From the NCBI GenBank assembly GCA_009777175.1, contig WRMI01000001.1:1-64000 (forward strand): a DNA stretch of 64,000 nt, given 5' to 3'. The notes under the pieces were generated by a model. It was not told the DNA's origin. It saw only the letters and a program-made list of their open reading frames with translations, and made no database searches. This document shows, piece by piece, positions 1 to 64,000 of this stretch. Within the stretch, counting starts at the first letter, position 1, and each line of letters begins with the position of its first letter. This DNA comes from Marinilabiliaceae bacterium (GTDB taxonomy: Bacteria > Bacteroidota > Bacteroidia > Bacteroidales > Marinilabiliaceae). Both the position numbers and the translations under genes were made by a program.

Positions 1-141
1 TGTATAATAAGAATAAAAATTTTTAAGATATGCCAAGAATAAATTTTGTCACAAAGAGATTTCACAAAGGACACAAAGTATTAAATATCAACATATATCA
101 ACTTGTGATCTTTGTGCATTCTTTGTGTACTTTGTGGTTGA

Positions 142-363
142 AAACACTTTTTGGAGTGGACTCAACAAAAAATAAACTTGAAGAAAAAATGATCATCAAA
201 AAATATTTTTGAAATCTTCTAATAAAAAAATTTTTTATCAACTATTATGTATAATAAGAATAAACACTTTTCGGAGTGGACTCAACAAAAAATAAACTTG
301 AAGAAAAAATGATCATCAAAAAATATTTTTGAAATCTTCTAATAAAAAAAATTTTTATCAACT
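142..363. repeat. Two near-identical ~100-bp direct repeats (142-243 and 262-363), period 120 bp
   Basis: aaacactttt(t/c)ggagtggactcaacaaaaaataaacttgaagaaaaaatgatcatc... appears twice at an exact 120-bp offset with about 2 mismatches. Confidence 0.95.
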
Positions 364-395
364 TATATAATAATATTAATAAATAATTTTAAGAT

Positions 396-1952
396 ATGCC
401 AAGAATAAATTTTAAAGCATTAACCGAAGGAAGAGAATCAAATCAAATTACTCTTCCATTTGACATAATGATTTGTCATTACTTCACAAATGGTGGGTAT
501 TTAGGAAAAGTTAAATTTCCAACAAGAAAAAATCAAAACATTTTGGAGTGGTCATCAATTTCACTACCTGATTGGAAATGGACTGGGAAACCAAGACGTA
601 ATAAAAAAGAGATGGCATTACTCATCGAATGGATTAAAAAATATGAATATGTGATAATAGAAATTGGTTGCAAGAGACTTGATTTCACTACATTTTATAA
701 ATTTCTCAAGATTTTTTACAATGAGAAGATTTTAGATAACTTCGTATTATTCAAAAAAGAGAAAACATTATTACCACTTGATATTATGCTTGTTAATTGG
801 AAAGAATTCGACTATAGAAATTTTCCACAAATTGTAGTATGCCTTGATACAAATTTAAATTTTATTGGGGTAGTAGAGGTATCTTATCCTGAAAAAACAG
901 TATTTATTGAAGAATTTAGAGGATTTGAATACAACGATATAAGTAAATGGATTATAAAATATGAAGAATATATTAAAGGACTTGCTTTTGGAAAGGTAGA
1001 GTATAACGAATTTTTATCTAAATTAGAGCATGATAATAGTAATTATGTCTATAATGAAAGTGGCAATATCATTTATGATTTCAAAATGGATTATATTGAT
1101 GAAAGTAGTCCCCGTAGCGTAATGAACTTTTGTGATCCAATACTCCAAAAGGAATTTTACGGAAATGTCTACTATTTTGGCTATAGATTTAAGAAATATG
1201 AAGAACTTAAAGATTATTATACAAAAAGCGATTTTGATATAATAAAAAGTCAATTAAAAATACAATTAAAGGAAGTAAATAGTAGGAATTGGATTGGCAA
1301 AAAATTGATAGAGAAAGCTTTAGGAAGATTAAACTCGAAAATGAAAGTTAATTCTAAAATATTTGGCGATATTAATATAATTATATTTCCAAATTTTAAG
1401 AGTAATAATTTAAATGATAAAATATCGCGTGCGGTTTGTAGGTTTGTTCGTTCATTAGATTATGCTGAATATAAAGAAATTAAAAACATACCAATGATAG
1501 AAAATCCTATACCATACGAAAAAGACTGGTATAGGAAACCGAGACCAGAGGAAGAAAAGATTTGGTTCCACGTGGACCAAATGCTCATTGATAGACGACA
1601 TTATAAAATACCTGACGAAGAGTTTGAAAAAGAAATAACAATAGTTAATAAAATAATTGATAGTTTTAATAAATGTGGCAAATTTCAAATAAATTTAATT
1701 GCTAAAGAAGAGGAAATACTTTTTAGAGTACATTTTCGGAAATATTTGAAATTTGAGATAAGTATATTCAACAAAGATGAAGATCATACAAACATACTAT
1801 TGGTAGATGAAAATATATTAACAGAAGAAAACATCAACACCTCAAATGCCACGCTTATAGAAATGATAACCAGAACCGAAGAGCTGATAAACGCCACTGG
1901 CGGAAGTGTTGATGATTATAAAATTTTCTGTTTTAAATTAATGGGAAGATAA
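396..1952 (+). CDS. Multi-module protein of unknown function; paralogous module plus C-terminal phosphoribosyltransferase-like region
   Basis: 518-aa ORF; module PQIVVCLDTNLNFIGVVEV...ISKWIIKYEEYI shared with four other ORFs here; C-term ILLVDENILTEENINTSNATLIEMI resembles a type I PRTase PRPP loop. Confidence 0.7.
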   Translation: MPRINFKALTEGRESNQITLPFDIMICHYFTNGGYLGKVKFPTRKNQNILEWSSISLPDWKWTGKPRRNKKEMALLIEWIKKYEYVIIEIGCKRLDFTTFYKFLKIFYNEKILDNFVLFKKEKTLLPLDIMLVNWKEFDYRNFPQIVVCLDTNLNFIGVVEVSYPEKTVFIEEFRGFEYNDISKWIIKYEEYIKGLAFGKVEYNEFLSKLEHDNSNYVYNESGNIIYDFKMDYIDESSPRSVMNFCDPILQKEFYGNVYYFGYRFKKYEELKDYYTKSDFDIIKSQLKIQLKEVNSRNWIGKKLIEKALGRLNSKMKVNSKIFGDINIIIFPNFKSNNLNDKISRAVCRFVRSLDYAEYKEIKNIPMIENPIPYEKDWYRKPRPEEEKIWFHVDQMLIDRRHYKIPDEEFEKEITIVNKIIDSFNKCGKFQINLIAKEEEILFRVHFRKYLKFEISIFNKDEDHTNILLVDENILTEENINTSNATLIEMITRTEELINATGGSVDDYKIFCFKLMGR

Positions 1953-1996
1953 CATGGAATTAAATATTTATAAACATAACCCAAAATTAATAATTT

Positions 1997-3649
1997 ATGA
2001 ATAAAAAATTGATGCCATTCTTTGAGTTGGCAAAACTATCGAGTAATGACACAGGGTTTGCTCAGGGTATATCAATAGTCAAAAAGTTTGGAGAACCTGA
2101 AGTAATAGTGATATTTGACCCTTGTGATGGTGAACAAAATATCAGAAATTTTCCCTACATTAGAGTTCACGATTTAGATGTTGTGGGAGAATATAATAAA
2201 GAAAAAGTTGATATAGATTCAATTAAAAAATGGACAATCAGCAATAAAGAAAAAATTGATAATCTATTTTATAACGAAATTGATAACGATATCTTTCGCT
2301 TATATGTAATGTTTTCAACAAAAGTAGATGATCTCGAATATTTTATACCTATAAAACCATGGAGAAGTGGATTATCTCTTTCTGTGTGGATTGATGAATT
2401 GGACTATTACAAATATGAAAAGATTCAAATTTCTGTTATATGTAAATGTTCAAATGACAAATTTGTTGGAGTTGTCAGTGCAATTGACCCTAAACAGTTT
2501 TTGTTTATTAAGGGATATGAAAAATATTCAAAAGAAATTGTGCAATGGGTACGAAAATATCAACAAGACATCATAAATGTTTCCAAAGGAAAAATGCAAG
2601 GACTTGATTTTGTGGGCATAGTAGCTAATGACCGTGTGTTTGAAAGTATAAATGAAACAAAGCCGCCTGACCAAGTACATGTTAATAGTAAACTCGTTTA
2701 CACGTTTGACATTAACTTTAATGATGATCATCCCGATAACATTATGTGCTTATGCGATGAAACATATAATACAGAAGTTAGTCGTGATATACATTTTGTA
2801 TCTTATAAATTTAAAGAATATTCTGAAGTTAGCGGCAACTTTTTTGACGAAAAAGAGTTTAACGATGTAAAAAGCGAATTTAGAAAACAATTGAAAGATA
2901 ATAGAAGTAAGAAAAATTGGATTGGTGAAAAGTTTATTAAACAAGCTTTAGAAAAATTAAAGTGGATTCATAAAATAGATTATGAAGAGTATAATGATAT
3001 TTGCGTCATTATTTATCCAAAGACACCAAGCCACGATAAATTAACTGACTCTATTGTGTACGAAACTCTTTCATCGGTTTACGGAGCAAATGAAATTGAA
3101 GATAAGAAAATTATGGAATTACGTTTGATTAATAACAAAGTACAAAAAGAGGATAGTTGGTATTGGCCATCAGAAGAGGGAGAATCAAATATTTGGTTTA
3201 ATGAGCAGGACTTATATCGGGAGATATTATATAGAAAAGCAAAAGAATATCTAAAAGAATATGATGGCGATGAACTGAAACTAAAAATTAAAGAGGCGAA
3301 AGAATGGGCAGAAGAACAATATGAAAAAGATAGTGAGATAGTTAATAGAATTATTAGCCGTTTCAATAATGTCGGAAAATTTGAAATAAAGGAAATTGCA
3401 GGAACCGAAGAAGTCAAATTTAGAAAGTATTTTCATGATTATTTGAGATTTGAGAATATTGAATATTTTTTTGATAAGGATATTGTCAACATATTAATAA
3501 TAGGAAAAAATATAATGACAGATGATGATATAACTACATCCAACTCCACACTTTTAGAAATGATAAAACGAACAGAGGAGCTTTTAAGAATAAAAGGCGC
3601 TAATCCGAGGGATTATAGAATAATCTGTTTTAGGTTGTTAGGAAATTAA
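1997..3649 (+). CDS. Paralogue of the 396-1952 product; C-terminal phosphoribosyltransferase-like region
   Basis: 550-aa ORF; C-term DDDITTSNSTLLEMIKRTEELLRIKGANPRDYRIICFRLLGN aligns with the 396-1952 product and with D-D-x-x-T-[TS]-G-x-T-L PRPP-loop patterns. Confidence 0.7.
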   Translation: MNKKLMPFFELAKLSSNDTGFAQGISIVKKFGEPEVIVIFDPCDGEQNIRNFPYIRVHDLDVVGEYNKEKVDIDSIKKWTISNKEKIDNLFYNEIDNDIFRLYVMFSTKVDDLEYFIPIKPWRSGLSLSVWIDELDYYKYEKIQISVICKCSNDKFVGVVSAIDPKQFLFIKGYEKYSKEIVQWVRKYQQDIINVSKGKMQGLDFVGIVANDRVFESINETKPPDQVHVNSKLVYTFDINFNDDHPDNIMCLCDETYNTEVSRDIHFVSYKFKEYSEVSGNFFDEKEFNDVKSEFRKQLKDNRSKKNWIGEKFIKQALEKLKWIHKIDYEEYNDICVIIYPKTPSHDKLTDSIVYETLSSVYGANEIEDKKIMELRLINNKVQKEDSWYWPSEEGESNIWFNEQDLYREILYRKAKEYLKEYDGDELKLKIKEAKEWAEEQYEKDSEIVNRIISRFNNVGKFEIKEIAGTEEVKFRKYFHDYLRFENIEYFFDKDIVNILIIGKNIMTDDDITTSNSTLLEMIKRTEELLRIKGANPRDYRIICFRLLGN

Positions 3650-3671
3650 TATATATAAAAAATTAAATTAT

Positions 3672-4304
3672 ATGCAAATTATAAATAAAAAAATGAAGCC
3701 ATTATTTGAAATGGCAAAAATGGTATACGATGATACAGGGATTTTGGAATCTATATTTTTAAGTAAAAAGACATCAGAACATGAAGCAAGGATAAAATTT
3801 GATCCTAGAAATGGTGAAAAAAAATCAAGAAAGTGGCCATACATTAGAGTTCACGATTTGAAAGTTTATGGAGAATATAGTAAGAAAGTTGACATTGATT
3901 CACTAATACAATGGACTAGCGACAACAGAGAAAATATAAATAATGTCTTTTATGAAAAGATTGACTTTGACGTGTTTCGTTTGTTTTTAAGATTTTCAAG
4001 AAAAATGGATGATATTGGAGATTTCATAAAAATACCAAAAACCCATAGTATGAATAGAACGAGTCTTGATATTCATATTGATACTGATTCTTATTTTGCA
4101 GTATGCAAGTCCCAGGTTTGTATTATTTGTACAAAAAATAATAACAAATTTGTTGGAATTGTCAGTGCAGAAGACCCTAAACAATTTTTGTTTATTAAGG
4201 GATATGAAAGATATGCAGAAGAAATTGTATCATGGGTATGGTTAAATCGACAAGATGTTATAGATTCTTCAAATGGAAAAAAGTATTGGTTTAGTAAGCA
4301 ATAA
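3672..4304 (+). pseudogene. 5' fragment of a third paralogue, probably frameshifted/truncated
   Basis: N-terminal ~200 aa parallel to the 1997-3649 product (KPLFEMAK...DDTG; YIRVHDL.VYGEY; DPKQFLFIKGYE.YAEEIV), then stops; similarity appears to continue in another frame (ggtttagtaagcaataac vs gggcatagtagctaatgac). Confidence 0.6.
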
Positions 4305-4562
4305 CAAATTATATGGTAAAAAATGGAGTTTTTGTCTCCCTATCCCAATACATTTATATCATTATTAAACAACAAGATAACACATTGTTGAAATTAAAAA
4401 ATCACATTTATTTTTAGTAATTTTCAAAATAATATCAGTAGAATAAAAAAAGTAATTACTTTTGTATAAAAATATAACGTTTTTGGATGGTTACGGGACT
4501 TCAACTGTTCGGAAATGTTAAAATTTAATATTTTTAGAAGTCCGAATTAAAATTTATATCAT

Positions 4563-5633
4563 ATGGAAAATTTAGAAAAGCATCTAAAGGACATTTGCAG
4601 GAAGGACAGCGATGGCACGTTTGACGATTATAATGAACGTCAGATTTCGCAAGAAATAGTTCTTCCTATTTTGTTCAACTTGGGTTGGACAATTACAGAT
4701 GCGAAGGAGGTATATCCTGAATTTCGTACCAAATTTAATTTCAGGATAGATTATGCATTGATTTTAAATGGGATACACAAAGTTCTAATTGAAGTCAAAA
4801 GAAAAAGTGTTGAATTGGATGAAAAAGCAGAGGAACAATTGGAAAAATATCTGCGGGAATACTCCAATACAAATTTTGTTTGTGTTTTAACCAATGGTTT
4901 AATGTGGAAATTTTATGTTTATAACGAAAAAGATGAACGCATAGAATTGGTATCAGTAGTGGTAATTGAAAATGCATCGGCAAGCAAAAGGTTGAGCGAC
5001 TTTTTATCAAAAGAAAAGGTTGCGAATGGCGATGCCATAAAAATTTTAAGAGAATTAAAGAAAAGCCAAACAGATCCAGAGTATGAAAAAATAATGGAAG
5101 AAGGCTGGAGCTATTTATTTAGCAACGATTTTTTGCAGGAAGAACTTACAAAATTGATAAATAACGAAGTTCTATTACTCAATGGATTTTCTGTTGGAGA
5201 AGAAGATTTGAGAAATTTTATTGGTAAGAAATTACAAGCGATCATTCCTGCCGTGATACCGCGTAAATCACAATTTAAAGGGAATTTAAGAATTATATCG
5301 TATAAAAAACCACGAAAGGTAATTATTCATACATCTTCTAAAGGTATGTTAAAATTTGGTAATATGAAGTTAGCCATAAAAGCGTTTGTTGAAGATATTT
5401 CATATGAAAATCCTAAAATTTTAGAAGACTACTATAATTCTGATGAAAATCATGGAAGATTGCATAATTACATAGCCAAATCCTTTGATGAACTAACAGA
5501 CAAAGGATCTACTGTAGAAGCGAATGGCTGGCATATAAATGTTAATTTAGAACACGAGAAGGTTTTTAAATATATTTGGGAACCTTTGTGTAAAAGAATG
5601 GGAAAGACTCCGCGATTTATTGAGTTGCCGTGA
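4563..5633 (+). CDS. HsdR N-terminal-like PD-(D/E)XK nuclease domain protein
   Basis: YNERQISQEIVLPILFNLGWT...RIDYALILNGIHKVLIEVKRKSVELDEKAEEQLEKYLREY...FVCVLTNGLMWKFY: D-(x)n-EVK core of the HSDR_N family; no helicase motifs in the C-term. Confidence 0.75.
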   Translation: MENLEKHLKDICRKDSDGTFDDYNERQISQEIVLPILFNLGWTITDAKEVYPEFRTKFNFRIDYALILNGIHKVLIEVKRKSVELDEKAEEQLEKYLREYSNTNFVCVLTNGLMWKFYVYNEKDERIELVSVVVIENASASKRLSDFLSKEKVANGDAIKILRELKKSQTDPEYEKIMEEGWSYLFSNDFLQEELTKLINNEVLLLNGFSVGEEDLRNFIGKKLQAIIPAVIPRKSQFKGNLRIISYKKPRKVIIHTSSKGMLKFGNMKLAIKAFVEDISYENPKILEDYYNSDENHGRLHNYIAKSFDELTDKGSTVEANGWHINVNLEHEKVFKYIWEPLCKRMGKTPRFIELP

Positions 5634-5673
5634 AGATCACATTTCTTTTGAGCAAACTCACAATCGTTTCGCC

Positions 5674-5718
5674 CGCTCATGCGGCTTAGTGGTCGTGCCC
5701 CACATAGCCGCATGAGCG
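5674..5718. other. GC-rich 13-bp perfect inverted repeat (cgctcatgcggct / agccgcatgagcg), 19-nt loop
   Basis: Direct reading; arms extend imperfectly to gtttcgc / gcgagac; no T-tract follows. Confidence 0.85.
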
Positions 5719-5805
5719 TGTGCGAGACATTGAAAATAAACAATTCAAAACCATTAAACCCAAAAAATTGATAATAAATAAAATAACATACAAAATAATT
5801 TTAAT

Positions 5806-6390
5806 ATGAAAAAAACCAAAAAAGAATCGCACCCTATCAATATAATGATTGATGAAAACGCACTTTACATACCTACAAAAACGAAAAAAAACACACAAAT
5901 GAAAAAGCGAAAAAAAGAATTTGATGTTAAAGATATGAAGGAAGAGGAGTTGGATATGATTTTAGAATGGTCAGAAAAATACATACCAAAAATAGTAGAT
6001 GTGTATGAAGGTCGTCTTGCAGAAGAGATATTATATGAGGCGTTTAATAAATTTCTATTTGATGACAGTTTTTTGGATAATTACAGAGAAATAGGTAAAC
6101 ATCGGACAAGGCTCCCTATCAATATAATGATCGATGAAAACGAAGTTTACATACATACAAAAACGCCACAAATTGTCGTATGCACGGATGACAATTGGGA
6201 TTTTATAGGAGTCGTTAGCATAGAAAATACAAAAGAAGCAGTATTTATTGATGACAAATATAACTATTTGCAAAAAGAAATATCACTGTGGATAGAAAAA
6301 TATAGGGAATTCCTGCAAAAAGTGGCTGATAATGAAATTGATACTACTGAATTCGTGGCTAAATTAGAGTACGATTTCAGAAATCAATAA
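5806..6390 (+). CDS. Stand-alone copy of the paralogous module (unknown function)
   Basis: LPINIMIDENEVYIHTKTPQIVVCTDDNWDFIGVVSIENTKEAVFID...ISLWIEKYREFL parallels the 396-1952 product. Confidence 0.65.
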   Translation: MKKTKKESHPINIMIDENALYIPTKTKKNTQMKKRKKEFDVKDMKEEELDMILEWSEKYIPKIVDVYEGRLAEEILYEAFNKFLFDDSFLDNYREIGKHRTRLPINIMIDENEVYIHTKTPQIVVCTDDNWDFIGVVSIENTKEAVFIDDKYNYLQKEISLWIEKYREFLQKVADNEIDTTEFVAKLEYDFRNQ

Positions 6391-6414
6391 ATAAATATAC
6401 TAAAAAATATAGAG

Positions 6415-6885
6415 ATGAAAAAGCAAAAGAACGAGAATCAAAAAAATATGGACGCAGTTTTGGAGTGGACAAAAAAATACCAGCGTGAAATAATAGATAT
6501 AGGTGAAGGTCGGCTTGACGTTGATATTTTTATAACGTTTTTAAGACTACTGAACAGAGAAGGTGCGCAAGATAGTTACATAGTATTAGGCAAACATTTG
6601 ACAAACCTGTCTATCGAAATAATGATTTATGAAAACAGAGATAACTCATATCCCAAAACGCCATTAGTTGTCGTATGCTTGGATGAGAAACGTGTTTATG
6701 CAGGCGTAGTTAGCATCGATAATACCCAATACGCAGTATTTACCGACGAAAAATACAAGTATCTACAAAACGAAATATCTTTATGGATTGGAAAATACAA
6801 ATCTGAAATTGAAAAAGTAGCTGACAATAAAATGGAGGTTAGCGAATTTGCAGTAAAATTGGAACACGATAAAACTAATAACTAA
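6415..6885 (+). CDS. Stand-alone copy of the paralogous module (unknown function)
   Basis: LSIEIMIYENRDNSYPKTPLVVVCLDEKRVYAGVVSIDNTQYAVFTDEKYKYLQNEISLWIGKYKSEI, close to the 5806-6390 product. Confidence 0.65.
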   Translation: MKKQKNENQKNMDAVLEWTKKYQREIIDIGEGRLDVDIFITFLRLLNREGAQDSYIVLGKHLTNLSIEIMIYENRDNSYPKTPLVVVCLDEKRVYAGVVSIDNTQYAVFTDEKYKYLQNEISLWIGKYKSEIEKVADNKMEVSEFAVKLEHDKTNN

Positions 6886-6889
6886 AACA

Positions 6890-7489
6890 ATGGCAAGAAC
6901 CCAATACAAAATCCAAGAGGTTGGTTTATATATCAAAGAAAAAATTGATATTTCCAAACGACCAATAGTTGATGATAAATTATCTACACTTGAAGTTATG
7001 AAAAAAGTGAAATATTTTCAACTTCATCTTGATTATAAAGAGATGTGTTATGTCATTTATGTCAATAATGCAGACAAATTGTTATCAATAATAAAAATCA
7101 GTGAGGGTAGTGATACAAATGCAACCGTAAGTATAAAACAGATTATGCAAGGCGCATTACTACAAAATGCAGTAGGTATGATATTAGTTCATAATCATCC
7201 CAGTGGAAATGAAAAGCCAAGCGACAAAGATATAAAATTGACAAATCGTGTTAGAAAGTGTGCTAAGATGTTTGATATTGAACTAATTGACCATATAATC
7301 ATAACCCCGGATGATAGTTACTCGTTTGAAGAAGATTATTCCCCCAAAAAACAAAAACAGACATTTATAGAAAATATCATAGACGAAACAGAAAAAATTG
7401 AGCGAGATATTTTAAAGAAACAACTTAAAGAAAACGAAGATTTTTATAAAAAGATGCTTGATGAAGAGCTTTTATTTGAAAGAGATTGA
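6890..7489 (+). CDS. RadC-like JAB/MPN-domain protein without an HhH N-terminus
   Basis: LLQNAVGMILVHNHPSGNEKPSDKDIKLTNRVRKCAKMFDIELIDHIIIT: HxHPSG metal-binding motif. Confidence 0.85.
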   Translation: MARTQYKIQEVGLYIKEKIDISKRPIVDDKLSTLEVMKKVKYFQLHLDYKEMCYVIYVNNADKLLSIIKISEGSDTNATVSIKQIMQGALLQNAVGMILVHNHPSGNEKPSDKDIKLTNRVRKCAKMFDIELIDHIIITPDDSYSFEEDYSPKKQKQTFIENIIDETEKIERDILKKQLKENEDFYKKMLDEELLFERD

Positions 7490-7601
7490 ACTGTTTTATT
7501 TTGTTATTCAAAAAACAAAACTTTGTGCAACAAGCAGATGGATGACATTGTGTGGGCAACATCTCACTGCTCACATCACATCCCAACACTCAAATCTCGC
7601 T

Positions 7602-7643
7602 ACTCACTACTGAATACTCACTACTGAATACTCACTACTCACT
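7602..7643. repeat. Short tandem heptamer array (ACTCACT/ACTGAAT), 6 units
   Basis: ACTCACT ACTGAAT ACTCACT ACTGAAT ACTCACT ACTCACT read directly; contains the stop codon of the 7635-8408 gene. Confidence 0.95.
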
Positions 7644-8408
7644 ACCAACAACAGTAAAATCATCCGCATCCATCCAAGCAGGAAATTTTTCTTTGAATTG
7701 ATTTAGTTTATTAAGTGAAAGTTCTGCTTTTATTAATCCTTCTTCATCTTCTTTTAATGAGCCGATTATATTACCAAGATAATCATAAATATAACTATGT
7801 CCGTTGTAACTTATTTCGTTACTATTTCCGATGCGGTTAACTCCTGCTGTATAGCATTGATTTTCAATAGCACGCGCTTTTAGGAGTGTTTTCCAAACGT
7901 CAATTCTTGGTTTGGGCCAATTGGCGTTAAAAAGAGCTAAATCATAATTGTTTCGATTGCGGCACCAGACAGGGAATCGTATATCATAACAGACAAATAG
8001 TGCGCAGCGCCACCCTTTTAAATCTATTATTGAATTTTTGTTACCCGGCGTATAAACCAAATCTTCGTCACTCATGCGAAAAAGATGTTTTTTGTCATAT
8101 TTTTCGATTTTTCCATTAGGATAAACAGCCAAAAATCGGTTGTAGTATAGTCCATTCTCTTTGATAGAAACACTTCCAGCGATAACAGCATCTTTTTGTA
8201 ATGCAAAATTTTTCATCCAATTAATTGTATCACCTTCCATTGTTTCGGCTATTTTATGGGGGTTCATAGAAAAACCTGTATTAAACATTTCAGGCAAAAG
8301 AATCAAATCAAAATGTTCAGTTTCATTTAGAAACATATTTTCAATTTTGATTAAATTGAATGACGGCGATTCCCACGCTATATCGTACTGAACAAGAACA
8401 ATTTTCAT
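7635..8408 (-). CDS. Nitrilase/omega-amidase family carbon-nitrogen hydrolase
   Basis: LLPEMFNTGFSM, KKHLFRMSDED, ALFVCYDIRFPVWCRNR: Glu-Lys-Cys triad context. Confidence 0.88.
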   Translation of the reverse strand: MKIVLVQYDIAWESPSFNLIKIENMFLNETEHFDLILLPEMFNTGFSMNPHKIAETMEGDTINWMKNFALQKDAVIAGSVSIKENGLYYNRFLAVYPNGKIEKYDKKHLFRMSDEDLVYTPGNKNSIIDLKGWRCALFVCYDIRFPVWCRNRNNYDLALFNANWPKPRIDVWKTLLKARAIENQCYTAGVNRIGNSNEISYNGHSYIYDYLGNIIGSLKEDEEGLIKAELSLNKLNQFKEKFPAWMDADDFTVVGSE

Positions 8409-8442
8409 TGGAATAGAAAAAATAAAATGGGTTCTATTCTAA

Positions 8443-10223
<1,781 letters not shown>

Positions 10224-10247
10224 TTATTTTGTTATATAAAGTCTATT

Positions 10248-10530
10248 ACTCATTTACTCATTTATTACAAGGCAGGCGACCGCAAGGGTACGCCCCTACA
10301 CTTATTCACTCATTCACCCATTCACTCATTTATTACAAGGCGGGCGACCGCAAGGGTACGCCCCTACACTTATTCTCTCATTCACTCATTTATTACAAGG
10401 CGGGCGACCGCAAGGGTGCGCCCCTACACTTATTCTCTCATTCACCCATTCACTCATTTATTACAAGGCGGGCGACCGCAAGGGTGCGCCCCTACACTTA
10501 TTCTCTCATTCACCCATTCACTCATTCACT
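10248..10530. repeat. Four-copy composite tandem repeat (octamer array plus GGGCGACCGCAAGGGT(A/G)CGCCCCTACA palindrome), period ~60-70 bp
   Basis: tcactcatttattacaaggcgggcgaccgcaagggtacgcccctacacttattc recurs four times between atpD and the polyprenyl synthase. Confidence 0.95.
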
Positions 10531-10535
10531 GATAG

Positions 10536-11516
10536 CTACTTCCTTCTATTCATCAAATCATCCGCAAAATCAACAAGTTGGCTCAACTTTTCTTTTGGAG
10601 CATCTATTTCATCAATACTCTTTAACGAAATTTCGTAAAAAAAGTTTATTTTTTCTTTAACTTTTTTTGAAATATTTGCTTCTTCGTAAAGATTTTTAAT
10701 TTTTTCAATTTTTATTTCTCTATCAAGTTCCTGATTATTAAGACATAACAACAATTCATTTTTGCTTGTATCTTTTAAATCATTAAGTGCAGTAATCAAT
10801 AAAAAAGTTTTTTTGTTGCAAACGATATCGCCTCCGATAGGTTTTCCTAATTCTTCGCTATTTCCATAAATATCGAGCCAATCGTCTTGCAATTGAAACA
10901 TCATTCCGATGTAAGTTCCGAAGGTATAGAGTGCATCCAAATTCTTCTTTTTTCCGCCACCGATAATAGCACCAATTTTAAGACTTCCACCTAAAAGAAC
11001 GCCTGTTTTAAGCATAATCATTCTAAGATATTCGTGCGTTTTAACGTCATTTCGTTTTTCAAAGTCCATGTCCAATTGCTGCCCTTCACAAACATTTAAT
11101 GCTGTTTTATTAAAAGTATCAATAACGGGGAACAACACTTTTTTTGGTGCTTGCGAAATAAATAAGTGCGCCAATGCAAACATTGCATCACCCGAAAGGA
11201 TGGCAGAATTTTGGTTCCATTTTTTATGAACAGTAGGATTATTTCGGCGTTTATCAGAATTGTCCATCAAATCGTCGTGCAGCAAAGTAAAATTGTGAAA
11301 TATTTCTAAACCTATTGCTGGTAAAGATGCATTGTCGAGGGCTTCGTCGTTGAATAGTGCGCATCCTGCAAAACACAAAACAGGACGAATACGCTTTCCT
11401 CCCAAGGACATAACGTATTTAATAGGGTCATATAATCCCTGTGGATCAGCCAATTGTGAAAAATATTTTTCAATTCCGGCTTCGATTAGCGGTTGATATG
11501 TTTTTATTATTGACAT
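10536..11516 (-). CDS. Polyprenyl synthetase (trans-isoprenyl diphosphate synthase) family
   Basis: GGKRIRPVLCF, LLHDDLMDNSDKRRNNPTVH, FQLQDDWLD: FARM/SARM DDxxD motifs. Confidence 0.95.
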   Translation of the reverse strand: MSIIKTYQPLIEAGIEKYFSQLADPQGLYDPIKYVMSLGGKRIRPVLCFAGCALFNDEALDNASLPAIGLEIFHNFTLLHDDLMDNSDKRRNNPTVHKKWNQNSAILSGDAMFALAHLFISQAPKKVLFPVIDTFNKTALNVCEGQQLDMDFEKRNDVKTHEYLRMIMLKTGVLLGGSLKIGAIIGGGKKKNLDALYTFGTYIGMMFQLQDDWLDIYGNSEELGKPIGGDIVCNKKTFLLITALNDLKDTSKNELLLCLNNQELDREIKIEKIKNLYEEANISKKVKEKINFFYEISLKSIDEIDAPKEKLSQLVDFADDLMNRRK

Positions 11517-11536
11517 CTTTATTTTATTTTATTTTA

Positions 11537-13126
11537 TTATTCAATTAATGTTCGTGCGGCTCTTGCGATGGCGCTTCCCATTTCTTCGGGTGTTTTAACG
11601 CCTTTTAGTTTCAGTTCGAATTCTAATACGTCAACGTCAACTTTTGCGTGAACGTTTAAAATTCCTTCTGAATCGACTTCAAATACTACTTTTATTGGTG
11701 TTCCTTTGGGCCAATTTTTTGATAGTTGTAACGATTTATCTCCCACTAACAAAACTGCTTCACTTGGGTCTATTGTAGTTTTTTCTGTTACATCTGATTC
11801 GTAAACTTTCATTGAAACATACGATTGATTGTCGTATCGGGTAACGAAATGGTCTTCACCACGGCAATTATTAAGCGGAGTATTAGCAAAAATCAACTGT
11901 TTAATCATATCTTTTCCGTTATCGTCCATAAAATCAGTACCATAGTTCTTGCTTGTAACGTTAATAACTCTAACTTGCGATTTTTGGATAATATTTTTAG
12001 GTTTTTCGTCAATTCTTCCTTCAGCGTAATCTTCCATTGCTTTAGAAAAGTATTCGTTGAGTGCAAAAATAGCGGCACCTTTTGCGACACACTCGTCAGG
12101 GTCGGTCAATTTGGCATCACATTTGAGTTCTCTATCTACTCGTGCTTTAATTTGAGGCATTCTCGAAGAGCCGCCTACCAATAAAACTTCGTCAATCTGT
12201 GAAACGTTTTTACCTTTTGCAATTTCTAATACTTCACGTGTTTTTTGGATGGTTTCGTCCAATTGAGCTTTTGTTAAGAGTTCGAACATTTGTCGTGAAA
12301 TTGATGAACGCATTGATTTTCCTTCGTAATCAATAACAATGTTAACACGTTCGCGCCCTGTTAAAGTTTTTTTCTTTTCTTCAGCAACAAGCAAAAGCAG
12401 ATTAGCGAGGGCGATGTTGTTTTCCATAGTATATTCAGTTTTGTGTTCCTTATTAAATTGATTAAGAAGGTATTGAGCGAGAGCTTTGTCCCAGTCGTAT
12501 CCGCCGAGGTGGTGGTTGCCGTCAGTAGCGACAACAGAAATGGTTTTATCGCTCACCCTAATAACGGTAACGTCAAACGTACCTCCGCCGAGATCATAAA
12601 CAAGGACAGTTTTATTATCTTCGAGTTTCATTCCATAAGCAATTGCTGCTGCTGTTGGTTCGTTAATAACTCCGAGAACTTCGAGTCCTGCGATTTCGCC
12701 TGCCTGTTTGGTTCTGAGTCTCTCTTTTGTGCCGAAATATGCGGGACATGTAATAACTACTTTCGTAACAGGGTTAGGACTTTGAGAGGCATCATTGGCA
12801 TCTTTAACGATTTTTTTTAGGATATAAGCAGATATTTGCGTGGGGTCGGTTCCGGCAGGAAATTTCGTTGGTTTTTCGTAAGCCTCATCAGTGCTAATAA
12901 AACGTTTAATAAAAGCAACTGTCCGCTCTGGTTCGGCTTTCAACATCTCTTTTGCCTCTTCGCCTACAATCACTTTGCTATCTGTTTCAAAATAAACTAC
13001 TGACGGAGTTGTATTTTGACCATTAAAATTTTTTTGCACAACCGGTCTGTCAAATTCATCTACTTGTGCTACACAAGAATAAGTTGTTCCTAAATCTATT
13101 CCGAATACTTGTCTGGTATTGTCCAT
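11537..13126 (-). CDS. Hsp70 family chaperone, DnaK-like with a short C-terminus
   Basis: FGIDLGTTYSCVAQV, VYDLGGGTFDVTVI, LVGGSSRMPQ; 529 aa, substrate-binding region diverged. Confidence 0.92.
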   Translation of the reverse strand: MDNTRQVFGIDLGTTYSCVAQVDEFDRPVVQKNFNGQNTTPSVVYFETDSKVIVGEEAKEMLKAEPERTVAFIKRFISTDEAYEKPTKFPAGTDPTQISAYILKKIVKDANDASQSPNPVTKVVITCPAYFGTKERLRTKQAGEIAGLEVLGVINEPTAAAIAYGMKLEDNKTVLVYDLGGGTFDVTVIRVSDKTISVVATDGNHHLGGYDWDKALAQYLLNQFNKEHKTEYTMENNIALANLLLLVAEEKKKTLTGRERVNIVIDYEGKSMRSSISRQMFELLTKAQLDETIQKTREVLEIAKGKNVSQIDEVLLVGGSSRMPQIKARVDRELKCDAKLTDPDECVAKGAAIFALNEYFSKAMEDYAEGRIDEKPKNIIQKSQVRVINVTSKNYGTDFMDDNGKDMIKQLIFANTPLNNCRGEDHFVTRYDNQSYVSMKVYESDVTEKTTIDPSEAVLLVGDKSLQLSKNWPKGTPIKVVFEVDSEGILNVHAKVDVDVLEFELKLKGVKTPEEMGSAIARAARTLIE

Positions 13127-13144
13127 TATTATTTGTTTTTTTAT

Positions 13145-13771
13145 CTATTTTTTAAATTTAAATATATTAACTTCTGCATGTCTCATCACTCGGTCGTTGT
13201 ATATATCGCGGAAACCGCAAATATTACAGGAGGCGATGGTAACGTCTTGATTAACATCATCTGTTTCAAAAATTTCTACAATTCGATGTTCTTTGGCAGA
13301 ATATAGTTCTCCAATTTCAGCGTCAAATGGTTCTATATCATAATCGCTAAGCAAATCTAATAGGGCAAATGCCATATTTTCAAATTGTTTCAGCAGGTTG
13401 ATATAATCTTCGTTTTGCTCGTCAACTTTTTGAGAATAAATATTATACTGCCTCACTGCTCTATCATATTCTCTGATGATTCCTTTTAGTAAAGGAGAAA
13501 GAAATTCTTTTCGTAAACCATTCTTGTATGTTTGCAGTTCGTCATGTAAACGATTATTAATCAAATCTTTATAAGAGAAATCTTCCACTTGAGCAACAAT
13601 TTTTTTAATATCAGCGGCAATTTCCTGCAGTCCGGAAATTTCGAGCATTATCGGTTCATTGTCTAATAAGTGTGTAGTTTCCGCTGTTTCTGTTGCCTCA
13701 GTTGTTTCAGTTGTTTCAGTTTCCTGATCACTATCTGAAACCTGATGACCTAAATTTTCGCTACTTTCCAT
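13145..13771 (-). CDS. GrpE-like nucleotide exchange factor (ORF track opens at 13870; MESSENLG... is the likelier start)
   Basis: Coiled-coil stretch then PFDAEIGELYSAKEHRIVEIFETDD...VMRHAEVNIFKFKK, resembling the GrpE C-terminus; paired with Hsp70. Confidence 0.6.
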   Translation of the reverse strand: MESSENLGHQVSDSDQETETTETTEATETAETTHLLDNEPIMLEISGLQEIAADIKKIVAQVEDFSYKDLINNRLHDELQTYKNGLRKEFLSPLLKGIIREYDRAVRQYNIYSQKVDEQNEDYINLLKQFENMAFALLDLLSDYDIEPFDAEIGELYSAKEHRIVEIFETDDVNQDVTIASCNICGFRDIYNDRVMRHAEVNIFKFKK

Positions 13772-14030
13772 AGTTAAGTTATTAAAATATAAGTTTTTAT
13801 GTTCGTAAATAATTCTATTATTTTTGTCAAATAAAATGCAAAAATATAAAAAAAGTTGTTTTAATAGCATAAAAATAAAAAAATTTTTAATTTATTTTTT
13901 TAATTTTTTTAATTAATAAAAATAAAAAAATTTTTTCATAAAAATACAACTTTTTTCAAATATTTACGTATTAACGGAGATGTATTAAGTATTTTTGGAC
14001 ATATTTATAGTTAATAATTTGATTATCAAA

Positions 14031-15017
14031 ATGAAACAAATTTTTTATTGTTTTAATATTATTTTATTTGCGGGCTTAATGATGTCGGCAAATGCACAGC
14101 CCGTTCCGGCTGTTGACGAAAATATCCCGTGGTTAATTACTTTTGGTAAAGATGGAGATACCGCGTGGGGAGACGATGATTTTATTCAAATCATATTCTT
14201 TTCGATACCCGAGAGTCAGCAAGGCTCAATTTACATTAGAGTTTTTGACCCAGACGTTGGAGGGATGCACGACGAACTGAAAGGCTCGTGGAATACACAG
14301 ATGCGTTATTCCGTTTATGGCGGACGAGGGGCTTGTTCTAACGAGGGTGCCCGAAAATTAAAAAGAGACGGAAATTACAAAAGTGGCACAATGCTCGGCT
14401 CAAAAACATTTGGTAATGACCCAAAATTTGACGGAAAATGGTTTACATTCGGTCCATTTAACCCCTCAGAAGGAGAACTGTTGCAAGACTATGGCGGATA
14501 TGTTTTTAAATTTGTCGTTGAAGGGTTGTCGGGAGACGACGGAAATGTTTATACGCTGTTTCTTAGTTCCGACGCTAATTCTAACAAACCCATCGAAGGC
14601 GCATTTGCTTTTTATTTTAAGTACAAATTCAGGTTACACGACAACGTGAACGAAGTGTCCCATATCTATCCTTACATCACCGACAAGGTTGTTTCCATAA
14701 AACAGAGTAATTTTGATTGGGATGACGACGGAATTATTAGAATTATTTCACCCTCAAAGAATGGTGAACGAATGGCAGTGTCGGGCGATGACGTATGGGT
14801 TACAAGCCAACATCACATTGGTAAAGACGACATTAATTCATCTTTGGACATACAGATGATTAAGGACAAAAACAAAAAAATTAGAAATAACAACGTTGTC
14901 ATTTATCTCGAAAACCAATACGGAGAGTTGATGCCGTTCTACAGCATTCCCATCGGGGGAATACCAAAATATAAATATAGTATAGGAATTAAACCAAAAT
15001 CAGGCGACAAACCATGA
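14031..15017 (+). CDS. Secreted protein of unknown function
   Basis: Signal peptide MKQIFYCFNIILFAGLMMSANAQ; overlaps the next gene by 4 bp. Confidence 0.65.
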   Translation: MKQIFYCFNIILFAGLMMSANAQPVPAVDENIPWLITFGKDGDTAWGDDDFIQIIFFSIPESQQGSIYIRVFDPDVGGMHDELKGSWNTQMRYSVYGGRGACSNEGARKLKRDGNYKSGTMLGSKTFGNDPKFDGKWFTFGPFNPSEGELLQDYGGYVFKFVVEGLSGDDGNVYTLFLSSDANSNKPIEGAFAFYFKYKFRLHDNVNEVSHIYPYITDKVVSIKQSNFDWDDDGIIRIISPSKNGERMAVSGDDVWVTSQHHIGKDDINSSLDIQMIKDKNKKIRNNNVVIYLENQYGELMPFYSIPIGGIPKYKYSIGIKPKSGDKP

Positions 15018-18000
15018 AATTAATAACATTAAAACCCATTTTATTCACGATGTTTTTATGCATTGCACTGATTGCCAATGCACAATCGTTTCGTTTTAGG
15101 AATTATGATTCCAATATGGGACTTCCTCAAAACTTTGTCTATTGCGTTGAACAAGGTCTCGACGGATACCTTTGGATAGGGACGGGAGAAGGATTAGTGA
15201 AATATGACGGACATAATTTTCGCACTTTTTTGACTACCGACAATCTTGCAGAAGATTTTATTATGGACCTACACATTGCCATTGACGGAAAAGTTTGGAT
15301 AGGACACAATGCAGGAACTTTTTCATATTTTAAAAATAATAAATTTTTTCCCATCGAGATTCCAGATGCAAATAGTTCTGTCAGGAGTATTTGTCAAGAT
15401 AAAAGTGAAAGTATTTGGGCAGTAGTGCAAAACAGCGGTATAGTCCGTATTGACAAAAACTTAAATGTTACAACTTTTTTTGACAAAGAGAAGTTAGATT
15501 TTGGTCTCAATTTTTACTCAATTTGTCCTATCACAGAAAAAACATTACTCGTTGGAACTACCGAAGGATTGTTGAAAGTTACAATTAATGATAATAACGA
15601 AATAATTTCCGCTATTGAAATCGAAGATATTCCTCAAACCAAAATCACGACCATAAAACCACGAAAGGGCATTATCGGCGAGTATTGGGTTGGAACAGAA
15701 TATGAGGGATTTTACAGATTTTTTGCAGGAAGTTCGCAGGCAACGCAAATTAGCGACAACCGTCTTTGTCTGAATTTTGATTTAGAAAATGAGACAATTC
15801 AGGATATTGTAGAAGAAAATGATGGTCATTTGTTGCTCGCCACGTGGGGAAATGGTGTTATCAAACTATTCTTTGACCCTGTTAAACAAGATTTTACAGA
15901 ATCTTTTAATTTTTCGTCCGCCAATGGACTTAAATCCAGAGATGCCGATTATGTGAGGAGTATTTTGTGCGATAGCGAAGGAAACTACTGGTTCGCTACA
16001 TTCGGCGCTGGACTCTTTTTGTTGGTAGACGAAAGTAACGTATTCTATAATTTAAGCGACATCGGTTTTGTTGACTATAAAGCAGTTTCAGTTTACAAAA
16101 CAGACGAATCGTTCTATTTCGGCTTAGATAATGGTTTCATAAAAGCAGACCCCTATTGCTATACTGATTTCGAGTTATTTGACATTCAATTTGGTATTCC
16201 ACGAGACGAAGTAATAGATTTTTATAAATCTGAGGACGGTTCTCTTTGGGTAGCAACGGGAAATAACGGACTTTATGTTCAAAAACCAAATCAAAAAAAT
16301 TTTATTCCTTATAGATACACCGATAATCTGACAGGGAAAAAAATTCGCGATATGAAAGGTCACGGAAACTCACTGTATTTGGCTACAATTGGAGGTTATT
16401 TTGAGATTAATACACATTCAGGAGAAATAATTCACCTTAATACCGAACGTGGACTTCCTCACAATAACATTAACTTTGTTTACAGAGATAGTCAAGGGCA
16501 TATTTGGATTGGACCGAAAAATATGGGTATTTGCAAAATTGTAAAATCTGACATCGAACTACATAAAATTTCCTTAGATATATCTGGAATAGCAGAAGAC
16601 CTTGACGGAAACTTTTGGCTCGCTACACAAGGAAGAGGAGTAGCGAAATTTGTTGGTGATTCTTTGCAATTTATAACAATAGCAGAAGGATTAGCTAAAA
16701 ATTTCTGCTATAAAATTGCATTAGACCAATCAAACAGACTTTGGGTACTACATTTTCCCGGAATGAGCTGCATTAACCTTGATGATTTCAAAATAAAAAC
16801 ATTCGGATATGAAGAAAATATGGGTGCCGACTTTTATGACGTTTTTGAAGATAAATATAGAAACTTATGGTTTGCATCAAGCCAAGGCGTAATTAACTAT
16901 TTTCCGTTGAAAGACCACGAAAATTCTATTCCACCGAAACTTAATTTTACGAAAATAATTATTTCTGGCAAAGAGTACGAAATTACAGATATCATCAAAC
17001 TGTCGTATCCATGGAAAGAAAAGTATGTAATTCATCTTGATTTTATGGGAATTAGTTTTAAAGACCCCAAAGGAGTAACTTACCAATATCAATTGGAACA
17101 AGAAGGCGATAAACCTACGGATTGGATTAATTTGCCGACAACGTGGTGGGAGCGTGAATATTTGCCCGATGGAAATTGGATACTGAAAATTAGAGCATTT
17201 AATTCGGATGGTGTCTATAATATTGAACCATTGACAATTAAAATTCAAATTGCGGCACCACCATGGAAAAAAGGTTGGTTCTATTTAGTCACAATTCCTG
17301 TATTTCTTTTCCTTATATATTTGGTAATCAATGTTCGTGAGCGTAAATTAAGACATCAAAAAGAACAATTAGAAAAGGAAGTCGCTAATCAAACAGTAAT
17401 TTTACGGCAACAAAAAGCGGAAATAGAACGGAAAAATAGAGATATAACCGATAGTATCAATTATGCCAAACGAATACAAACGTCAATATTGCCCCCTGCC
17501 GATATTTTAGAGGCACGATTCCCTGAATCGTTTATATATTTTGCGCCTCGTGATATCGTTAGTGGAGACTTTTATTGGGTAACAGAACTAAAAGGAAAAA
17601 TTATGTGCTGCTGCGCAGACTGCACGGGACACGGCGTTCCGGGTGCATTTATGTCAATGATTGGCTCTACACTTTTGAGTGATATAGTTAAACGACCCGA
17701 AATTTCCTCGCCCGCAGATATTCTGAGCCGTTTAGATTTTGAAATAAAAATTTTGTTGCAAAAAAATACAAAAGAACTCTCCCAAGATGGCATGGATATT
17801 GCTATTGTTGAAATTGACCTGCAAACATACAAAATTAGAATTGCATCTGCAAAACGCCCCGTTTATCTCTATTTTAATGACGAACTAACTATATATAAAG
17901 GAGTTAGAAGGAGTATCGGCGACCACGTTACAGACTATAATGCCCCTCCATTCGTTAATATAGAATATGACGGCAAATCAAAAGATAAAATTTATCTCTT

Positions 18001-18196
18001 TTCTGATGGATATGCCGACCAATTTGGCGGTCCCCACGGAAAAAAACTTATGATTAGCGCCGTGAAAGATATGCTCGACGAAATTCATAAGAAACCCATG
18101 AAAGAGCAATTTTTTATTATAAAAAACAATTTTATTAATTGGAAAAATAACCAAGAACAAGTAGATGATGTTATTTTCATCGGAATTGGGTTGTAG
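15014..18196 (+). CDS. Two-component-regulator propeller + Y_Y_Y + TM + SpoIIE/PP2C phosphatase
   Basis: Repeated LWIGT/IWIGP propeller blades; C-term YFAPRDIVSGDFYWV...CADCTGHGVPGAFMSMIG. Confidence 0.92.
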   Translation: MKLITLKPILFTMFLCIALIANAQSFRFRNYDSNMGLPQNFVYCVEQGLDGYLWIGTGEGLVKYDGHNFRTFLTTDNLAEDFIMDLHIAIDGKVWIGHNAGTFSYFKNNKFFPIEIPDANSSVRSICQDKSESIWAVVQNSGIVRIDKNLNVTTFFDKEKLDFGLNFYSICPITEKTLLVGTTEGLLKVTINDNNEIISAIEIEDIPQTKITTIKPRKGIIGEYWVGTEYEGFYRFFAGSSQATQISDNRLCLNFDLENETIQDIVEENDGHLLLATWGNGVIKLFFDPVKQDFTESFNFSSANGLKSRDADYVRSILCDSEGNYWFATFGAGLFLLVDESNVFYNLSDIGFVDYKAVSVYKTDESFYFGLDNGFIKADPYCYTDFELFDIQFGIPRDEVIDFYKSEDGSLWVATGNNGLYVQKPNQKNFIPYRYTDNLTGKKIRDMKGHGNSLYLATIGGYFEINTHSGEIIHLNTERGLPHNNINFVYRDSQGHIWIGPKNMGICKIVKSDIELHKISLDISGIAEDLDGNFWLATQGRGVAKFVGDSLQFITIAEGLAKNFCYKIALDQSNRLWVLHFPGMSCINLDDFKIKTFGYEENMGADFYDVFEDKYRNLWFASSQGVINYFPLKDHENSIPPKLNFTKIIISGKEYEITDIIKLSYPWKEKYVIHLDFMGISFKDPKGVTYQYQLEQEGDKPTDWINLPTTWWEREYLPDGNWILKIRAFNSDGVYNIEPLTIKIQIAAPPWKKGWFYLVTIPVFLFLIYLVINVRERKLRHQKEQLEKEVANQTVILRQQKAEIERKNRDITDSINYAKRIQTSILPPADILEARFPESFIYFAPRDIVSGDFYWVTELKGKIMCCCADCTGHGVPGAFMSMIGSTLLSDIVKRPEISSPADILSRLDFEIKILLQKNTKELSQDGMDIAIVEIDLQTYKIRIASAKRPVYLYFNDELTIYKGVRRSIGDHVTDYNAPPFVNIEYDGKSKDKIYLFSDGYADQFGGPHGKKLMISAVKDMLDEIHKKPMKEQFFIIKNNFINWKNNQEQVDDVIFIGIGL

Positions 18197-18230
18197 TTTT
18201 TAGTTTTTAAATTTTTTAAATAATAAATTT

Positions 18231-18785
18231 ATGACATATCGATTTAAAATAATTTCAGACGAAGAAAAAGATTTCGTTTTTGAAATGCTTATTGACAGTA
18301 ATGCCTTATTTTCAGACTTTAATGATTTTATTCAAAAACAATTAGATTTTGACAAAAAAGAGATGACATCTTTTTTCCTGACCGACATCGACTGGAAAAA
18401 AGAAGTTGAAATTACCCTTTTTGACATGAGCGACGGCGAAACTGAACAACTTGTTATGGATAGAATTCCCCTCATTGAAATGGTTAATATCAGGCATCAA
18501 AGGTTAGTTTATATGTTTGATATGTTTAACGATAGATACCTATATATCGAACTTATCGACATTAATCCTACTAAAATAAAGAATCCTCGTTGCGTTCGTT
18601 TAGAAGGAACAATACCATCACAATTTCTCGGTGATTTTGATAAAGAATTCGATAAATTACTCGAAGATGATAAACTAGAAAATTATATTGAAGAAACATT
18701 AGTCGAGGATTTTGACGATATTATTGACGAAATGGGGCAAGACGATGATTATGATGGTTCGGCATCGTATGATGATTATTATTGA
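18231..18785 (+). CDS. IS1096 passenger TnpR-like / pRiA4b ORF-3-like protein
   Basis: MTYRFKIISDEEKDFVFEMLIDSNALFSDFNDFIQKQLDFDKKEMTSFFLTD...W.KEVEITLFDM. Confidence 0.6.
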   Translation: MTYRFKIISDEEKDFVFEMLIDSNALFSDFNDFIQKQLDFDKKEMTSFFLTDIDWKKEVEITLFDMSDGETEQLVMDRIPLIEMVNIRHQRLVYMFDMFNDRYLYIELIDINPTKIKNPRCVRLEGTIPSQFLGDFDKEFDKLLEDDKLENYIEETLVEDFDDIIDEMGQDDDYDGSASYDDYY

Positions 18786-19036
18786 AATATTTATTCTCCT
18801 CTAATCCACATTAACATAAAAAAGGAAACATTCCCAACGGAATGCCGGTTGCGTGTGTCGTTATTTTCTACCAAGCGAGGCATTCTTTTCGACAAGCTCA
18901 AAGCATTGCCTAACGGAATGCAAAAAACAAATAATAAGACATTTTGGTTTCCCCCGCAAAAGTAATATTTCCCCATTTAACAACAAATAAATTTTTTATG
19001 GTCAAGAATTCTGAATAAAAAAATTTTTTTTAATAA

Positions 19037-19081
19037 AACTAAAAAAATAGTTGCATAACTAAAATATTAGTTTTATCTTTG
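19037..19081 (+). promoter_or_regulatory. Probable Bacteroidota promoter (TTG-20 bp-TATCTTTG) overlapping two BlaI-type operators
   Basis: AACTA-AAAAAA-TAGTT (19037-19052) and AACTAA-AATA-TTAGTT (19057-19072); TTG 19051-19053; TATCTTTG 19074-19081. Confidence 0.75.
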
Positions 19082-19121
19082 CACCGCAATTTTATTTATA
19101 AAACTAATTAAAATAATAATA

Positions 19122-19523
19122 ATGAGAGAATTAACAAAAGCTGAAAGCGAAATTATGCAATTTCTTTGGCACAAAGAACGGGCATTTGTACAAGAAATTA
19201 TTGACGAAATGCCCCTGCCAAAGCCCGCATACAACACCGTTTCAACAATAATAAGAATTTTGGAACAAAAAGGAGTTGTTGGACATGAAGCCTTCGGACG
19301 CTCACACCGCTATTTTCCGTTAGTGAAAAAAGAAGAGTACACTAAAGGTTATATGAAAAATGTTTTACGAAATTATTTTAGCAATTCACCTGCGCAAATG
19401 GTTTCGTTTTTTACCCAGCAGGAAAATTTGTCAGTAAAAGAATTGGAAGATATCAAACTGCTGTTAGAAAATGAATTAAGTAAAAAAAAAGAAGTTAAAC
19501 CATCTAAAAAACCAAAGTTATGA
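19122..19523 (+). CDS. BlaI/MecI/CopY family transcriptional repressor
   Basis: LTKAESEIMQFLWHKERAFVQEIIDEMP...PAYNTVSTIIRILEQKGVVGHEAFGRSHRYFPLV. Confidence 0.93.
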   Translation: MRELTKAESEIMQFLWHKERAFVQEIIDEMPLPKPAYNTVSTIIRILEQKGVVGHEAFGRSHRYFPLVKKEEYTKGYMKNVLRNYFSNSPAQMVSFFTQQENLSVKELEDIKLLLENELSKKKEVKPSKKPKL

Positions 19524-20797
19524 ATTTTATCGAATTTATTTTAAAATCAAGTCTAATTGTTGCGTTTCTTTGGATAATCTATCATTTTTTGATGCGCAAA
19601 GAACCATATCTATTATTTAATCGATGGGTGTTGCTTGGAATAATTTTGTTTTGTATAATTTTACCAAACGTGCAACTCCCTGTTTTACCGCCTGTTATGG
19701 TGGAAACAGCAACTATTACCGAAATAAAAATAGATGAAACTTTAGAAATATTAGCAGAAACAAATCAAACCTCTTTTTCGTGGGTTTTGTTGTTCTATAT
19801 AACTTATTTTATTGGCATGGGATATTTCTTGATTCGATTTTTCAAAAGGATGTATATAATAAGGAATAGAATTGCCAAGAATAGTTTTATGAACACTGAA
19901 AATATTACTGCTTTTACTTTTTTCCGCAAAATTTACATCGACCGAAGCAAATTTTCAGATGACGATTATGAAACAATTTTGTGGCACGAACAGGCTCACG
20001 CGCGGCAACTACACAGTTTGGATTTAGTTCTGGCAGAATTACTGATTATTTTGCAATGGTTCAATCCATTTGTATGGAAACTGAAAAAATCATTAGCCGA
20101 GTTGCACGAATATCTTGCCGACAGGCACGTGGTTGCACAAGGCGTTCCAATCGAACAGTACAAACAACTGTTATATAATCAAGCAACAGGCGTATATCCG
20201 GAATATGCCAATGCTTTTAGTTATTCACTGATTAAAAAACGATTAATTATGGTGTCCAAAATCAAAAATGGAAATCGGGCTGCTTTGAAAATCTGCTGCC
20301 TGATTTTCGCAATGGTTATGACTGTTGCATGGTCTTGTTTTACCAATTCAAAGCAGGAAACTCCTGAAACGGACCCCGTTTCGGTTGAAGTACCTGACGA
20401 AAATTTGGCTGAAATTGAGACTGAAATCGAACAAGAGGAACTCTACGACGAAGAATTAGCAAAAGATGCATTAGCAGTCGTAGATAAATCTCCTCAATTT
20501 CCCGGTGGTGAAATAGCATTACTAAAATTTATCGCCGACGAAGTTAAGTATCCCGACGAAGCGAAGGAAAAGGGAATTGAAGGTAGGGTTATGGTACAGT
20601 TTATTGTTGATGCAGAAGGTGATGTGAGAAATGTTAAAGTGATGAGAAAAGTTCACCCTCTGTTAGACAAAGAAGCTGTGAGGGCTATCAATGTTTTGCC
20701 CAAATGGATTCCGGGAGAGCAGAATGGAAAGCCAGTAAATGTTTATTACACTATTCCGATTAACTTTACATTACAAAAGGAAGCAAAGGAAGAGTGA
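19520..20797 (+). CDS. BlaR1-type M56 metallopeptidase with C-terminal TonB domain
   Basis: ILWHEQAHARQLHSLDLVLAELL (HExxH-like HEQAH), C-term PQFPGGEIALLKFIADEVKYP...GRVMVQFIVDAEGDV (TonB_C). Confidence 0.92.
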   Translation: MNFIEFILKSSLIVAFLWIIYHFLMRKEPYLLFNRWVLLGIILFCIILPNVQLPVLPPVMVETATITEIKIDETLEILAETNQTSFSWVLLFYITYFIGMGYFLIRFFKRMYIIRNRIAKNSFMNTENITAFTFFRKIYIDRSKFSDDDYETILWHEQAHARQLHSLDLVLAELLIILQWFNPFVWKLKKSLAELHEYLADRHVVAQGVPIEQYKQLLYNQATGVYPEYANAFSYSLIKKRLIMVSKIKNGNRAALKICCLIFAMVMTVAWSCFTNSKQETPETDPVSVEVPDENLAEIETEIEQEELYDEELAKDALAVVDKSPQFPGGEIALLKFIADEVKYPDEAKEKGIEGRVMVQFIVDAEGDVRNVKVMRKVHPLLDKEAVRAINVLPKWIPGEQNGKPVNVYYTIPINFTLQKEAKEE

Positions 20798-20812
20798 TTA
20801 TGAATTGAGTAT

Positions 20813-20856
20813 CAATTAATCCCTTGCGGTAAAGCGGGGGATTAATTGTTTTTTTA
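20813..20856 (+). terminator. Rho-independent terminator
   Basis: caattaatccc...gggattaattg followed by a T-tract. Confidence 0.85.
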
Positions 20857-21083
20857 TAGGAATTATGTTTAAAATACATTATTTATTCGGAGTTCAAACT
20901 TTTAGTTTTCATAAGGGAATGGATTTTTGCACACAGATAACACAGATACGAAAGAATTTCACAGATTTTACTTTTCAGCAAGTTATCCTCGAAAAAATCT
21001 GTGTATATCTGTTTAATCTGTGTCATCTGTGTGCTTATGAATAATGCCTGTCAAATAAATAAAAATAAATAAAATCATCTATA

Positions 21084-23450
21084 ATGTTAATAAATAATTT
21101 ACAATTAGCAATTATTCAGTTGAAAAAATACCCGTTTTTTTCAATAATTTCAATTATAAGCCTTACTATCGGTATAGCTTCAACAATTTTAATTTACTTA
21201 TGGATTCAAAACGAATATTCTTATGAAAAGTTTCATAAAAATTCTGATGAGATATATCGTGTTTTGCATCTAAAAAATGAAAGTGGACAGATAGTAAAAA
21301 GCGACCGGTCATTGTTACCACTTGCTGCGGCGTTATGTTCGGATTTTCCTCAAATAGAAAATGCTACATTAATAAAGTATGAAGGCGAAATACATTTTCG
21401 TTGCGGGGAGCATCTTTATCAGGAAGAAATCAGTTTGGTAGATGCTCAATTTTTTAAGATATTTTCATTTCCCGTTGTAGAAGGCGACCCAATTGAAGCA
21501 ATGCAATCTACAAATGTTGTGGTAATTACCGATGTAGTTGCAAAGAAAATTTTTGGCGAAGAGCCCGCATTAGGAAAAACCATTCGATTATTAGATTATA
21601 AGAACATTGAATGTGTCGTAGGCGCGGTTATCAGCGTGCCGGCTCAATCGCATATTGGGCTCAGTATTGTAATATCAATAAAATGGTATGAAACAAGCCC
21701 AGCCAGTTTTTTATTAAATAGTTGGACAAAAGGGGAAAATACGGTTGTTTATGTTAAAATGGTTAAAAATGCACGTTTTAATTCGCAAACGCGGAAAGAT
21801 TTACAAGACTATTTGAGCAAACATCAAAAGAATCATGACAAGTTGTTGTTTCAGCCTTTGAAAGATATTCATCTACATTCCGACTTTTTTTCATATAATG
21901 ACAAAAATCGCGGTAACTATAAGAATATCTTTATTGTAGCAGGTTTAGCATTATTGATATTGTCAATGGGTGCATTTAATTTTACGGTTTTAGAAACTGC
22001 ACTCGGCTCGCAGCGGGGAAAAGAAGTAGCAATTCGGAAAGTTTACGGGGCATCAATTTTGGCTCTGTTATCACAATTTTTTTCGGAAACAATTTTAAAA
22101 TCTGTTATTGCATTATGTTTAGCGGTCGTTACAATTTATTTGACTTTACCTTTTTTTAATCAATTAGCAGACGTGAAATTAGAGTTGGTTTTCTCCGTTA
22201 CAACAATTATTTCATTATTTGTGATTGGAATTATTTCAGCGCTATTTGCAGGTGCATATCCTGCATTTTTTCTCACTTCACTAAGTCCATTCAAAGCGTT
22301 TCGTGGAGGCTCAAAAAAAGGAATAACATCTATTTTGGTTAAACAATTGGTATTGTTTCAATTCACTATTTCTGTTATTATGATTATTTCTACTATAACG
22401 ATTCAAAAACAATTGCATTATACTAAAACGGCTGATTTAGGCTTGGATAAAAAAGATATTGTGATTTTTCATACAGGTTTGTATTACCATATAAACAGTT
22501 TGAAAAAAGTGATACTCGAAAATTCATATATCAAAGCAGTTTCTATTGGCAGTGCTATTGACAATTGGGTATGGGAAGGAAATTTTAAATGGTTTGGACA
22601 AAACAATGCTCCCGATTCTGCACGAATGAATATGATTTGGGTAGATGGTGATTTTGATAAGGTTTATGGGCTTAAGATGTTAGATGGAGAATTTTTGAAA
22701 GGCGATTTTGATTCTTATTGGACAAATAGTGAACATCAAGCCGTTATTAACGAAGAAGCGGCAAAACTTATTGGAATAGAAAATCCAATTGGTATCAAAA
22801 TTAGAGTACCTCTCTGGGGGGATTTTACAATTTGTGGAATAGTAAAAAATTTTCATTTTCGTCCTTTGCACGAACCTCTTGCACCTCTTGTTATGTTTTA
22901 CAGCCCAGAAACCATTGAAAAGGTTCATGTAAAAATAGTTCCGGGTAGTGAAACTGAAACTTTGAATTATCTTAAAACTACATACGAGCGAATGAGACCC
23001 GACCATGTATTTGATTATCAATTTTTTGAAAATATTTTAGATAATAATTACAGAGTTGAAAAAAATGTTGGAAATATTTTCATTCTATTTTCCTTGTTGT
23101 CAATTTTGATTTCTATTCTTGGAATTTTGGGAATGTTGACTTTTTCTACTGAAAGGAGGGTGAAAGAAATTAGTTTACGAAAAATAAATGGGGCAAAAGC
23201 ATTTGATATAAATTTTTTGTTTTTGAAAGAATATATAATCTGGGTACTTGTTGCAATAGTTATTGCTATTCCGATTGCATGGTATTTTATCAATTTATGG
23301 CTTAAAAATTTTGCTTTCAAAACCGGTTTAAGTTGGTGGATTTTTGTGTCTGCAGGGTTTATTGTCGTTTTAATTGCAGTGGTTACGGTTTATGTTCAAA
23401 CATTTCGAGCAGCACGAACTAATTGTATTGTGGGGCTGAGAAAGGAGTAG
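21084..23450 (+). CDS. MacB/FtsX-type ABC transporter permease
   Basis: Two FtsX-like regions (GSQRGKEVAIRKVYGAS; STERRVKEISLRKINGAKA), MacB periplasmic domain. Confidence 0.93.
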   Translation: MLINNLQLAIIQLKKYPFFSIISIISLTIGIASTILIYLWIQNEYSYEKFHKNSDEIYRVLHLKNESGQIVKSDRSLLPLAAALCSDFPQIENATLIKYEGEIHFRCGEHLYQEEISLVDAQFFKIFSFPVVEGDPIEAMQSTNVVVITDVVAKKIFGEEPALGKTIRLLDYKNIECVVGAVISVPAQSHIGLSIVISIKWYETSPASFLLNSWTKGENTVVYVKMVKNARFNSQTRKDLQDYLSKHQKNHDKLLFQPLKDIHLHSDFFSYNDKNRGNYKNIFIVAGLALLILSMGAFNFTVLETALGSQRGKEVAIRKVYGASILALLSQFFSETILKSVIALCLAVVTIYLTLPFFNQLADVKLELVFSVTTIISLFVIGIISALFAGAYPAFFLTSLSPFKAFRGGSKKGITSILVKQLVLFQFTISVIMIISTITIQKQLHYTKTADLGLDKKDIVIFHTGLYYHINSLKKVILENSYIKAVSIGSAIDNWVWEGNFKWFGQNNAPDSARMNMIWVDGDFDKVYGLKMLDGEFLKGDFDSYWTNSEHQAVINEEAAKLIGIENPIGIKIRVPLWGDFTICGIVKNFHFRPLHEPLAPLVMFYSPETIEKVHVKIVPGSETETLNYLKTTYERMRPDHVFDYQFFENILDNNYRVEKNVGNIFILFSLLSILISILGILGMLTFSTERRVKEISLRKINGAKAFDINFLFLKEYIIWVLVAIVIAIPIAWYFINLWLKNFAFKTGLSWWIFVSAGFIVVLIAVVTVYVQTFRAARTNCIVGLRKE

Positions 23451-23601
23451 TGAGTAGTGTTATTGAAATGCAATATTTCCCCAAAGCTTCCTTTTTGGTG
23501 TTGTAGGCAATGCGGGCGGGAGCTTTTTACCAAATTGATAACATTTTTACAAAATGTTTTTCAAATTTAAAAAAAATATTTGTGTTTAAAGAATAAATAT
23601 G

Positions 23602-23610
23602 TATTTTTGC
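23602..23610 (+). promoter_or_regulatory. -7 element TATTTTTGC upstream of the toxin-antitoxin pair
   Basis: TAnnTTTG consensus, TTG 19 bp upstream at 23580-23582. Confidence 0.55.
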
Positions 23611-23628
23611 GAAAAAATAAATTGAATT

Positions 23629-23835
23629 ATGGCAACGATAGTTATTGATGTAGATAATCGAAGCAGTGCCTCAAAGATAATGCAGGCAATCCGCTTATTT
23701 AGTGGGGTTAGGAACGTTGTTCTTGAAAAAGATGTACGTTATCCACACTTGGATAAATCAATTCAAGAAATAAATGAGGGAAAAGTTACTCGATGTAAGT
23801 CCGTAGATGAATTAATGGATAAACTCAATTCGTAG
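23629..23835 (+). CDS. Antitoxin component of a YafQ-type pair
   Basis: Small ORF directly upstream of the YafQ/RelE-like ORF. Confidence 0.6.
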   Translation: MATIVIDVDNRSSASKIMQAIRLFSGVRNVVLEKDVRYPHLDKSIQEINEGKVTRCKSVDELMDKLNS

Positions 23836-23839
23836 AAAA

Positions 23840-24115
23840 ATGTATGAAATAGAATTTTCCAATAGTTTCAAGAAAGATTACAAGCGGGTTAAGAAGAGGG
23901 GGTTTAATAACTTGCCTTTGTTGTCCGAAGTGTTTGGTCAACTGATAGAAAAGGGATGTGTAGACAATGTTTTCCGTCCACACAAACTTGTAGGAAATTA
24001 TGCAGGGTGCTGGGAATGTCATATACAACCCGATTGGCTGTTGATTTGGAAAATTGATGAAAACTCAAAATTGATAAAGTTGATAGCCACAGGAACACAT
24101 TCTGACTTGTTTTAA
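23840..24115 (+). CDS. YafQ/RelE-family mRNA interferase toxin
   Basis: FKKDYKRVKKRG...LVGNYAGCWECHIQPDWLLIWKIDE....LIATGTHSDLF. Confidence 0.88.
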   Translation: MYEIEFSNSFKKDYKRVKKRGFNNLPLLSEVFGQLIEKGCVDNVFRPHKLVGNYAGCWECHIQPDWLLIWKIDENSKLIKLIATGTHSDLF

Positions 24116-24800
24116 CCTATAAAACGAAAAAATGCACTGCCTCCAACGAAACGGTTTATCTCAAGCAGTGGTGTAGCTCCACTTTTTAGTTATTTCATTC
24201 GGTTTAGCTATACTTTGTGCTTGTCTAAAAAGCGGTGCATTGAATTTATTGAAATGAATGCTTCTTTTTTTTGACGATCCCCCGAGTTGCGCTTTTAGGT
24301 CGACCGCAAGGGTACGCATCTACCGGGTTTTCTATGTGGCACTCCTTGCGGAGGGCTGCTGTGTGGGATGAATGGAGATGGTGAGGTTTGGTGAGGATAT
24401 AGCAAAATAGATTCCTCACTTCGTTCGGAATGACTCTATAACCATTTATCACTCTATCACACTAGAACGGTCAGTCATTCCGAATGGAATAAAGTGAAAT
24501 GAGGAATCTAACCGAATGTAAGAGTCTCAGTTTTCCACATTCCACTAGGCGATGCATTGAGCTTGTCGAAAATGAATGTGACGCTTGGTAGAAAATAATT
24601 TCAAAGCATAAAAACGCATTCCGTTAGGAATGCGACCAAATTACCATTAATGACATGAAAAGGGATGCATTCCTAACGAAATGCAAAAAACCAAAATGTA
24701 GGACATTTTCGTTTCCTCAGCAATAATAGATTTTTCCTTATAAAATAACAAAAAAAAGTTTGTGAGGTAAGGAACTCTGAAAATAGTTTTTTTTATATTT

Positions 24801-24839
24801 TTTCAAAAAAACCTGCATATGCAGGTATTTTTTTTGAAA
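24801..24839. terminator. Long hairpin with T/A tracts, likely bidirectional terminator
   Basis: tttcaaaaaaacctgcatatgcaggtattttttttgaaa, near-perfect palindrome. Confidence 0.6.
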
Positions 24840-24914
24840 ATAGTTGCGTTTCTTTGCAAAAATTTTTTATATACTTTTTTGAGGTTGCGCCCGACACAAA
24901 TCAGGGTTTTTAAT

Positions 24915-27260
24915 ATGAAAAAAATAGTAATTTATTCAGTAATTGTCGCTTTTACAAGTTTGAGTATAACAGTAAATGCACAAACAATCCGCTATGTAAC
25001 CCCCAATGGAACGGGAAATGGTACTTCGTGGATTAATGCCGCAAGTGATATACAAACTATGATAAACTTGTCAGAATCAGGCGACCAAGTATGGATTAGA
25101 TATGGTAACTATCTGCTTGAAGAATCTTTGGAAATGAAAGCGGGCGTTCAAGTTTTCGGAAGTTTTTTTGGAAACGAAACATCTTTCAACAACCGTCCTA
25201 AAAGCGATATTGACCTAAATGGAACAATTGAACCGTGGGAATTTACATACGCAACTGTTTTAGACGGACAAAATGATTGCAGAATATTAAATCAGGCAAC
25301 TAATTTCACTGTTGAAACCGTTTGGGATGGCTTAACAATTGCCAATGGCTATTCAGAGCAAATTGGACAATCTGCTGCTCTCGCAGGCGGTGTTTATATC
25401 AGAGAAAACGGTAAACTTATTAATTCTATAATAAGCGATAACGAAACAGAAGGAGCACATTCAGCAGGAGGAGGAGTTTATGTTAATCTTGGAACAATTG
25501 CTTATTGTTTGATAAATGAAAACACAGCGGGTAACGGTGGCGGAATTTATAATTATTCAGGAACGGTTAGTGAATGTATGATAACAGAAAATAGCGGGCG
25601 AAGTGGTGGCGGAATTTACAACAATAAAGGAAACGTAATTAATTGTATGATTAGTGATAATTTTGTAAATTATTTAGGTGGTGGACTTTATAATTACGGT
25701 GGAGGAATAGTTACAAATTGTACCGTTAGCAACAATACAGCAAATATGGGAACAAGTGGAGGCGGCATATATAATAAGGATGGAACAATAATCGATTGTA
25801 CTGTCAGTGAGAACAATACCTTAGGTAACGGTGGTGGCATAGCCAACGAAGGAACAATTTTTAACTGCATTGTAAGTGCTAATAGTTCCGAAAACAATGG
25901 TGGTGGAATATACAATCTTACGGGTGGAATTGTAAATGACTGTACAGTAAGCCAAAACTATGCCAAAAATGGCGGCGGGATATACAACAGTTATGGAATT
26001 ATTTCAAGATGTACCGTCAACAACAACGAAACTTCAATTATGGGAGGCGGTGTTTTTAACACTCACGGAAGTATAAATAATTGTACAATAAGTTGGAATG
26101 AAATTTTGTGTGGAGATGCAAGTATTTGCTACGGAGGCGGAATATATAACGAAAATGGTAGTGTAACTAATTGTAAAACAGACAATAACACTGCAAAGCA
26201 TAACGGTGCAAACGGCGAATCTTTTGGAGGTGGAATATATAATATCAACGGAACTTTAACAAATTGTTTGATAGTAAGCAATAAAGTTATGACAAATTTT
26301 ATTGGTGATGCTTATGGAGGTGGTATTGCCAATGGTAACGGAACTGTTACAAATTGTACGGTTGTATGGAATTGGTCATATTCAGCGGTAGGAAATGGAG
26401 TTGGAGGTGGAATTCACAACTTTAATAATGGAACGGTAAACAATAGTATTATTTGGGAAAACTCTGCAAATGATGGAGAAATTGGAAGCGATGGATCAGC
26501 CACAACTGTTTCGTATTCAGCCATAGCGGACGGATATGCAGGAGAGGGAAATATAATTTTAAGTTTAGATAATATGGCGGGTGGTCCAATGTTTGTCGAC
26601 CCTGAAGAAAATGTTGAAGATAATTACAGACTATTGGAAGGTTCTCCGTGCATTGATGCTGGAAACAATAACTTTGTGGCATTAACAAACGCACTTGATT
26701 TAGATGGAAATCCAAGAGTTGAGAACGGCATAGTTGATATGGGCGCTTATGAATCGCCAAACTTAAATACAACTTACTCAATTAGCGGAAAAGTTACACA
26801 TATCGGAAACCCCGTTGCAGGAGTAACCATTTCGCATACAGCGGGACACCCTGTACTTACAAATTCGCAGGGTGAATACGTTATCAGAGTAAATGAAGGT
26901 AGTAATGTAACAATTACGCCCATTTTGGCAGGATTTATCTTTACACCTTCAAGCATTACTCATACAAATGTTACAGAAGATATTACAAATCAGAATTTTA
27001 CCATTGACGAATCAGGAATTTTCGATGTAACACACGAAAATGGTACGATTTTAGTTTATCCAAATCCCACAAGTGGGAAGTTTTCAGTTTTCAGTTTTCA
27101 GTTTTCAGAAAACAGTGTTGAAATATTTGATATAACAGGCAGAAAACTTGCAACTTTTAAACTTGATATACTTTTAACTGAAATAGATATATCCCATTTG
27201 CAAAATGGAATTTATTTTTTAAACATTGAAAATAAAACAATTAAAATAGTGAAAAACTAA
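24915..27260 (+). CDS. Right-handed beta-helix surface protein with T9SS C-terminal domain (ORF track opens at 24819, inside a hairpin)
   Basis: Signal peptide MKKIVIYSVIVAFTSLSITVNAQ; repeated GGGIYN..G...NC.V..N; ILVYPNPTSGKFSV...EIFDITGRKL...GIYFLNI. Confidence 0.85.
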   Translation: MKKIVIYSVIVAFTSLSITVNAQTIRYVTPNGTGNGTSWINAASDIQTMINLSESGDQVWIRYGNYLLEESLEMKAGVQVFGSFFGNETSFNNRPKSDIDLNGTIEPWEFTYATVLDGQNDCRILNQATNFTVETVWDGLTIANGYSEQIGQSAALAGGVYIRENGKLINSIISDNETEGAHSAGGGVYVNLGTIAYCLINENTAGNGGGIYNYSGTVSECMITENSGRSGGGIYNNKGNVINCMISDNFVNYLGGGLYNYGGGIVTNCTVSNNTANMGTSGGGIYNKDGTIIDCTVSENNTLGNGGGIANEGTIFNCIVSANSSENNGGGIYNLTGGIVNDCTVSQNYAKNGGGIYNSYGIISRCTVNNNETSIMGGGVFNTHGSINNCTISWNEILCGDASICYGGGIYNENGSVTNCKTDNNTAKHNGANGESFGGGIYNINGTLTNCLIVSNKVMTNFIGDAYGGGIANGNGTVTNCTVVWNWSYSAVGNGVGGGIHNFNNGTVNNSIIWENSANDGEIGSDGSATTVSYSAIADGYAGEGNIILSLDNMAGGPMFVDPEENVEDNYRLLEGSPCIDAGNNNFVALTNALDLDGNPRVENGIVDMGAYESPNLNTTYSISGKVTHIGNPVAGVTISHTAGHPVLTNSQGEYVIRVNEGSNVTITPILAGFIFTPSSITHTNVTEDITNQNFTIDESGIFDVTHENGTILVYPNPTSGKFSVFSFQFSENSVEIFDITGRKLATFKLDILLTEIDISHLQNGIYFLNIENKTIKIVKN
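27079..27106. repeat. Four perfect AGTTTTC heptamers inside the T9SS C-terminal domain coding sequence
   Basis: aagttttcagttttcagttttcagttttcag, encodes KFSVFSFQFS. Confidence 0.95.
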
Positions 27261-27370
27261 CTTCGTGCAACTCTGTGAACTCTTTGTGCGCCTTCGTGGT
27301 AGAATCTTTTTTTTTACCACAAAGGAACACAAAGGTTTCACAAAGGAACACAAAGAAAATAAATATTAGT

Positions 27371-27426
27371 GTGTAGAGTATAGAGTATAGAGTATAGAGT
27401 GTAGAGTGTAGAGTATAGAGTGTAGA
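27371..27426. repeat. Heptamer array TATAGAG/TGTAGAG
   Basis: Direct reading. Confidence 0.95.
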
Positions 27427-27551
27427 TTTGAACTATGAGACTATAAACTATGAAACCATTAAACTATAAAACTATAAAACTAACAACTTCTCATTCACTC
27501 ATTTCTACTAAGGGAACTTATAAAAATAAGGGATATCTTTACTCATTCAAT

Positions 27552-27638
27552 GATAACTGAAAACTGACAACTGATAACTGAAAACTGACAACTGACAACT
27601 GAAAACTGAAAACTGAAAACTGAAAACTGATAACTAAA
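27552..27638. repeat. Heptamer array ACTGANA (~11 units)
   Basis: ACTGAAA ACTGACA ACTGATA ... read directly; reverse complement of the AGTTTTC array in the preceding gene. Confidence 0.95.
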
Positions 27639-27649
27639 AATATAAACAG

Positions 27650-30600
27650 ATGAACAAGAAAAATTTTTATTCATTATTGCTCGCTCTTTTGGGCTTGAGC
27701 ATAAACATTAATTCTCAGACCATCCGTTATGTTAAGCCGAATGGCGCGGGAGACGGCTCGTCGTGGGAAAATGCGGCAGGCGTTATACAAAATATGCTTA
27801 ATGCCTCTGCTGTTGGCGACCAAGTTTGGGTTGCCGCAGGAACTTATTATGTAAATACCATTCAAACGGGATTGGCGATGAAACAAGGCGTGAACGTTTA
27901 CGGAGGTTTTTTTGGAATTGAAACTTCAATTAATTCTCGCAATAAAAGCGACTTAGATGGAAATGGTATCATTGAACCGTGGGAGTTTACATACGAAACA
28001 ATTTTTGACGGACAACAAACAAGAGCCGTGATGTATCAATCGCAAAATTTCACAGTTGAAACCACTTGGGATGGTATTACTTTTACAAACGGAAGAACTG
28101 TAATTGGGTATCAAGATTATGGTGGCGGTGTTCGATTAATGGAAAACGGTAAGATAGTTAATTCCAAATTTTTGGACAACTATGCAACACATAGAGGAGG
28201 AGGTGTTTATAACAATGGTGGCGCTGTAAGCGATTGTTTAATAAGCGAAAATGTTAGCACAAACGGATTGGGTGCGGGAATTTATAACAATGCTGGAGGG
28301 ATTGTTTCTAATTGTAAAGTTACAGAAAACACAGGTGACCTTGGCGGTGGAATTTACAACTATAATGGTACTATAAATAACTGCATAGCAAGCGAAAACG
28401 TTGTAAAAACTTCGGGTGGTGGAATTTATAACAGTGGCGAAGGGATTGTTTCTAATTGTACGGTAAGCGAAAACAAAACTACGATAGGCTCTTCGGGTGG
28501 TGGAATTACTAACGTAAATGGAACAATAATTGACTGTATAATTAGCAATAATATGGCTATTGCATCTACCAATTATTCAGGAAACAGTGCTTATGGAGGC
28601 GGAATATACAACCAAGACAAAGGAATAGTTATTAATTGTACTGTTATAGGGAACTCTACTTATGCTGAAAAAAGTAATTCGGTCAATGGAGGCGGAATTT
28701 CGAACAGCGGAACGCTAATAAATTGTATAGTTAGCGGGAATACGGTATCTTCGTCATCTCCCTCAAGCACTAATAATCGTGGCGGCGGAATATTCAATAA
28801 TTACGATGGAATAGTGCTCAATTGTTTGATTATTGGGAACACCACATCTTCAACCGATGCAACAGCAATTACTACGGGCGGAGGCGTTTACAATTACGGA
28901 GGAACGGTTGCAAACTGTACGGTTACAGATAACACAACTACGGGAGACGGCGCAGGAATTTACAACATTGACGGAACTATTGCAAACAATATTATTTGGA
29001 AAAATAATGATACCCAAATTTTTAATACAGGAAACAACTCAACTATTGCTTATAATGCCATTCAGGGTGGTTTTGCTGGCGATGGAAATATTGATATTTC
29101 GGACGATAATATAAATGGCGGTCCTATGTTTGTCGACCCTGACAACGATAATTTCAGACTTATGAATAATTCACCTTGTATAGATGCAGGAGAAAATTTA
29201 TATGTTACTGATATAAACACACTTGACTTAGACGGAAACCCAAGAATTTTCAACGGTACGGTTGATATGGGAGCCTACGAATCGCAAATTATACCTCAAG
29301 AGCCTGTTACAATTAGCGGAAAAGTTACGTTTAATAACATACCGCTCGCAGGCATAACCATTGAAAATGCAGACGGTTACTCAGTTTTCACTAATGACGA
29401 GGGAGAATATGAACTTACAGTAAATAAAAATTCAGATGTTACAATAACTCCATTTTTGCTGGGATATACGGGATATGAATTTACTCCGCCGTTTATTACT
29501 TTTATTAATATTGAGGATGATATTGATAATCAAAATTTTATTGCTGATGATATTATCCGTTATGTAACTGAAGATGGAACAGGAGACGGTACTTCGTGGG
29601 AAAATGCGTCAGGAAATATTCAGGCAATGCTCGACCAAGGCGGACAAATTTGGATTGCAAGCGGAACATATCAAATTTCTTCTACTTTAACAATGAAAGA
29701 ACGTGTGAATGTTTATGGCGGATTTAACGGCAATGAAACTGCCGTAAGCAGCCGTACTAAAAGCGATTTAGATGGTAACGGTATAATAGAACCGTGGGAA
29801 TTTACATCCCCTACAATTATTGACGGACGAAATTTAAGACAAGTTCTTAATCAACCGATAGAATTTGAAATAATGGAAACATTTTTTGATGGCGTTACGC
29901 TAACTAACGGAATAGGCGGCGCTTATATACGTAAAAACGGTAAATTAATCAACTCTGTAATAAGTGAAAATGAAAGTTCCAACTACGGAGGAATCTATAA
30001 CGACGGCGGAACGGTTACCGACTGTTTGATTAGCGAAAACGTTACAAGTGGTTCAGGCGGCGGAATATACAATGGCTTTTACGGAATAATTACAAACTGT
30101 AAAATTATTGACAATACTGCTTATAATGGCGGTGGAATATTCTGTAGGGCTTATGGAATTGTAGATAATTGCATAATTACGGGAAACAGCGCAGCGTATC
30201 CTGACAATTATGCTATGGGTGGCGGTATTCACGTTTATTTTAGAACACCGATAACTAATTGTGTAATACACAATAACATTGTTGAAGGTATGGGCGGCGG
30301 AATATATTATGAAAGCACAAACGGAAACGTAACCAATTGTATAATAAGTGGTAACATTGCTACTCGTCCCCTAAGTGCTACTTTTAGTGTTAACGGCGGC
30401 GGAATTTACAACTATGGTAGCGATGTAACAATATCTAATTGTTTGGTTACGGGCAACACGGTTGAAACTGCTACGGGTTCATATACTCCCATTGGCAGCG
30501 GAATTTACAATAATGGAACGGTAACTAATTGTACGGTAGTTTCTAACGACGACAACGCAGGCGGCAGCGGTATCTATAACACACGAAACATAAACAACTC

Positions 30601-31198
30601 TATTGTTTGGCGAAATACAGGCATACAAATAACTAATTCGTCAGGAAATTACCCATCAGTAACATATACTGCCGTAATGGGAGGCTTCACGGGTGATGGA
30701 AATATCAACTTAACGTCAGATAATTTAAACGGTGGTCCCATGTTTACCAACCCCAATAATGGAAATTTCAGACTTAGCGAAAATTCACCATGCATTGACG
30801 CAGGTAATAACGAACTTATTGCCCCAGACAATATTGTTGATTTAGATGGAAATCCAAGAATTTGGAACGAAATAGTTGATATGGGTGCTTATGAAAATGG
30901 CTCATTAGGAGTTATGACTGAAAATATTGTAGAAACATCTATTGTTATTTATCCAAATCCCACGGATGGAAAGTTTTCAGTTGTAGGGGCAAACCTATTT
31001 GTTTGCCCAGATGAAGGGTCGAATAACATTCGTCCTATTGAAATATTTGATGTTTCAGGACGCAATGTAGGGGCGTATACCATACGCCCAATCGACAATG
31101 GTGCAATGGTCGACATTTCGTTTTTATCAGCAGGCATCTATTTTATTCGAATTAATACAGACAAAGAAATGATAACCAAAAAAATAATCAAAAAATAG
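27650..31198 (+). CDS. Large beta-helix surface protein, two tandem module sets, T9SS C-terminal domain
   Basis: Modules start IRYVKPNGAGDGSSWENAAG and IRYVTEDGTGDGTSWENASG; CTD IVIYPNPTDGKFSV...IEIFDVSGRNV...GIYFIRINT. Confidence 0.88.
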   Translation: MNKKNFYSLLLALLGLSININSQTIRYVKPNGAGDGSSWENAAGVIQNMLNASAVGDQVWVAAGTYYVNTIQTGLAMKQGVNVYGGFFGIETSINSRNKSDLDGNGIIEPWEFTYETIFDGQQTRAVMYQSQNFTVETTWDGITFTNGRTVIGYQDYGGGVRLMENGKIVNSKFLDNYATHRGGGVYNNGGAVSDCLISENVSTNGLGAGIYNNAGGIVSNCKVTENTGDLGGGIYNYNGTINNCIASENVVKTSGGGIYNSGEGIVSNCTVSENKTTIGSSGGGITNVNGTIIDCIISNNMAIASTNYSGNSAYGGGIYNQDKGIVINCTVIGNSTYAEKSNSVNGGGISNSGTLINCIVSGNTVSSSSPSSTNNRGGGIFNNYDGIVLNCLIIGNTTSSTDATAITTGGGVYNYGGTVANCTVTDNTTTGDGAGIYNIDGTIANNIIWKNNDTQIFNTGNNSTIAYNAIQGGFAGDGNIDISDDNINGGPMFVDPDNDNFRLMNNSPCIDAGENLYVTDINTLDLDGNPRIFNGTVDMGAYESQIIPQEPVTISGKVTFNNIPLAGITIENADGYSVFTNDEGEYELTVNKNSDVTITPFLLGYTGYEFTPPFITFINIEDDIDNQNFIADDIIRYVTEDGTGDGTSWENASGNIQAMLDQGGQIWIASGTYQISSTLTMKERVNVYGGFNGNETAVSSRTKSDLDGNGIIEPWEFTSPTIIDGRNLRQVLNQPIEFEIMETFFDGVTLTNGIGGAYIRKNGKLINSVISENESSNYGGIYNDGGTVTDCLISENVTSGSGGGIYNGFYGIITNCKIIDNTAYNGGGIFCRAYGIVDNCIITGNSAAYPDNYAMGGGIHVYFRTPITNCVIHNNIVEGMGGGIYYESTNGNVTNCIISGNIATRPLSATFSVNGGGIYNYGSDVTISNCLVTGNTVETATGSYTPIGSGIYNNGTVTNCTVVSNDDNAGGSGIYNTRNINNSIVWRNTGIQITNSSGNYPSVTYTAVMGGFTGDGNINLTSDNLNGGPMFTNPNNGNFRLSENSPCIDAGNNELIAPDNIVDLDGNPRIWNEIVDMGAYENGSLGVMTENIVETSIVIYPNPTDGKFSVVGANLFVCPDEGSNNIRPIEIFDVSGRNVGAYTIRPIDNGAMVDISFLSAGIYFIRINTDKEMITKKIIKK

Positions 31199-31365
31199 TA
31201 TATATAAGAGAGGTTATGTGGGGTTTGTGTTTTGGGAGAATACCCCGAGTTAGCGTAAGCGCAATTCGGGGCATCTCCGACATTTTTCGAAAATATCAAA
31301 ACACCGCCTAACGGAGTGTTTCACTCATTTTAAATTCAATGAAAACTGATAACTGACAACTAAAT

Positions 31366-32031
31366 TTACAATTTAGCACCATAAGCCAAATCGCCGGCGT
31401 CTCCAAGTCCGGGAACAATATAAGATTTAGCGTTCAATTCTTCGTCTAATGCGGCGAGCCATAAAGTTACCGGTTCAAATTTCAATTTTTCTTCGATGTA
31501 ATCAACTCCCGCTTGTCCGGCAATAATGCTGACTATATGAGTATGTTTAGGTTTTCCATTTGTAAGTAACGCTTTGTAAGACAATTCCATAGAAGAACCT
31601 GTAGCAAGCATGGGGTCTGCTAAAATCAAAACTTTTTCATTTAAATCTGGGCTTGAAATATATTCAACCCTAATGTCGAAATCGCCTTCTTCCGAATAGC
31701 GTCTGTATGCTGAAACAAAAGCATTTTCGGCATCATCAAAATAATTGAGTAAACCGTTGTGAAAAGGAATTCCTGCTCGCAAAATGGATGACAAAACAAT
31801 TTTATCGTTCAAATACCATTCTTTTGAAAACCCTAAGGGAGTTCGAACTTTCTTTTGCTTATAATTCAACGACTTGCTAATTTCATAAGCAAAAACTTCG
31901 CCAAGACGTTCCATATTCCTACGAAAACGCAAAGAGTAATTTTGTATTTCAATATCACGCATTTCTGCTACAAAACGATTGATTACTGACGGCGGCTGAT
32001 TAATAATTTTTATTTCCATATTTAAAGTCAA
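31366..32031 (-). CDS. upp: Uracil phosphoribosyltransferase
   Basis: SILRAGIPFHNGLL, VLILADPMLATGSSMELSYKAL, IVPGLGDAGDLAYG. Confidence 0.96.
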   Translation of the reverse strand: MTLNMEIKIINQPPSVINRFVAEMRDIEIQNYSLRFRRNMERLGEVFAYEISKSLNYKQKKVRTPLGFSKEWYLNDKIVLSSILRAGIPFHNGLLNYFDDAENAFVSAYRRYSEEGDFDIRVEYISSPDLNEKVLILADPMLATGSSMELSYKALLTNGKPKHTHIVSIIAGQAGVDYIEEKLKFEPVTLWLAALDEELNAKSYIVPGLGDAGDLAYGAKL

Positions 32032-32088
32032 TTAAAAATTGTGTTAATTCTAATTTATAAACGATGTAATTTCTTGAAAACTAAATGA

Positions 32089-32790
32089 TTATTTAATTAA
32101 ATTATTATCATAAAAACTATAATAGCGGTTATCGCTGATAATTAAATGATCCCTCAACGGAATTTCCATAATTTTTCCTGCTTCTACTAATCTGTTAGTA
32201 AGGTTAATGTCTTCGTTGCTCGGATTCGACTTTCCAGATGGATGATTATGGCAAATGACAATAGATGAAGCGTTGTTTTCGAGAGCCTTTTTCATAATAA
32301 TGCGTACATCTGCCGATGTTGACGATATTCCTCCTTTGCTAACATTATATTTTGATATTATTTTATTTGCGCGATTCAAAAATAGTACCCAAAATTCTTC
32401 GTGTTGAAGGTCACCCAAAATAGGCAAAAACAGATTAAAGATATCAAAACTATTATCAATAACAGGTGATTCAAGAACATTTTGAAAGGAGCGTCTTCGA
32501 CCTAACTCCATCGCTGCGACTATCGAAACTGCTTTGGCAATACCAACTCCATGAAAACTTTCTGTTAGTTGTTCGACGGTTGCCTTCCCTAATTCGTTCA
32601 AATTATTTCGATATTTTATCATTATTTTTTGAGCAAGCTCAACCGCAGATTCTTTGGAACTACCCGAACCAATTATTATTGCTATAAGTTCGGCATCAGA
32701 AAGTGCAAAAAAACCTTTTTGCAAAAATTTTTCGCGCGGACGATCTTCTGTGGCTAAATCTTTTATTCCATATTTGACACTTTCAGACAT
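32089..32790 (-). CDS. radC: RadC family DNA repair protein (HhH + JAB)
   Basis: DLATEDRPREKFLQKGFFALSDAELIAIIIGSG...HNHPSGKSNPSNEDINLTNRLVEAGKIMEIPLRDHLII. Confidence 0.95.
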   Translation of the reverse strand: MSESVKYGIKDLATEDRPREKFLQKGFFALSDAELIAIIIGSGSSKESAVELAQKIMIKYRNNLNELGKATVEQLTESFHGVGIAKAVSIVAAMELGRRRSFQNVLESPVIDNSFDIFNLFLPILGDLQHEEFWVLFLNRANKIISKYNVSKGGISSTSADVRIIMKKALENNASSIVICHNHPSGKSNPSNEDINLTNRLVEAGKIMEIPLRDHLIISDNRYYSFYDNNLIK

Positions 32791-32878
32791 AATGTTTTCC
32801 TTTTATCTCAATTTTAAAAAAATCATACAAAGATAGCATTTTTTTTTCGAACAAAAAAACTGAAACAAAAACCATAAA

Positions 32879-32911
32879 AAAAAAGTCTTACAAAATTTTT
32901 GCAAGACTTTA
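32879..32911 (-). terminator. Rho-independent terminator downstream of tRNA-Pro
   Basis: On minus strand: aaagtcttgcaaaaattttgtaagacttttttt. Confidence 0.85.
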
Positions 32912-32919
32912 ATTATTTT

Positions 32920-32997
32920 TGGTCGGGGTAGCAGGATTCGAACCTGCGGCCCCCTGCTCCCAAAGCAGGTGCGCTAACCGGACTGCGCTACACCCCG
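32920..32997 (-). tRNA. tRNA-Pro (anticodon TGG), CCA encoded
   Basis: CGGGGTG TA GCGC...CCTGC TTTGGGA GCAGG...GCAGG TTCGAAT CCTGC TACCCCG A CCA folds as a cloverleaf. Confidence 0.98.
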
Positions 32998-33587
32998 CCA
33001 TTAGACACCATAAATATTAATTTAATACGCCGCAAAGATAAAACTAATTTTTGAATCCGCAAAATTTTTGGTAAAAAAAATATTTTTTTTCTATTTTATT
33101 GACATAAATTTTTGCATTCTTTGAGGTTGCCCTTTATCATTTCCTTCATTTAAAGGCAGATACAGGAGTCAAATAGTGTTTTGTAATTTATTTTAAAATG
33201 GCACATTTTCAGATTCCTCATTTCACTACGTCTCATTCGGAATGACGAATTATTACGTTGAACAGTTCAGTTTCCGTTGCGGCACTACCGCTGCGGAAAC
33301 TTGTCTCAACAAAATGAATGATATGGTCATTCCGAGTTTAGTGAGGAATCTTTGTCTGCGACATTTTACACATAACTTTAAAGTAGGTCTTTTTTTGCAT
33401 AAAGTGCACAATTACAGAAAATCCACAAAGATTAATTACCCTATTTTACTCATCAAAATAATGAAATGCACACAGATAACACAGATGCGACAGAATTTCA
33501 CAGATAATAAAGATTTTTATATCGGGCATTTTAACCTATATTACTCATAAAAGTTAAGGCAACCGCAAGTGTTGCCCCTTCAATGTT

Positions 33588-33800
33588 GGGTACCGTTGTG
33601 TGTGCGACCCTTGCGGTCGCATAATTACCATCCCAAATAATATTGTAGGGGCGAGGCTTGCCCTCGCTTTTTTTTATTTAGGCAACCGCAAGGGTTGCCC
33701 CTACAATGGTTATCTCCATATTATTAAGGGCAACCGCAAGGGTTGCCCATACACACACCGTTAAAAGATATAAAATATTTGCTTTATGAATAATGCAGGC
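33588..33800 (+). repeat. ~200-bp composite multi-hairpin dispersed element, copy A
   Basis: Four ordered palindromes with CTTGC/GCAAG loops ending caccgttaaaagatat; near-copy in reverse orientation at 50225-50417. Confidence 0.85.
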
Positions 33801-33852
33801 TAAAATAGTCCCTTCAGTGACTATTTTTTATTAACTGCGGGCTTTAGCCTGC
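33795..33852. other. Nested hairpin: GCAGGCTAAA/TTTAGCCTGC enclosing AATAGTC/GACTATT
   Basis: Direct reading. Confidence 0.85.
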
Positions 33853-33874
33853 AGCAATATATGAATAATGCAGG

Positions 33875-35122
33875 TTAGATTTTAAACTCTTCTTTAATTG
33901 CTTCTACAAAATCGAGTTTCTCCCACGTAAAAAACTCAACTTCTTTTTCAATTTCGGTGCCGTTTTCTAATACTTTTATGACTTTTTTGTATGGTTTACG
34001 TCCCATGTGTCCGTAAGCCGCTGTGGCTTCAAAAATTGGATTTTTCAATCCTAAACGGTTAATAATCTTAAAAGGACGCATATCGAATAATTTTGTAATT
34101 CTTTGAGCGATTTCGCTGTCGGGCAAATCAACTTTTGCTGTTCCGTTGGTATTAACGTAAATTCCGACAGGTTCTGCAACTCCAATTGCGTATGCTACTT
34201 GAATCAGGATTTCGTCTGCAACACCAGCTGCGACCATATTTTTTGCAATATGTCGTGCGGCATAAGCAGCGGAACGGTCTACTTTAGAACTATCTTTTCC
34301 CGAAAAAGCACCACCTCCATGCGCCCCTTTACCTCCGTAAGTGTCAACGATAATTTTTCTGCCTGTAAGACCGGTATCACCGTGAGGACCGCCAATTACA
34401 AATTTTCCTGTAGGATTGACATGCAAAATATAATCATCAAAAAGTCCGGAAATTGAGGAATTTAATTTTTTTATAACTCTCGGAATAAGAATGTTTTGAA
34501 CATCTTTTTTGATAGTTTTTTGCATTATGTCATCTTCTGCAAAGGGGTCATGCTGCGTTGAAACCACAATCGTATGCACTCTTTTGGGAGTGTTGTCTGC
34601 GTTGTATTCGAGGGTAACTTGTGATTTTGCATCGGGACGCAGATAGGTCATCTCTTTGCCATCGTGCCTTATTTGAGCCAGTTCCATCAAAAGTAGATGT
34701 GACAAATGCAAAGGTAACGGCATAAAATCTTCGGTGTCGCGGCATGCATATCCGAACATCATGCCTTGGTCGCCGGCTCCTTGGGTCTCTTCTGTTTCGC
34801 GGTCTACACCACGGTTGATATCATCCGATTGCTCATCAATGACCGAAACAACTCCGCACGAGCCGCTATCGAACATATATTCGGCTTTTGTGTAGCCAAT
34901 ACCTTCAATTACTTGACGGACAATTTTTTGAACAGGAACATAACCTTTAGTTCTTATTTCTCCGCCCACTACAACTAAGCCCGTTGTTACCAATGTTTCA
35001 CAGGCTACGCGTGAATTTTTATCTTGACGTAACAATTCGTCAAGAATTGCATCTGAAATCTGGTCGGCTACTTTGTCAGGATGACCTTCGGATACCGACT
35101 CAGACGTAAAAAAATAACTCAT
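33875..35122 (-). CDS. metK: S-adenosylmethionine synthetase
   Basis: [59 protein letters not shown]. Confidence 0.98.
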
Positions 35123-35504
35123 AATAATATATAAAATAAAGGTTTAATACTATTGTTAATTATTTTTGTGGAGGGGGGTAAAAAAAAATGCATTTTAGCA
35201 ATTTTTTAAGTGGTTGCAAGCAGCCAAATCCTTCCACTTCAATAATTTAAAAATTAAAATATCATGAAAAACGCCGCAAAAGTATTGTTATTTTTTCTAT
35301 TTACCAAAAAAAATATCATAAAAAATGTTAATAAATGTTAAAATATGTGTAAAAACCTTTTTTTACAAAATAAATATAAATTTTTTTAGTTATTATTAAA
35401 AATTTTGGATTCGTGGATTAAACTGATTAGGCGGATTTTCACAGATTCATAATTTTTTGAACCCCAATATATAAAGTAAAATATAATTATCTAAACTCTA
35501 ATTT

Positions 35505-36668
35505 ATGAAACAATACTTAAAAAAAAGGAGGTGGAAATTTTTTCTTATTCTGGGAGCGGTTGTTATCAGTATCTTTTCTCTTTTATATACGAGTCGTCTT
35601 TCAAAAGAACTGAGCTCTGAGGTACATAAAAGAATGAAAATATGGTCGTTAGCATATAATAAACTTGCTAATGATCAATATACGAGTGATGACTTCGAAC
35701 TTATCCTTGAAATAATTACCACAAATACCAATATCCCTGTAATATTAACGGATATCGAAGGCAATGTGGTCGAACACAGAAACATCGATGTTCCCGCCGA
35801 CAAGCAGGAAAAACATCTTCAAAAAGTTCTTTCAAAGATGAAAAAAGAGAGAGAGCCTGTTATAATCAGCCTTGGCGATGACGATAAACAATACCTTTAT
35901 TATAGTGAATCACTATTAATATCAAAGCTTCAGTGGTTTCCTGTTGTGCAATTATTTATTGTTTTTGTTTTTATGATAATTGCTTACACCGCATTTAGCA
36001 CTGCTCGCCGCTGGGAACAAGATCATGTTTGGGTAGGTATGGCTCGCGAAACTGCACACCAACTCGGCACACCAACCTCATCCCTCTTAGGGTGGATGGA
36101 CATTTTAGAACTAAAACAATGCGACACAAAGTACATTAATGAGATGCGATTTGACATTAAAAGACTTTTGACAATTACCGCACGTTTTTCAAAAATTGGC
36201 TCTAAACCCGAACTCGAAAATGAAAAAATTATTGAAGTCGTAGAGCAAATGATAGAGTACTTGCGAAATCGCTCATCTAAATTAGTAACTTTTTCTATTA
36301 AAAACGATATTCAAAATGATTTTGAAATTAAAATGTGCCGTCCCCTTTTTGAATGGGTCATTGAAAACATTTGCAAAAATGCAATCGATGCGATGGAAGG
36401 GGAGGGCGCAATTGATGTCCATATTTTCGAACAAAAAGAAAAATTAATTATTGATATTTCGGATACTGGAAAAGGAATCGCTCGAAACCTGCAAAAATCT
36501 GTCTTTAAACCCGGATATTCAACAAAACCAAAAGGATGGGGATTAGGACTTACTCTCGCTAAAAGAATTGTAGAACAATATCATAATGGAAAACTTTTTA
36601 TTCCATCCTCAACAACAAAGAAAGGAACTACTTTTAGGATTTTGATACCTTTAGTCGGTAACGAGTAG
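35505..36668 (+). CDS. Membrane sensor histidine kinase
   Basis: ARETAHQLGTPTSSLLGWMDIL (H-box), NICKNAIDAMEGEG, DISDTGKGIARNLQKSVFKPGYSTKPKGWGLGLTLAKRIVE. Confidence 0.95.
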   Translation: MKQYLKKRRWKFFLILGAVVISIFSLLYTSRLSKELSSEVHKRMKIWSLAYNKLANDQYTSDDFELILEIITTNTNIPVILTDIEGNVVEHRNIDVPADKQEKHLQKVLSKMKKEREPVIISLGDDDKQYLYYSESLLISKLQWFPVVQLFIVFVFMIIAYTAFSTARRWEQDHVWVGMARETAHQLGTPTSSLLGWMDILELKQCDTKYINEMRFDIKRLLTITARFSKIGSKPELENEKIIEVVEQMIEYLRNRSSKLVTFSIKNDIQNDFEIKMCRPLFEWVIENICKNAIDAMEGEGAIDVHIFEQKEKLIIDISDTGKGIARNLQKSVFKPGYSTKPKGWGLGLTLAKRIVEQYHNGKLFIPSSTTKKGTTFRILIPLVGNE

Positions 36669-36857
36669 TGATGAAAATGATTTTGCAGAAACCAAATAGA
36701 GGTATGCCCTACAACAAACAAATCTGGAAGGAGATTCTACGTTATTTTGAAATTCGTCATTTATTAGAAAAAAAATTTTATTTTGCAAAAATTTTTTAAT
36801 TATTCTTTATGAAATACGAAAAAAATATCTAATTTTGTAATTCAAAACTTTTTAAAA

Positions 36858-37826
36858 TTGTCAATAACAATGCACAAATTGCGTAGAAAAATAAAATATT
36901 CTATACTAATTTTTTTTATAAAAATATTCATGTATAAAGTACGTCTTGCTCCGAGGTCTTTGGTAATCTGTGTTTTTGCGGGATTGGGGCGGCTTTCATT
37001 TTTCTTTGTTAGGAAGGAGCGGGAAAAAACTATCAAAAATTTGAAAATTGCTTATGGAGAAACTAAAACTGATAAAGAAATCAAAGTTATGGCAAAAAAA
37101 GTATTTGTCAATTTGGCATTGGCATTTGCCGATTATCTGCATACAATAAAATTTTTACGTAAAGAACAATTCTCTAAAATTATTGATTTTGAGGGCATTG
37201 AACATTTAGAACAAGCATATAAAGAAGGTCGCGGCGTTCTTTGTATGACGGGACACCTCAGTTCTTGGGAATTTTCCGCAATTATGCCTCCCATTTTAGG
37301 TTTTGAAACGTCTGCACTTAGCCGTCAAATGAAAAACAAAAAAATTGACGACCTTATTGTTAGTTATCGGCAAAAAAGAGGTATGAAAAACATCGGTCGA
37401 GGTAGTAAATATCCGCAATTGATTGAAGTACTTAAAAAAGGGGAATGCCTGATAATAATGACCGACCAAGATACTAAGACAAAAGGAGTTTTTGTAAATT
37501 TTTTTGGAAAACCTGCTTATACGCCCTTAGGAGTTGCGCGGTTAGCATTTGATTCAAAAGCAGTTGTCGTTCCGATGTTTATGATACGAAAACCTGACAA
37601 AAAATATTGTTTCAAAATTCTCCCGCCAGTCCCCTTTATTGATACGGGAAATTTAGAACACGACTTGTATGAAAATACTAGAATTCACACCGAAATTTAC
37701 GAAAAAATGATTGCACAATATCCTGAACAATGGGTCTGGATGCACGAAAGATGGAAAACAACCCCCGAAGAAGTAGAACGATTCTTAGAAAATAAAAGAA
37801 AAACGGCTATGAATAACGAATCTTAA
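36858..37826 (+). CDS. LpxL/HtrB-family lysophospholipid acyltransferase
   Basis: GRGVLCMTGHLSSWEFSA (HxxxxE/D-like), ECLIIMTDQDTKTKGVFVNFFGKPAYTPLGVARLA. Confidence 0.9.
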   Translation: MSITMHKLRRKIKYSILIFFIKIFMYKVRLAPRSLVICVFAGLGRLSFFFVRKEREKTIKNLKIAYGETKTDKEIKVMAKKVFVNLALAFADYLHTIKFLRKEQFSKIIDFEGIEHLEQAYKEGRGVLCMTGHLSSWEFSAIMPPILGFETSALSRQMKNKKIDDLIVSYRQKRGMKNIGRGSKYPQLIEVLKKGECLIIMTDQDTKTKGVFVNFFGKPAYTPLGVARLAFDSKAVVVPMFMIRKPDKKYCFKILPPVPFIDTGNLEHDLYENTRIHTEIYEKMIAQYPEQWVWMHERWKTTPEEVERFLENKRKTAMNNES

Positions 37827-37859
37827 AATAGAATTATCAATTTTTTTAATATAATAATA

Positions 37860-38921
37860 ATGAATAAAACCATTTTGACAATTATTTGTTCGGCGGCAAT
37901 TATTTTGTCGGCGAATGCGCAACGTGGCAATATAAAACAAGATGAGGCATTACGTCTCTCTAAATTGCCTTTAAAATGTTTGCAACAAGAATATCCTAAC
38001 AAATTAGGACAAACTTTGCTTGACCGCAGCGAACTTGCCGAGCCTCACCAATTACATCCGGCATTCTACGGCTGTTTTGATTGGCATTCGTCCGTTCATG
38101 GACATTGGATGCTTGTAAAAATTCTGAAATTGTTTCCAAATGTAGAAAACAATAAAGAAATACGTCTGAAATTAAGCGAAAACATTTCAGCAGAAAACAT
38201 TGCGGTTGAAGTTGCTTATTTTGATAGAAAACATGAAAAATCGTGGGAAAGGACTTATGGCTGGGCATGGATACTAAAATTAACCGAAGAACTTAACACA
38301 TGGAACGACCCATTCGCTCGAACATTAGAAGAAAACCTTCAACCGTTAGTGGACAAAATTTTAGAACTCTATTTTGATTTTTTACCAAAATTAAATTATC
38401 CTATTAGAGTTGGCGAGCACTCAAATACCGCATTTGGGTTAAGTTTTGCGTGGGACTACGCTAAAACAACAAGAAACGACGAGTTGATGACACTTATCGA
38501 AACTGTGGCATTAAATTTTTATTGGAGCGACGAAGGGTGCCCTATTGACTGGGAACCAAACGGTTTCGACTTTTTATCTCCATGCTTAGAAGAAGCCGAC
38601 TTAATGCGGAGAATACTACCAACCGAAGAGTTCGAAGAGTGGCTACAAACCTTTTTGCCACAATTAATCAGAGCAGATTTTATTCTCCTTCCTGCACAGG
38701 TTTCTGATAGAACAGACGGAAAATTAGTTCATATTGACGGATTAAATTTCAGTCGCGCAAGATGCCTCAACGAAATTGCTAAAACTTTGCCTAAATATGC
38801 CTTCCTCAAAAAAATTGCCGAAGATCATATTAAACATAGTTTGCCGGAAATTGTTGACGGTAGTTATGAAGGTGAACATTGGTTAGCAACTTTTGCACTA
38901 CTTGCATTAATTAGTTTTTAG
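37860..38921 (+). CDS. DUF2891 family protein
   Basis: HPAFYGCFDWHSSVHGHWMLVKILKLFP, ERTYGWAWILKLTEEL. Confidence 0.88.
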   Translation: MNKTILTIICSAAIILSANAQRGNIKQDEALRLSKLPLKCLQQEYPNKLGQTLLDRSELAEPHQLHPAFYGCFDWHSSVHGHWMLVKILKLFPNVENNKEIRLKLSENISAENIAVEVAYFDRKHEKSWERTYGWAWILKLTEELNTWNDPFARTLEENLQPLVDKILELYFDFLPKLNYPIRVGEHSNTAFGLSFAWDYAKTTRNDELMTLIETVALNFYWSDEGCPIDWEPNGFDFLSPCLEEADLMRRILPTEEFEEWLQTFLPQLIRADFILLPAQVSDRTDGKLVHIDGLNFSRARCLNEIAKTLPKYAFLKKIAEDHIKHSLPEIVDGSYEGEHWLATFALLALISF

Positions 38922-38967
38922 TTGTCAGTTGTCAGTATTTGGCATCCCGGTGGGCGATACATTGAAT

Positions 38968-39154
38968 TTTTAAATAACAATGAACATTATCACCCGTAAC
39001 TACTTCTTAATTAATCTTTTAACTATTGTTTCTTGTGCCTCTGGGGTTTTCTGATAAATAACAAGCGTACCATCAAAAATATTATAGGTTCTCCAATTCG
39101 AAAACCTATAAACATTTCCCATAAAAACAAAAATTGATTTGCTGTTTTTTGCTA
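38968..39154. repeat. 187-bp direct repeat, copy A (detached 3' end of the GH3 gene)
   Basis: Matches 41505-41691 at a constant 2537-bp offset with ~4 mismatches. Confidence 0.95.
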
Positions 39155-39172
39155 AATTGGGAAATTCTTCTA

Positions 39173-41167
39173 TCATTTTCTTATTTCTCGCCCGTCTAAG
39201 TCAAAATATAATTTGTCGCCTTCTCTAAGGGTCATCACAAAACTGTTGTCTATCAGTTCGATGCCTTCGGCAATCGTTTTGGGAATTATCACCTTTCCAG
39301 AATAATCTATGATTCCGTAGGTGGTTTCTATTACTGTATATCCGCCGGTAACGCCAAGTATAAATGTAATCTTGCCTTTGAGAACATCACCTACAAGGAT
39401 TCTTTCGTGCGGATAGAAGACCGTTACGTCAAATATTTCGTGCTCCAATGGAATAACCACATTGTCCGAATAGTCGATGATACCGAAGAGGTGCTTCAAG
39501 GGGTCTTTAAAAGAAGATTTTGCAGTGGCAACAACAATCCATCCTTTTTCTTCAAAAGTAGCCATGTCGAATCTGGAGTAGTAGAAGTTCGACCGGACTA
39601 TTTCCTTTTTTTGATCCAGATCATATATCCCGTAGTAATTTCGGAGCCCTCCGCCCCATTCGCCAAATTTGCCGATACCGTATGCCCTGGTGAGCAAATA
39701 CCAGTTGCCCGGAACAGAATCCAATTTCACAACAGATGTGAACCTTCGATTGGATCGAAGCAACTCTTTGCCTGATTTGTCAATTAATATATGTTCGGGT
39801 ACAATAGTAGACAAATTATTCCTTATGTTTGCTCCTGCTGCGCGCTGCATCGCCGCTCTTTGCATGTCGCTGTTGTATTTGTTCTCTATTTCTCTCTGTT
39901 TTTGTTGAAATTGCTGCTCCCATCTTTGTTTTTTCTGTTCGGCTTGCAGATTGCCACCGGTAGGTCCATGATATACTCTTTGTTGTTCAAGTGCTGACAT
40001 AGACATCATTGCCGTGCTGACGGCAAATAATTGATCAGCCATTCCTTGTAAAGCGGCGGCGGTAGCACGTAATTCTGCTTCAATATCAAGGTTCACCATG
40101 ACTTTCGTTGCTACTGTTACCCCGTTTTCAAAATCAATTGCCGCGATATATTTTGGTTTAATAACTTCTTTGCCTGCCAAGTTAATAAAGCCATACTTAT
40201 CTTTCTTCATCACCTTTGCCATACCTTCCGAAAAACCAAATACCTTGTCATAGTTTAATTTTATCGGGATAACCACTTTTTCAGCCGTGTCTATATAACC
40301 CCATTTTTTATTTCGCATCACGGCGATTAATCCTTCGGAGTATGGACCGTATTGTTCGTAATTCAACTTGCAAGGAATAACAATTTTCCCTTCTCTGTCG
40401 ATGTAGCCCCACAAGCCGTTTTGTTTTACTGCAACTGATCCATTCGAAAAGTAGGTGCAGTCGTCATAATCCGCAGGGATGACCATCTTGCATCGTTCGT
40501 TGATAAACCCAATTTTTCCGTGACCTCTCAGGGGCGCAAGACCTTCGTCGAAAATGATGGCTTCATACTGCGCAGGGATAACTTCTTTCCATTGCATATC
40601 AATTATTCCCCATTTATCTTCGCGTTTGACAAATGCAAAATCAAACAATACTTCCCCGAAAATTCCGATATCATCATAAACAGGTTTGCATATTTCACGG
40701 TAGGTGGTATCAATAACTCCCCATTTTCCCTCGCGTTTGACGAGCGCAGCACCCCACGAAAAATTTTTGATTTCATCGTAAACAATTGGCAATATTTCAG
40801 CGCCTGTCGTATCAATTATGCCACATTTTTTGTCACGTTTAATGCGGGCAACGCCATTCGAGAACGGATGGGCTTCATCGTAAATCAGCGGGATGACTTC
40901 CTGTCCCTGACGGTTCACGTAACCCCATTTATTTTTCCGTACGAGGAGTAGACCATCGCTGTAGACCCATCCTGTTCCTTCGTAAATTATCGGTACTACA
41001 ATATTTCCCTTTTCGTCAATGAAACCAAACTTCTTTTTTTCCGATACCTTATACCAACCAAGTTCGTCTGGCTCACCCTCTTTCTTGTATGTGGGCTCTT
41101 GCGCATAATTACCAATACCTACGGCAAGCAGCATGATTGTTATAATTAATCTCGTTCTGGTTTCCAT
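39173..41167 (-). CDS. WG-repeat protein with signal peptide (ORF track opens at 41227)
   Basis: Many [KRG]WG[YVI]I/GFI(N/D)..G repeats; signal METRTRLIITIMLLAVGIGNYAQ. Confidence 0.88.
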   Translation of the reverse strand: METRTRLIITIMLLAVGIGNYAQEPTYKKEGEPDELGWYKVSEKKKFGFIDEKGNIVVPIIYEGTGWVYSDGLLLVRKNKWGYVNRQGQEVIPLIYDEAHPFSNGVARIKRDKKCGIIDTTGAEILPIVYDEIKNFSWGAALVKREGKWGVIDTTYREICKPVYDDIGIFGEVLFDFAFVKREDKWGIIDMQWKEVIPAQYEAIIFDEGLAPLRGHGKIGFINERCKMVIPADYDDCTYFSNGSVAVKQNGLWGYIDREGKIVIPCKLNYEQYGPYSEGLIAVMRNKKWGYIDTAEKVVIPIKLNYDKVFGFSEGMAKVMKKDKYGFINLAGKEVIKPKYIAAIDFENGVTVATKVMVNLDIEAELRATAAALQGMADQLFAVSTAMMSMSALEQQRVYHGPTGGNLQAEQKKQRWEQQFQQKQREIENKYNSDMQRAAMQRAAGANIRNNLSTIVPEHILIDKSGKELLRSNRRFTSVVKLDSVPGNWYLLTRAYGIGKFGEWGGGLRNYYGIYDLDQKKEIVRSNFYYSRFDMATFEEKGWIVVATAKSSFKDPLKHLFGIIDYSDNVVIPLEHEIFDVTVFYPHERILVGDVLKGKITFILGVTGGYTVIETTYGIIDYSGKVIIPKTIAEGIELIDNSFVMTLREGDKLYFDLDGREIRK

Positions 41168-41504
41168 TACTTTATTTAAATTACTACACTGTCTCATTAC
41201 ATATCTTTTTATTAAAAATGTACTCAAATTCTATATTTCCGTCGTTCATTTTGCGGCAGTAACGTCTGCTATCCACTTTTCAATGGGGTGTCTCACAATA
41301 GCCTGCAAGTGAGAATATTTTATTTATTCTTTAAAAATCATAGCGCAAAGGTAAATATTATTTCTGAAAAAACAACAAAACAGCAAAACAGAATACAGAA
41401 AAAATTTTCCTAATTATTTTTCCTACTTTTTGGCTTACTCTTACTGCATAACCTATAACTCAAAGATATTCACACTTAAACCAGCATTTTATGGTGTTGC
41501 ATTA

Positions 41505-41691
41505 TTTTAAATAACAATGAACATTATCACCCGTAACTACTTCTTAATTAATCTTTTAACCATTGCTTCTTGTGCCTCTGGGGTTTTCTGATAAACAACA
41601 AGCGTACCATCAAAAATATTATAGGTTCTCCAATTCGAAAACCTATAAACATTTCCCATAAAAACAAAAATTGATTTGCTGCTTTTTGCTA
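41505..41691. repeat. 187-bp direct repeat, copy B (in the 3' end of the GH3 gene)
   Basis: See 38968-39154. Confidence 0.95.
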
Positions 41692-43174
41692 TATCGTAAA
41701 TTTGCTGCTTTTTGGAATTGTTTGCCGTATTGCGTCCCCAACTTTCATCGGCAACAACAAAAATTATGTTTGTGTAATTCTTTGCTTTTTTAAAGACTTC
41801 CTGAAAATTTGCATCATTATTGAGCGGGAGTTTAAATAACTCAATATTAGGTTGTTGATTGATTATTTTTTCAAAATTAGAGATATCGCCAATAATAAAA
41901 CATCCCCATTTTTCAGAATTATCTTTTATAGGAATAACGTTATTTTTATTACTAATCACTTTCACAGCGGCTTCGTAGAGTTGTCTGTTCAATTTTTTTG
42001 CTTCGGGAGAATTAAGTTCGCTAAGTAATTTTTCGGGAGCTATTTTAATAGTATCATTTTGAGTCAGAAAGTATTTGAAGGCTAACGAACGTTTACATTT
42101 ATCTTCAATTTCTTGTGCTGTTATTTTTTTATCATTAATAAACTCTTTAACTTTATTAATTGCTTCGGGCAGGTTTTCGGTAAAGAGGATTATATCGTTA
42201 CCGGCAGCCAATGCCAATGCATCTACTTCACCCGGTTTTCCCATAATTTTAGCACCTTTCATATTAACTGCATCGGAAATTACTAAACCTGTGAAATTAA
42301 ATTCGTTTTTCAGGATATTTTTCATTATATTGCTCGAAAAAGTTGCAGGAATATTAGTTTTTGGTTCTAGTGCAGGAACTTCTAAGTGCGAGCTCATAAT
42401 TCCCCAAATTCCTTCATTAGCGAGTGTTTTAAAGGGGAAAAGTTCAACGGAGTCAAGTCTTGCTCTATTGTGATTAATTTGAGGAAGTGTTTTGTGGGAA
42501 TCGGTATCAGTATCGCCGTGTCCGGGGAAGTGTTTTGCGACTGCCATAACGCCTCCATCTTGCAGTCCTTGCATATATGCGGATGCTTTTCGTGCGACAT
42601 TTTTAGGGTTGTCGCCGTAGGAACGTACTCCAATAACGGGGTTTTTAGGATTGCTATTAATATCTGCAACGGGAGCTAAATTGGCATGAATACCCATAAT
42701 TTTACATTGCCGCGCTATTTCGAGACCCATTGCATAAATCAGCGAGTCATCTCGAATTGCACCAAGCGTCATTGCTTTTGGAAATTCAACAACACCCGAA
42801 AAACGCATGGCAACTCCATTTTCGCCATCTATTGAGACAATAAGTGGTATTTTTGAAATACTTTGGTATTCTGCAATTACTTCTTGTGCTTTTTGAGGAG
42901 TCATCCGAAACAAAATAATCCCACCGGGTTGATTATTTTCAATCAATTTTTTATAACGGTCAAAAGCAACTTTATTATCAGGATTTTCTATTGCAATCCA
43001 AAAAAGTTGTGCAATCCGTTCCTCTTCTGTTAAAATATTGTAAATAGAATCAGCCCATTGAGCACCAATTTGATAAACATCAGTTGGATATAATGACTCC
43101 GTTTCTTTTGGTTTTGAATACATAATATTGCTTATTATTAGTATACTTAAAACAATTTTTCTTCTTAAATTCAT
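41537..43174 (-). CDS. Glycoside hydrolase family 3, NagZ-like
   Basis: VAKHFPGHGDTDTDSHKTLP, GLVISDAVNMKGA. Confidence 0.93.
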   Translation of the reverse strand: MNLRRKIVLSILIISNIMYSKPKETESLYPTDVYQIGAQWADSIYNILTEEERIAQLFWIAIENPDNKVAFDRYKKLIENNQPGGIILFRMTPQKAQEVIAEYQSISKIPLIVSIDGENGVAMRFSGVVEFPKAMTLGAIRDDSLIYAMGLEIARQCKIMGIHANLAPVADINSNPKNPVIGVRSYGDNPKNVARKASAYMQGLQDGGVMAVAKHFPGHGDTDTDSHKTLPQINHNRARLDSVELFPFKTLANEGIWGIMSSHLEVPALEPKTNIPATFSSNIMKNILKNEFNFTGLVISDAVNMKGAKIMGKPGEVDALALAAGNDIILFTENLPEAINKVKEFINDKKITAQEIEDKCKRSLAFKYFLTQNDTIKIAPEKLLSELNSPEAKKLNRQLYEAAVKVISNKNNVIPIKDNSEKWGCFIIGDISNFEKIINQQPNIELFKLPLNNDANFQEVFKKAKNYTNIIFVVADESWGRNTANNSKKQQIYDIAKSSKSIFVFMGNVYRFSNWRTYNIFDGTLVVYQKTPEAQEAMVKRLIKK

Positions 43175-43245
43175 TATAGTGGTTAGTGGTTAGTGATTAG
43201 TGGTTAAATGATATTTTCATTTCTTATGAATAATGCAATTTAAAA

Positions 43246-43707
43246 TTAATTTTTGTGATTAATTTTTGTCCATACCCAAATCAAAAAATTTGTTATCGGA
43301 GCAATAACAGGCAGGCAAAATGCAATAAATTTTCTATTATTTCCAATGGCAAAATGTGCTAATTTCCAGCGAGATTTGACAATTTTGGTTACTGTTCCTT
43401 TTATTTGTTCTGGTTTTATAGGATTGTCCTTTATAAGTTTGCTATCTCCGCGGGTATAAAAAAGATTTTTTTTTCTGTTTCGTTTTATTAACCTGTGTGT
43501 TACCCACTTGTTATCTATCTTAAAGACAACAACATCGCCAATTTTGAGGTTTTCAATATCTATTGTCTTGATTTGTACAATGTCGTTATGCACCAAAAAA
43601 GGAAACATACTAAAACCGGACAACACGATTTGAACTATTTTTTCTTGTATTAACATTTCTTCCAAAATAGGTGAAAAATCAATATTGGAAATCTCATTAT
43701 TAATCAT
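43246..43707 (-). CDS. S24/S26-family signal peptidase-like protein
   Basis: LSGFSMFPFLVHNDIVQI (S-M), VTHRLIKRNRKKNLFYTRGDSK. Confidence 0.8.
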   Translation of the reverse strand: MINNEISNIDFSPILEEMLIQEKIVQIVLSGFSMFPFLVHNDIVQIKTIDIENLKIGDVVVFKIDNKWVTHRLIKRNRKKNLFYTRGDSKLIKDNPIKPEQIKGTVTKIVKSRWKLAHFAIGNNRKFIAFCLPVIAPITNFLIWVWTKINHKN

Positions 43708-44957
43708 AATTCATAACAAAACAATAAATCCTGATCTCTAACATACAATTTTCCATTTGCAACAACATGATGCGTCAAAACTAAATTATCGTTGGTTTCT
43801 ATTGTTGTTCGTTCAGGAACATCAAATCCGCCAAACTCTTTCCAACCGTTTGGAGATGCTTCGATTAGTAGCAGTGCGCCACGACCTTCAGACAGTAATA
43901 GACGGTCATTAATAGCGACCATTCCACCATTTCCAAATTTGCTGCCGCCTCTACCGATATGCCAGACATTTTCGCCGGTTTCAAGATTTTGACAAGTCCA
44001 CCCAGAAGTTTCTGAAAAACCGTAAAGATAACCATCAATCAATACAACTCCGCTACTATAATTGCACATATTTGTGTTGGCATATACAATTTCGGTTTTA
44101 AAAGTTTCATTTTCCTTTGAAAGTCGGATAGCAGTTGATCCTGCATTGTAACCGGCTGTAGCATAAACTAAATTTTCGTGGTAGAGGGGCGTAGGAATTA
44201 CTGCAACTTTATAACCTTCGATTTCAAGGCGCCAAAGCAATTTGCCATCTTTTGCCGAAACACCTGCAATGCCTTTTGCGGATTGCTGAATATATTGCCT
44301 AACTCCTTCAATTTCAGCAACAATGGGCGATGAATATGCAGCTTCGTCTGTCCATTCTTTTGCAATCCAAACAGTTTTGCCTGAATATTTGTCGAGAGCC
44401 GCCATGGTTCCACTTTCGCCACCAGGGGTGCAAATCATTAGATTATCGTCTATCAGAAGTGATTCGCTGTAACCCCATTGGGACATAATTTTGCCATCAA
44501 ACTCTTCGGGTAGGTTTCTTTGCCACAAAATTTTTCCGTCAATAGCCGACAGACAATGAATGTCGCCTGCGGGACGTAACAAATAGAGCCTGTCGTCATC
44601 AACGGTAATTGTGCCGCGAGGACCGTCACCATGTTCCTGCACAAAACGCTCACCAAGTTGTTGTTTCCAGATTAATTTGCCCGTTTCAGTATCTAATGCA
44701 AAGGCAAATTCACAACTGTCAGCACCCGACAAATATAACGTTGTACCAACAACAGCAGGCGATGAATATCCGGCCCCTGCATCCCTGAATATCCACGCAA
44801 GACGAGGTTTTTCTTCCGACCAATCCAAATTGGCTGAATTATTCCTTATTATGTTACGACGATTTTCACCTCGCCATTGAAACCAATCTTGAGCGGAGAT
44901 GTTTAAACAATAAATTGATATTGTTAATGTTAAGATAATTTTTAATTTTATCATTAT
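43704..44957 (-). CDS. PQQ-binding-like beta-propeller (BamB-like) secreted protein (ORF track opens at 45035)
   Basis: DWFQWRGENRRN..., FALDTETGKLIWKQQLG, CLSAIDGKILWQRNLP. Confidence 0.88.
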   Translation of the reverse strand: MMIKLKIILTLTISIYCLNISAQDWFQWRGENRRNIIRNNSANLDWSEEKPRLAWIFRDAGAGYSSPAVVGTTLYLSGADSCEFAFALDTETGKLIWKQQLGERFVQEHGDGPRGTITVDDDRLYLLRPAGDIHCLSAIDGKILWQRNLPEEFDGKIMSQWGYSESLLIDDNLMICTPGGESGTMAALDKYSGKTVWIAKEWTDEAAYSSPIVAEIEGVRQYIQQSAKGIAGVSAKDGKLLWRLEIEGYKVAVIPTPLYHENLVYATAGYNAGSTAIRLSKENETFKTEIVYANTNMCNYSSGVVLIDGYLYGFSETSGWTCQNLETGENVWHIGRGGSKFGNGGMVAINDRLLLSEGRGALLLIEASPNGWKEFGGFDVPERTTIETNDNLVLTHHVVANGKLYVRDQDLLFCYEL

Positions 44958-45044
44958 AATAGTTTTGTTAATATTAATTCTAATGTATTTGTAAAGTTTT
45001 GAAAACCAAAATATGAAATAACTCAGGGCTTTCACAATATTTTA

Positions 45045-45338
45045 AAATTTCATTCTAACCGCCTTCTGAAGTAAAAAACAGGGTTTTCCGTTTTGTGGGA
45101 CTGTAATATCATTGTCTTTGGGATAATATTTTCCTTCAATTGTAATTTCTTTGTTTTCTTCTCCGAAAAAATGAATCGAATAATCATTTTCAAAAATTTT
45201 TCACAAAGTTTCTGCTAAAAATTTGTGAAGTGGTTTTAATTTTGCCGTACTCCTTGCTCCAAACTCTTTGTATGCCTTAAATGAGGCTTCAAGTTCTTTT
45301 ATCAGTTCCTGTTCTTTGTACTGATTTGCTTTCTTTTA
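45045..45338 (-). pseudogene. Degraded ORF of unknown family, possibly a restriction-endonuclease remnant
   Basis: Minus strand: ANQYKEQELIKELEASFKAYKEFGARSTAKLKPLHKFLAETL*KIFENDYSIHFFGEENKEITIEGKYYPKDNDITVPQNGKPCFLLQKAVRMKF*, with an internal TGA and TAA just upstream. Confidence 0.6.
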
Positions 45339-45654
45339 AAAACGCAAAGATATACTTTATATTTCAATTATTCAAATAAAATTTTCGGATTTTTTGATTT
45401 TCGCACTGTCCCCTCGCTTGCATACAACCCCGAGAGTTACACTTTACGGTCGCCCAAATTGCGAAATTCGGGACTTCAAATTTTCAAGTTTTGCCCCACC
45501 AAATTGACCCTTTTTTCTTTTTTTTGCAAAAATCTTTGTTGTTTAAAATAATATATATAATTTTGCAAAACTATTTTTATAAAAATAATATTATAAATTA
45601 TTTATTATCAAACATTTAATAATGACTTTTGTTTAATTAAAATCACATTTAACA

Positions 45655-47289
45655 ATGAAGAAATTTTTAAGATTAATCATGATGATGGCGATATTTTCTT
45701 TTGCCATCATTAATTGCGACAAAGGCTCGCCCGGTTTATCAGAACCAGAAGAAGAACCAGGTGATGATCCTACTGAAACAAACGGAAATATGCAATCTTT
45801 GGAACTACTGGGGTTAGTTAAAGACACCGACGGCAATCCACTAAGTGGAGTAAAAGTATCCACAGGTGATTTAACTACAACTACCAAACAAGACGGCACT
45901 TTCACTTTCGACAAAGCCGAAGTTATTGACAAACGTGCTGTCATTTTGTTTGAAAAAAGGGAATATTTTTCTGTTACACGTTCTGGTGTAAAAGAAAATG
46001 AAATGTTTATTGAAGCTGTTATGCACCCTAAGGGAAACAGTACAATAAGTCTACAGACCGAATTTAATTCATCTGAAGGAAAACTTTTGCAAGTTCCTGC
46101 AGGAATGAAAGTAGATTTGGCATCGTCTTCAATTAAGCGTGCCGATGGTTCGGCTTATAGCGGCAGAGTTAATGCCGATATGCTTTATTTAGACCCCAAC
46201 AACCCAAATTTTTCGAGCATGATGCCCGGCGGTGATTTAGCCGCAATTACAGAAAACAACGACCAAGTAATGCTAGTTTCGTGGGGTATGACCGAAGTTA
46301 GCCTTACAGACGACGACGGAAATCCGCTACAATTAATTAGCGACAAACCCGCAACCCTTACTTACCCAATCCCTGCAGGAATGGAAAACAATCCTCCCCC
46401 AACTATTCCTCTTTGGCATTTTGATGACGAAAAAGGAATTTGGAAAGAAACAGGAATTGCAAAATTAGAAGGTAATGTATACGTTGGCGAGGTTACTCAT
46501 TTTTCGTGGGTAAACTTAGATGTACCCGCAGAACGAGTTACTGTTAGAGGTAAAGTGGTTTGCGATGGTAATAAACCTGTTCCTTATGTAGAAGTGAAAG
46601 TTGGACAAACAGGCGCAATTACGAATAGCAAAGGTGAATATTCTGCTTTTATACCCGAAAATACTCAGGTTACAGTCAGTGTTACTGCAAATGGTGGTTC
46701 AGATTTTAAAATAATCCCACAACAACCAGGAAACACTACTTATAATGTTGAAGACCTGATAGTGCCATGTTCAGATGATGATGATCCCGGCGAATTTGGT
46801 ACTTCAACGCACGTCGAAAAAGCAGCAATAAAATATTTAATAGAAGGCGGAACCTATTTTGTTATTACATTTGACGGAAATGGTAAAAGATTTAGATGGG
46901 ATATATTTGACGAAGAATATATTATGGGAAATCAGATGGTTTATATTGTCAATCATATTACACAAACTTTTTGTTGGGGAGCAGGTGGCTATTGGGTTGA
47001 TGAATATGATGCATACGATCCCTCTATTAATTATTTTGCTTCTATTTTTAGTATTGAGGAAGAATATTTATCTGAGTTCAAGCAGCCTGGAACTATTTCA
47101 ATAGCAGGAAAAGCATGTAATCATTATATAATTCCTTCGGGTGGCACATCTGTTGTTTATGGTGTTTGGAACGGATTGGTTTTGCTTTTAGAAATAAACG
47201 ACGATGTATTTTTACTTGCCCAAGATGTTACTCTTGAAGTGCCTAATGTTGCATTTACTAAAACATTTAATATTACTTGGTTACCTTAA
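45655..47289 (+). CDS. Lipoprotein with two carboxypeptidase-regulatory-like domains
   Basis: Signal/lipobox MKKFLRLIMMMAIFSFAIINCDKG; LLGLVKDTDGNPLSGVKVSTGDLTTTTKQDGTFTFD; RGKVVCDGNKPVPYVEVKVGQTGAITNSKGEYS. Confidence 0.85.
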   Translation: MKKFLRLIMMMAIFSFAIINCDKGSPGLSEPEEEPGDDPTETNGNMQSLELLGLVKDTDGNPLSGVKVSTGDLTTTTKQDGTFTFDKAEVIDKRAVILFEKREYFSVTRSGVKENEMFIEAVMHPKGNSTISLQTEFNSSEGKLLQVPAGMKVDLASSSIKRADGSAYSGRVNADMLYLDPNNPNFSSMMPGGDLAAITENNDQVMLVSWGMTEVSLTDDDGNPLQLISDKPATLTYPIPAGMENNPPPTIPLWHFDDEKGIWKETGIAKLEGNVYVGEVTHFSWVNLDVPAERVTVRGKVVCDGNKPVPYVEVKVGQTGAITNSKGEYSAFIPENTQVTVSVTANGGSDFKIIPQQPGNTTYNVEDLIVPCSDDDDPGEFGTSTHVEKAAIKYLIEGGTYFVITFDGNGKRFRWDIFDEEYIMGNQMVYIVNHITQTFCWGAGGYWVDEYDAYDPSINYFASIFSIEEEYLSEFKQPGTISIAGKACNHYIIPSGGTSVVYGVWNGLVLLLEINDDVFLLAQDVTLEVPNVAFTKTFNITWLP

Positions 47290-47352
47290 TATTAGCCTCA
47301 ACCAACATTTTTTTCTGAACTCTTTTTACAAATATTTATTTTAATTAAGAAA

Positions 47353-49311
47353 ATGAATAAACTAAATTATTTAGCAATAATGTTGTTCCTTGTAGGAATG
47401 ACTGTAAATACGAAAGCGCACTCACAAGATATTCCTGCAACTCTTTTTGGAAATTATACGGGCGAAGTCAATGCGGTTATAACATTGTTCAGTATTGACG
47501 AAACTTTTGATGGTCTTACAATAGAATTGAGGCAAACTGCCACCGACTATCGTCTTGTGATTGCAGAAATTGACTTAGGCGACGGCAATATTATGCCTGA
47601 ATATGAATTAGAAGATATAACAATTACTCCTTCGGGTGTTGGTTACCAATTATCTAAAAGCGGCTCTTTGAATATAATTATTCCTGAAATAATAATACCG
47701 CCGATGCCGCCTTATTTTCCCGATGGCGCTACACTTACTGATGTTCCTGCGGCTATTACATTGGAAAATGGATACATCGAAAACAACGTTCTTACTTTGG
47801 AAGTAAAAGCGGTTCTCACTTTGGGATTTATCCCTGTTCCAATAAACATTTATTTTGAGGGCACAAAATCTGTTGTGATTATTAATACTGAAATTTGGAC
47901 AGCCGCCGATCTTAAGGCATTAGCCGACTTTGTAAACGAAGGCAACGGGAACTTAACAGCAGGCGTAGATTTTATCTTGATGTCTGATATAGATCTTAGT
48001 GACTATGCCGATGGAAACGGATGGGAGGCAATCGGAAAAAACCCTTATGAAAATCCAAATTTGGTTTTTGAAGGAAATTTTGATGGCAACGGTAAAAAAA
48101 TTACCGGACTGAAAATTAGTAGCACCCTATTTGAAGTCGGACTTTTTGGATATGTTGTAAACGCAACCATAGAAAATTTAGGAATAGAAAACTGCGACAT
48201 CGAAGGATTATTGAACTTAGGAGGTCTCGTGGGATATATTGAAAATAGTACCATCAAAAATTGTTATGTAACCGGAAACATAAGCGGATCAGATTGGGTG
48301 GGACTGATAGCAGGAAACGTTAATAATGACTGTTTGATTGAAAATTGTTATGCAATTGGAAATCTAACCGGAATAGCAACAGCAGGCGGATGGTTAGGAG
48401 GTATTGCAGGTTCCAATGGCAATTCTGTAATATCAAGTTGTTATGCAGATGTGGAAATAATTGTTCCTTGGGGCTCTTGTGGCGGAATTACTGCAATTAA
48501 CTCTGGTATTATAAAAAATTGTTATGCAAAAGGAAACGTAACAGGCAATTACAATGTCGGCGGGTTAGTAGGAGAACACAATAATTATGGAACGACTCTT
48601 GCTATTGAAAATTGCTACGCTGCCGTTAATGTAACAGGATTCGAAAATGTTGGAGGATTGGCGGGAATAGTTTACAATAACGCTGTTATTAAAAACTGTG
48701 TAGCAGCAAATCCTTCTGTAATTGCTACATCTGGAACTAATTTCATTAACCGTATCACAAGTTCCGATTTTGACAGCCCAAATGCATTTATAAACAACTA
48801 TGCACTTGAAACAATGATTATCGAAGCAAACGGTACTCCTGTTACTATTACTCCTAATTTAAACGGCATTGAAGGCGCAAATGCTACTCTTGCTCAACTG
48901 CAATCGCTTGCTTTCTATAATACTGTTAGTAATTGGAATCAAACAGTTTGGGATATTAACGACCCAACGGGAGTTTGGAATATTTGTGATACCAAAACAT
49001 TGCCTTTCTTGCGATGGCAAAATGTTGACTGTAACGAAAACATTGAAACAATTTCCCAAAACGGTGGATTGCAGATATATCCTAACCCAACGAGTGGAAA
49101 GTTTTCAGTTGTAGGTTATCAGATGTCAGATGTAGGGGCGTATAACATACGCCCTATTGAGATATTAGATATCACGGGTCGTATTGTCCACCGTGAACCG
49201 TTTATCGTGAACCGTGCAACCGTTGAAATAGACATTTCGCATTTATCTTCTGGTATTTATTTTGTGAAGGTTGGAAATGAGATAGTTAAAATAGTAGTGG
49301 TTAGTGATTAG
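47353..49311 (+). CDS. Calycin-like N-terminus + GLUG repeats + T9SS C-terminal domain
   Basis: GGLVGYIENSTIKNCYVTGNISG, GGIAGSNGNSVISSCYA; LQIYPNPTSGKFSV...IEILDITGR...GIYFVKVGNEIVKIV. Confidence 0.85.
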   Translation: MNKLNYLAIMLFLVGMTVNTKAHSQDIPATLFGNYTGEVNAVITLFSIDETFDGLTIELRQTATDYRLVIAEIDLGDGNIMPEYELEDITITPSGVGYQLSKSGSLNIIIPEIIIPPMPPYFPDGATLTDVPAAITLENGYIENNVLTLEVKAVLTLGFIPVPINIYFEGTKSVVIINTEIWTAADLKALADFVNEGNGNLTAGVDFILMSDIDLSDYADGNGWEAIGKNPYENPNLVFEGNFDGNGKKITGLKISSTLFEVGLFGYVVNATIENLGIENCDIEGLLNLGGLVGYIENSTIKNCYVTGNISGSDWVGLIAGNVNNDCLIENCYAIGNLTGIATAGGWLGGIAGSNGNSVISSCYADVEIIVPWGSCGGITAINSGIIKNCYAKGNVTGNYNVGGLVGEHNNYGTTLAIENCYAAVNVTGFENVGGLAGIVYNNAVIKNCVAANPSVIATSGTNFINRITSSDFDSPNAFINNYALETMIIEANGTPVTITPNLNGIEGANATLAQLQSLAFYNTVSNWNQTVWDINDPTGVWNICDTKTLPFLRWQNVDCNENIETISQNGGLQIYPNPTSGKFSVVGYQMSDVGAYNIRPIEILDITGRIVHREPFIVNRATVEIDISHLSSGIYFVKVGNEIVKIVVVSD

Positions 49312-49435
49312 TGGTTAGTAAGAATCTCTGTGTTACTAAAAAAAATAATTACACAGAGGCACACAGAGTAGCACAAAGACTCACAGAAAAATTAGTGTTA
49401 ATTTGTGAAATTCGTGGCTAAAAAGAAGAAATTCC

Positions 49436-50206
49436 GTGAAAATCTATCCAATCCCTCAAATCAGTGAATCCCCCGATGGATTTAGCCCACAGTCATTTAA
49501 ATTAGAAATATGTGCCTTTTCACTGACAGGCGCAATCGATGCCCAACAAGCAGGCGCAGATAGGATAGAACTTTGCGCAGGAGCTGCCGAAGGCGGAACT
49601 ACTCCCGATTTTGCACTTATTAAAACCGCAAACCATAAACTTTCAATTCCTGTATTTCCTATTATTAGACCTCGAGGTGGAAATTTTTGTTACAACCAAT
49701 CTGAATTTGAAATGATGAAATTATCAGTTTTAGAATGCAAGAAGTTAGGTTGTAAAGGAGTTACATTCAGCATTTTATTGAATGATTTAACTGTCGATGC
49801 TGATAGAACGTCACAACTTGTCGAATTAGCATATCCAATGGAATCAACCTTTATCAGAGGTTTTGATTTAACTCCCGACCCTTTCGAGGCATTAGAAGTT
49901 ATAAAACAAACAGGATGCAAAAGAATTTTAACGTCAGGTCAAAAAGAAAAAGCGCACGATGCAATACTGCTACTTAAACAACTTGTCGAAAATGCAGGTG
50001 AAGAGATAATTATTATGCCCGGTTCAGGAATTAATCCCGAAAATTTGAAACAACTAATCGAAGAAACAGTCGCAAAAGAGTTTCATGCATCAGCAAGAAA
50101 AATTGTTCCAAATTTAAACCCATTTATTGACCAATTTGGATTTGGAAATCTTATTGATTGCGATATCGAAAAAGTGAAAAATATGAAATTGTGTTTTGAT
50201 TTTTAA
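49436..50206 (+). CDS. cutC: CutC family copper homeostasis protein (GTG start)
   Basis: FKLEICAFSLTGAIDAQQAGADRIELCAGAAEGGTTPDFALI, IRPRGGNFCYNQSEFEMM. Confidence 0.95.
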   Translation: MKIYPIPQISESPDGFSPQSFKLEICAFSLTGAIDAQQAGADRIELCAGAAEGGTTPDFALIKTANHKLSIPVFPIIRPRGGNFCYNQSEFEMMKLSVLECKKLGCKGVTFSILLNDLTVDADRTSQLVELAYPMESTFIRGFDLTPDPFEALEVIKQTGCKRILTSGQKEKAHDAILLLKQLVENAGEEIIIMPGSGINPENLKQLIEETVAKEFHASARKIVPNLNPFIDQFGFGNLIDCDIEKVKNMKLCFDF

Positions 50207-50224
50207 CCTACATTTTTCATAATA

Positions 50225-50417
50225 AATCAAATATGTAATATCGTTTAACGGTGTCTGTATGGGCAACCCTTGCGGTTGCCTTGAATGATATGGGATATAA
50301 ATTGTAGGGGCAACCCTTGCGGTTGCCTAAAAAAAGGGCGAGGGCAAGCCTCGCCCCTACAATGCCATATAGGATGGTAATTTTGCAACCGCAAGGGTCG
50401 CAAAAACAACAATACCC
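50225..50417 (-). repeat. ~200-bp composite multi-hairpin dispersed element, copy B (inverted)
   Basis: Reverse complement matches 33588-33790 in order and spacing of palindromes. Confidence 0.85.
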
Positions 50418-50588
50418 AGATATATGTGGCATGCTGCGAGACAATGAATAGTATTTATGAATAATGCCGTTAATTTAATAAACAAAAAATGTTTAAATAC
50501 TTGATATTGAAAAAATTTTTCTATTTTTGCATTAATTTTAAATAAAATATTATTGTTAATAACTTATAAATCAAATAATTATTTAATT

Positions 50589-51794
50589 ATGAAACTTTTT
50601 TTTGGAACTTTAGTATTTCTTTTGTCTTTCAGTATTTATGCACAAAAGACTATTCAATGGCGCGGAACTGACCGTTCGGGCGTTTATGACGAAACAACCC
50701 TACTAAAATCTTGGGGTCAAGATGGTCCCAAATTATTATGGCACTATGATGGCTTGGGCGAAGGACATTCGTCTGTGGCTATTGATGCCAACAAAATTTA
50801 TGTTACCGGTTTAATAGGAAAAACCGGCTACCTCTTTGTTTTTGACATTAACGGAAAAATTTTAAACAAAATTGAGTACGGAAACGAATGGGACAAAAAC
50901 TACAACGGTCCCCGAAGCACTGTTACTATCAATGAAGGAAAACTCTACATTGCTACAGGAACAGGCGATTTAATCTGTTTAGACCAAAATTCCTTTAACC
51001 TTATTTGGAAAAAGAATATTCAAACAGACTTTGGAGCAAAAAATATCAAATGGGGTATCAATGAATCGCCTCTAATTGTAAATGAAAAAATTATTTTTAC
51101 TCCTGGAGGAAAAACCAATAATGTAGTCGCATTAAACAAGAATGACGGCTCGTTAATCTGGGCATCTTCGGGCGAAGGGGGTTCTGCCGCTTACTGTTCG
51201 CCAATTTATGCCAACGACCTGCAAATACCACAAATTATTACAATGACAGAAGACCATATTCTTGGAATAGATATAGCAACGGGCAAAAAATTATGGTCCC
51301 ACGAAAATAAAAACAGATATTCTGTACACGCCAACACACCAATTTATAGCAACGGAATGGTGCTTTGCACAAGCGGATACGGAAAAGGTTCTGTTATGTT
51401 AAAACTCACAAACGGAGGAAAAACAGTCGAAAAAGTTTGGGAACAAAAATTACTTGATACGAGAATTGGAGCAATGGTTAAAATTGGTGATCATATATAC
51501 GGATCAGGTGATTTCAGCAAATTCTGGTTCTGTGCCGACTGGAAAACAGGAAATATTTTATACCAAGATAAATCTTTACCCACAGGAGTTACAATAGCAG
51601 CAGATGGAATGTTATTTTGCTATTCCGACAAAGGAGATATGGCATTAGTAAATATTTCACCCCAAAAATTTGACATGATTAGCAAATTTAAAATTACAAT
51701 GGGAACAGAACAGCATTGGGCACACCCCGTAATTAATAACGGAATATTGTACGTGAGGCACGGAAATACTTTGATGGCTTATAAAGTGAAATGA
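50589..51794 (+). CDS. PQQ-like beta-propeller secreted protein (ORF track opens at 50553)
   Basis: MKLFFGTLVFLLSFSIYAQKTIQWRGTDRSG...GPKLLWHYDGLGEGHSSVAI. Confidence 0.88.
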   Translation: MKLFFGTLVFLLSFSIYAQKTIQWRGTDRSGVYDETTLLKSWGQDGPKLLWHYDGLGEGHSSVAIDANKIYVTGLIGKTGYLFVFDINGKILNKIEYGNEWDKNYNGPRSTVTINEGKLYIATGTGDLICLDQNSFNLIWKKNIQTDFGAKNIKWGINESPLIVNEKIIFTPGGKTNNVVALNKNDGSLIWASSGEGGSAAYCSPIYANDLQIPQIITMTEDHILGIDIATGKKLWSHENKNRYSVHANTPIYSNGMVLCTSGYGKGSVMLKLTNGGKTVEKVWEQKLLDTRIGAMVKIGDHIYGSGDFSKFWFCADWKTGNILYQDKSLPTGVTIAADGMLFCYSDKGDMALVNISPQKFDMISKFKITMGTEQHWAHPVINNGILYVRHGNTLMAYKVK

Positions 51795-51933
51795 ATGTTC
51801 GTCTATTTAGTTGTTAGCCGTCAGGCCTGGGCGACAGTGCGGTAGGGAAAACCGAATATGATTAAGAATTGGGCGAAATTGACAGAGAAATAAAGATATA
51901 ATTGAATGTTAAACAATTAAATAGGAGGACAAT

Positions 51934-52641
51934 ATGAAAATAAAAATTTGTTTTAATCTGATAATAACTCTTGTGGTTATTCTTTTTGTTTCGTGCGACA
52001 AAAACAACCAAACAGTAGAAGGTAAAGATGTACAGCGTTTTTTAGGAATATATTATTTGGAAGGAACGTGTGAAGAATATGTTTCTGGCGGTGTGTTTCT
52101 TGATGAACGTGAAGTTACTATAAAAAAGGGAACTGAAGCCGACTTGCTAATAAACATTGGTTCTTTGACTTCTGTTGATTTTAATGCTTCTGTATCGAAT
52201 GATAGTTTGTATATACCTTTTCAAATGTGGAGTAATTTTGACGGAACTCAATCGTCATTACAAGGAAAAGGGGAAATAAAAAATGACACTCTTTTTCTAC
52301 GTTATAAGGCAGGAGGCTCGTTTGGCGTTGTAGATTGTGAATGCAAGGGTGGAAAAGAAAAAACGACATACATAGGTACAATCATAGATATGCCAAATCC
52401 TTGTACAACTGTTCCTTGTTTGCCCGGTATAATATTTGGTTTAGAAACTTTTTATGGAAATTGGGTTTTATCCATTAAATCACATTGGATTTGGTCTGAC
52501 AATGAACTAATTGTCGAGGATACAGAATATTTCATTGGAGACAAAGTAAAAATAACAGGAATAATAAGCAGAAAACAAGATGCAAATTCGAGCCAATACA
52601 CGGAACTTGAAATTCAAACAATGACAAAGTTGTCAGAATGA
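51934..52641 (+). CDS. Lipoprotein of unknown function
   Basis: MKIKICFNLIITLVVILFVSCDKNN lipobox. Confidence 0.65.
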   Translation: MKIKICFNLIITLVVILFVSCDKNNQTVEGKDVQRFLGIYYLEGTCEEYVSGGVFLDEREVTIKKGTEADLLINIGSLTSVDFNASVSNDSLYIPFQMWSNFDGTQSSLQGKGEIKNDTLFLRYKAGGSFGVVDCECKGGKEKTTYIGTIIDMPNPCTTVPCLPGIIFGLETFYGNWVLSIKSHWIWSDNELIVEDTEYFIGDKVKITGIISRKQDANSSQYTELEIQTMTKLSE

Positions 52642-52893
52642 AAAATGCCCGAACGTCTAACGGGCGGTTTGACGCAACGGCAGCCCTAACCCGCAGAAAA
52701 GGCAATGCGACAACGAACGTTCGTCTACCGCATAAACGGTGGTGAAAGTCGTTTCTTCCTCAATCCGCAGGAACTTTGGCTGCGAAACTGATACCGCAAA
52801 ATACAATAAAAAATAAAAAATAACGTTTATAAAGATTGAATTTGTAAACTGATAATTTGAATTTTTAAAATATTTAGTTCATATTACGAAATT

Positions 52894-53466
52894 ATGGATT
52901 TAATATACACTTTATACAATGATAGCCGCACGGTTTTTCGATTGAAAGATGTTGCAATGCTTATAGGCGAAACAAATTTCAATTCGTTGAATATGAAATT
53001 GAATTATTATGTTCGTACAAACAGGTTGCAAAATCCACGCAAGGGCATTTATTGTAAGGACAATTACAATTTGCAAGAATTGGCGTGCCGTATTTTTGCC
53101 CCTGCTTACATTTCGTTGGAAAATGTTTTGCAACAGGCTGGGGTTATTTTTCAGTATGACAACCGTTTGACAATCATTTCCTATCTAAGTCGTGAAATTG
53201 AAATTGATAATAGATTATTTTCTTTTCGTAAAATTAAAGATGAGTTATTAATATCTTCACAAGGAGTTGAACAAAAAGGAAATAGACTAACAATTGCCAC
53301 GCCGGAGCGTGCTTTTTTGGATATGCTTTATTTGAACGGTGCTATCTATTTTGACAATCTTAATCCGCTAAAAATAGAGATGATTGAGCAAATTTTGCCT
53401 ATTTATAATTCAAAAATTTTAACAAAACGAGTAGAAAAATTGTTTAAAAACCATGGACTTAAATAA
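52894..53466 (+). CDS. AbiEi-type antitoxin / transcriptional regulator
   Basis: MLIGETNFNSLNMKLNYYVRTNRLQNPRKGIYCK...TPERAFLDMLYLNG. Confidence 0.87.
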   Translation: MDLIYTLYNDSRTVFRLKDVAMLIGETNFNSLNMKLNYYVRTNRLQNPRKGIYCKDNYNLQELACRIFAPAYISLENVLQQAGVIFQYDNRLTIISYLSREIEIDNRLFSFRKIKDELLISSQGVEQKGNRLTIATPERAFLDMLYLNGAIYFDNLNPLKIEMIEQILPIYNSKILTKRVEKLFKNHGLK

Positions 53467-54145
53467 ACACAAATATTTAATGTTGCAAATTTTGCGGGAT
53501 ATTTATTCTGATTTAGAATTGGCTAACTCACTTGGTTTTAAAGGCGGAACAGCTTTGATGTTTTTTTACGAATTACCGCGTTTCTCAATTGACTTGGATT
53601 TCAATCTACTTAAAAATGAAAAAGAAAATGAAGTTTATCAAAAAGTAAAAACAATTTTGCTAAAATACGGAAAAATAGACGATGAGGCACAAAAGCTTTT
53701 CGGTTCCATTCTTGTTTTGAATTATGGAAGTGGAGAACGAAAATTGAAGATAGAAATTTCTAACCGTTTGCATGACAATCACTATGAAGTTAAATCGTTT
53801 ATGGGAATCAATATGGTTGTTATGAAAATTTCAGATATGTTTGCACACAAATTATGCGCATTGTTAGACAGAAACGAACTGGCAAACCGTGATGTTTTTG
53901 ACTGTTGGTTTTTTATGGAAAAACGCACTCCAATAAATAAAAATATTGTTGAAAACAGAATGAAAATGCCTTTTGCAGACTATCTGCAAAAATGTATAGA
54001 CACACTTAATAGTTTGCCCGACAAAAGTTTCTTGAACGGAATCGGCGATTTACTCGATGATAAAATGAAAAATTTTGTACGCACCAAAATACGCACCGAA
54101 ACAATAATGCTGTTAAATTTTTACAAAGCATTTCCATTATTATGA
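53453..54145 (+). CDS. AbiEii-type nucleotidyltransferase toxin
   Basis: LGFKGGTALMFFYELPRFSIDLDFNLL (GG..L......R.S.DLDF), overlaps the antitoxin by 14 bp. Confidence 0.92.
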   Translation: MDLNKHKYLMLQILRDIYSDLELANSLGFKGGTALMFFYELPRFSIDLDFNLLKNEKENEVYQKVKTILLKYGKIDDEAQKLFGSILVLNYGSGERKLKIEISNRLHDNHYEVKSFMGINMVVMKISDMFAHKLCALLDRNELANRDVFDCWFFMEKRTPINKNIVENRMKMPFADYLQKCIDTLNSLPDKSFLNGIGDLLDDKMKNFVRTKIRTETIMLLNFYKAFPLL

Positions 54146-54312
54146 ATATGCAACTCGTATTCAATTAATTGTTAACGAAATATCCAAGAGAACTTGCGGT
54201 TTAGCGAAACTGCGGCATTTAACAGAGAAAAAATAATAAAGTTTTAATAATAACGTTTATGATTTATATAAAATGAAAAATAATATAAGGCAATGGATAA
54301 AACTAAGAAAAA

Positions 54313-54672
54313 ATGAACGAGATTGAAAAATACATTTTACAGTACCCCGAAAATGTCCAAGAAATTTTACACAAAATTAGAAAATTGATTAAAGATATTG
54401 TTCCAAATGTAGAAGAACTAATTTCATATAGAATGCCGTGCTACAAAATAAATAAAAAACCATTGGTTTATTTTGCAGCATTTAAAAATCATATAGGGTT
54501 TTACGCTACACCCAACGGACACAGTGAATTTGTTGAAGAACTTTCAAAATATAAGCAAGGAAAAGGATCTGTACAGTTTCAACTCAACCAACGTATTCCT
54601 TTTGAATTAATAGAAAGAATTGTAAAATTTAAAATATCAGAAATAACAAATAAACGATTAGTAAAGAAATGA
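54313..54672 (+). CDS. DUF1801/YdhG-like protein
   Basis: VQEILHKIRKLIKDIVPNVEELISYRMPCYKINKKPLVYFAAFKNHIGFYATP. Confidence 0.87.
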   Translation: MNEIEKYILQYPENVQEILHKIRKLIKDIVPNVEELISYRMPCYKINKKPLVYFAAFKNHIGFYATPNGHSEFVEELSKYKQGKGSVQFQLNQRIPFELIERIVKFKISEITNKRLVKK

Positions 54673-54733
54673 TTTTTAATATAAAACAGATTTTGATGCC
54701 ACGAGAAACTGAAAGAAAAAATAGCTTTGTAAA

Positions 54734-55030
54734 ATGAAAAAACATAATCAGGTAGTACTTCACGAAGGGGAAACCCGAGAAATTATAATCTACCGCGATG
54801 GCAGCAATGCACCGAAAGTAGAGGTTCTGTTGCGAATAGAAAATTTGTGGGTAACGCAAAAAGCAATGTCAGCGTTGTTTGATATTGAGTGTTCTGTTAT
54901 TACAAAACACATCAAAAATACCTTTGAAACGGGCGAACAAAGCGAAAATCAAGTATGTGCAAAAATTGCACATACTGCCGGAAAAACTACAACACAAATA
55001 AAATACATGATTTTTTATAATAATAAGTAA
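54734..55030 (+). pseudogene. Truncated RhuM-family protein
   Basis: EGETREIIIYRDGSNAPKVEVLLRIENLWVTQKAMSALFDIECSVITKHIKN, ends where the conserved YNLDxII segment would follow. Confidence 0.75.
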
Positions 55031-55303
55031 ATGATAAAAAAAAATTCACCACTATCTAGTAAAGACCGCGAAACTTTAGACAACGGTACTGATACTATTA
55101 ACCGTACCCGTTACATGAATTTTATCATAAATGAATTTGCGTATGGATTCAAACGTCCTTTGAGAGAGACTTTTATCTATTTAGATGAATTTGGCGGTTT
55201 GGATTTTTTAATCGATAATTATGATTATCAGCACACAAGGCATGAATGCGACACAATTTTGACTTTGTTGAAAATTTGTCGAAACAATGGAGGATGGTTA
55301 TGA
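55031..55303 (+). CDS. DUF3791-like protein
   Basis: RTRYMNFIINEFAYGFKRPLRETFIYLDEFGGLDFLIDNYDYQHTRHECDTILTLLKICRNNGG. Confidence 0.75.
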   Translation: MIKKNSPLSSKDRETLDNGTDTINRTRYMNFIINEFAYGFKRPLRETFIYLDEFGGLDFLIDNYDYQHTRHECDTILTLLKICRNNGGWL

Positions 55304-55425
55304 GAGTATTTCATGGAAGCGATACACGGATAGAAAAAATTGACCTAACAAAAGGAAAAGAGCATCCCGATTTCGGACGTGGGTTTTATGTTACAAATGT
55401 TCGAGGACTTAAAACAAGAAACTAA
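55300..55425 (+). pseudogene. Truncated DUF3990-like protein (ADP-ribosyltransferase-related N-terminus)
   Basis: MRVFHGSDTRIEKIDLTKGKEHPDFGRGFYVTNVRGLKTRN*, ATGA overlap with the DUF3791 gene. Confidence 0.7.
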
Positions 55426-55457
55426 TATTTTAATAATTAATACATAACATATTTTAT

Positions 55458-56675
55458 ATGAAAAAAACACCATTTTTTATTTTGATGTTATTTACAGCCT
55501 TCTTTTTACAGGCGCAAGATATCATCGAATGGCGGAACAACCGCACAGGAATTTATAGTTCCGAAACAGGACTTCTTAAAGAGTGGGCTTCAGATGGTCC
55601 AAAACTTTTATGGCACTACGACGGTCTCGGCGAAGGACACTCATCAGTGGCTATTGCAAACAACAAAATTTATGTTACAGGATTGGTCGATGGTGAAGGA
55701 CATCTCTTCGTTTTCGATATCTATGGGAAAATTTTGAAGAAAAAACCATACGGCGACGAGTGGGATAAAAGCTACAACGGTTCCCGCGGTACCGTTACTA
55801 TTAACGATGGTAATATTTACATCTTTTCGGGAACGGGAAACCTTATTTGTATGGATATAAATACCTACGAAATTGTTTGGAAAAAGAACATTGAAGATTT
55901 TGGAGGAAGTAATATCCGTTGGGGAATATGCGAATCACCGCTTATTATTGACAATAAAGTGATTCTCTCTGTTGGAGGTAAACAGCATAACATTGTTGCA
56001 CTCAACAAAAAAGATGGCTCTTTAATATGGTCATCACCCGGAAAAGGAGACCTTTCTTCCTATTGTTCACCACTTTACATTTCAAATCAGGAAGTTTCTC
56101 TGATTATAACTACAATGGAAAAGAATATTGTCGGTTTAGAGGCACAAACAGGAAAATTACTTTGGTACCATAAATATGAAAATGACCGTCAAATTCACCC
56201 AAATACGCCTGTTTATGACGGTAAAGATATGGTGCTTATTACCAACGGTTATGACTTAGGTTCTGTGATGCTTCGCCTCAAAAATGGAGGTCGTTCCATC
56301 GAAAAAGTATGGGAAAACCACGATATTAAATCGCAACATGGAGGAATAGTTAAAATTGGTGACTACGCTTATATTGGTGGCGATAGACGCTCATCAAAAT
56401 TTTGGCACTGCATTGAATGGAACACAGGCAAAGTTATGTACAAAGATAACACTATTACCGAAGGTGTTGTTATTGCAGACGGTGACGGTATGCTTTATAT
56501 GTATTCTGAACGGGGAGAAATGGCTTTAGTCAAACCAACACCCGAAAAATTTGACCTCGTAAGCATATTTATGATTACAATGGGTACAGAACAACATTGG
56601 GCGCATCCCGTACTGCACAAAGGAATTTTGTATGTAAGACACGGAAATACGTTGATGGCATATTTGGTTAAATAA
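55458..56675 (+). CDS. PQQ-like beta-propeller secreted protein, paralogue of 50589-51794
   Basis: GPKLLWHYDGLGEGHSSVAI, MITMGTEQHWAHPVLHKGILYVRHGNTLMAYLVK. Confidence 0.88.
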   Translation: MKKTPFFILMLFTAFFLQAQDIIEWRNNRTGIYSSETGLLKEWASDGPKLLWHYDGLGEGHSSVAIANNKIYVTGLVDGEGHLFVFDIYGKILKKKPYGDEWDKSYNGSRGTVTINDGNIYIFSGTGNLICMDINTYEIVWKKNIEDFGGSNIRWGICESPLIIDNKVILSVGGKQHNIVALNKKDGSLIWSSPGKGDLSSYCSPLYISNQEVSLIITTMEKNIVGLEAQTGKLLWYHKYENDRQIHPNTPVYDGKDMVLITNGYDLGSVMLRLKNGGRSIEKVWENHDIKSQHGGIVKIGDYAYIGGDRRSSKFWHCIEWNTGKVMYKDNTITEGVVIADGDGMLYMYSERGEMALVKPTPEKFDLVSIFMITMGTEQHWAHPVLHKGILYVRHGNTLMAYLVK

Positions 56676-56865
56676 GTGAATGAGGGAATGAGGGAATGAG
56701 GGAATAAGTAAATGAGTAGTATTGAATAATATAAAATATTTTTGGGGAAGATAATAAGATAAGGAACATGAAAAAAATTATTTCAATATATTCAATAACA
56801 ATTTCAATAAATTAGTGTTAATTAGTGTAATTAGTGGCTAAATATAAACAAATTAGAGATTTTTT

Positions 56866-57798
56866 ATGAACTCAAAATCATTAAATGAAGGCAAAATAAA
56901 ATTTTTATTATTCTTATTCTTTATTCTGTTTTGTTCACAAGTTTTTTCTGTAATAATTCGACACGACAAAAAAATTGAGAAATATACAGAATATGCAAAT
57001 CAACCAAAATTTAATTGTGTAGGATATTTTAGTGCGGAAAACGGTAATGGCGGTACTTTTGTATTAATATCTCCCATACATATTTTAACCGCCGCACACT
57101 CTTTCATTGATTATGACACGGAAGAAGAAATAATCGAAATTGATAATAAAACGGTTACTGTTTATAATCCTTATAATGAAAGGATTGATTCTATAGAAAA
57201 ATATATTTTCAACCTCAACGGCAAAATTTTAAATGGAAAAAAACTGATACTTCACCCGAATTATTTTATTGATTCAGAAGAAGATCCCGATTTCGATATA
57301 GCGATAATTGAATTGGAAGAATCTGTCAATGATGTTGTTTTTCCTACTTTATACGATAAATTTGACGAACAAGAAAAAATAGGTACTTTTGTTGGTTTTG
57401 GAGCCTCTGGTTTTGGAAATACAATAGTTACAGAATTGTTAAACTTAAAAATTGCAGGTAACAATGTAATTGATAGCATCGGAGGAGCACTCTATTTAGA
57501 CAATTATTGTAAATTATTCGCTGATTTTGATGACCCCGAAAAGATAACTCCCAACAAATTAGGTGATTCCAGCCCGTTAGAACTTGAATTTGGAACTGGC
57601 GGCGGAGACAGTGGCGGTCCTCTTTTCTTTGAATCTGATAATGACCAATTGTTTATAGTAGGAATATTAACAGGAGGAGGTCTTACATCGGAAAATATAG
57701 AAAAATTTCGAATGTATGGTCAAATTAATGAATGGACTCGGATTTCAACATTTAAAAAATGGATTGAAAATACAATTAATGATTTGCAGAGTGAATAA
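56866..57798 (+). CDS. Secreted trypsin-like serine protease (S1)
   Basis: SPIHILTAAHSF, DPDFDIAIIELEE, GTGGGDSGGPLF: His-Asp-Ser triad. Confidence 0.93.
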   Translation: MNSKSLNEGKIKFLLFLFFILFCSQVFSVIIRHDKKIEKYTEYANQPKFNCVGYFSAENGNGGTFVLISPIHILTAAHSFIDYDTEEEIIEIDNKTVTVYNPYNERIDSIEKYIFNLNGKILNGKKLILHPNYFIDSEEDPDFDIAIIELEESVNDVVFPTLYDKFDEQEKIGTFVGFGASGFGNTIVTELLNLKIAGNNVIDSIGGALYLDNYCKLFADFDDPEKITPNKLGDSSPLELEFGTGGGDSGGPLFFESDNDQLFIVGILTGGGLTSENIEKFRMYGQINEWTRISTFKKWIENTINDLQSE

Positions 57799-58253
57799 GG
57801 ATAAAAAAATATTGCATTTAAAAGTACTAACCGATAATAAATTTCAGACTTCCTGATATCAGAAACGTTTGTTTGTTTTTTATTAAGAAAAATCAATTTT
57901 TGTAAAGGAAACCAAAATGTTCTACTTTTTTGGTTCTTTGCATTCCGTTAGGAGATGCATTGAATTTATTGGAATGAATGCATTCCAACAGAATACTTTC
58001 TTTCTCATTTACTCACTACTCACTTTAGCCACGAATTGCACTAATTATCACGAATTATTTTTTTGATTCGCGGATTGGACGGATTAGACGGATTAGACGG
58101 ATTTTCGCGGATTTATTTTTATTTTGTTAGCCACTAATTTTCTCGAATTATTTTTTTTTATTGCTATTTAGGGATGCATTCCTAACGGAATGCGGGTGTT
58201 GTTATTGATTATTTCTACCAAGCGTTGCATTCCTAACGGAATGCTTTCTTTCT

Positions 58254-58350
58254 CATTCACTCATTTACTCATTCCCTCATTTACTCATTTACTCATTCAC
58301 TCATTCACTCATTCACTCATTCACTCATTCACTCATTCACTCACTACTCC
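58254..58350. repeat. Octamer array (CATTCACT/CATTTACT)
   Basis: Direct reading; contains the stop codon of the clostripain-like gene at 58337-58339. Confidence 0.95.
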
Positions 58351-59485
58351 CAACCCCCTCGCTCCACCTAAGCTTTCTGTACGCTTGGTTAGCTTTAGGA
58401 TATTGTTCTTGTTGGATATAGATAGATAAACCGCTGAAATCTTGAATTGGATTTATTGATCGTGTTCCTGCAGAATAGTAATATGGTGTATTTGCCTTAT
58501 AGATAACACATTGGTTAAGTATTTGTTCTATTTCTGAGGTATTTTCAGGGGCAATTTTATTTAAATAGTTGCCGAGGTCGAAATATATTTTTTGCGTACC
58601 ATATCCAAATGTTTGAATTTCATTCAATTCTGTTTCGTCGGCAAAGTAGGAAGTAGTCTTTTGTTTGAAAATTGGAATTAAATCATCAAGTTGTGATGTT
58701 TTTATAACACTAACAGTTGCCGAACGGTAAAAGTCACTTTGGTTATTATAGTATTGGAAAAAATCTTCTGCAACAGATATCAAATCGGGCTGCTTTTTCA
58801 ACAGATGCCGCATCATTGATGAATACACAAAACCGGGAACTAACACTTCGGCGGGCGATGCGACAATATATTCAGCTTTATCTTTCAGTTCGTAACAAAC
58901 CTCCACCGATGCCATAAAACAGGCATCAAAAACGATGAAATCTAATTTATAAGGAATTGCATCTGCAAAATCAGATAATTCCATATAATTATAGTTATCG
59001 TCAGTTGTAGTATCTAAAATCACTGATTTCAGTACGATATCAGGTTTTGACATTTCAGCGGGTAGCCAGCCTGTTCCGTGAGATAATACAACCATTCCAT
59101 AAGAATTTGCAGGTCGATATTCTTTAATCTTATTTAAAACTTCTGTTAACGTTGTTGGATTTGCAGAATTTTCAAAAGTAGAAAAATCGATGGTGTCCGC
59201 AGTGGCACGTTGTTGGTCGTAATAAATATGTAACAAAACAGGCTCTTTTCCGGTGTCGGCGTAAACAAAAAGATTTCCGTCAAAAGATTTATCCCAATTA
59301 TTTATTAAAATATTAATTTTTTGAGCGGCTTCTGCACGAAAATCATTGTCAACACCGAGGTAAACCAATATAGTTCGGTTTGTGCTTATGGTCGAGTCTA
59401 AAATTTCAGAATCTTTTTGGCATGAAAAAAGTAGCACCATAAGGCTTAACAGTGCTAAAATAATATTTTTAAGTGGCTTTTTCAT
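58337..59485 (-). CDS. Clostripain-family (C11) cysteine peptidase lipoprotein (ORF track opens at 59557)
   Basis: VVLSHGTGWLP and FIVFDACFMASVEVCYELKDKAEYIVASPAEV: His/Cys catalytic motifs; lipobox LLFSCQKD. Confidence 0.92.
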   Translation of the reverse strand: MKKPLKNIILALLSLMVLLFSCQKDSEILDSTISTNRTILVYLGVDNDFRAEAAQKINILINNWDKSFDGNLFVYADTGKEPVLLHIYYDQQRATADTIDFSTFENSANPTTLTEVLNKIKEYRPANSYGMVVLSHGTGWLPAEMSKPDIVLKSVILDTTTDDNYNYMELSDFADAIPYKLDFIVFDACFMASVEVCYELKDKAEYIVASPAEVLVPGFVYSSMMRHLLKKQPDLISVAEDFFQYYNNQSDFYRSATVSVIKTSQLDDLIPIFKQKTTSYFADETELNEIQTFGYGTQKIYFDLGNYLNKIAPENTSEIEQILNQCVIYKANTPYYYSAGTRSINPIQDFSGLSIYIQQEQYPKANQAYRKLRWSEGVGSSE

Positions 59486-59540
59486 ATTCATTTGATTTTT
59501 AATGTTATAATTAATTGTATCGTTTAAAAAAAGTTCCTCC

Positions 59541-59599
59541 CCCCTGCCGTCTTCCAATTTGGCTTGGGTTGCATTTCCCTCGGTTGGAAGGGGCAGGGG
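59541..59599. repeat. Palindromic spacer element CCCCTGCC..CTTCCAA / TTGGAAGGGGCAGGGG
   Basis: Direct reading. Confidence 0.75.
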
Positions 59600-59709
59600 T
59601 TGGTTCTTGTCTTCAATTTGAACCAGAGGAACAAAAAGTTTTCATGATATAATCAACTTTTTTGAAATTTAACATTTTTACAATGAACTTTTTTACAGAA
59701 TTTCTTTAT

Positions 59710-60915
59710 TTATAAATTATTTGGATCAGTTTCTTCCCAATCAATAACCACTACATCAAAACCAATTTGTTTAAAATTAAAGATAGGATCTTCGGGTTCG
59801 ATAGGTTCTTCTGTTTCGGGGTCGACAACGGGTAGATCTGAATCTTCACCATCTTCGTCTACAAAATCTTCGTCTATCACGATACCGCCCGACGATGAGC
59901 CATCTAAATATATATCATATTTATATGCTTTGTTCATGAGCCAGTTAGTAGGTAGCGGATATCCGACTTTTACAAAAAGAGGTCCCGTGACGGTACTCCC
60001 TAATTCTTCATACATTGGATGGTCTTCGGCATTTGTATATCCTACTACATCGCTACCGTCCGAGATTCTGAAAATACGGTAAACCACTTCAATGTATGAT
60101 AAATTATTAAGGTTAGCGATTGTTTTGTCCCATTTGCGACCGCTCAAATCTTGCGGCATCAGCATAAGTGCACCCGATGTTCCTTCAACATTCACCGCTG
60201 TTGTGTTTCCAGCGAAAATGTTATCTTTCTTATCGGCTGCTTTCAAATAACTGAAACTCGTATTAAATTCTTCGGGAGCGGCTGCCCACATTATTTCAGA
60301 ATAATCAAAAGTTCCATCTTTACCAACATTCTTTACGGCAATTGATTGAATTACAACAGTAAAATCTTCATTAGATATAACTCTGAAATCAATTTTAGAT
60401 AAAATGTGTTTGAAAGAAAGCGGAACTAAGTTCGTTTCGGGGCGGGACAAAATGTCTACATTTTTAGCAGCTAATAAATCTAACTGCAATTCGGGTGTTT
60501 CGGCAATTTCATAACTATGAAGTAAATCCTCTCCTAATTCCGTTTCTGAATAAGGATAATAGGCATAAAAATTGATAGGATAATAATCTTCGATATTGTC
60601 ATCCTCATCTTCACTTTCGGGCCAATTTCTTGATTTACCTTCCCAACTCCATAAATAATTAGCGGAGTTGTATTTATATTTGCCGTTGTCGATAAACAGT
60701 TCTGAATCAGAACCGTTAGTGGCAAAGATACCAAAACCGTTGGCATCTGACTTAAGCAGGTCAATATCTGCAGTTATTGCTCTTGTTTTACCTGTGCTTA
60801 TTTCAAAACCTATGCTATTTGAAGCAGGGTTATTCACGTTGATCACCTCATCTTTGGTGCAACTTGCTATTGTTATGGCTGTTATTACTAAGCCTGTTCT
60901 TATTATACTTTTCAT
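59710..60915 (-). CDS. Fimbrillin family lipoprotein
   Basis: ITIASCTKDEVINVNNPASNSIGFEISTGKTRA...FNFYAYYPYSE..., FKHILSKIDFRV. Confidence 0.85.
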   Translation of the reverse strand: MKSIIRTGLVITAITIASCTKDEVINVNNPASNSIGFEISTGKTRAITADIDLLKSDANGFGIFATNGSDSELFIDNGKYKYNSANYLWSWEGKSRNWPESEDEDDNIEDYYPINFYAYYPYSETELGEDLLHSYEIAETPELQLDLLAAKNVDILSRPETNLVPLSFKHILSKIDFRVISNEDFTVVIQSIAVKNVGKDGTFDYSEIMWAAAPEEFNTSFSYLKAADKKDNIFAGNTTAVNVEGTSGALMLMPQDLSGRKWDKTIANLNNLSYIEVVYRIFRISDGSDVVGYTNAEDHPMYEELGSTVTGPLFVKVGYPLPTNWLMNKAYKYDIYLDGSSSGGIVIDEDFVDEDGEDSDLPVVDPETEEPIEPEDPIFNFKQIGFDVVVIDWEETDPNNL

Positions 60916-60984
60916 CGTCTTAAAATTTAATGGTTGATTAATTTATTTCTTATTTTTATTTTTTTATTTTTTGTTTTTGGTTTT

Positions 60985-61091
60985 TCTATGGGCAACCGCA
61001 AGGGTACGCCCCTACATTCTTTTTATTTTTTCTACGGGCGACCGCAAGGGTACGCCCCTACATTCTTATTTACTCATTCACTCATTTACTA
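60985..61091. repeat. Two GGGC(A/G)ACCGCAAGGGTACGCCCCTACATTC units plus octamer array
   Basis: Direct reading; array runs into the stop codon of the 61089 gene. Confidence 0.9.
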
Positions 61092-63671
61092 ATTTCTCAC
61101 GCTTCTAATATTACTACCTTGTCCTCTTGGGATGTCACCCATTGCAGTATAACCGTGGTCTTGTAGACATATACCCATTGGATTAAACCACGAATCCATT
61201 CCTCCTGTGAGATAATATCCCGTAATACCTTGATTTTTAATAATTCCTGTGGAGCCGTCTCTTTGTCCTCCCACGGGGAAGAACAGGCTTGCTTTTGTAT
61301 TTTCGTTGAAGAATAGCCCTCCACCGAATGCTGCATATTTTGTTCCGCCTGCAACAACACCATTGCTGGTATAGTCATTACTTTTATCTGCGGGTCTTCG
61401 GTCATAAAAACCATCAGCATAATATCCATAAGCATAATTATCTTGATTGCCATTTCCGCCTTGTGCGAGAGTATAATTCTCCCATAACGAATGTCGCGTT
61501 TCAGTATCAACTGTACCGTTGTCGTTTGGACGCCTGTAATTTGGAGGACTTACTTCATGAATATTGCTATTATAATCGGGCAGAGACGTTGATTGCCAAA
61601 TAATATTTAATTTGTCGGTGTAGTTGTCCCACGCCCAATTAAAGTAAACGTCGCTTGACCATTGGAAATAAGCACCAACCTGACTCGGATATTCAGTAAA
61701 TTTTGTTTTATTAGTTTCGCTAACAGGTTTGTTCATTTCATCAACGGTAAGGTTGTATGGCGCAAATTTAACCGAGTAACCGCGCCCCTTAATAACATAA
61801 TCATCACCCTCGCCTTGTCTGAGATAAATTTTCTGATATTTATTGTAATCATTATACCACAGTTCCACAACCGCATATCTTGCAGGAAATGATGTCGTAT
61901 AATCAGGATTTTCATTATTATATTTACTAAAAGGCTTTTGTAAACCGATTCTGAATGTAATATTTTCATTTGCACCAGCATATCCGTTTATTGCGTTAGA
62001 ATAATTATAACTATTCATGGGATAATCTTCTGCGTTACCGGGATTATCAGTTCCAATTTTGGGGTCTAATGAGCCACTTGCTGCGAGCAATACTCCGTCA
62101 CCATTGGCGGGATCCCAATTGCCATCATATTCAGTAACACTTGCAGCCCACGCACCACTATTAGAATTGCCAACATTCACTTGAACAATACGCTCACCAA
62201 TTTGGTTATGTCTCCAAAATGCTCCTACAATTGATGATCTTTCATCAATAAATTCGGGTGCCGGAATGTTGTCATTATTTTGTCGAACAACTGTTTGTGC
62301 CACTTGATTTCCATTGAAATTCATTGAAATAGTTGCTTCTCGGAAGTCATTACCACCGTTAGTTTCAACAAAAACATTCACACTTTGAGTACCTTTGCCT
62401 GATATTGTTTTGCTCGGATTATTATTAGTCAAAGATAGTGCCAACCAATTATTAGATTCAGGTACGGTAAGCGTCCACTGCGTTTCTGTATCGGTTGTTC
62501 CATTTGATTTTTGCGTTATCACCATCAGTTTTTGTCCTGCGGGTTTTTGCGCACCGTGTTGCAAAAGTAGAAAATCGGGTGTTATGGTAATACTGCCAGA
62601 CGTTAACAACGTGATGTTGTATATTACTTGTTTACCCGGCTCCCATTTATGTCCAGATAAATTAATTTCAGTTGTAGAACCGTCTTGATATGTTACTGTA
62701 ACTTTTGCATTTTCGCCGAGAGTTTGAGGTATCATCATCAAATATCCATTTTCTGCAATCAGATTTGTGGACATATTTTCGGTAACGAGAAAATAATCAT
62801 TTCCATTTTCGAAATTTAACGATGCAGAAAAATCTTGATTCTGCGGCGTACCGAGATTAGACCAAGCGATGCTGCTGCCATCTACAGATAAATCTCCTGA
62901 AACTATAACTCCCGATATGCTTATTCCAATAATTTTTTCATTATATTTTTCTTCGTGTCCCGAAACCTGGAAACCTACGCCTGTTAGTGCATGTTTCATG
63001 TGTAGCGCAATTGCATTTCCTGTGGGTCTTATATCATAACGTGGTATCGCTACCATTAGGTCGGGTTGATTGATAACATTATCAGGAGTTACATATCTTA
63101 AACTTGGCGTTCCTTTGGTGGTTTCCGTACCTTTGATAGTAATTCCATTGTCGCTATCCGCATAAGGTGCGTATGCAAAGAAAGAATAACGGTCGGTAAC
63201 TTTATCGGGTTCCCAATAAACGTTATCGCCAACATAACTCCATACTCCTGCATTATTTATCAATTTTTGATTAAACATTTTATTAGGAGTATCGTTTTCG
63301 TTCCAATCGGAATTTCCTGTAGCCGAACTAAATACGCCCATTGTAGTCATATCGGCTGCATCATTAATCAGTGTTCCTCTTGTTTCTATTCCCAATTGTG
63401 TTGTAAATTCGATATGTTTTTTTGCATCATAAGGAATTTCAGCGTTATCATCCATAAACCTGTCTTGACACGAGTTTAAAGATGCAACTAATACGAAAAA
63501 GAGAGTTGAAACTCCGCAAAAGAAGAGTACATCCCATACTAATTGAACAACTTTTAAAGTTTTATTGTTCCACAAATGCGTTTTATATCCTTTTTTTCCA
63601 AAAATACGTGATTGAATTTCACTGATTTTTGAAAATCCTATATTTCTTGATATTTCGATTATTCTTGACAT
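61089..63671 (-). CDS. Fimbrillin family protein with BACON-like domain
   Basis: RYSFFAYAPYADSDNG, LHMKHALTGVGFQVSG, BACON-like WTLTVPESNNWLALS... Confidence 0.82.
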   Translation of the reverse strand: MSRIIEISRNIGFSKISEIQSRIFGKKGYKTHLWNNKTLKVVQLVWDVLFFCGVSTLFFVLVASLNSCQDRFMDDNAEIPYDAKKHIEFTTQLGIETRGTLINDAADMTTMGVFSSATGNSDWNENDTPNKMFNQKLINNAGVWSYVGDNVYWEPDKVTDRYSFFAYAPYADSDNGITIKGTETTKGTPSLRYVTPDNVINQPDLMVAIPRYDIRPTGNAIALHMKHALTGVGFQVSGHEEKYNEKIIGISISGVIVSGDLSVDGSSIAWSNLGTPQNQDFSASLNFENGNDYFLVTENMSTNLIAENGYLMMIPQTLGENAKVTVTYQDGSTTEINLSGHKWEPGKQVIYNITLLTSGSITITPDFLLLQHGAQKPAGQKLMVITQKSNGTTDTETQWTLTVPESNNWLALSLTNNNPSKTISGKGTQSVNVFVETNGGNDFREATISMNFNGNQVAQTVVRQNNDNIPAPEFIDERSSIVGAFWRHNQIGERIVQVNVGNSNSGAWAASVTEYDGNWDPANGDGVLLAASGSLDPKIGTDNPGNAEDYPMNSYNYSNAINGYAGANENITFRIGLQKPFSKYNNENPDYTTSFPARYAVVELWYNDYNKYQKIYLRQGEGDDYVIKGRGYSVKFAPYNLTVDEMNKPVSETNKTKFTEYPSQVGAYFQWSSDVYFNWAWDNYTDKLNIIWQSTSLPDYNSNIHEVSPPNYRRPNDNGTVDTETRHSLWENYTLAQGGNGNQDNYAYGYYADGFYDRRPADKSNDYTSNGVVAGGTKYAAFGGGLFFNENTKASLFFPVGGQRDGSTGIIKNQGITGYYLTGGMDSWFNPMGICLQDHGYTAMGDIPRGQGSNIRSVRN

Positions 63672-63709
63672 TTTGTTTATTTTTTAAGTGTTATTACTAG
63701 ATTTATTAA

Positions 63710-64000
63710 TTATAAAGGTTTATTTTCAATCCCCCAATCTGCCACCACAACAAAAAATCCTATCGGTTTGTCGGTGAAAATTGGATCTTCGGGCTCAATT
63801 GGTTCTTCTGTTTCGGGGTCAACAACGGGGAGTTCAGTAGTGTCGCCATCTTCGTCAATAAAGTTGCCATCAATCAATGTACCTCCCGACGATGTTCCGT
63901 CTAAATATAAAACATAATTATATGCCTTATTCATAAACCATTCAGTAGGTAGAGGATAGCCCACTTTCACAAACAGCGACCCGTCTATGTTGTTTCCTAA
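63710..64000 (-). CDS. Fimbrillin family protein, C-terminal part, continues past the window edge
   Basis: VKVGYPLPTEWFMNKAYNYVLYLDGTSSGG...LPVVDPETEEPIEPEDPIF closely matches the 59710-60915 C-terminus. Confidence 0.8.
   Translation of the reverse strand, partial: LGNNIDGSLFVKVGYPLPTEWFMNKAYNYVLYLDGTSSGGTLIDGNFIDEDGDTTELPVVDPETEEPIEPEDPIFTDKPIGFFVVVADWGIENKPL

What the first reader, a model, noticed from the sequence alone, without database searches (positions are those of the whole stretch)
396..7489. Candidate undescribed multi-paralogue locus: repeated module, PRTase-like C-termini, HsdR_N-like nuclease and RadC/JAB protein on one strand
Seen: ORFs at 396, 1997, 3672, 5806 and 6415 share a module (roughly [IV]VC.D....F.GVVS......VFI...Y.YL..EIS.W..KY...I..V......F). 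Two are fused to a C-terminal extension. The locus also holds an HSDR_N-type nuclease ORF with no recognisable motor and a RadC-like JAB ORF, all on the + strand. Established: HSDR_N domains and RadC/JAB proteins are frequent in defence/mobile islands. Inference: this is one accessory, possibly defence or conflict, system with the module as sensor/adaptor. I cannot assign the module to a named family.
Basis: partly seen in the sequence, partly recalled or inferred. Interest (0 to 1): 0.72.

Follow-up and report, generated by a model that had tools for sequence, protein, structure and literature searches.

The report
Orphan tandem gene array in Bacteroidota
A bacterium carries five neighbouring copies of an unnamed gene family, built from a repeated unit of about 90 residues, beside a restriction-type nuclease gene and a RadC-like gene; the family was found in no other genome searched, so whether these genes work together is still unknown.

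Summary
Five + strand ORFs (396, 1997, 3672, 5806, 6415) are true paralogues (E 2.5e-40 to 3.7e-8 against the 5806 protein), beside a HSDR_N nuclease ORF (4563, PF04313 2.5e-12, no motor) and a short RadC/JAB ORF (6890, PF04002 1e-33). New here: the shared region is a tandem pair of one ~90-residue unit; the better-modelled unit is predicted as four strands and a helix. The paralogues differ by gene duplication, intragenic duplication and C-terminal loss, and evolve under purifying selection (dN/dS about 0.34-0.59). The array is AT-rich (29% GC against 36%), abuts the contig end and is preceded by a duplicated leader. It matches nothing in Pfam, NCBIfam, PADLOC, PHROGs or PDB, and no convincing relative appeared in sampled Bacteroidota genomes, IMG/VR, phages or plasmids. 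Two weak leads: the unit resembles DUF4160 (toxin family of dhiTA), the long C-termini resemble ComF-type PRTases; neither is significant. That all seven genes form one system is not supported: the nuclease stands apart, flanked by gaps and a strong hairpin; only RadC looks co-transcribed with module genes. Most likely a fast-evolving accessory (conflict or mobile-element type) array. No phenotype can be claimed.

The parts
142..368 (+). Leader of the array: 120-nt unit in 1.9 copies (98% matches), each copy with a TTG-N(17-23)-TAnnTTTG motif (178 and 298) of the kind known for Bacteroidota promoters
   Evidence: about 2% of 395-base stretches of the window hold two such motifs
4..47 (+). Second, truncated copy of the leader end and start of gene 396 (MPRINF), 91% identical to 370-413: trace of duplication at the contig end
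396..1952 (+). Long paralogue, 518 aa: two units plus C-terminal domain with VDE...TSNATL stretch
1997..3649 (+). Long paralogue, 550 aa: two units plus C-terminal domain homologous to that of 396
3672..4304 (+). Paralogue of 210 aa, 53% identical to the first 200 residues of 1997 and lacking the C-terminal domain (truncated form)
4563..5633 (+). HSDR_N nuclease-type protein, 356 aa, no motor domain; D...EVK of the PD-(D/E)xK type readable by eye (IDYALIL...VLIEVKR)
   Evidence: PF04313 E 2.5e-12, PHROG 4225 endonuclease 1.7e-15
5661..5733 (.). Strong hairpin between the nuclease gene and 5806 (folded stretch 5634-5805: -48.2 kcal/mol, z -8.0)
   Evidence: no Rfam match
5806..6390 (+). Short paralogue, 194 aa: one complete unit and a partial N-terminal one made by an internal duplication (5829-5890 against 6111-6172, 87%)
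6415..6885 (+). Short paralogue, 156 aa: one unit preceded by the helix of another; 49% identical to 5806
6890..7489 (+). RadC/JAB-domain protein, 199 aa, without the N-terminal part of the window's full-length RadC (32092-32790) and with a ~50-residue C-terminal extension; HNHPSG...PS..D present; 4 bp after 6415

Best explanation
An AT-rich, repeatedly duplicated accessory gene array of one Bacteroidota lineage. Its building block is an orphan unit of about 90 residues, usually two per protein; two paralogues carry a C-terminal domain of about 290 residues that the other three lack. Shown: homology, two-unit build, duplication within and between genes, domain loss, purifying selection, low GC, duplicated leader with promoter-like motifs. 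Inferred: the units are binding or recognition modules of a conflict- or mobile-element-type locus; the long proteins pair a recognition part with an effector- or enzyme-like C-terminus, and the short ones are variants or inhibitors of them. RadC is probably co-transcribed with 5806 and 6415. The HSDR_N nuclease is a neighbouring restriction-type gene that may act independently.
For: Paralogy; internal and inter-gene repeats; strand-helix unit in the model, pLDDT 84-92 over most of the unit; dN/dS 0.34 (5806/6415), 0.59 (1997/3672), 0.39-0.44 (pairs with 396, dS near saturation); GC 29.0% against 35.7%, no equally long stretch elsewhere in the window below 33.2%; spacing 44, 22, 258, 172, 24 and 4 bp; RadC relatives in 1926 plasmid records, 1511 of them predicted conjugative; RadC domains described from proteins of conjugative elements (PMC5512222).
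Against: No PADLOC system match beyond weak ones; no integrase, transposase or phage gene recognised beside the array; no other genome with the family, so the conflict role rests on layout and neighbours alone; the contig ends just upstream.
Confidence: 0.42

Rival explanations
1. One multi-gene defence system: module proteins sense infection, the long C-termini or RadC relay or process a signal, and the HSDR_N nuclease cuts invading DNA.
For: Same strand and contiguous; HSDR_N and RadC domains are both real; module genes lie on both sides of the nuclease.
Against: The nuclease has its own gaps, promoter-like motif (4457) and a following hairpin; co-occurrence cannot be shown because no relatives exist in the searched collections; no PADLOC system.
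Confidence: 0.13
2. Toxin-antitoxin-like array derived from DUF4160: the unit is a remote DUF4160 (DhiT toxin) domain, and short and long paralogues neutralise or replace each other.
For: A DUF4160 HMM made here prefers all five module proteins over their shuffles (2-7 of 1000 as good, controls 87-516); a unit HMM ranks DUF4160 ORFs high among 664 scored ORFs; the predicted strands-then-helix order is compatible. DUF4160/DUF2442 is an experimentally supported TA pair, dhiTA (PMC8198452).
Against: Not significant: Pfam does not report it, hhalign sees nothing, two unrelated window genes outscore the module proteins; the PPHxH motif is absent; no DUF2442 partner in the locus.
Confidence: 0.15
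3. Immunity-type array: tandem paralogues are immunity proteins accumulated beside a toxin or competition gene that lies beyond the contig end.
For: Tandem diverged paralogues, low GC, duplicated gene start at the contig edge.
Against: No immunity family matched; 500-residue members with a second domain are large for immunity proteins; upstream sequence is missing and no further copy exists in the assembly.
Confidence: 0.12

Closest known systems
DUF4160 (PF13711), toxin half of dhiTA (PMC8198452)
   Same: Similar length; strands followed by a W-bearing helix as judged from sequence; weak HMM preference for all five module proteins
   Different: No PPHxH motif, units in tandem, no DUF2442 partner, similarity not significant
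ComF-type phosphoribosyltransferases (TIGR00201)
   Same: The C-terminus of 1997 ranks first among 170 chunks of window genes against a ComF HMM made here, ahead of an apparent uracil PRTase (identified by eye); 0 of 2000 shuffles reach its score
   Different: No curated family reports it; the two paralogues match in different registers; the acidic pair of the PRPP loop is not kept
Stand-alone HSDR_N proteins annotated as type I restriction endonuclease
   Same: HSDR_N domain and no motor; similar N-terminal parts in plasmid and phage records
   Different: The C-terminal ~200 residues have no recognised relative; none of these records covers 80% of the query
RadC/JAB proteins of mobile elements
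   Same: JAB core with HNHPSG...PS..D; matches in 1926 plasmid records
   Different: About 50-residue C-terminal extension; VSIKQI where RadC proteins usually read VHPREI (from memory), so the expected acidic residue is a Gln here

Membership tests
DUF4160 (PF13711) | Score above the Pfam cut-off (23 bits) | tested here: not met
   No module ORF reported with E up to 10, although four true DUF4160 genes are found elsewhere in the genome
DUF4160 (PF13711) | PPHxH motif seen in the members of related genomes | tested here: not met
   Absent from all units
DUF4160 (PF13711) | Same fold | not testable with these tools
dhiTA toxin-antitoxin system | DUF2442 partner gene next to the toxin | tested here: not met
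   No DUF2442 match in the seven ORFs
Type I phosphoribosyltransferase (ComF-like) C-terminus | PRPP-loop motif with an acidic pair, such as [ILV]DD[VI]xTTGxT | tested here: not met
   396 reads LLVDENILTEENINTSNATL, 1997 reads LIIGKNIMTDDDITTSNSTL
Type I phosphoribosyltransferase (ComF-like) C-terminus | Detectable profile similarity | tested here: inconclusive
   8.4 bits, rank 1 of 170 chunks, 0 of 2000 shuffles as good for 1997, but 27-35 of 2000 for 396 and another register; no Pfam match
HSDR_N (PF04313) nuclease | Domain above the curated cut-off | tested here: met
   47.5 bits against 25.1
Type I restriction enzyme | HsdR motor with HsdM and HsdS genes | tested here: not met
   No motor domain in 4563 and no HsdM or HsdS family among the seven ORFs
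RadC-like JAB | RadC domain above cut-off and HxHPSG...S..D residues | tested here: met
   116 bits against 22.1; HNHPSGNEKPSDKD
Known anti-phage defence system (PADLOC) | Convincing match to a system's components | tested here: not met
   Only weak matches of 4563, of 6890 and of a lysine-rich N-terminal stretch of 5806

The most novel reading that the evidence does not exclude
A new protein family whose repeated strand-helix unit is a recognition module, duplicated and recombined into a set of variant sensors or inhibitors with a degenerate PRTase-like effector end, in a conflict system that also uses RadC and a motorless HSDR_N nuclease.
Probability: 0.08. Interest if true: 0.75.

Novelty: new variant of a known kind. 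Interest (0 to 1): 0.33.

Why it matters
If relatives turn up, this adds an unnamed repeat-built family to the proteins of accessory islands and another context for RadC, whose function is disputed (PMC5512222). On its own it is a well-defined orphan family with visible steps of duplication and domain loss, a useful query for metagenomes, but without a demonstrable function.

Tried and rejected
Relatives: the matches L012 (glycosyltransferase-like by inspection), L014, L020 (frame with stops) and L091 (aldo/keto-reductase-like by inspection) were read as chance. Profile comparison of the module with DUF4160 by hhalign gave nothing. The full-length model of 1997 was too poor to use (pLDDT 44.5). 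Foldseek with the 5806 model: best E 0.38 (PDB) and 0.22 (BFVD), not significant. PDB sequence searches: nothing significant. Empty-site comparison with the only other genome of the genus failed: the nitrilase-like neighbour lies near a contig end there and has another neighbour on its other side. The hairpin has no Rfam match and its exact pattern is absent from IMG/VR. Remnants of modules in the gaps: none convincing apart from the duplicated gene start. A profile of all five modules was too variable for a pattern scan of IMG/VR.

Full report
What is there. The window is the first 64 kb of a 172 kb contig of a 3.09 Mb, 82% complete genome, read as Bacteroidota from its gene content; no taxon name was available. 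Seven + strand ORFs fill 396-7489. Five share a region that is certainly homologous (E 2.5e-40 to 3.7e-8), and the rest of the assembly holds no further copy. The ORF at 4563 has an HSDR_N domain and no motor; the ORF at 6890 is a RadC/JAB protein.

Anatomy of the module. Aligning N- and C-terminal halves shows one unit of about 90 residues occurring twice in 396, 1997 and 3672, once and in part in 5806, and once, preceded by the helix of another, in 6415. Both halves end in a helix with a conserved W followed by a stretch with F. AlphaFold with the five rows models the second unit of 5806 as four strands and a long helix, with pLDDT 84-92 over most of it. The copies arose in steps: 5829-5890 and 6111-6172 are 87% identical within one gene; 2430-2594 and 4117-4281 are 78% identical between 1997 and 3672; and 3672 stops where the long C-terminal domain would begin. 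Synonymous and non-synonymous changes (dN/dS 0.34 for 5806/6415, 0.59 for 1997/3672 and about 0.39-0.44 for pairs with 396, the last with dS near saturation) indicate purifying selection, so these look like working genes.

Surroundings. The locus is 29.0% GC against 35.7% for the rest, and no equally long stretch elsewhere in the window falls below 33.2%. Gene spacing splits it into 396-1997-3672 (gaps of 44 and 22 bp), 4563 alone (258 bp before, 172 bp after), and 5806-6415-6890 (24 and 4 bp). The gap before 5806 holds a hairpin with z -8.0. Upstream of 396 a 120-nt unit is duplicated at 98%, with a TTG...TAnnTTTG motif in each copy; about 2% of 395-base stretches of the window hold two such motifs. 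Bases 4-47 repeat the leader end and start of gene 396. The array has therefore been duplicating at its 5' side and may continue beyond the contig end.

Relatives. No convincing relative was found in the 70 other genomes of the family, in samples of 393 genomes of the order, 396 of the phylum and 395 of the class (the samples overlap and include the window's own genome), in two pattern scans of GTDB species genomes, in four pattern scans of IMG/VR with module proteins, or in phage and plasmid records. The pattern scans reach close relatives only, and metagenomes were not searched. No Pfam, NCBIfam, PADLOC, PHROGs or PDB family fits the module.

Two leads on identity. First, the unit may be a remote DUF4160. 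A DUF4160 HMM made here from proteins of related genomes prefers all five module proteins to their shuffles (2-7 of 1000 as good; control sequences 87-516), and a unit HMM ranks DUF4160 ORFs high, with the caveat that many decoy ORFs there are not genes. But hhalign sees nothing, Pfam does not list it, two unrelated window genes score higher, and the PPHxH motif is missing. DUF4160 is the toxin half of dhiTA in Dickeya dadantii (PMC8198452). Second, the C-terminus of 1997 ranks first against a ComF HMM among 170 chunks of window genes, beside an apparent uracil PRTase recognised by eye, and no shuffle of 2000 equals it; but the two paralogues match in different registers and the PRPP motif is not met. 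Both remain leads, not identifications.

How it most likely works. I commit to an accessory, conflict- or mobile-element-type array in which the units bind something (a protein or ligand) and are varied by duplication, the long members joining this to a second domain, with RadC co-transcribed with the short module genes. RadC domains are described from proteins of conjugative elements, with a proposed nucleic-acid-processing role (PMC5512222). The nuclease may be an unrelated neighbour. Shown: homology, duplication, selection, layout. Inferred: binding role, conflict role, co-transcription.

Verdict. The single-system interpretation is not supported beyond proximity. The family is unnamed and was seen in one genome only. 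Function cannot be settled from this one occurrence.

Noticed in passing
window 5661-5733: Long G+C-rich hairpin (CGCTCATGCGGCT...AGCCGCATGAGCG) between the nuclease gene and 5806, z -8.0, no Rfam match, not in IMG/VR as an exact pattern, no second copy in the window.
   Followed up: partly
window 52894-54145: AbiE-like pair: an AbiEii nucleotidyltransferase toxin (53453-54145, PF08843 9.1e-21) preceded by an ORF without a Pfam match that may be its antitoxin.
   Followed up: partly
window 23629-24115: YafQ-type toxin gene (23840-24115, PF15738 9.8e-29) with a small ORF just upstream, probably its antitoxin.
   Followed up: partly
window 10251-10526 and 60974-61072: Tandem arrays sharing GCGACCGCAAGGGTACGCCCCTACA-type units, intergenic, at two places of the window.
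   Followed up: no
window 32092-32790: A second, full-length RadC gene lies in the same window, 32% identical to the short one at 6890 where they align.
   Followed up: partly
G000 contigs C2, C25 and C32 (L027, L049, L053, L054): The genome holds four true DUF4160 genes (E 4.7e-23 to 7.5e-19), none near the array.
   Followed up: no
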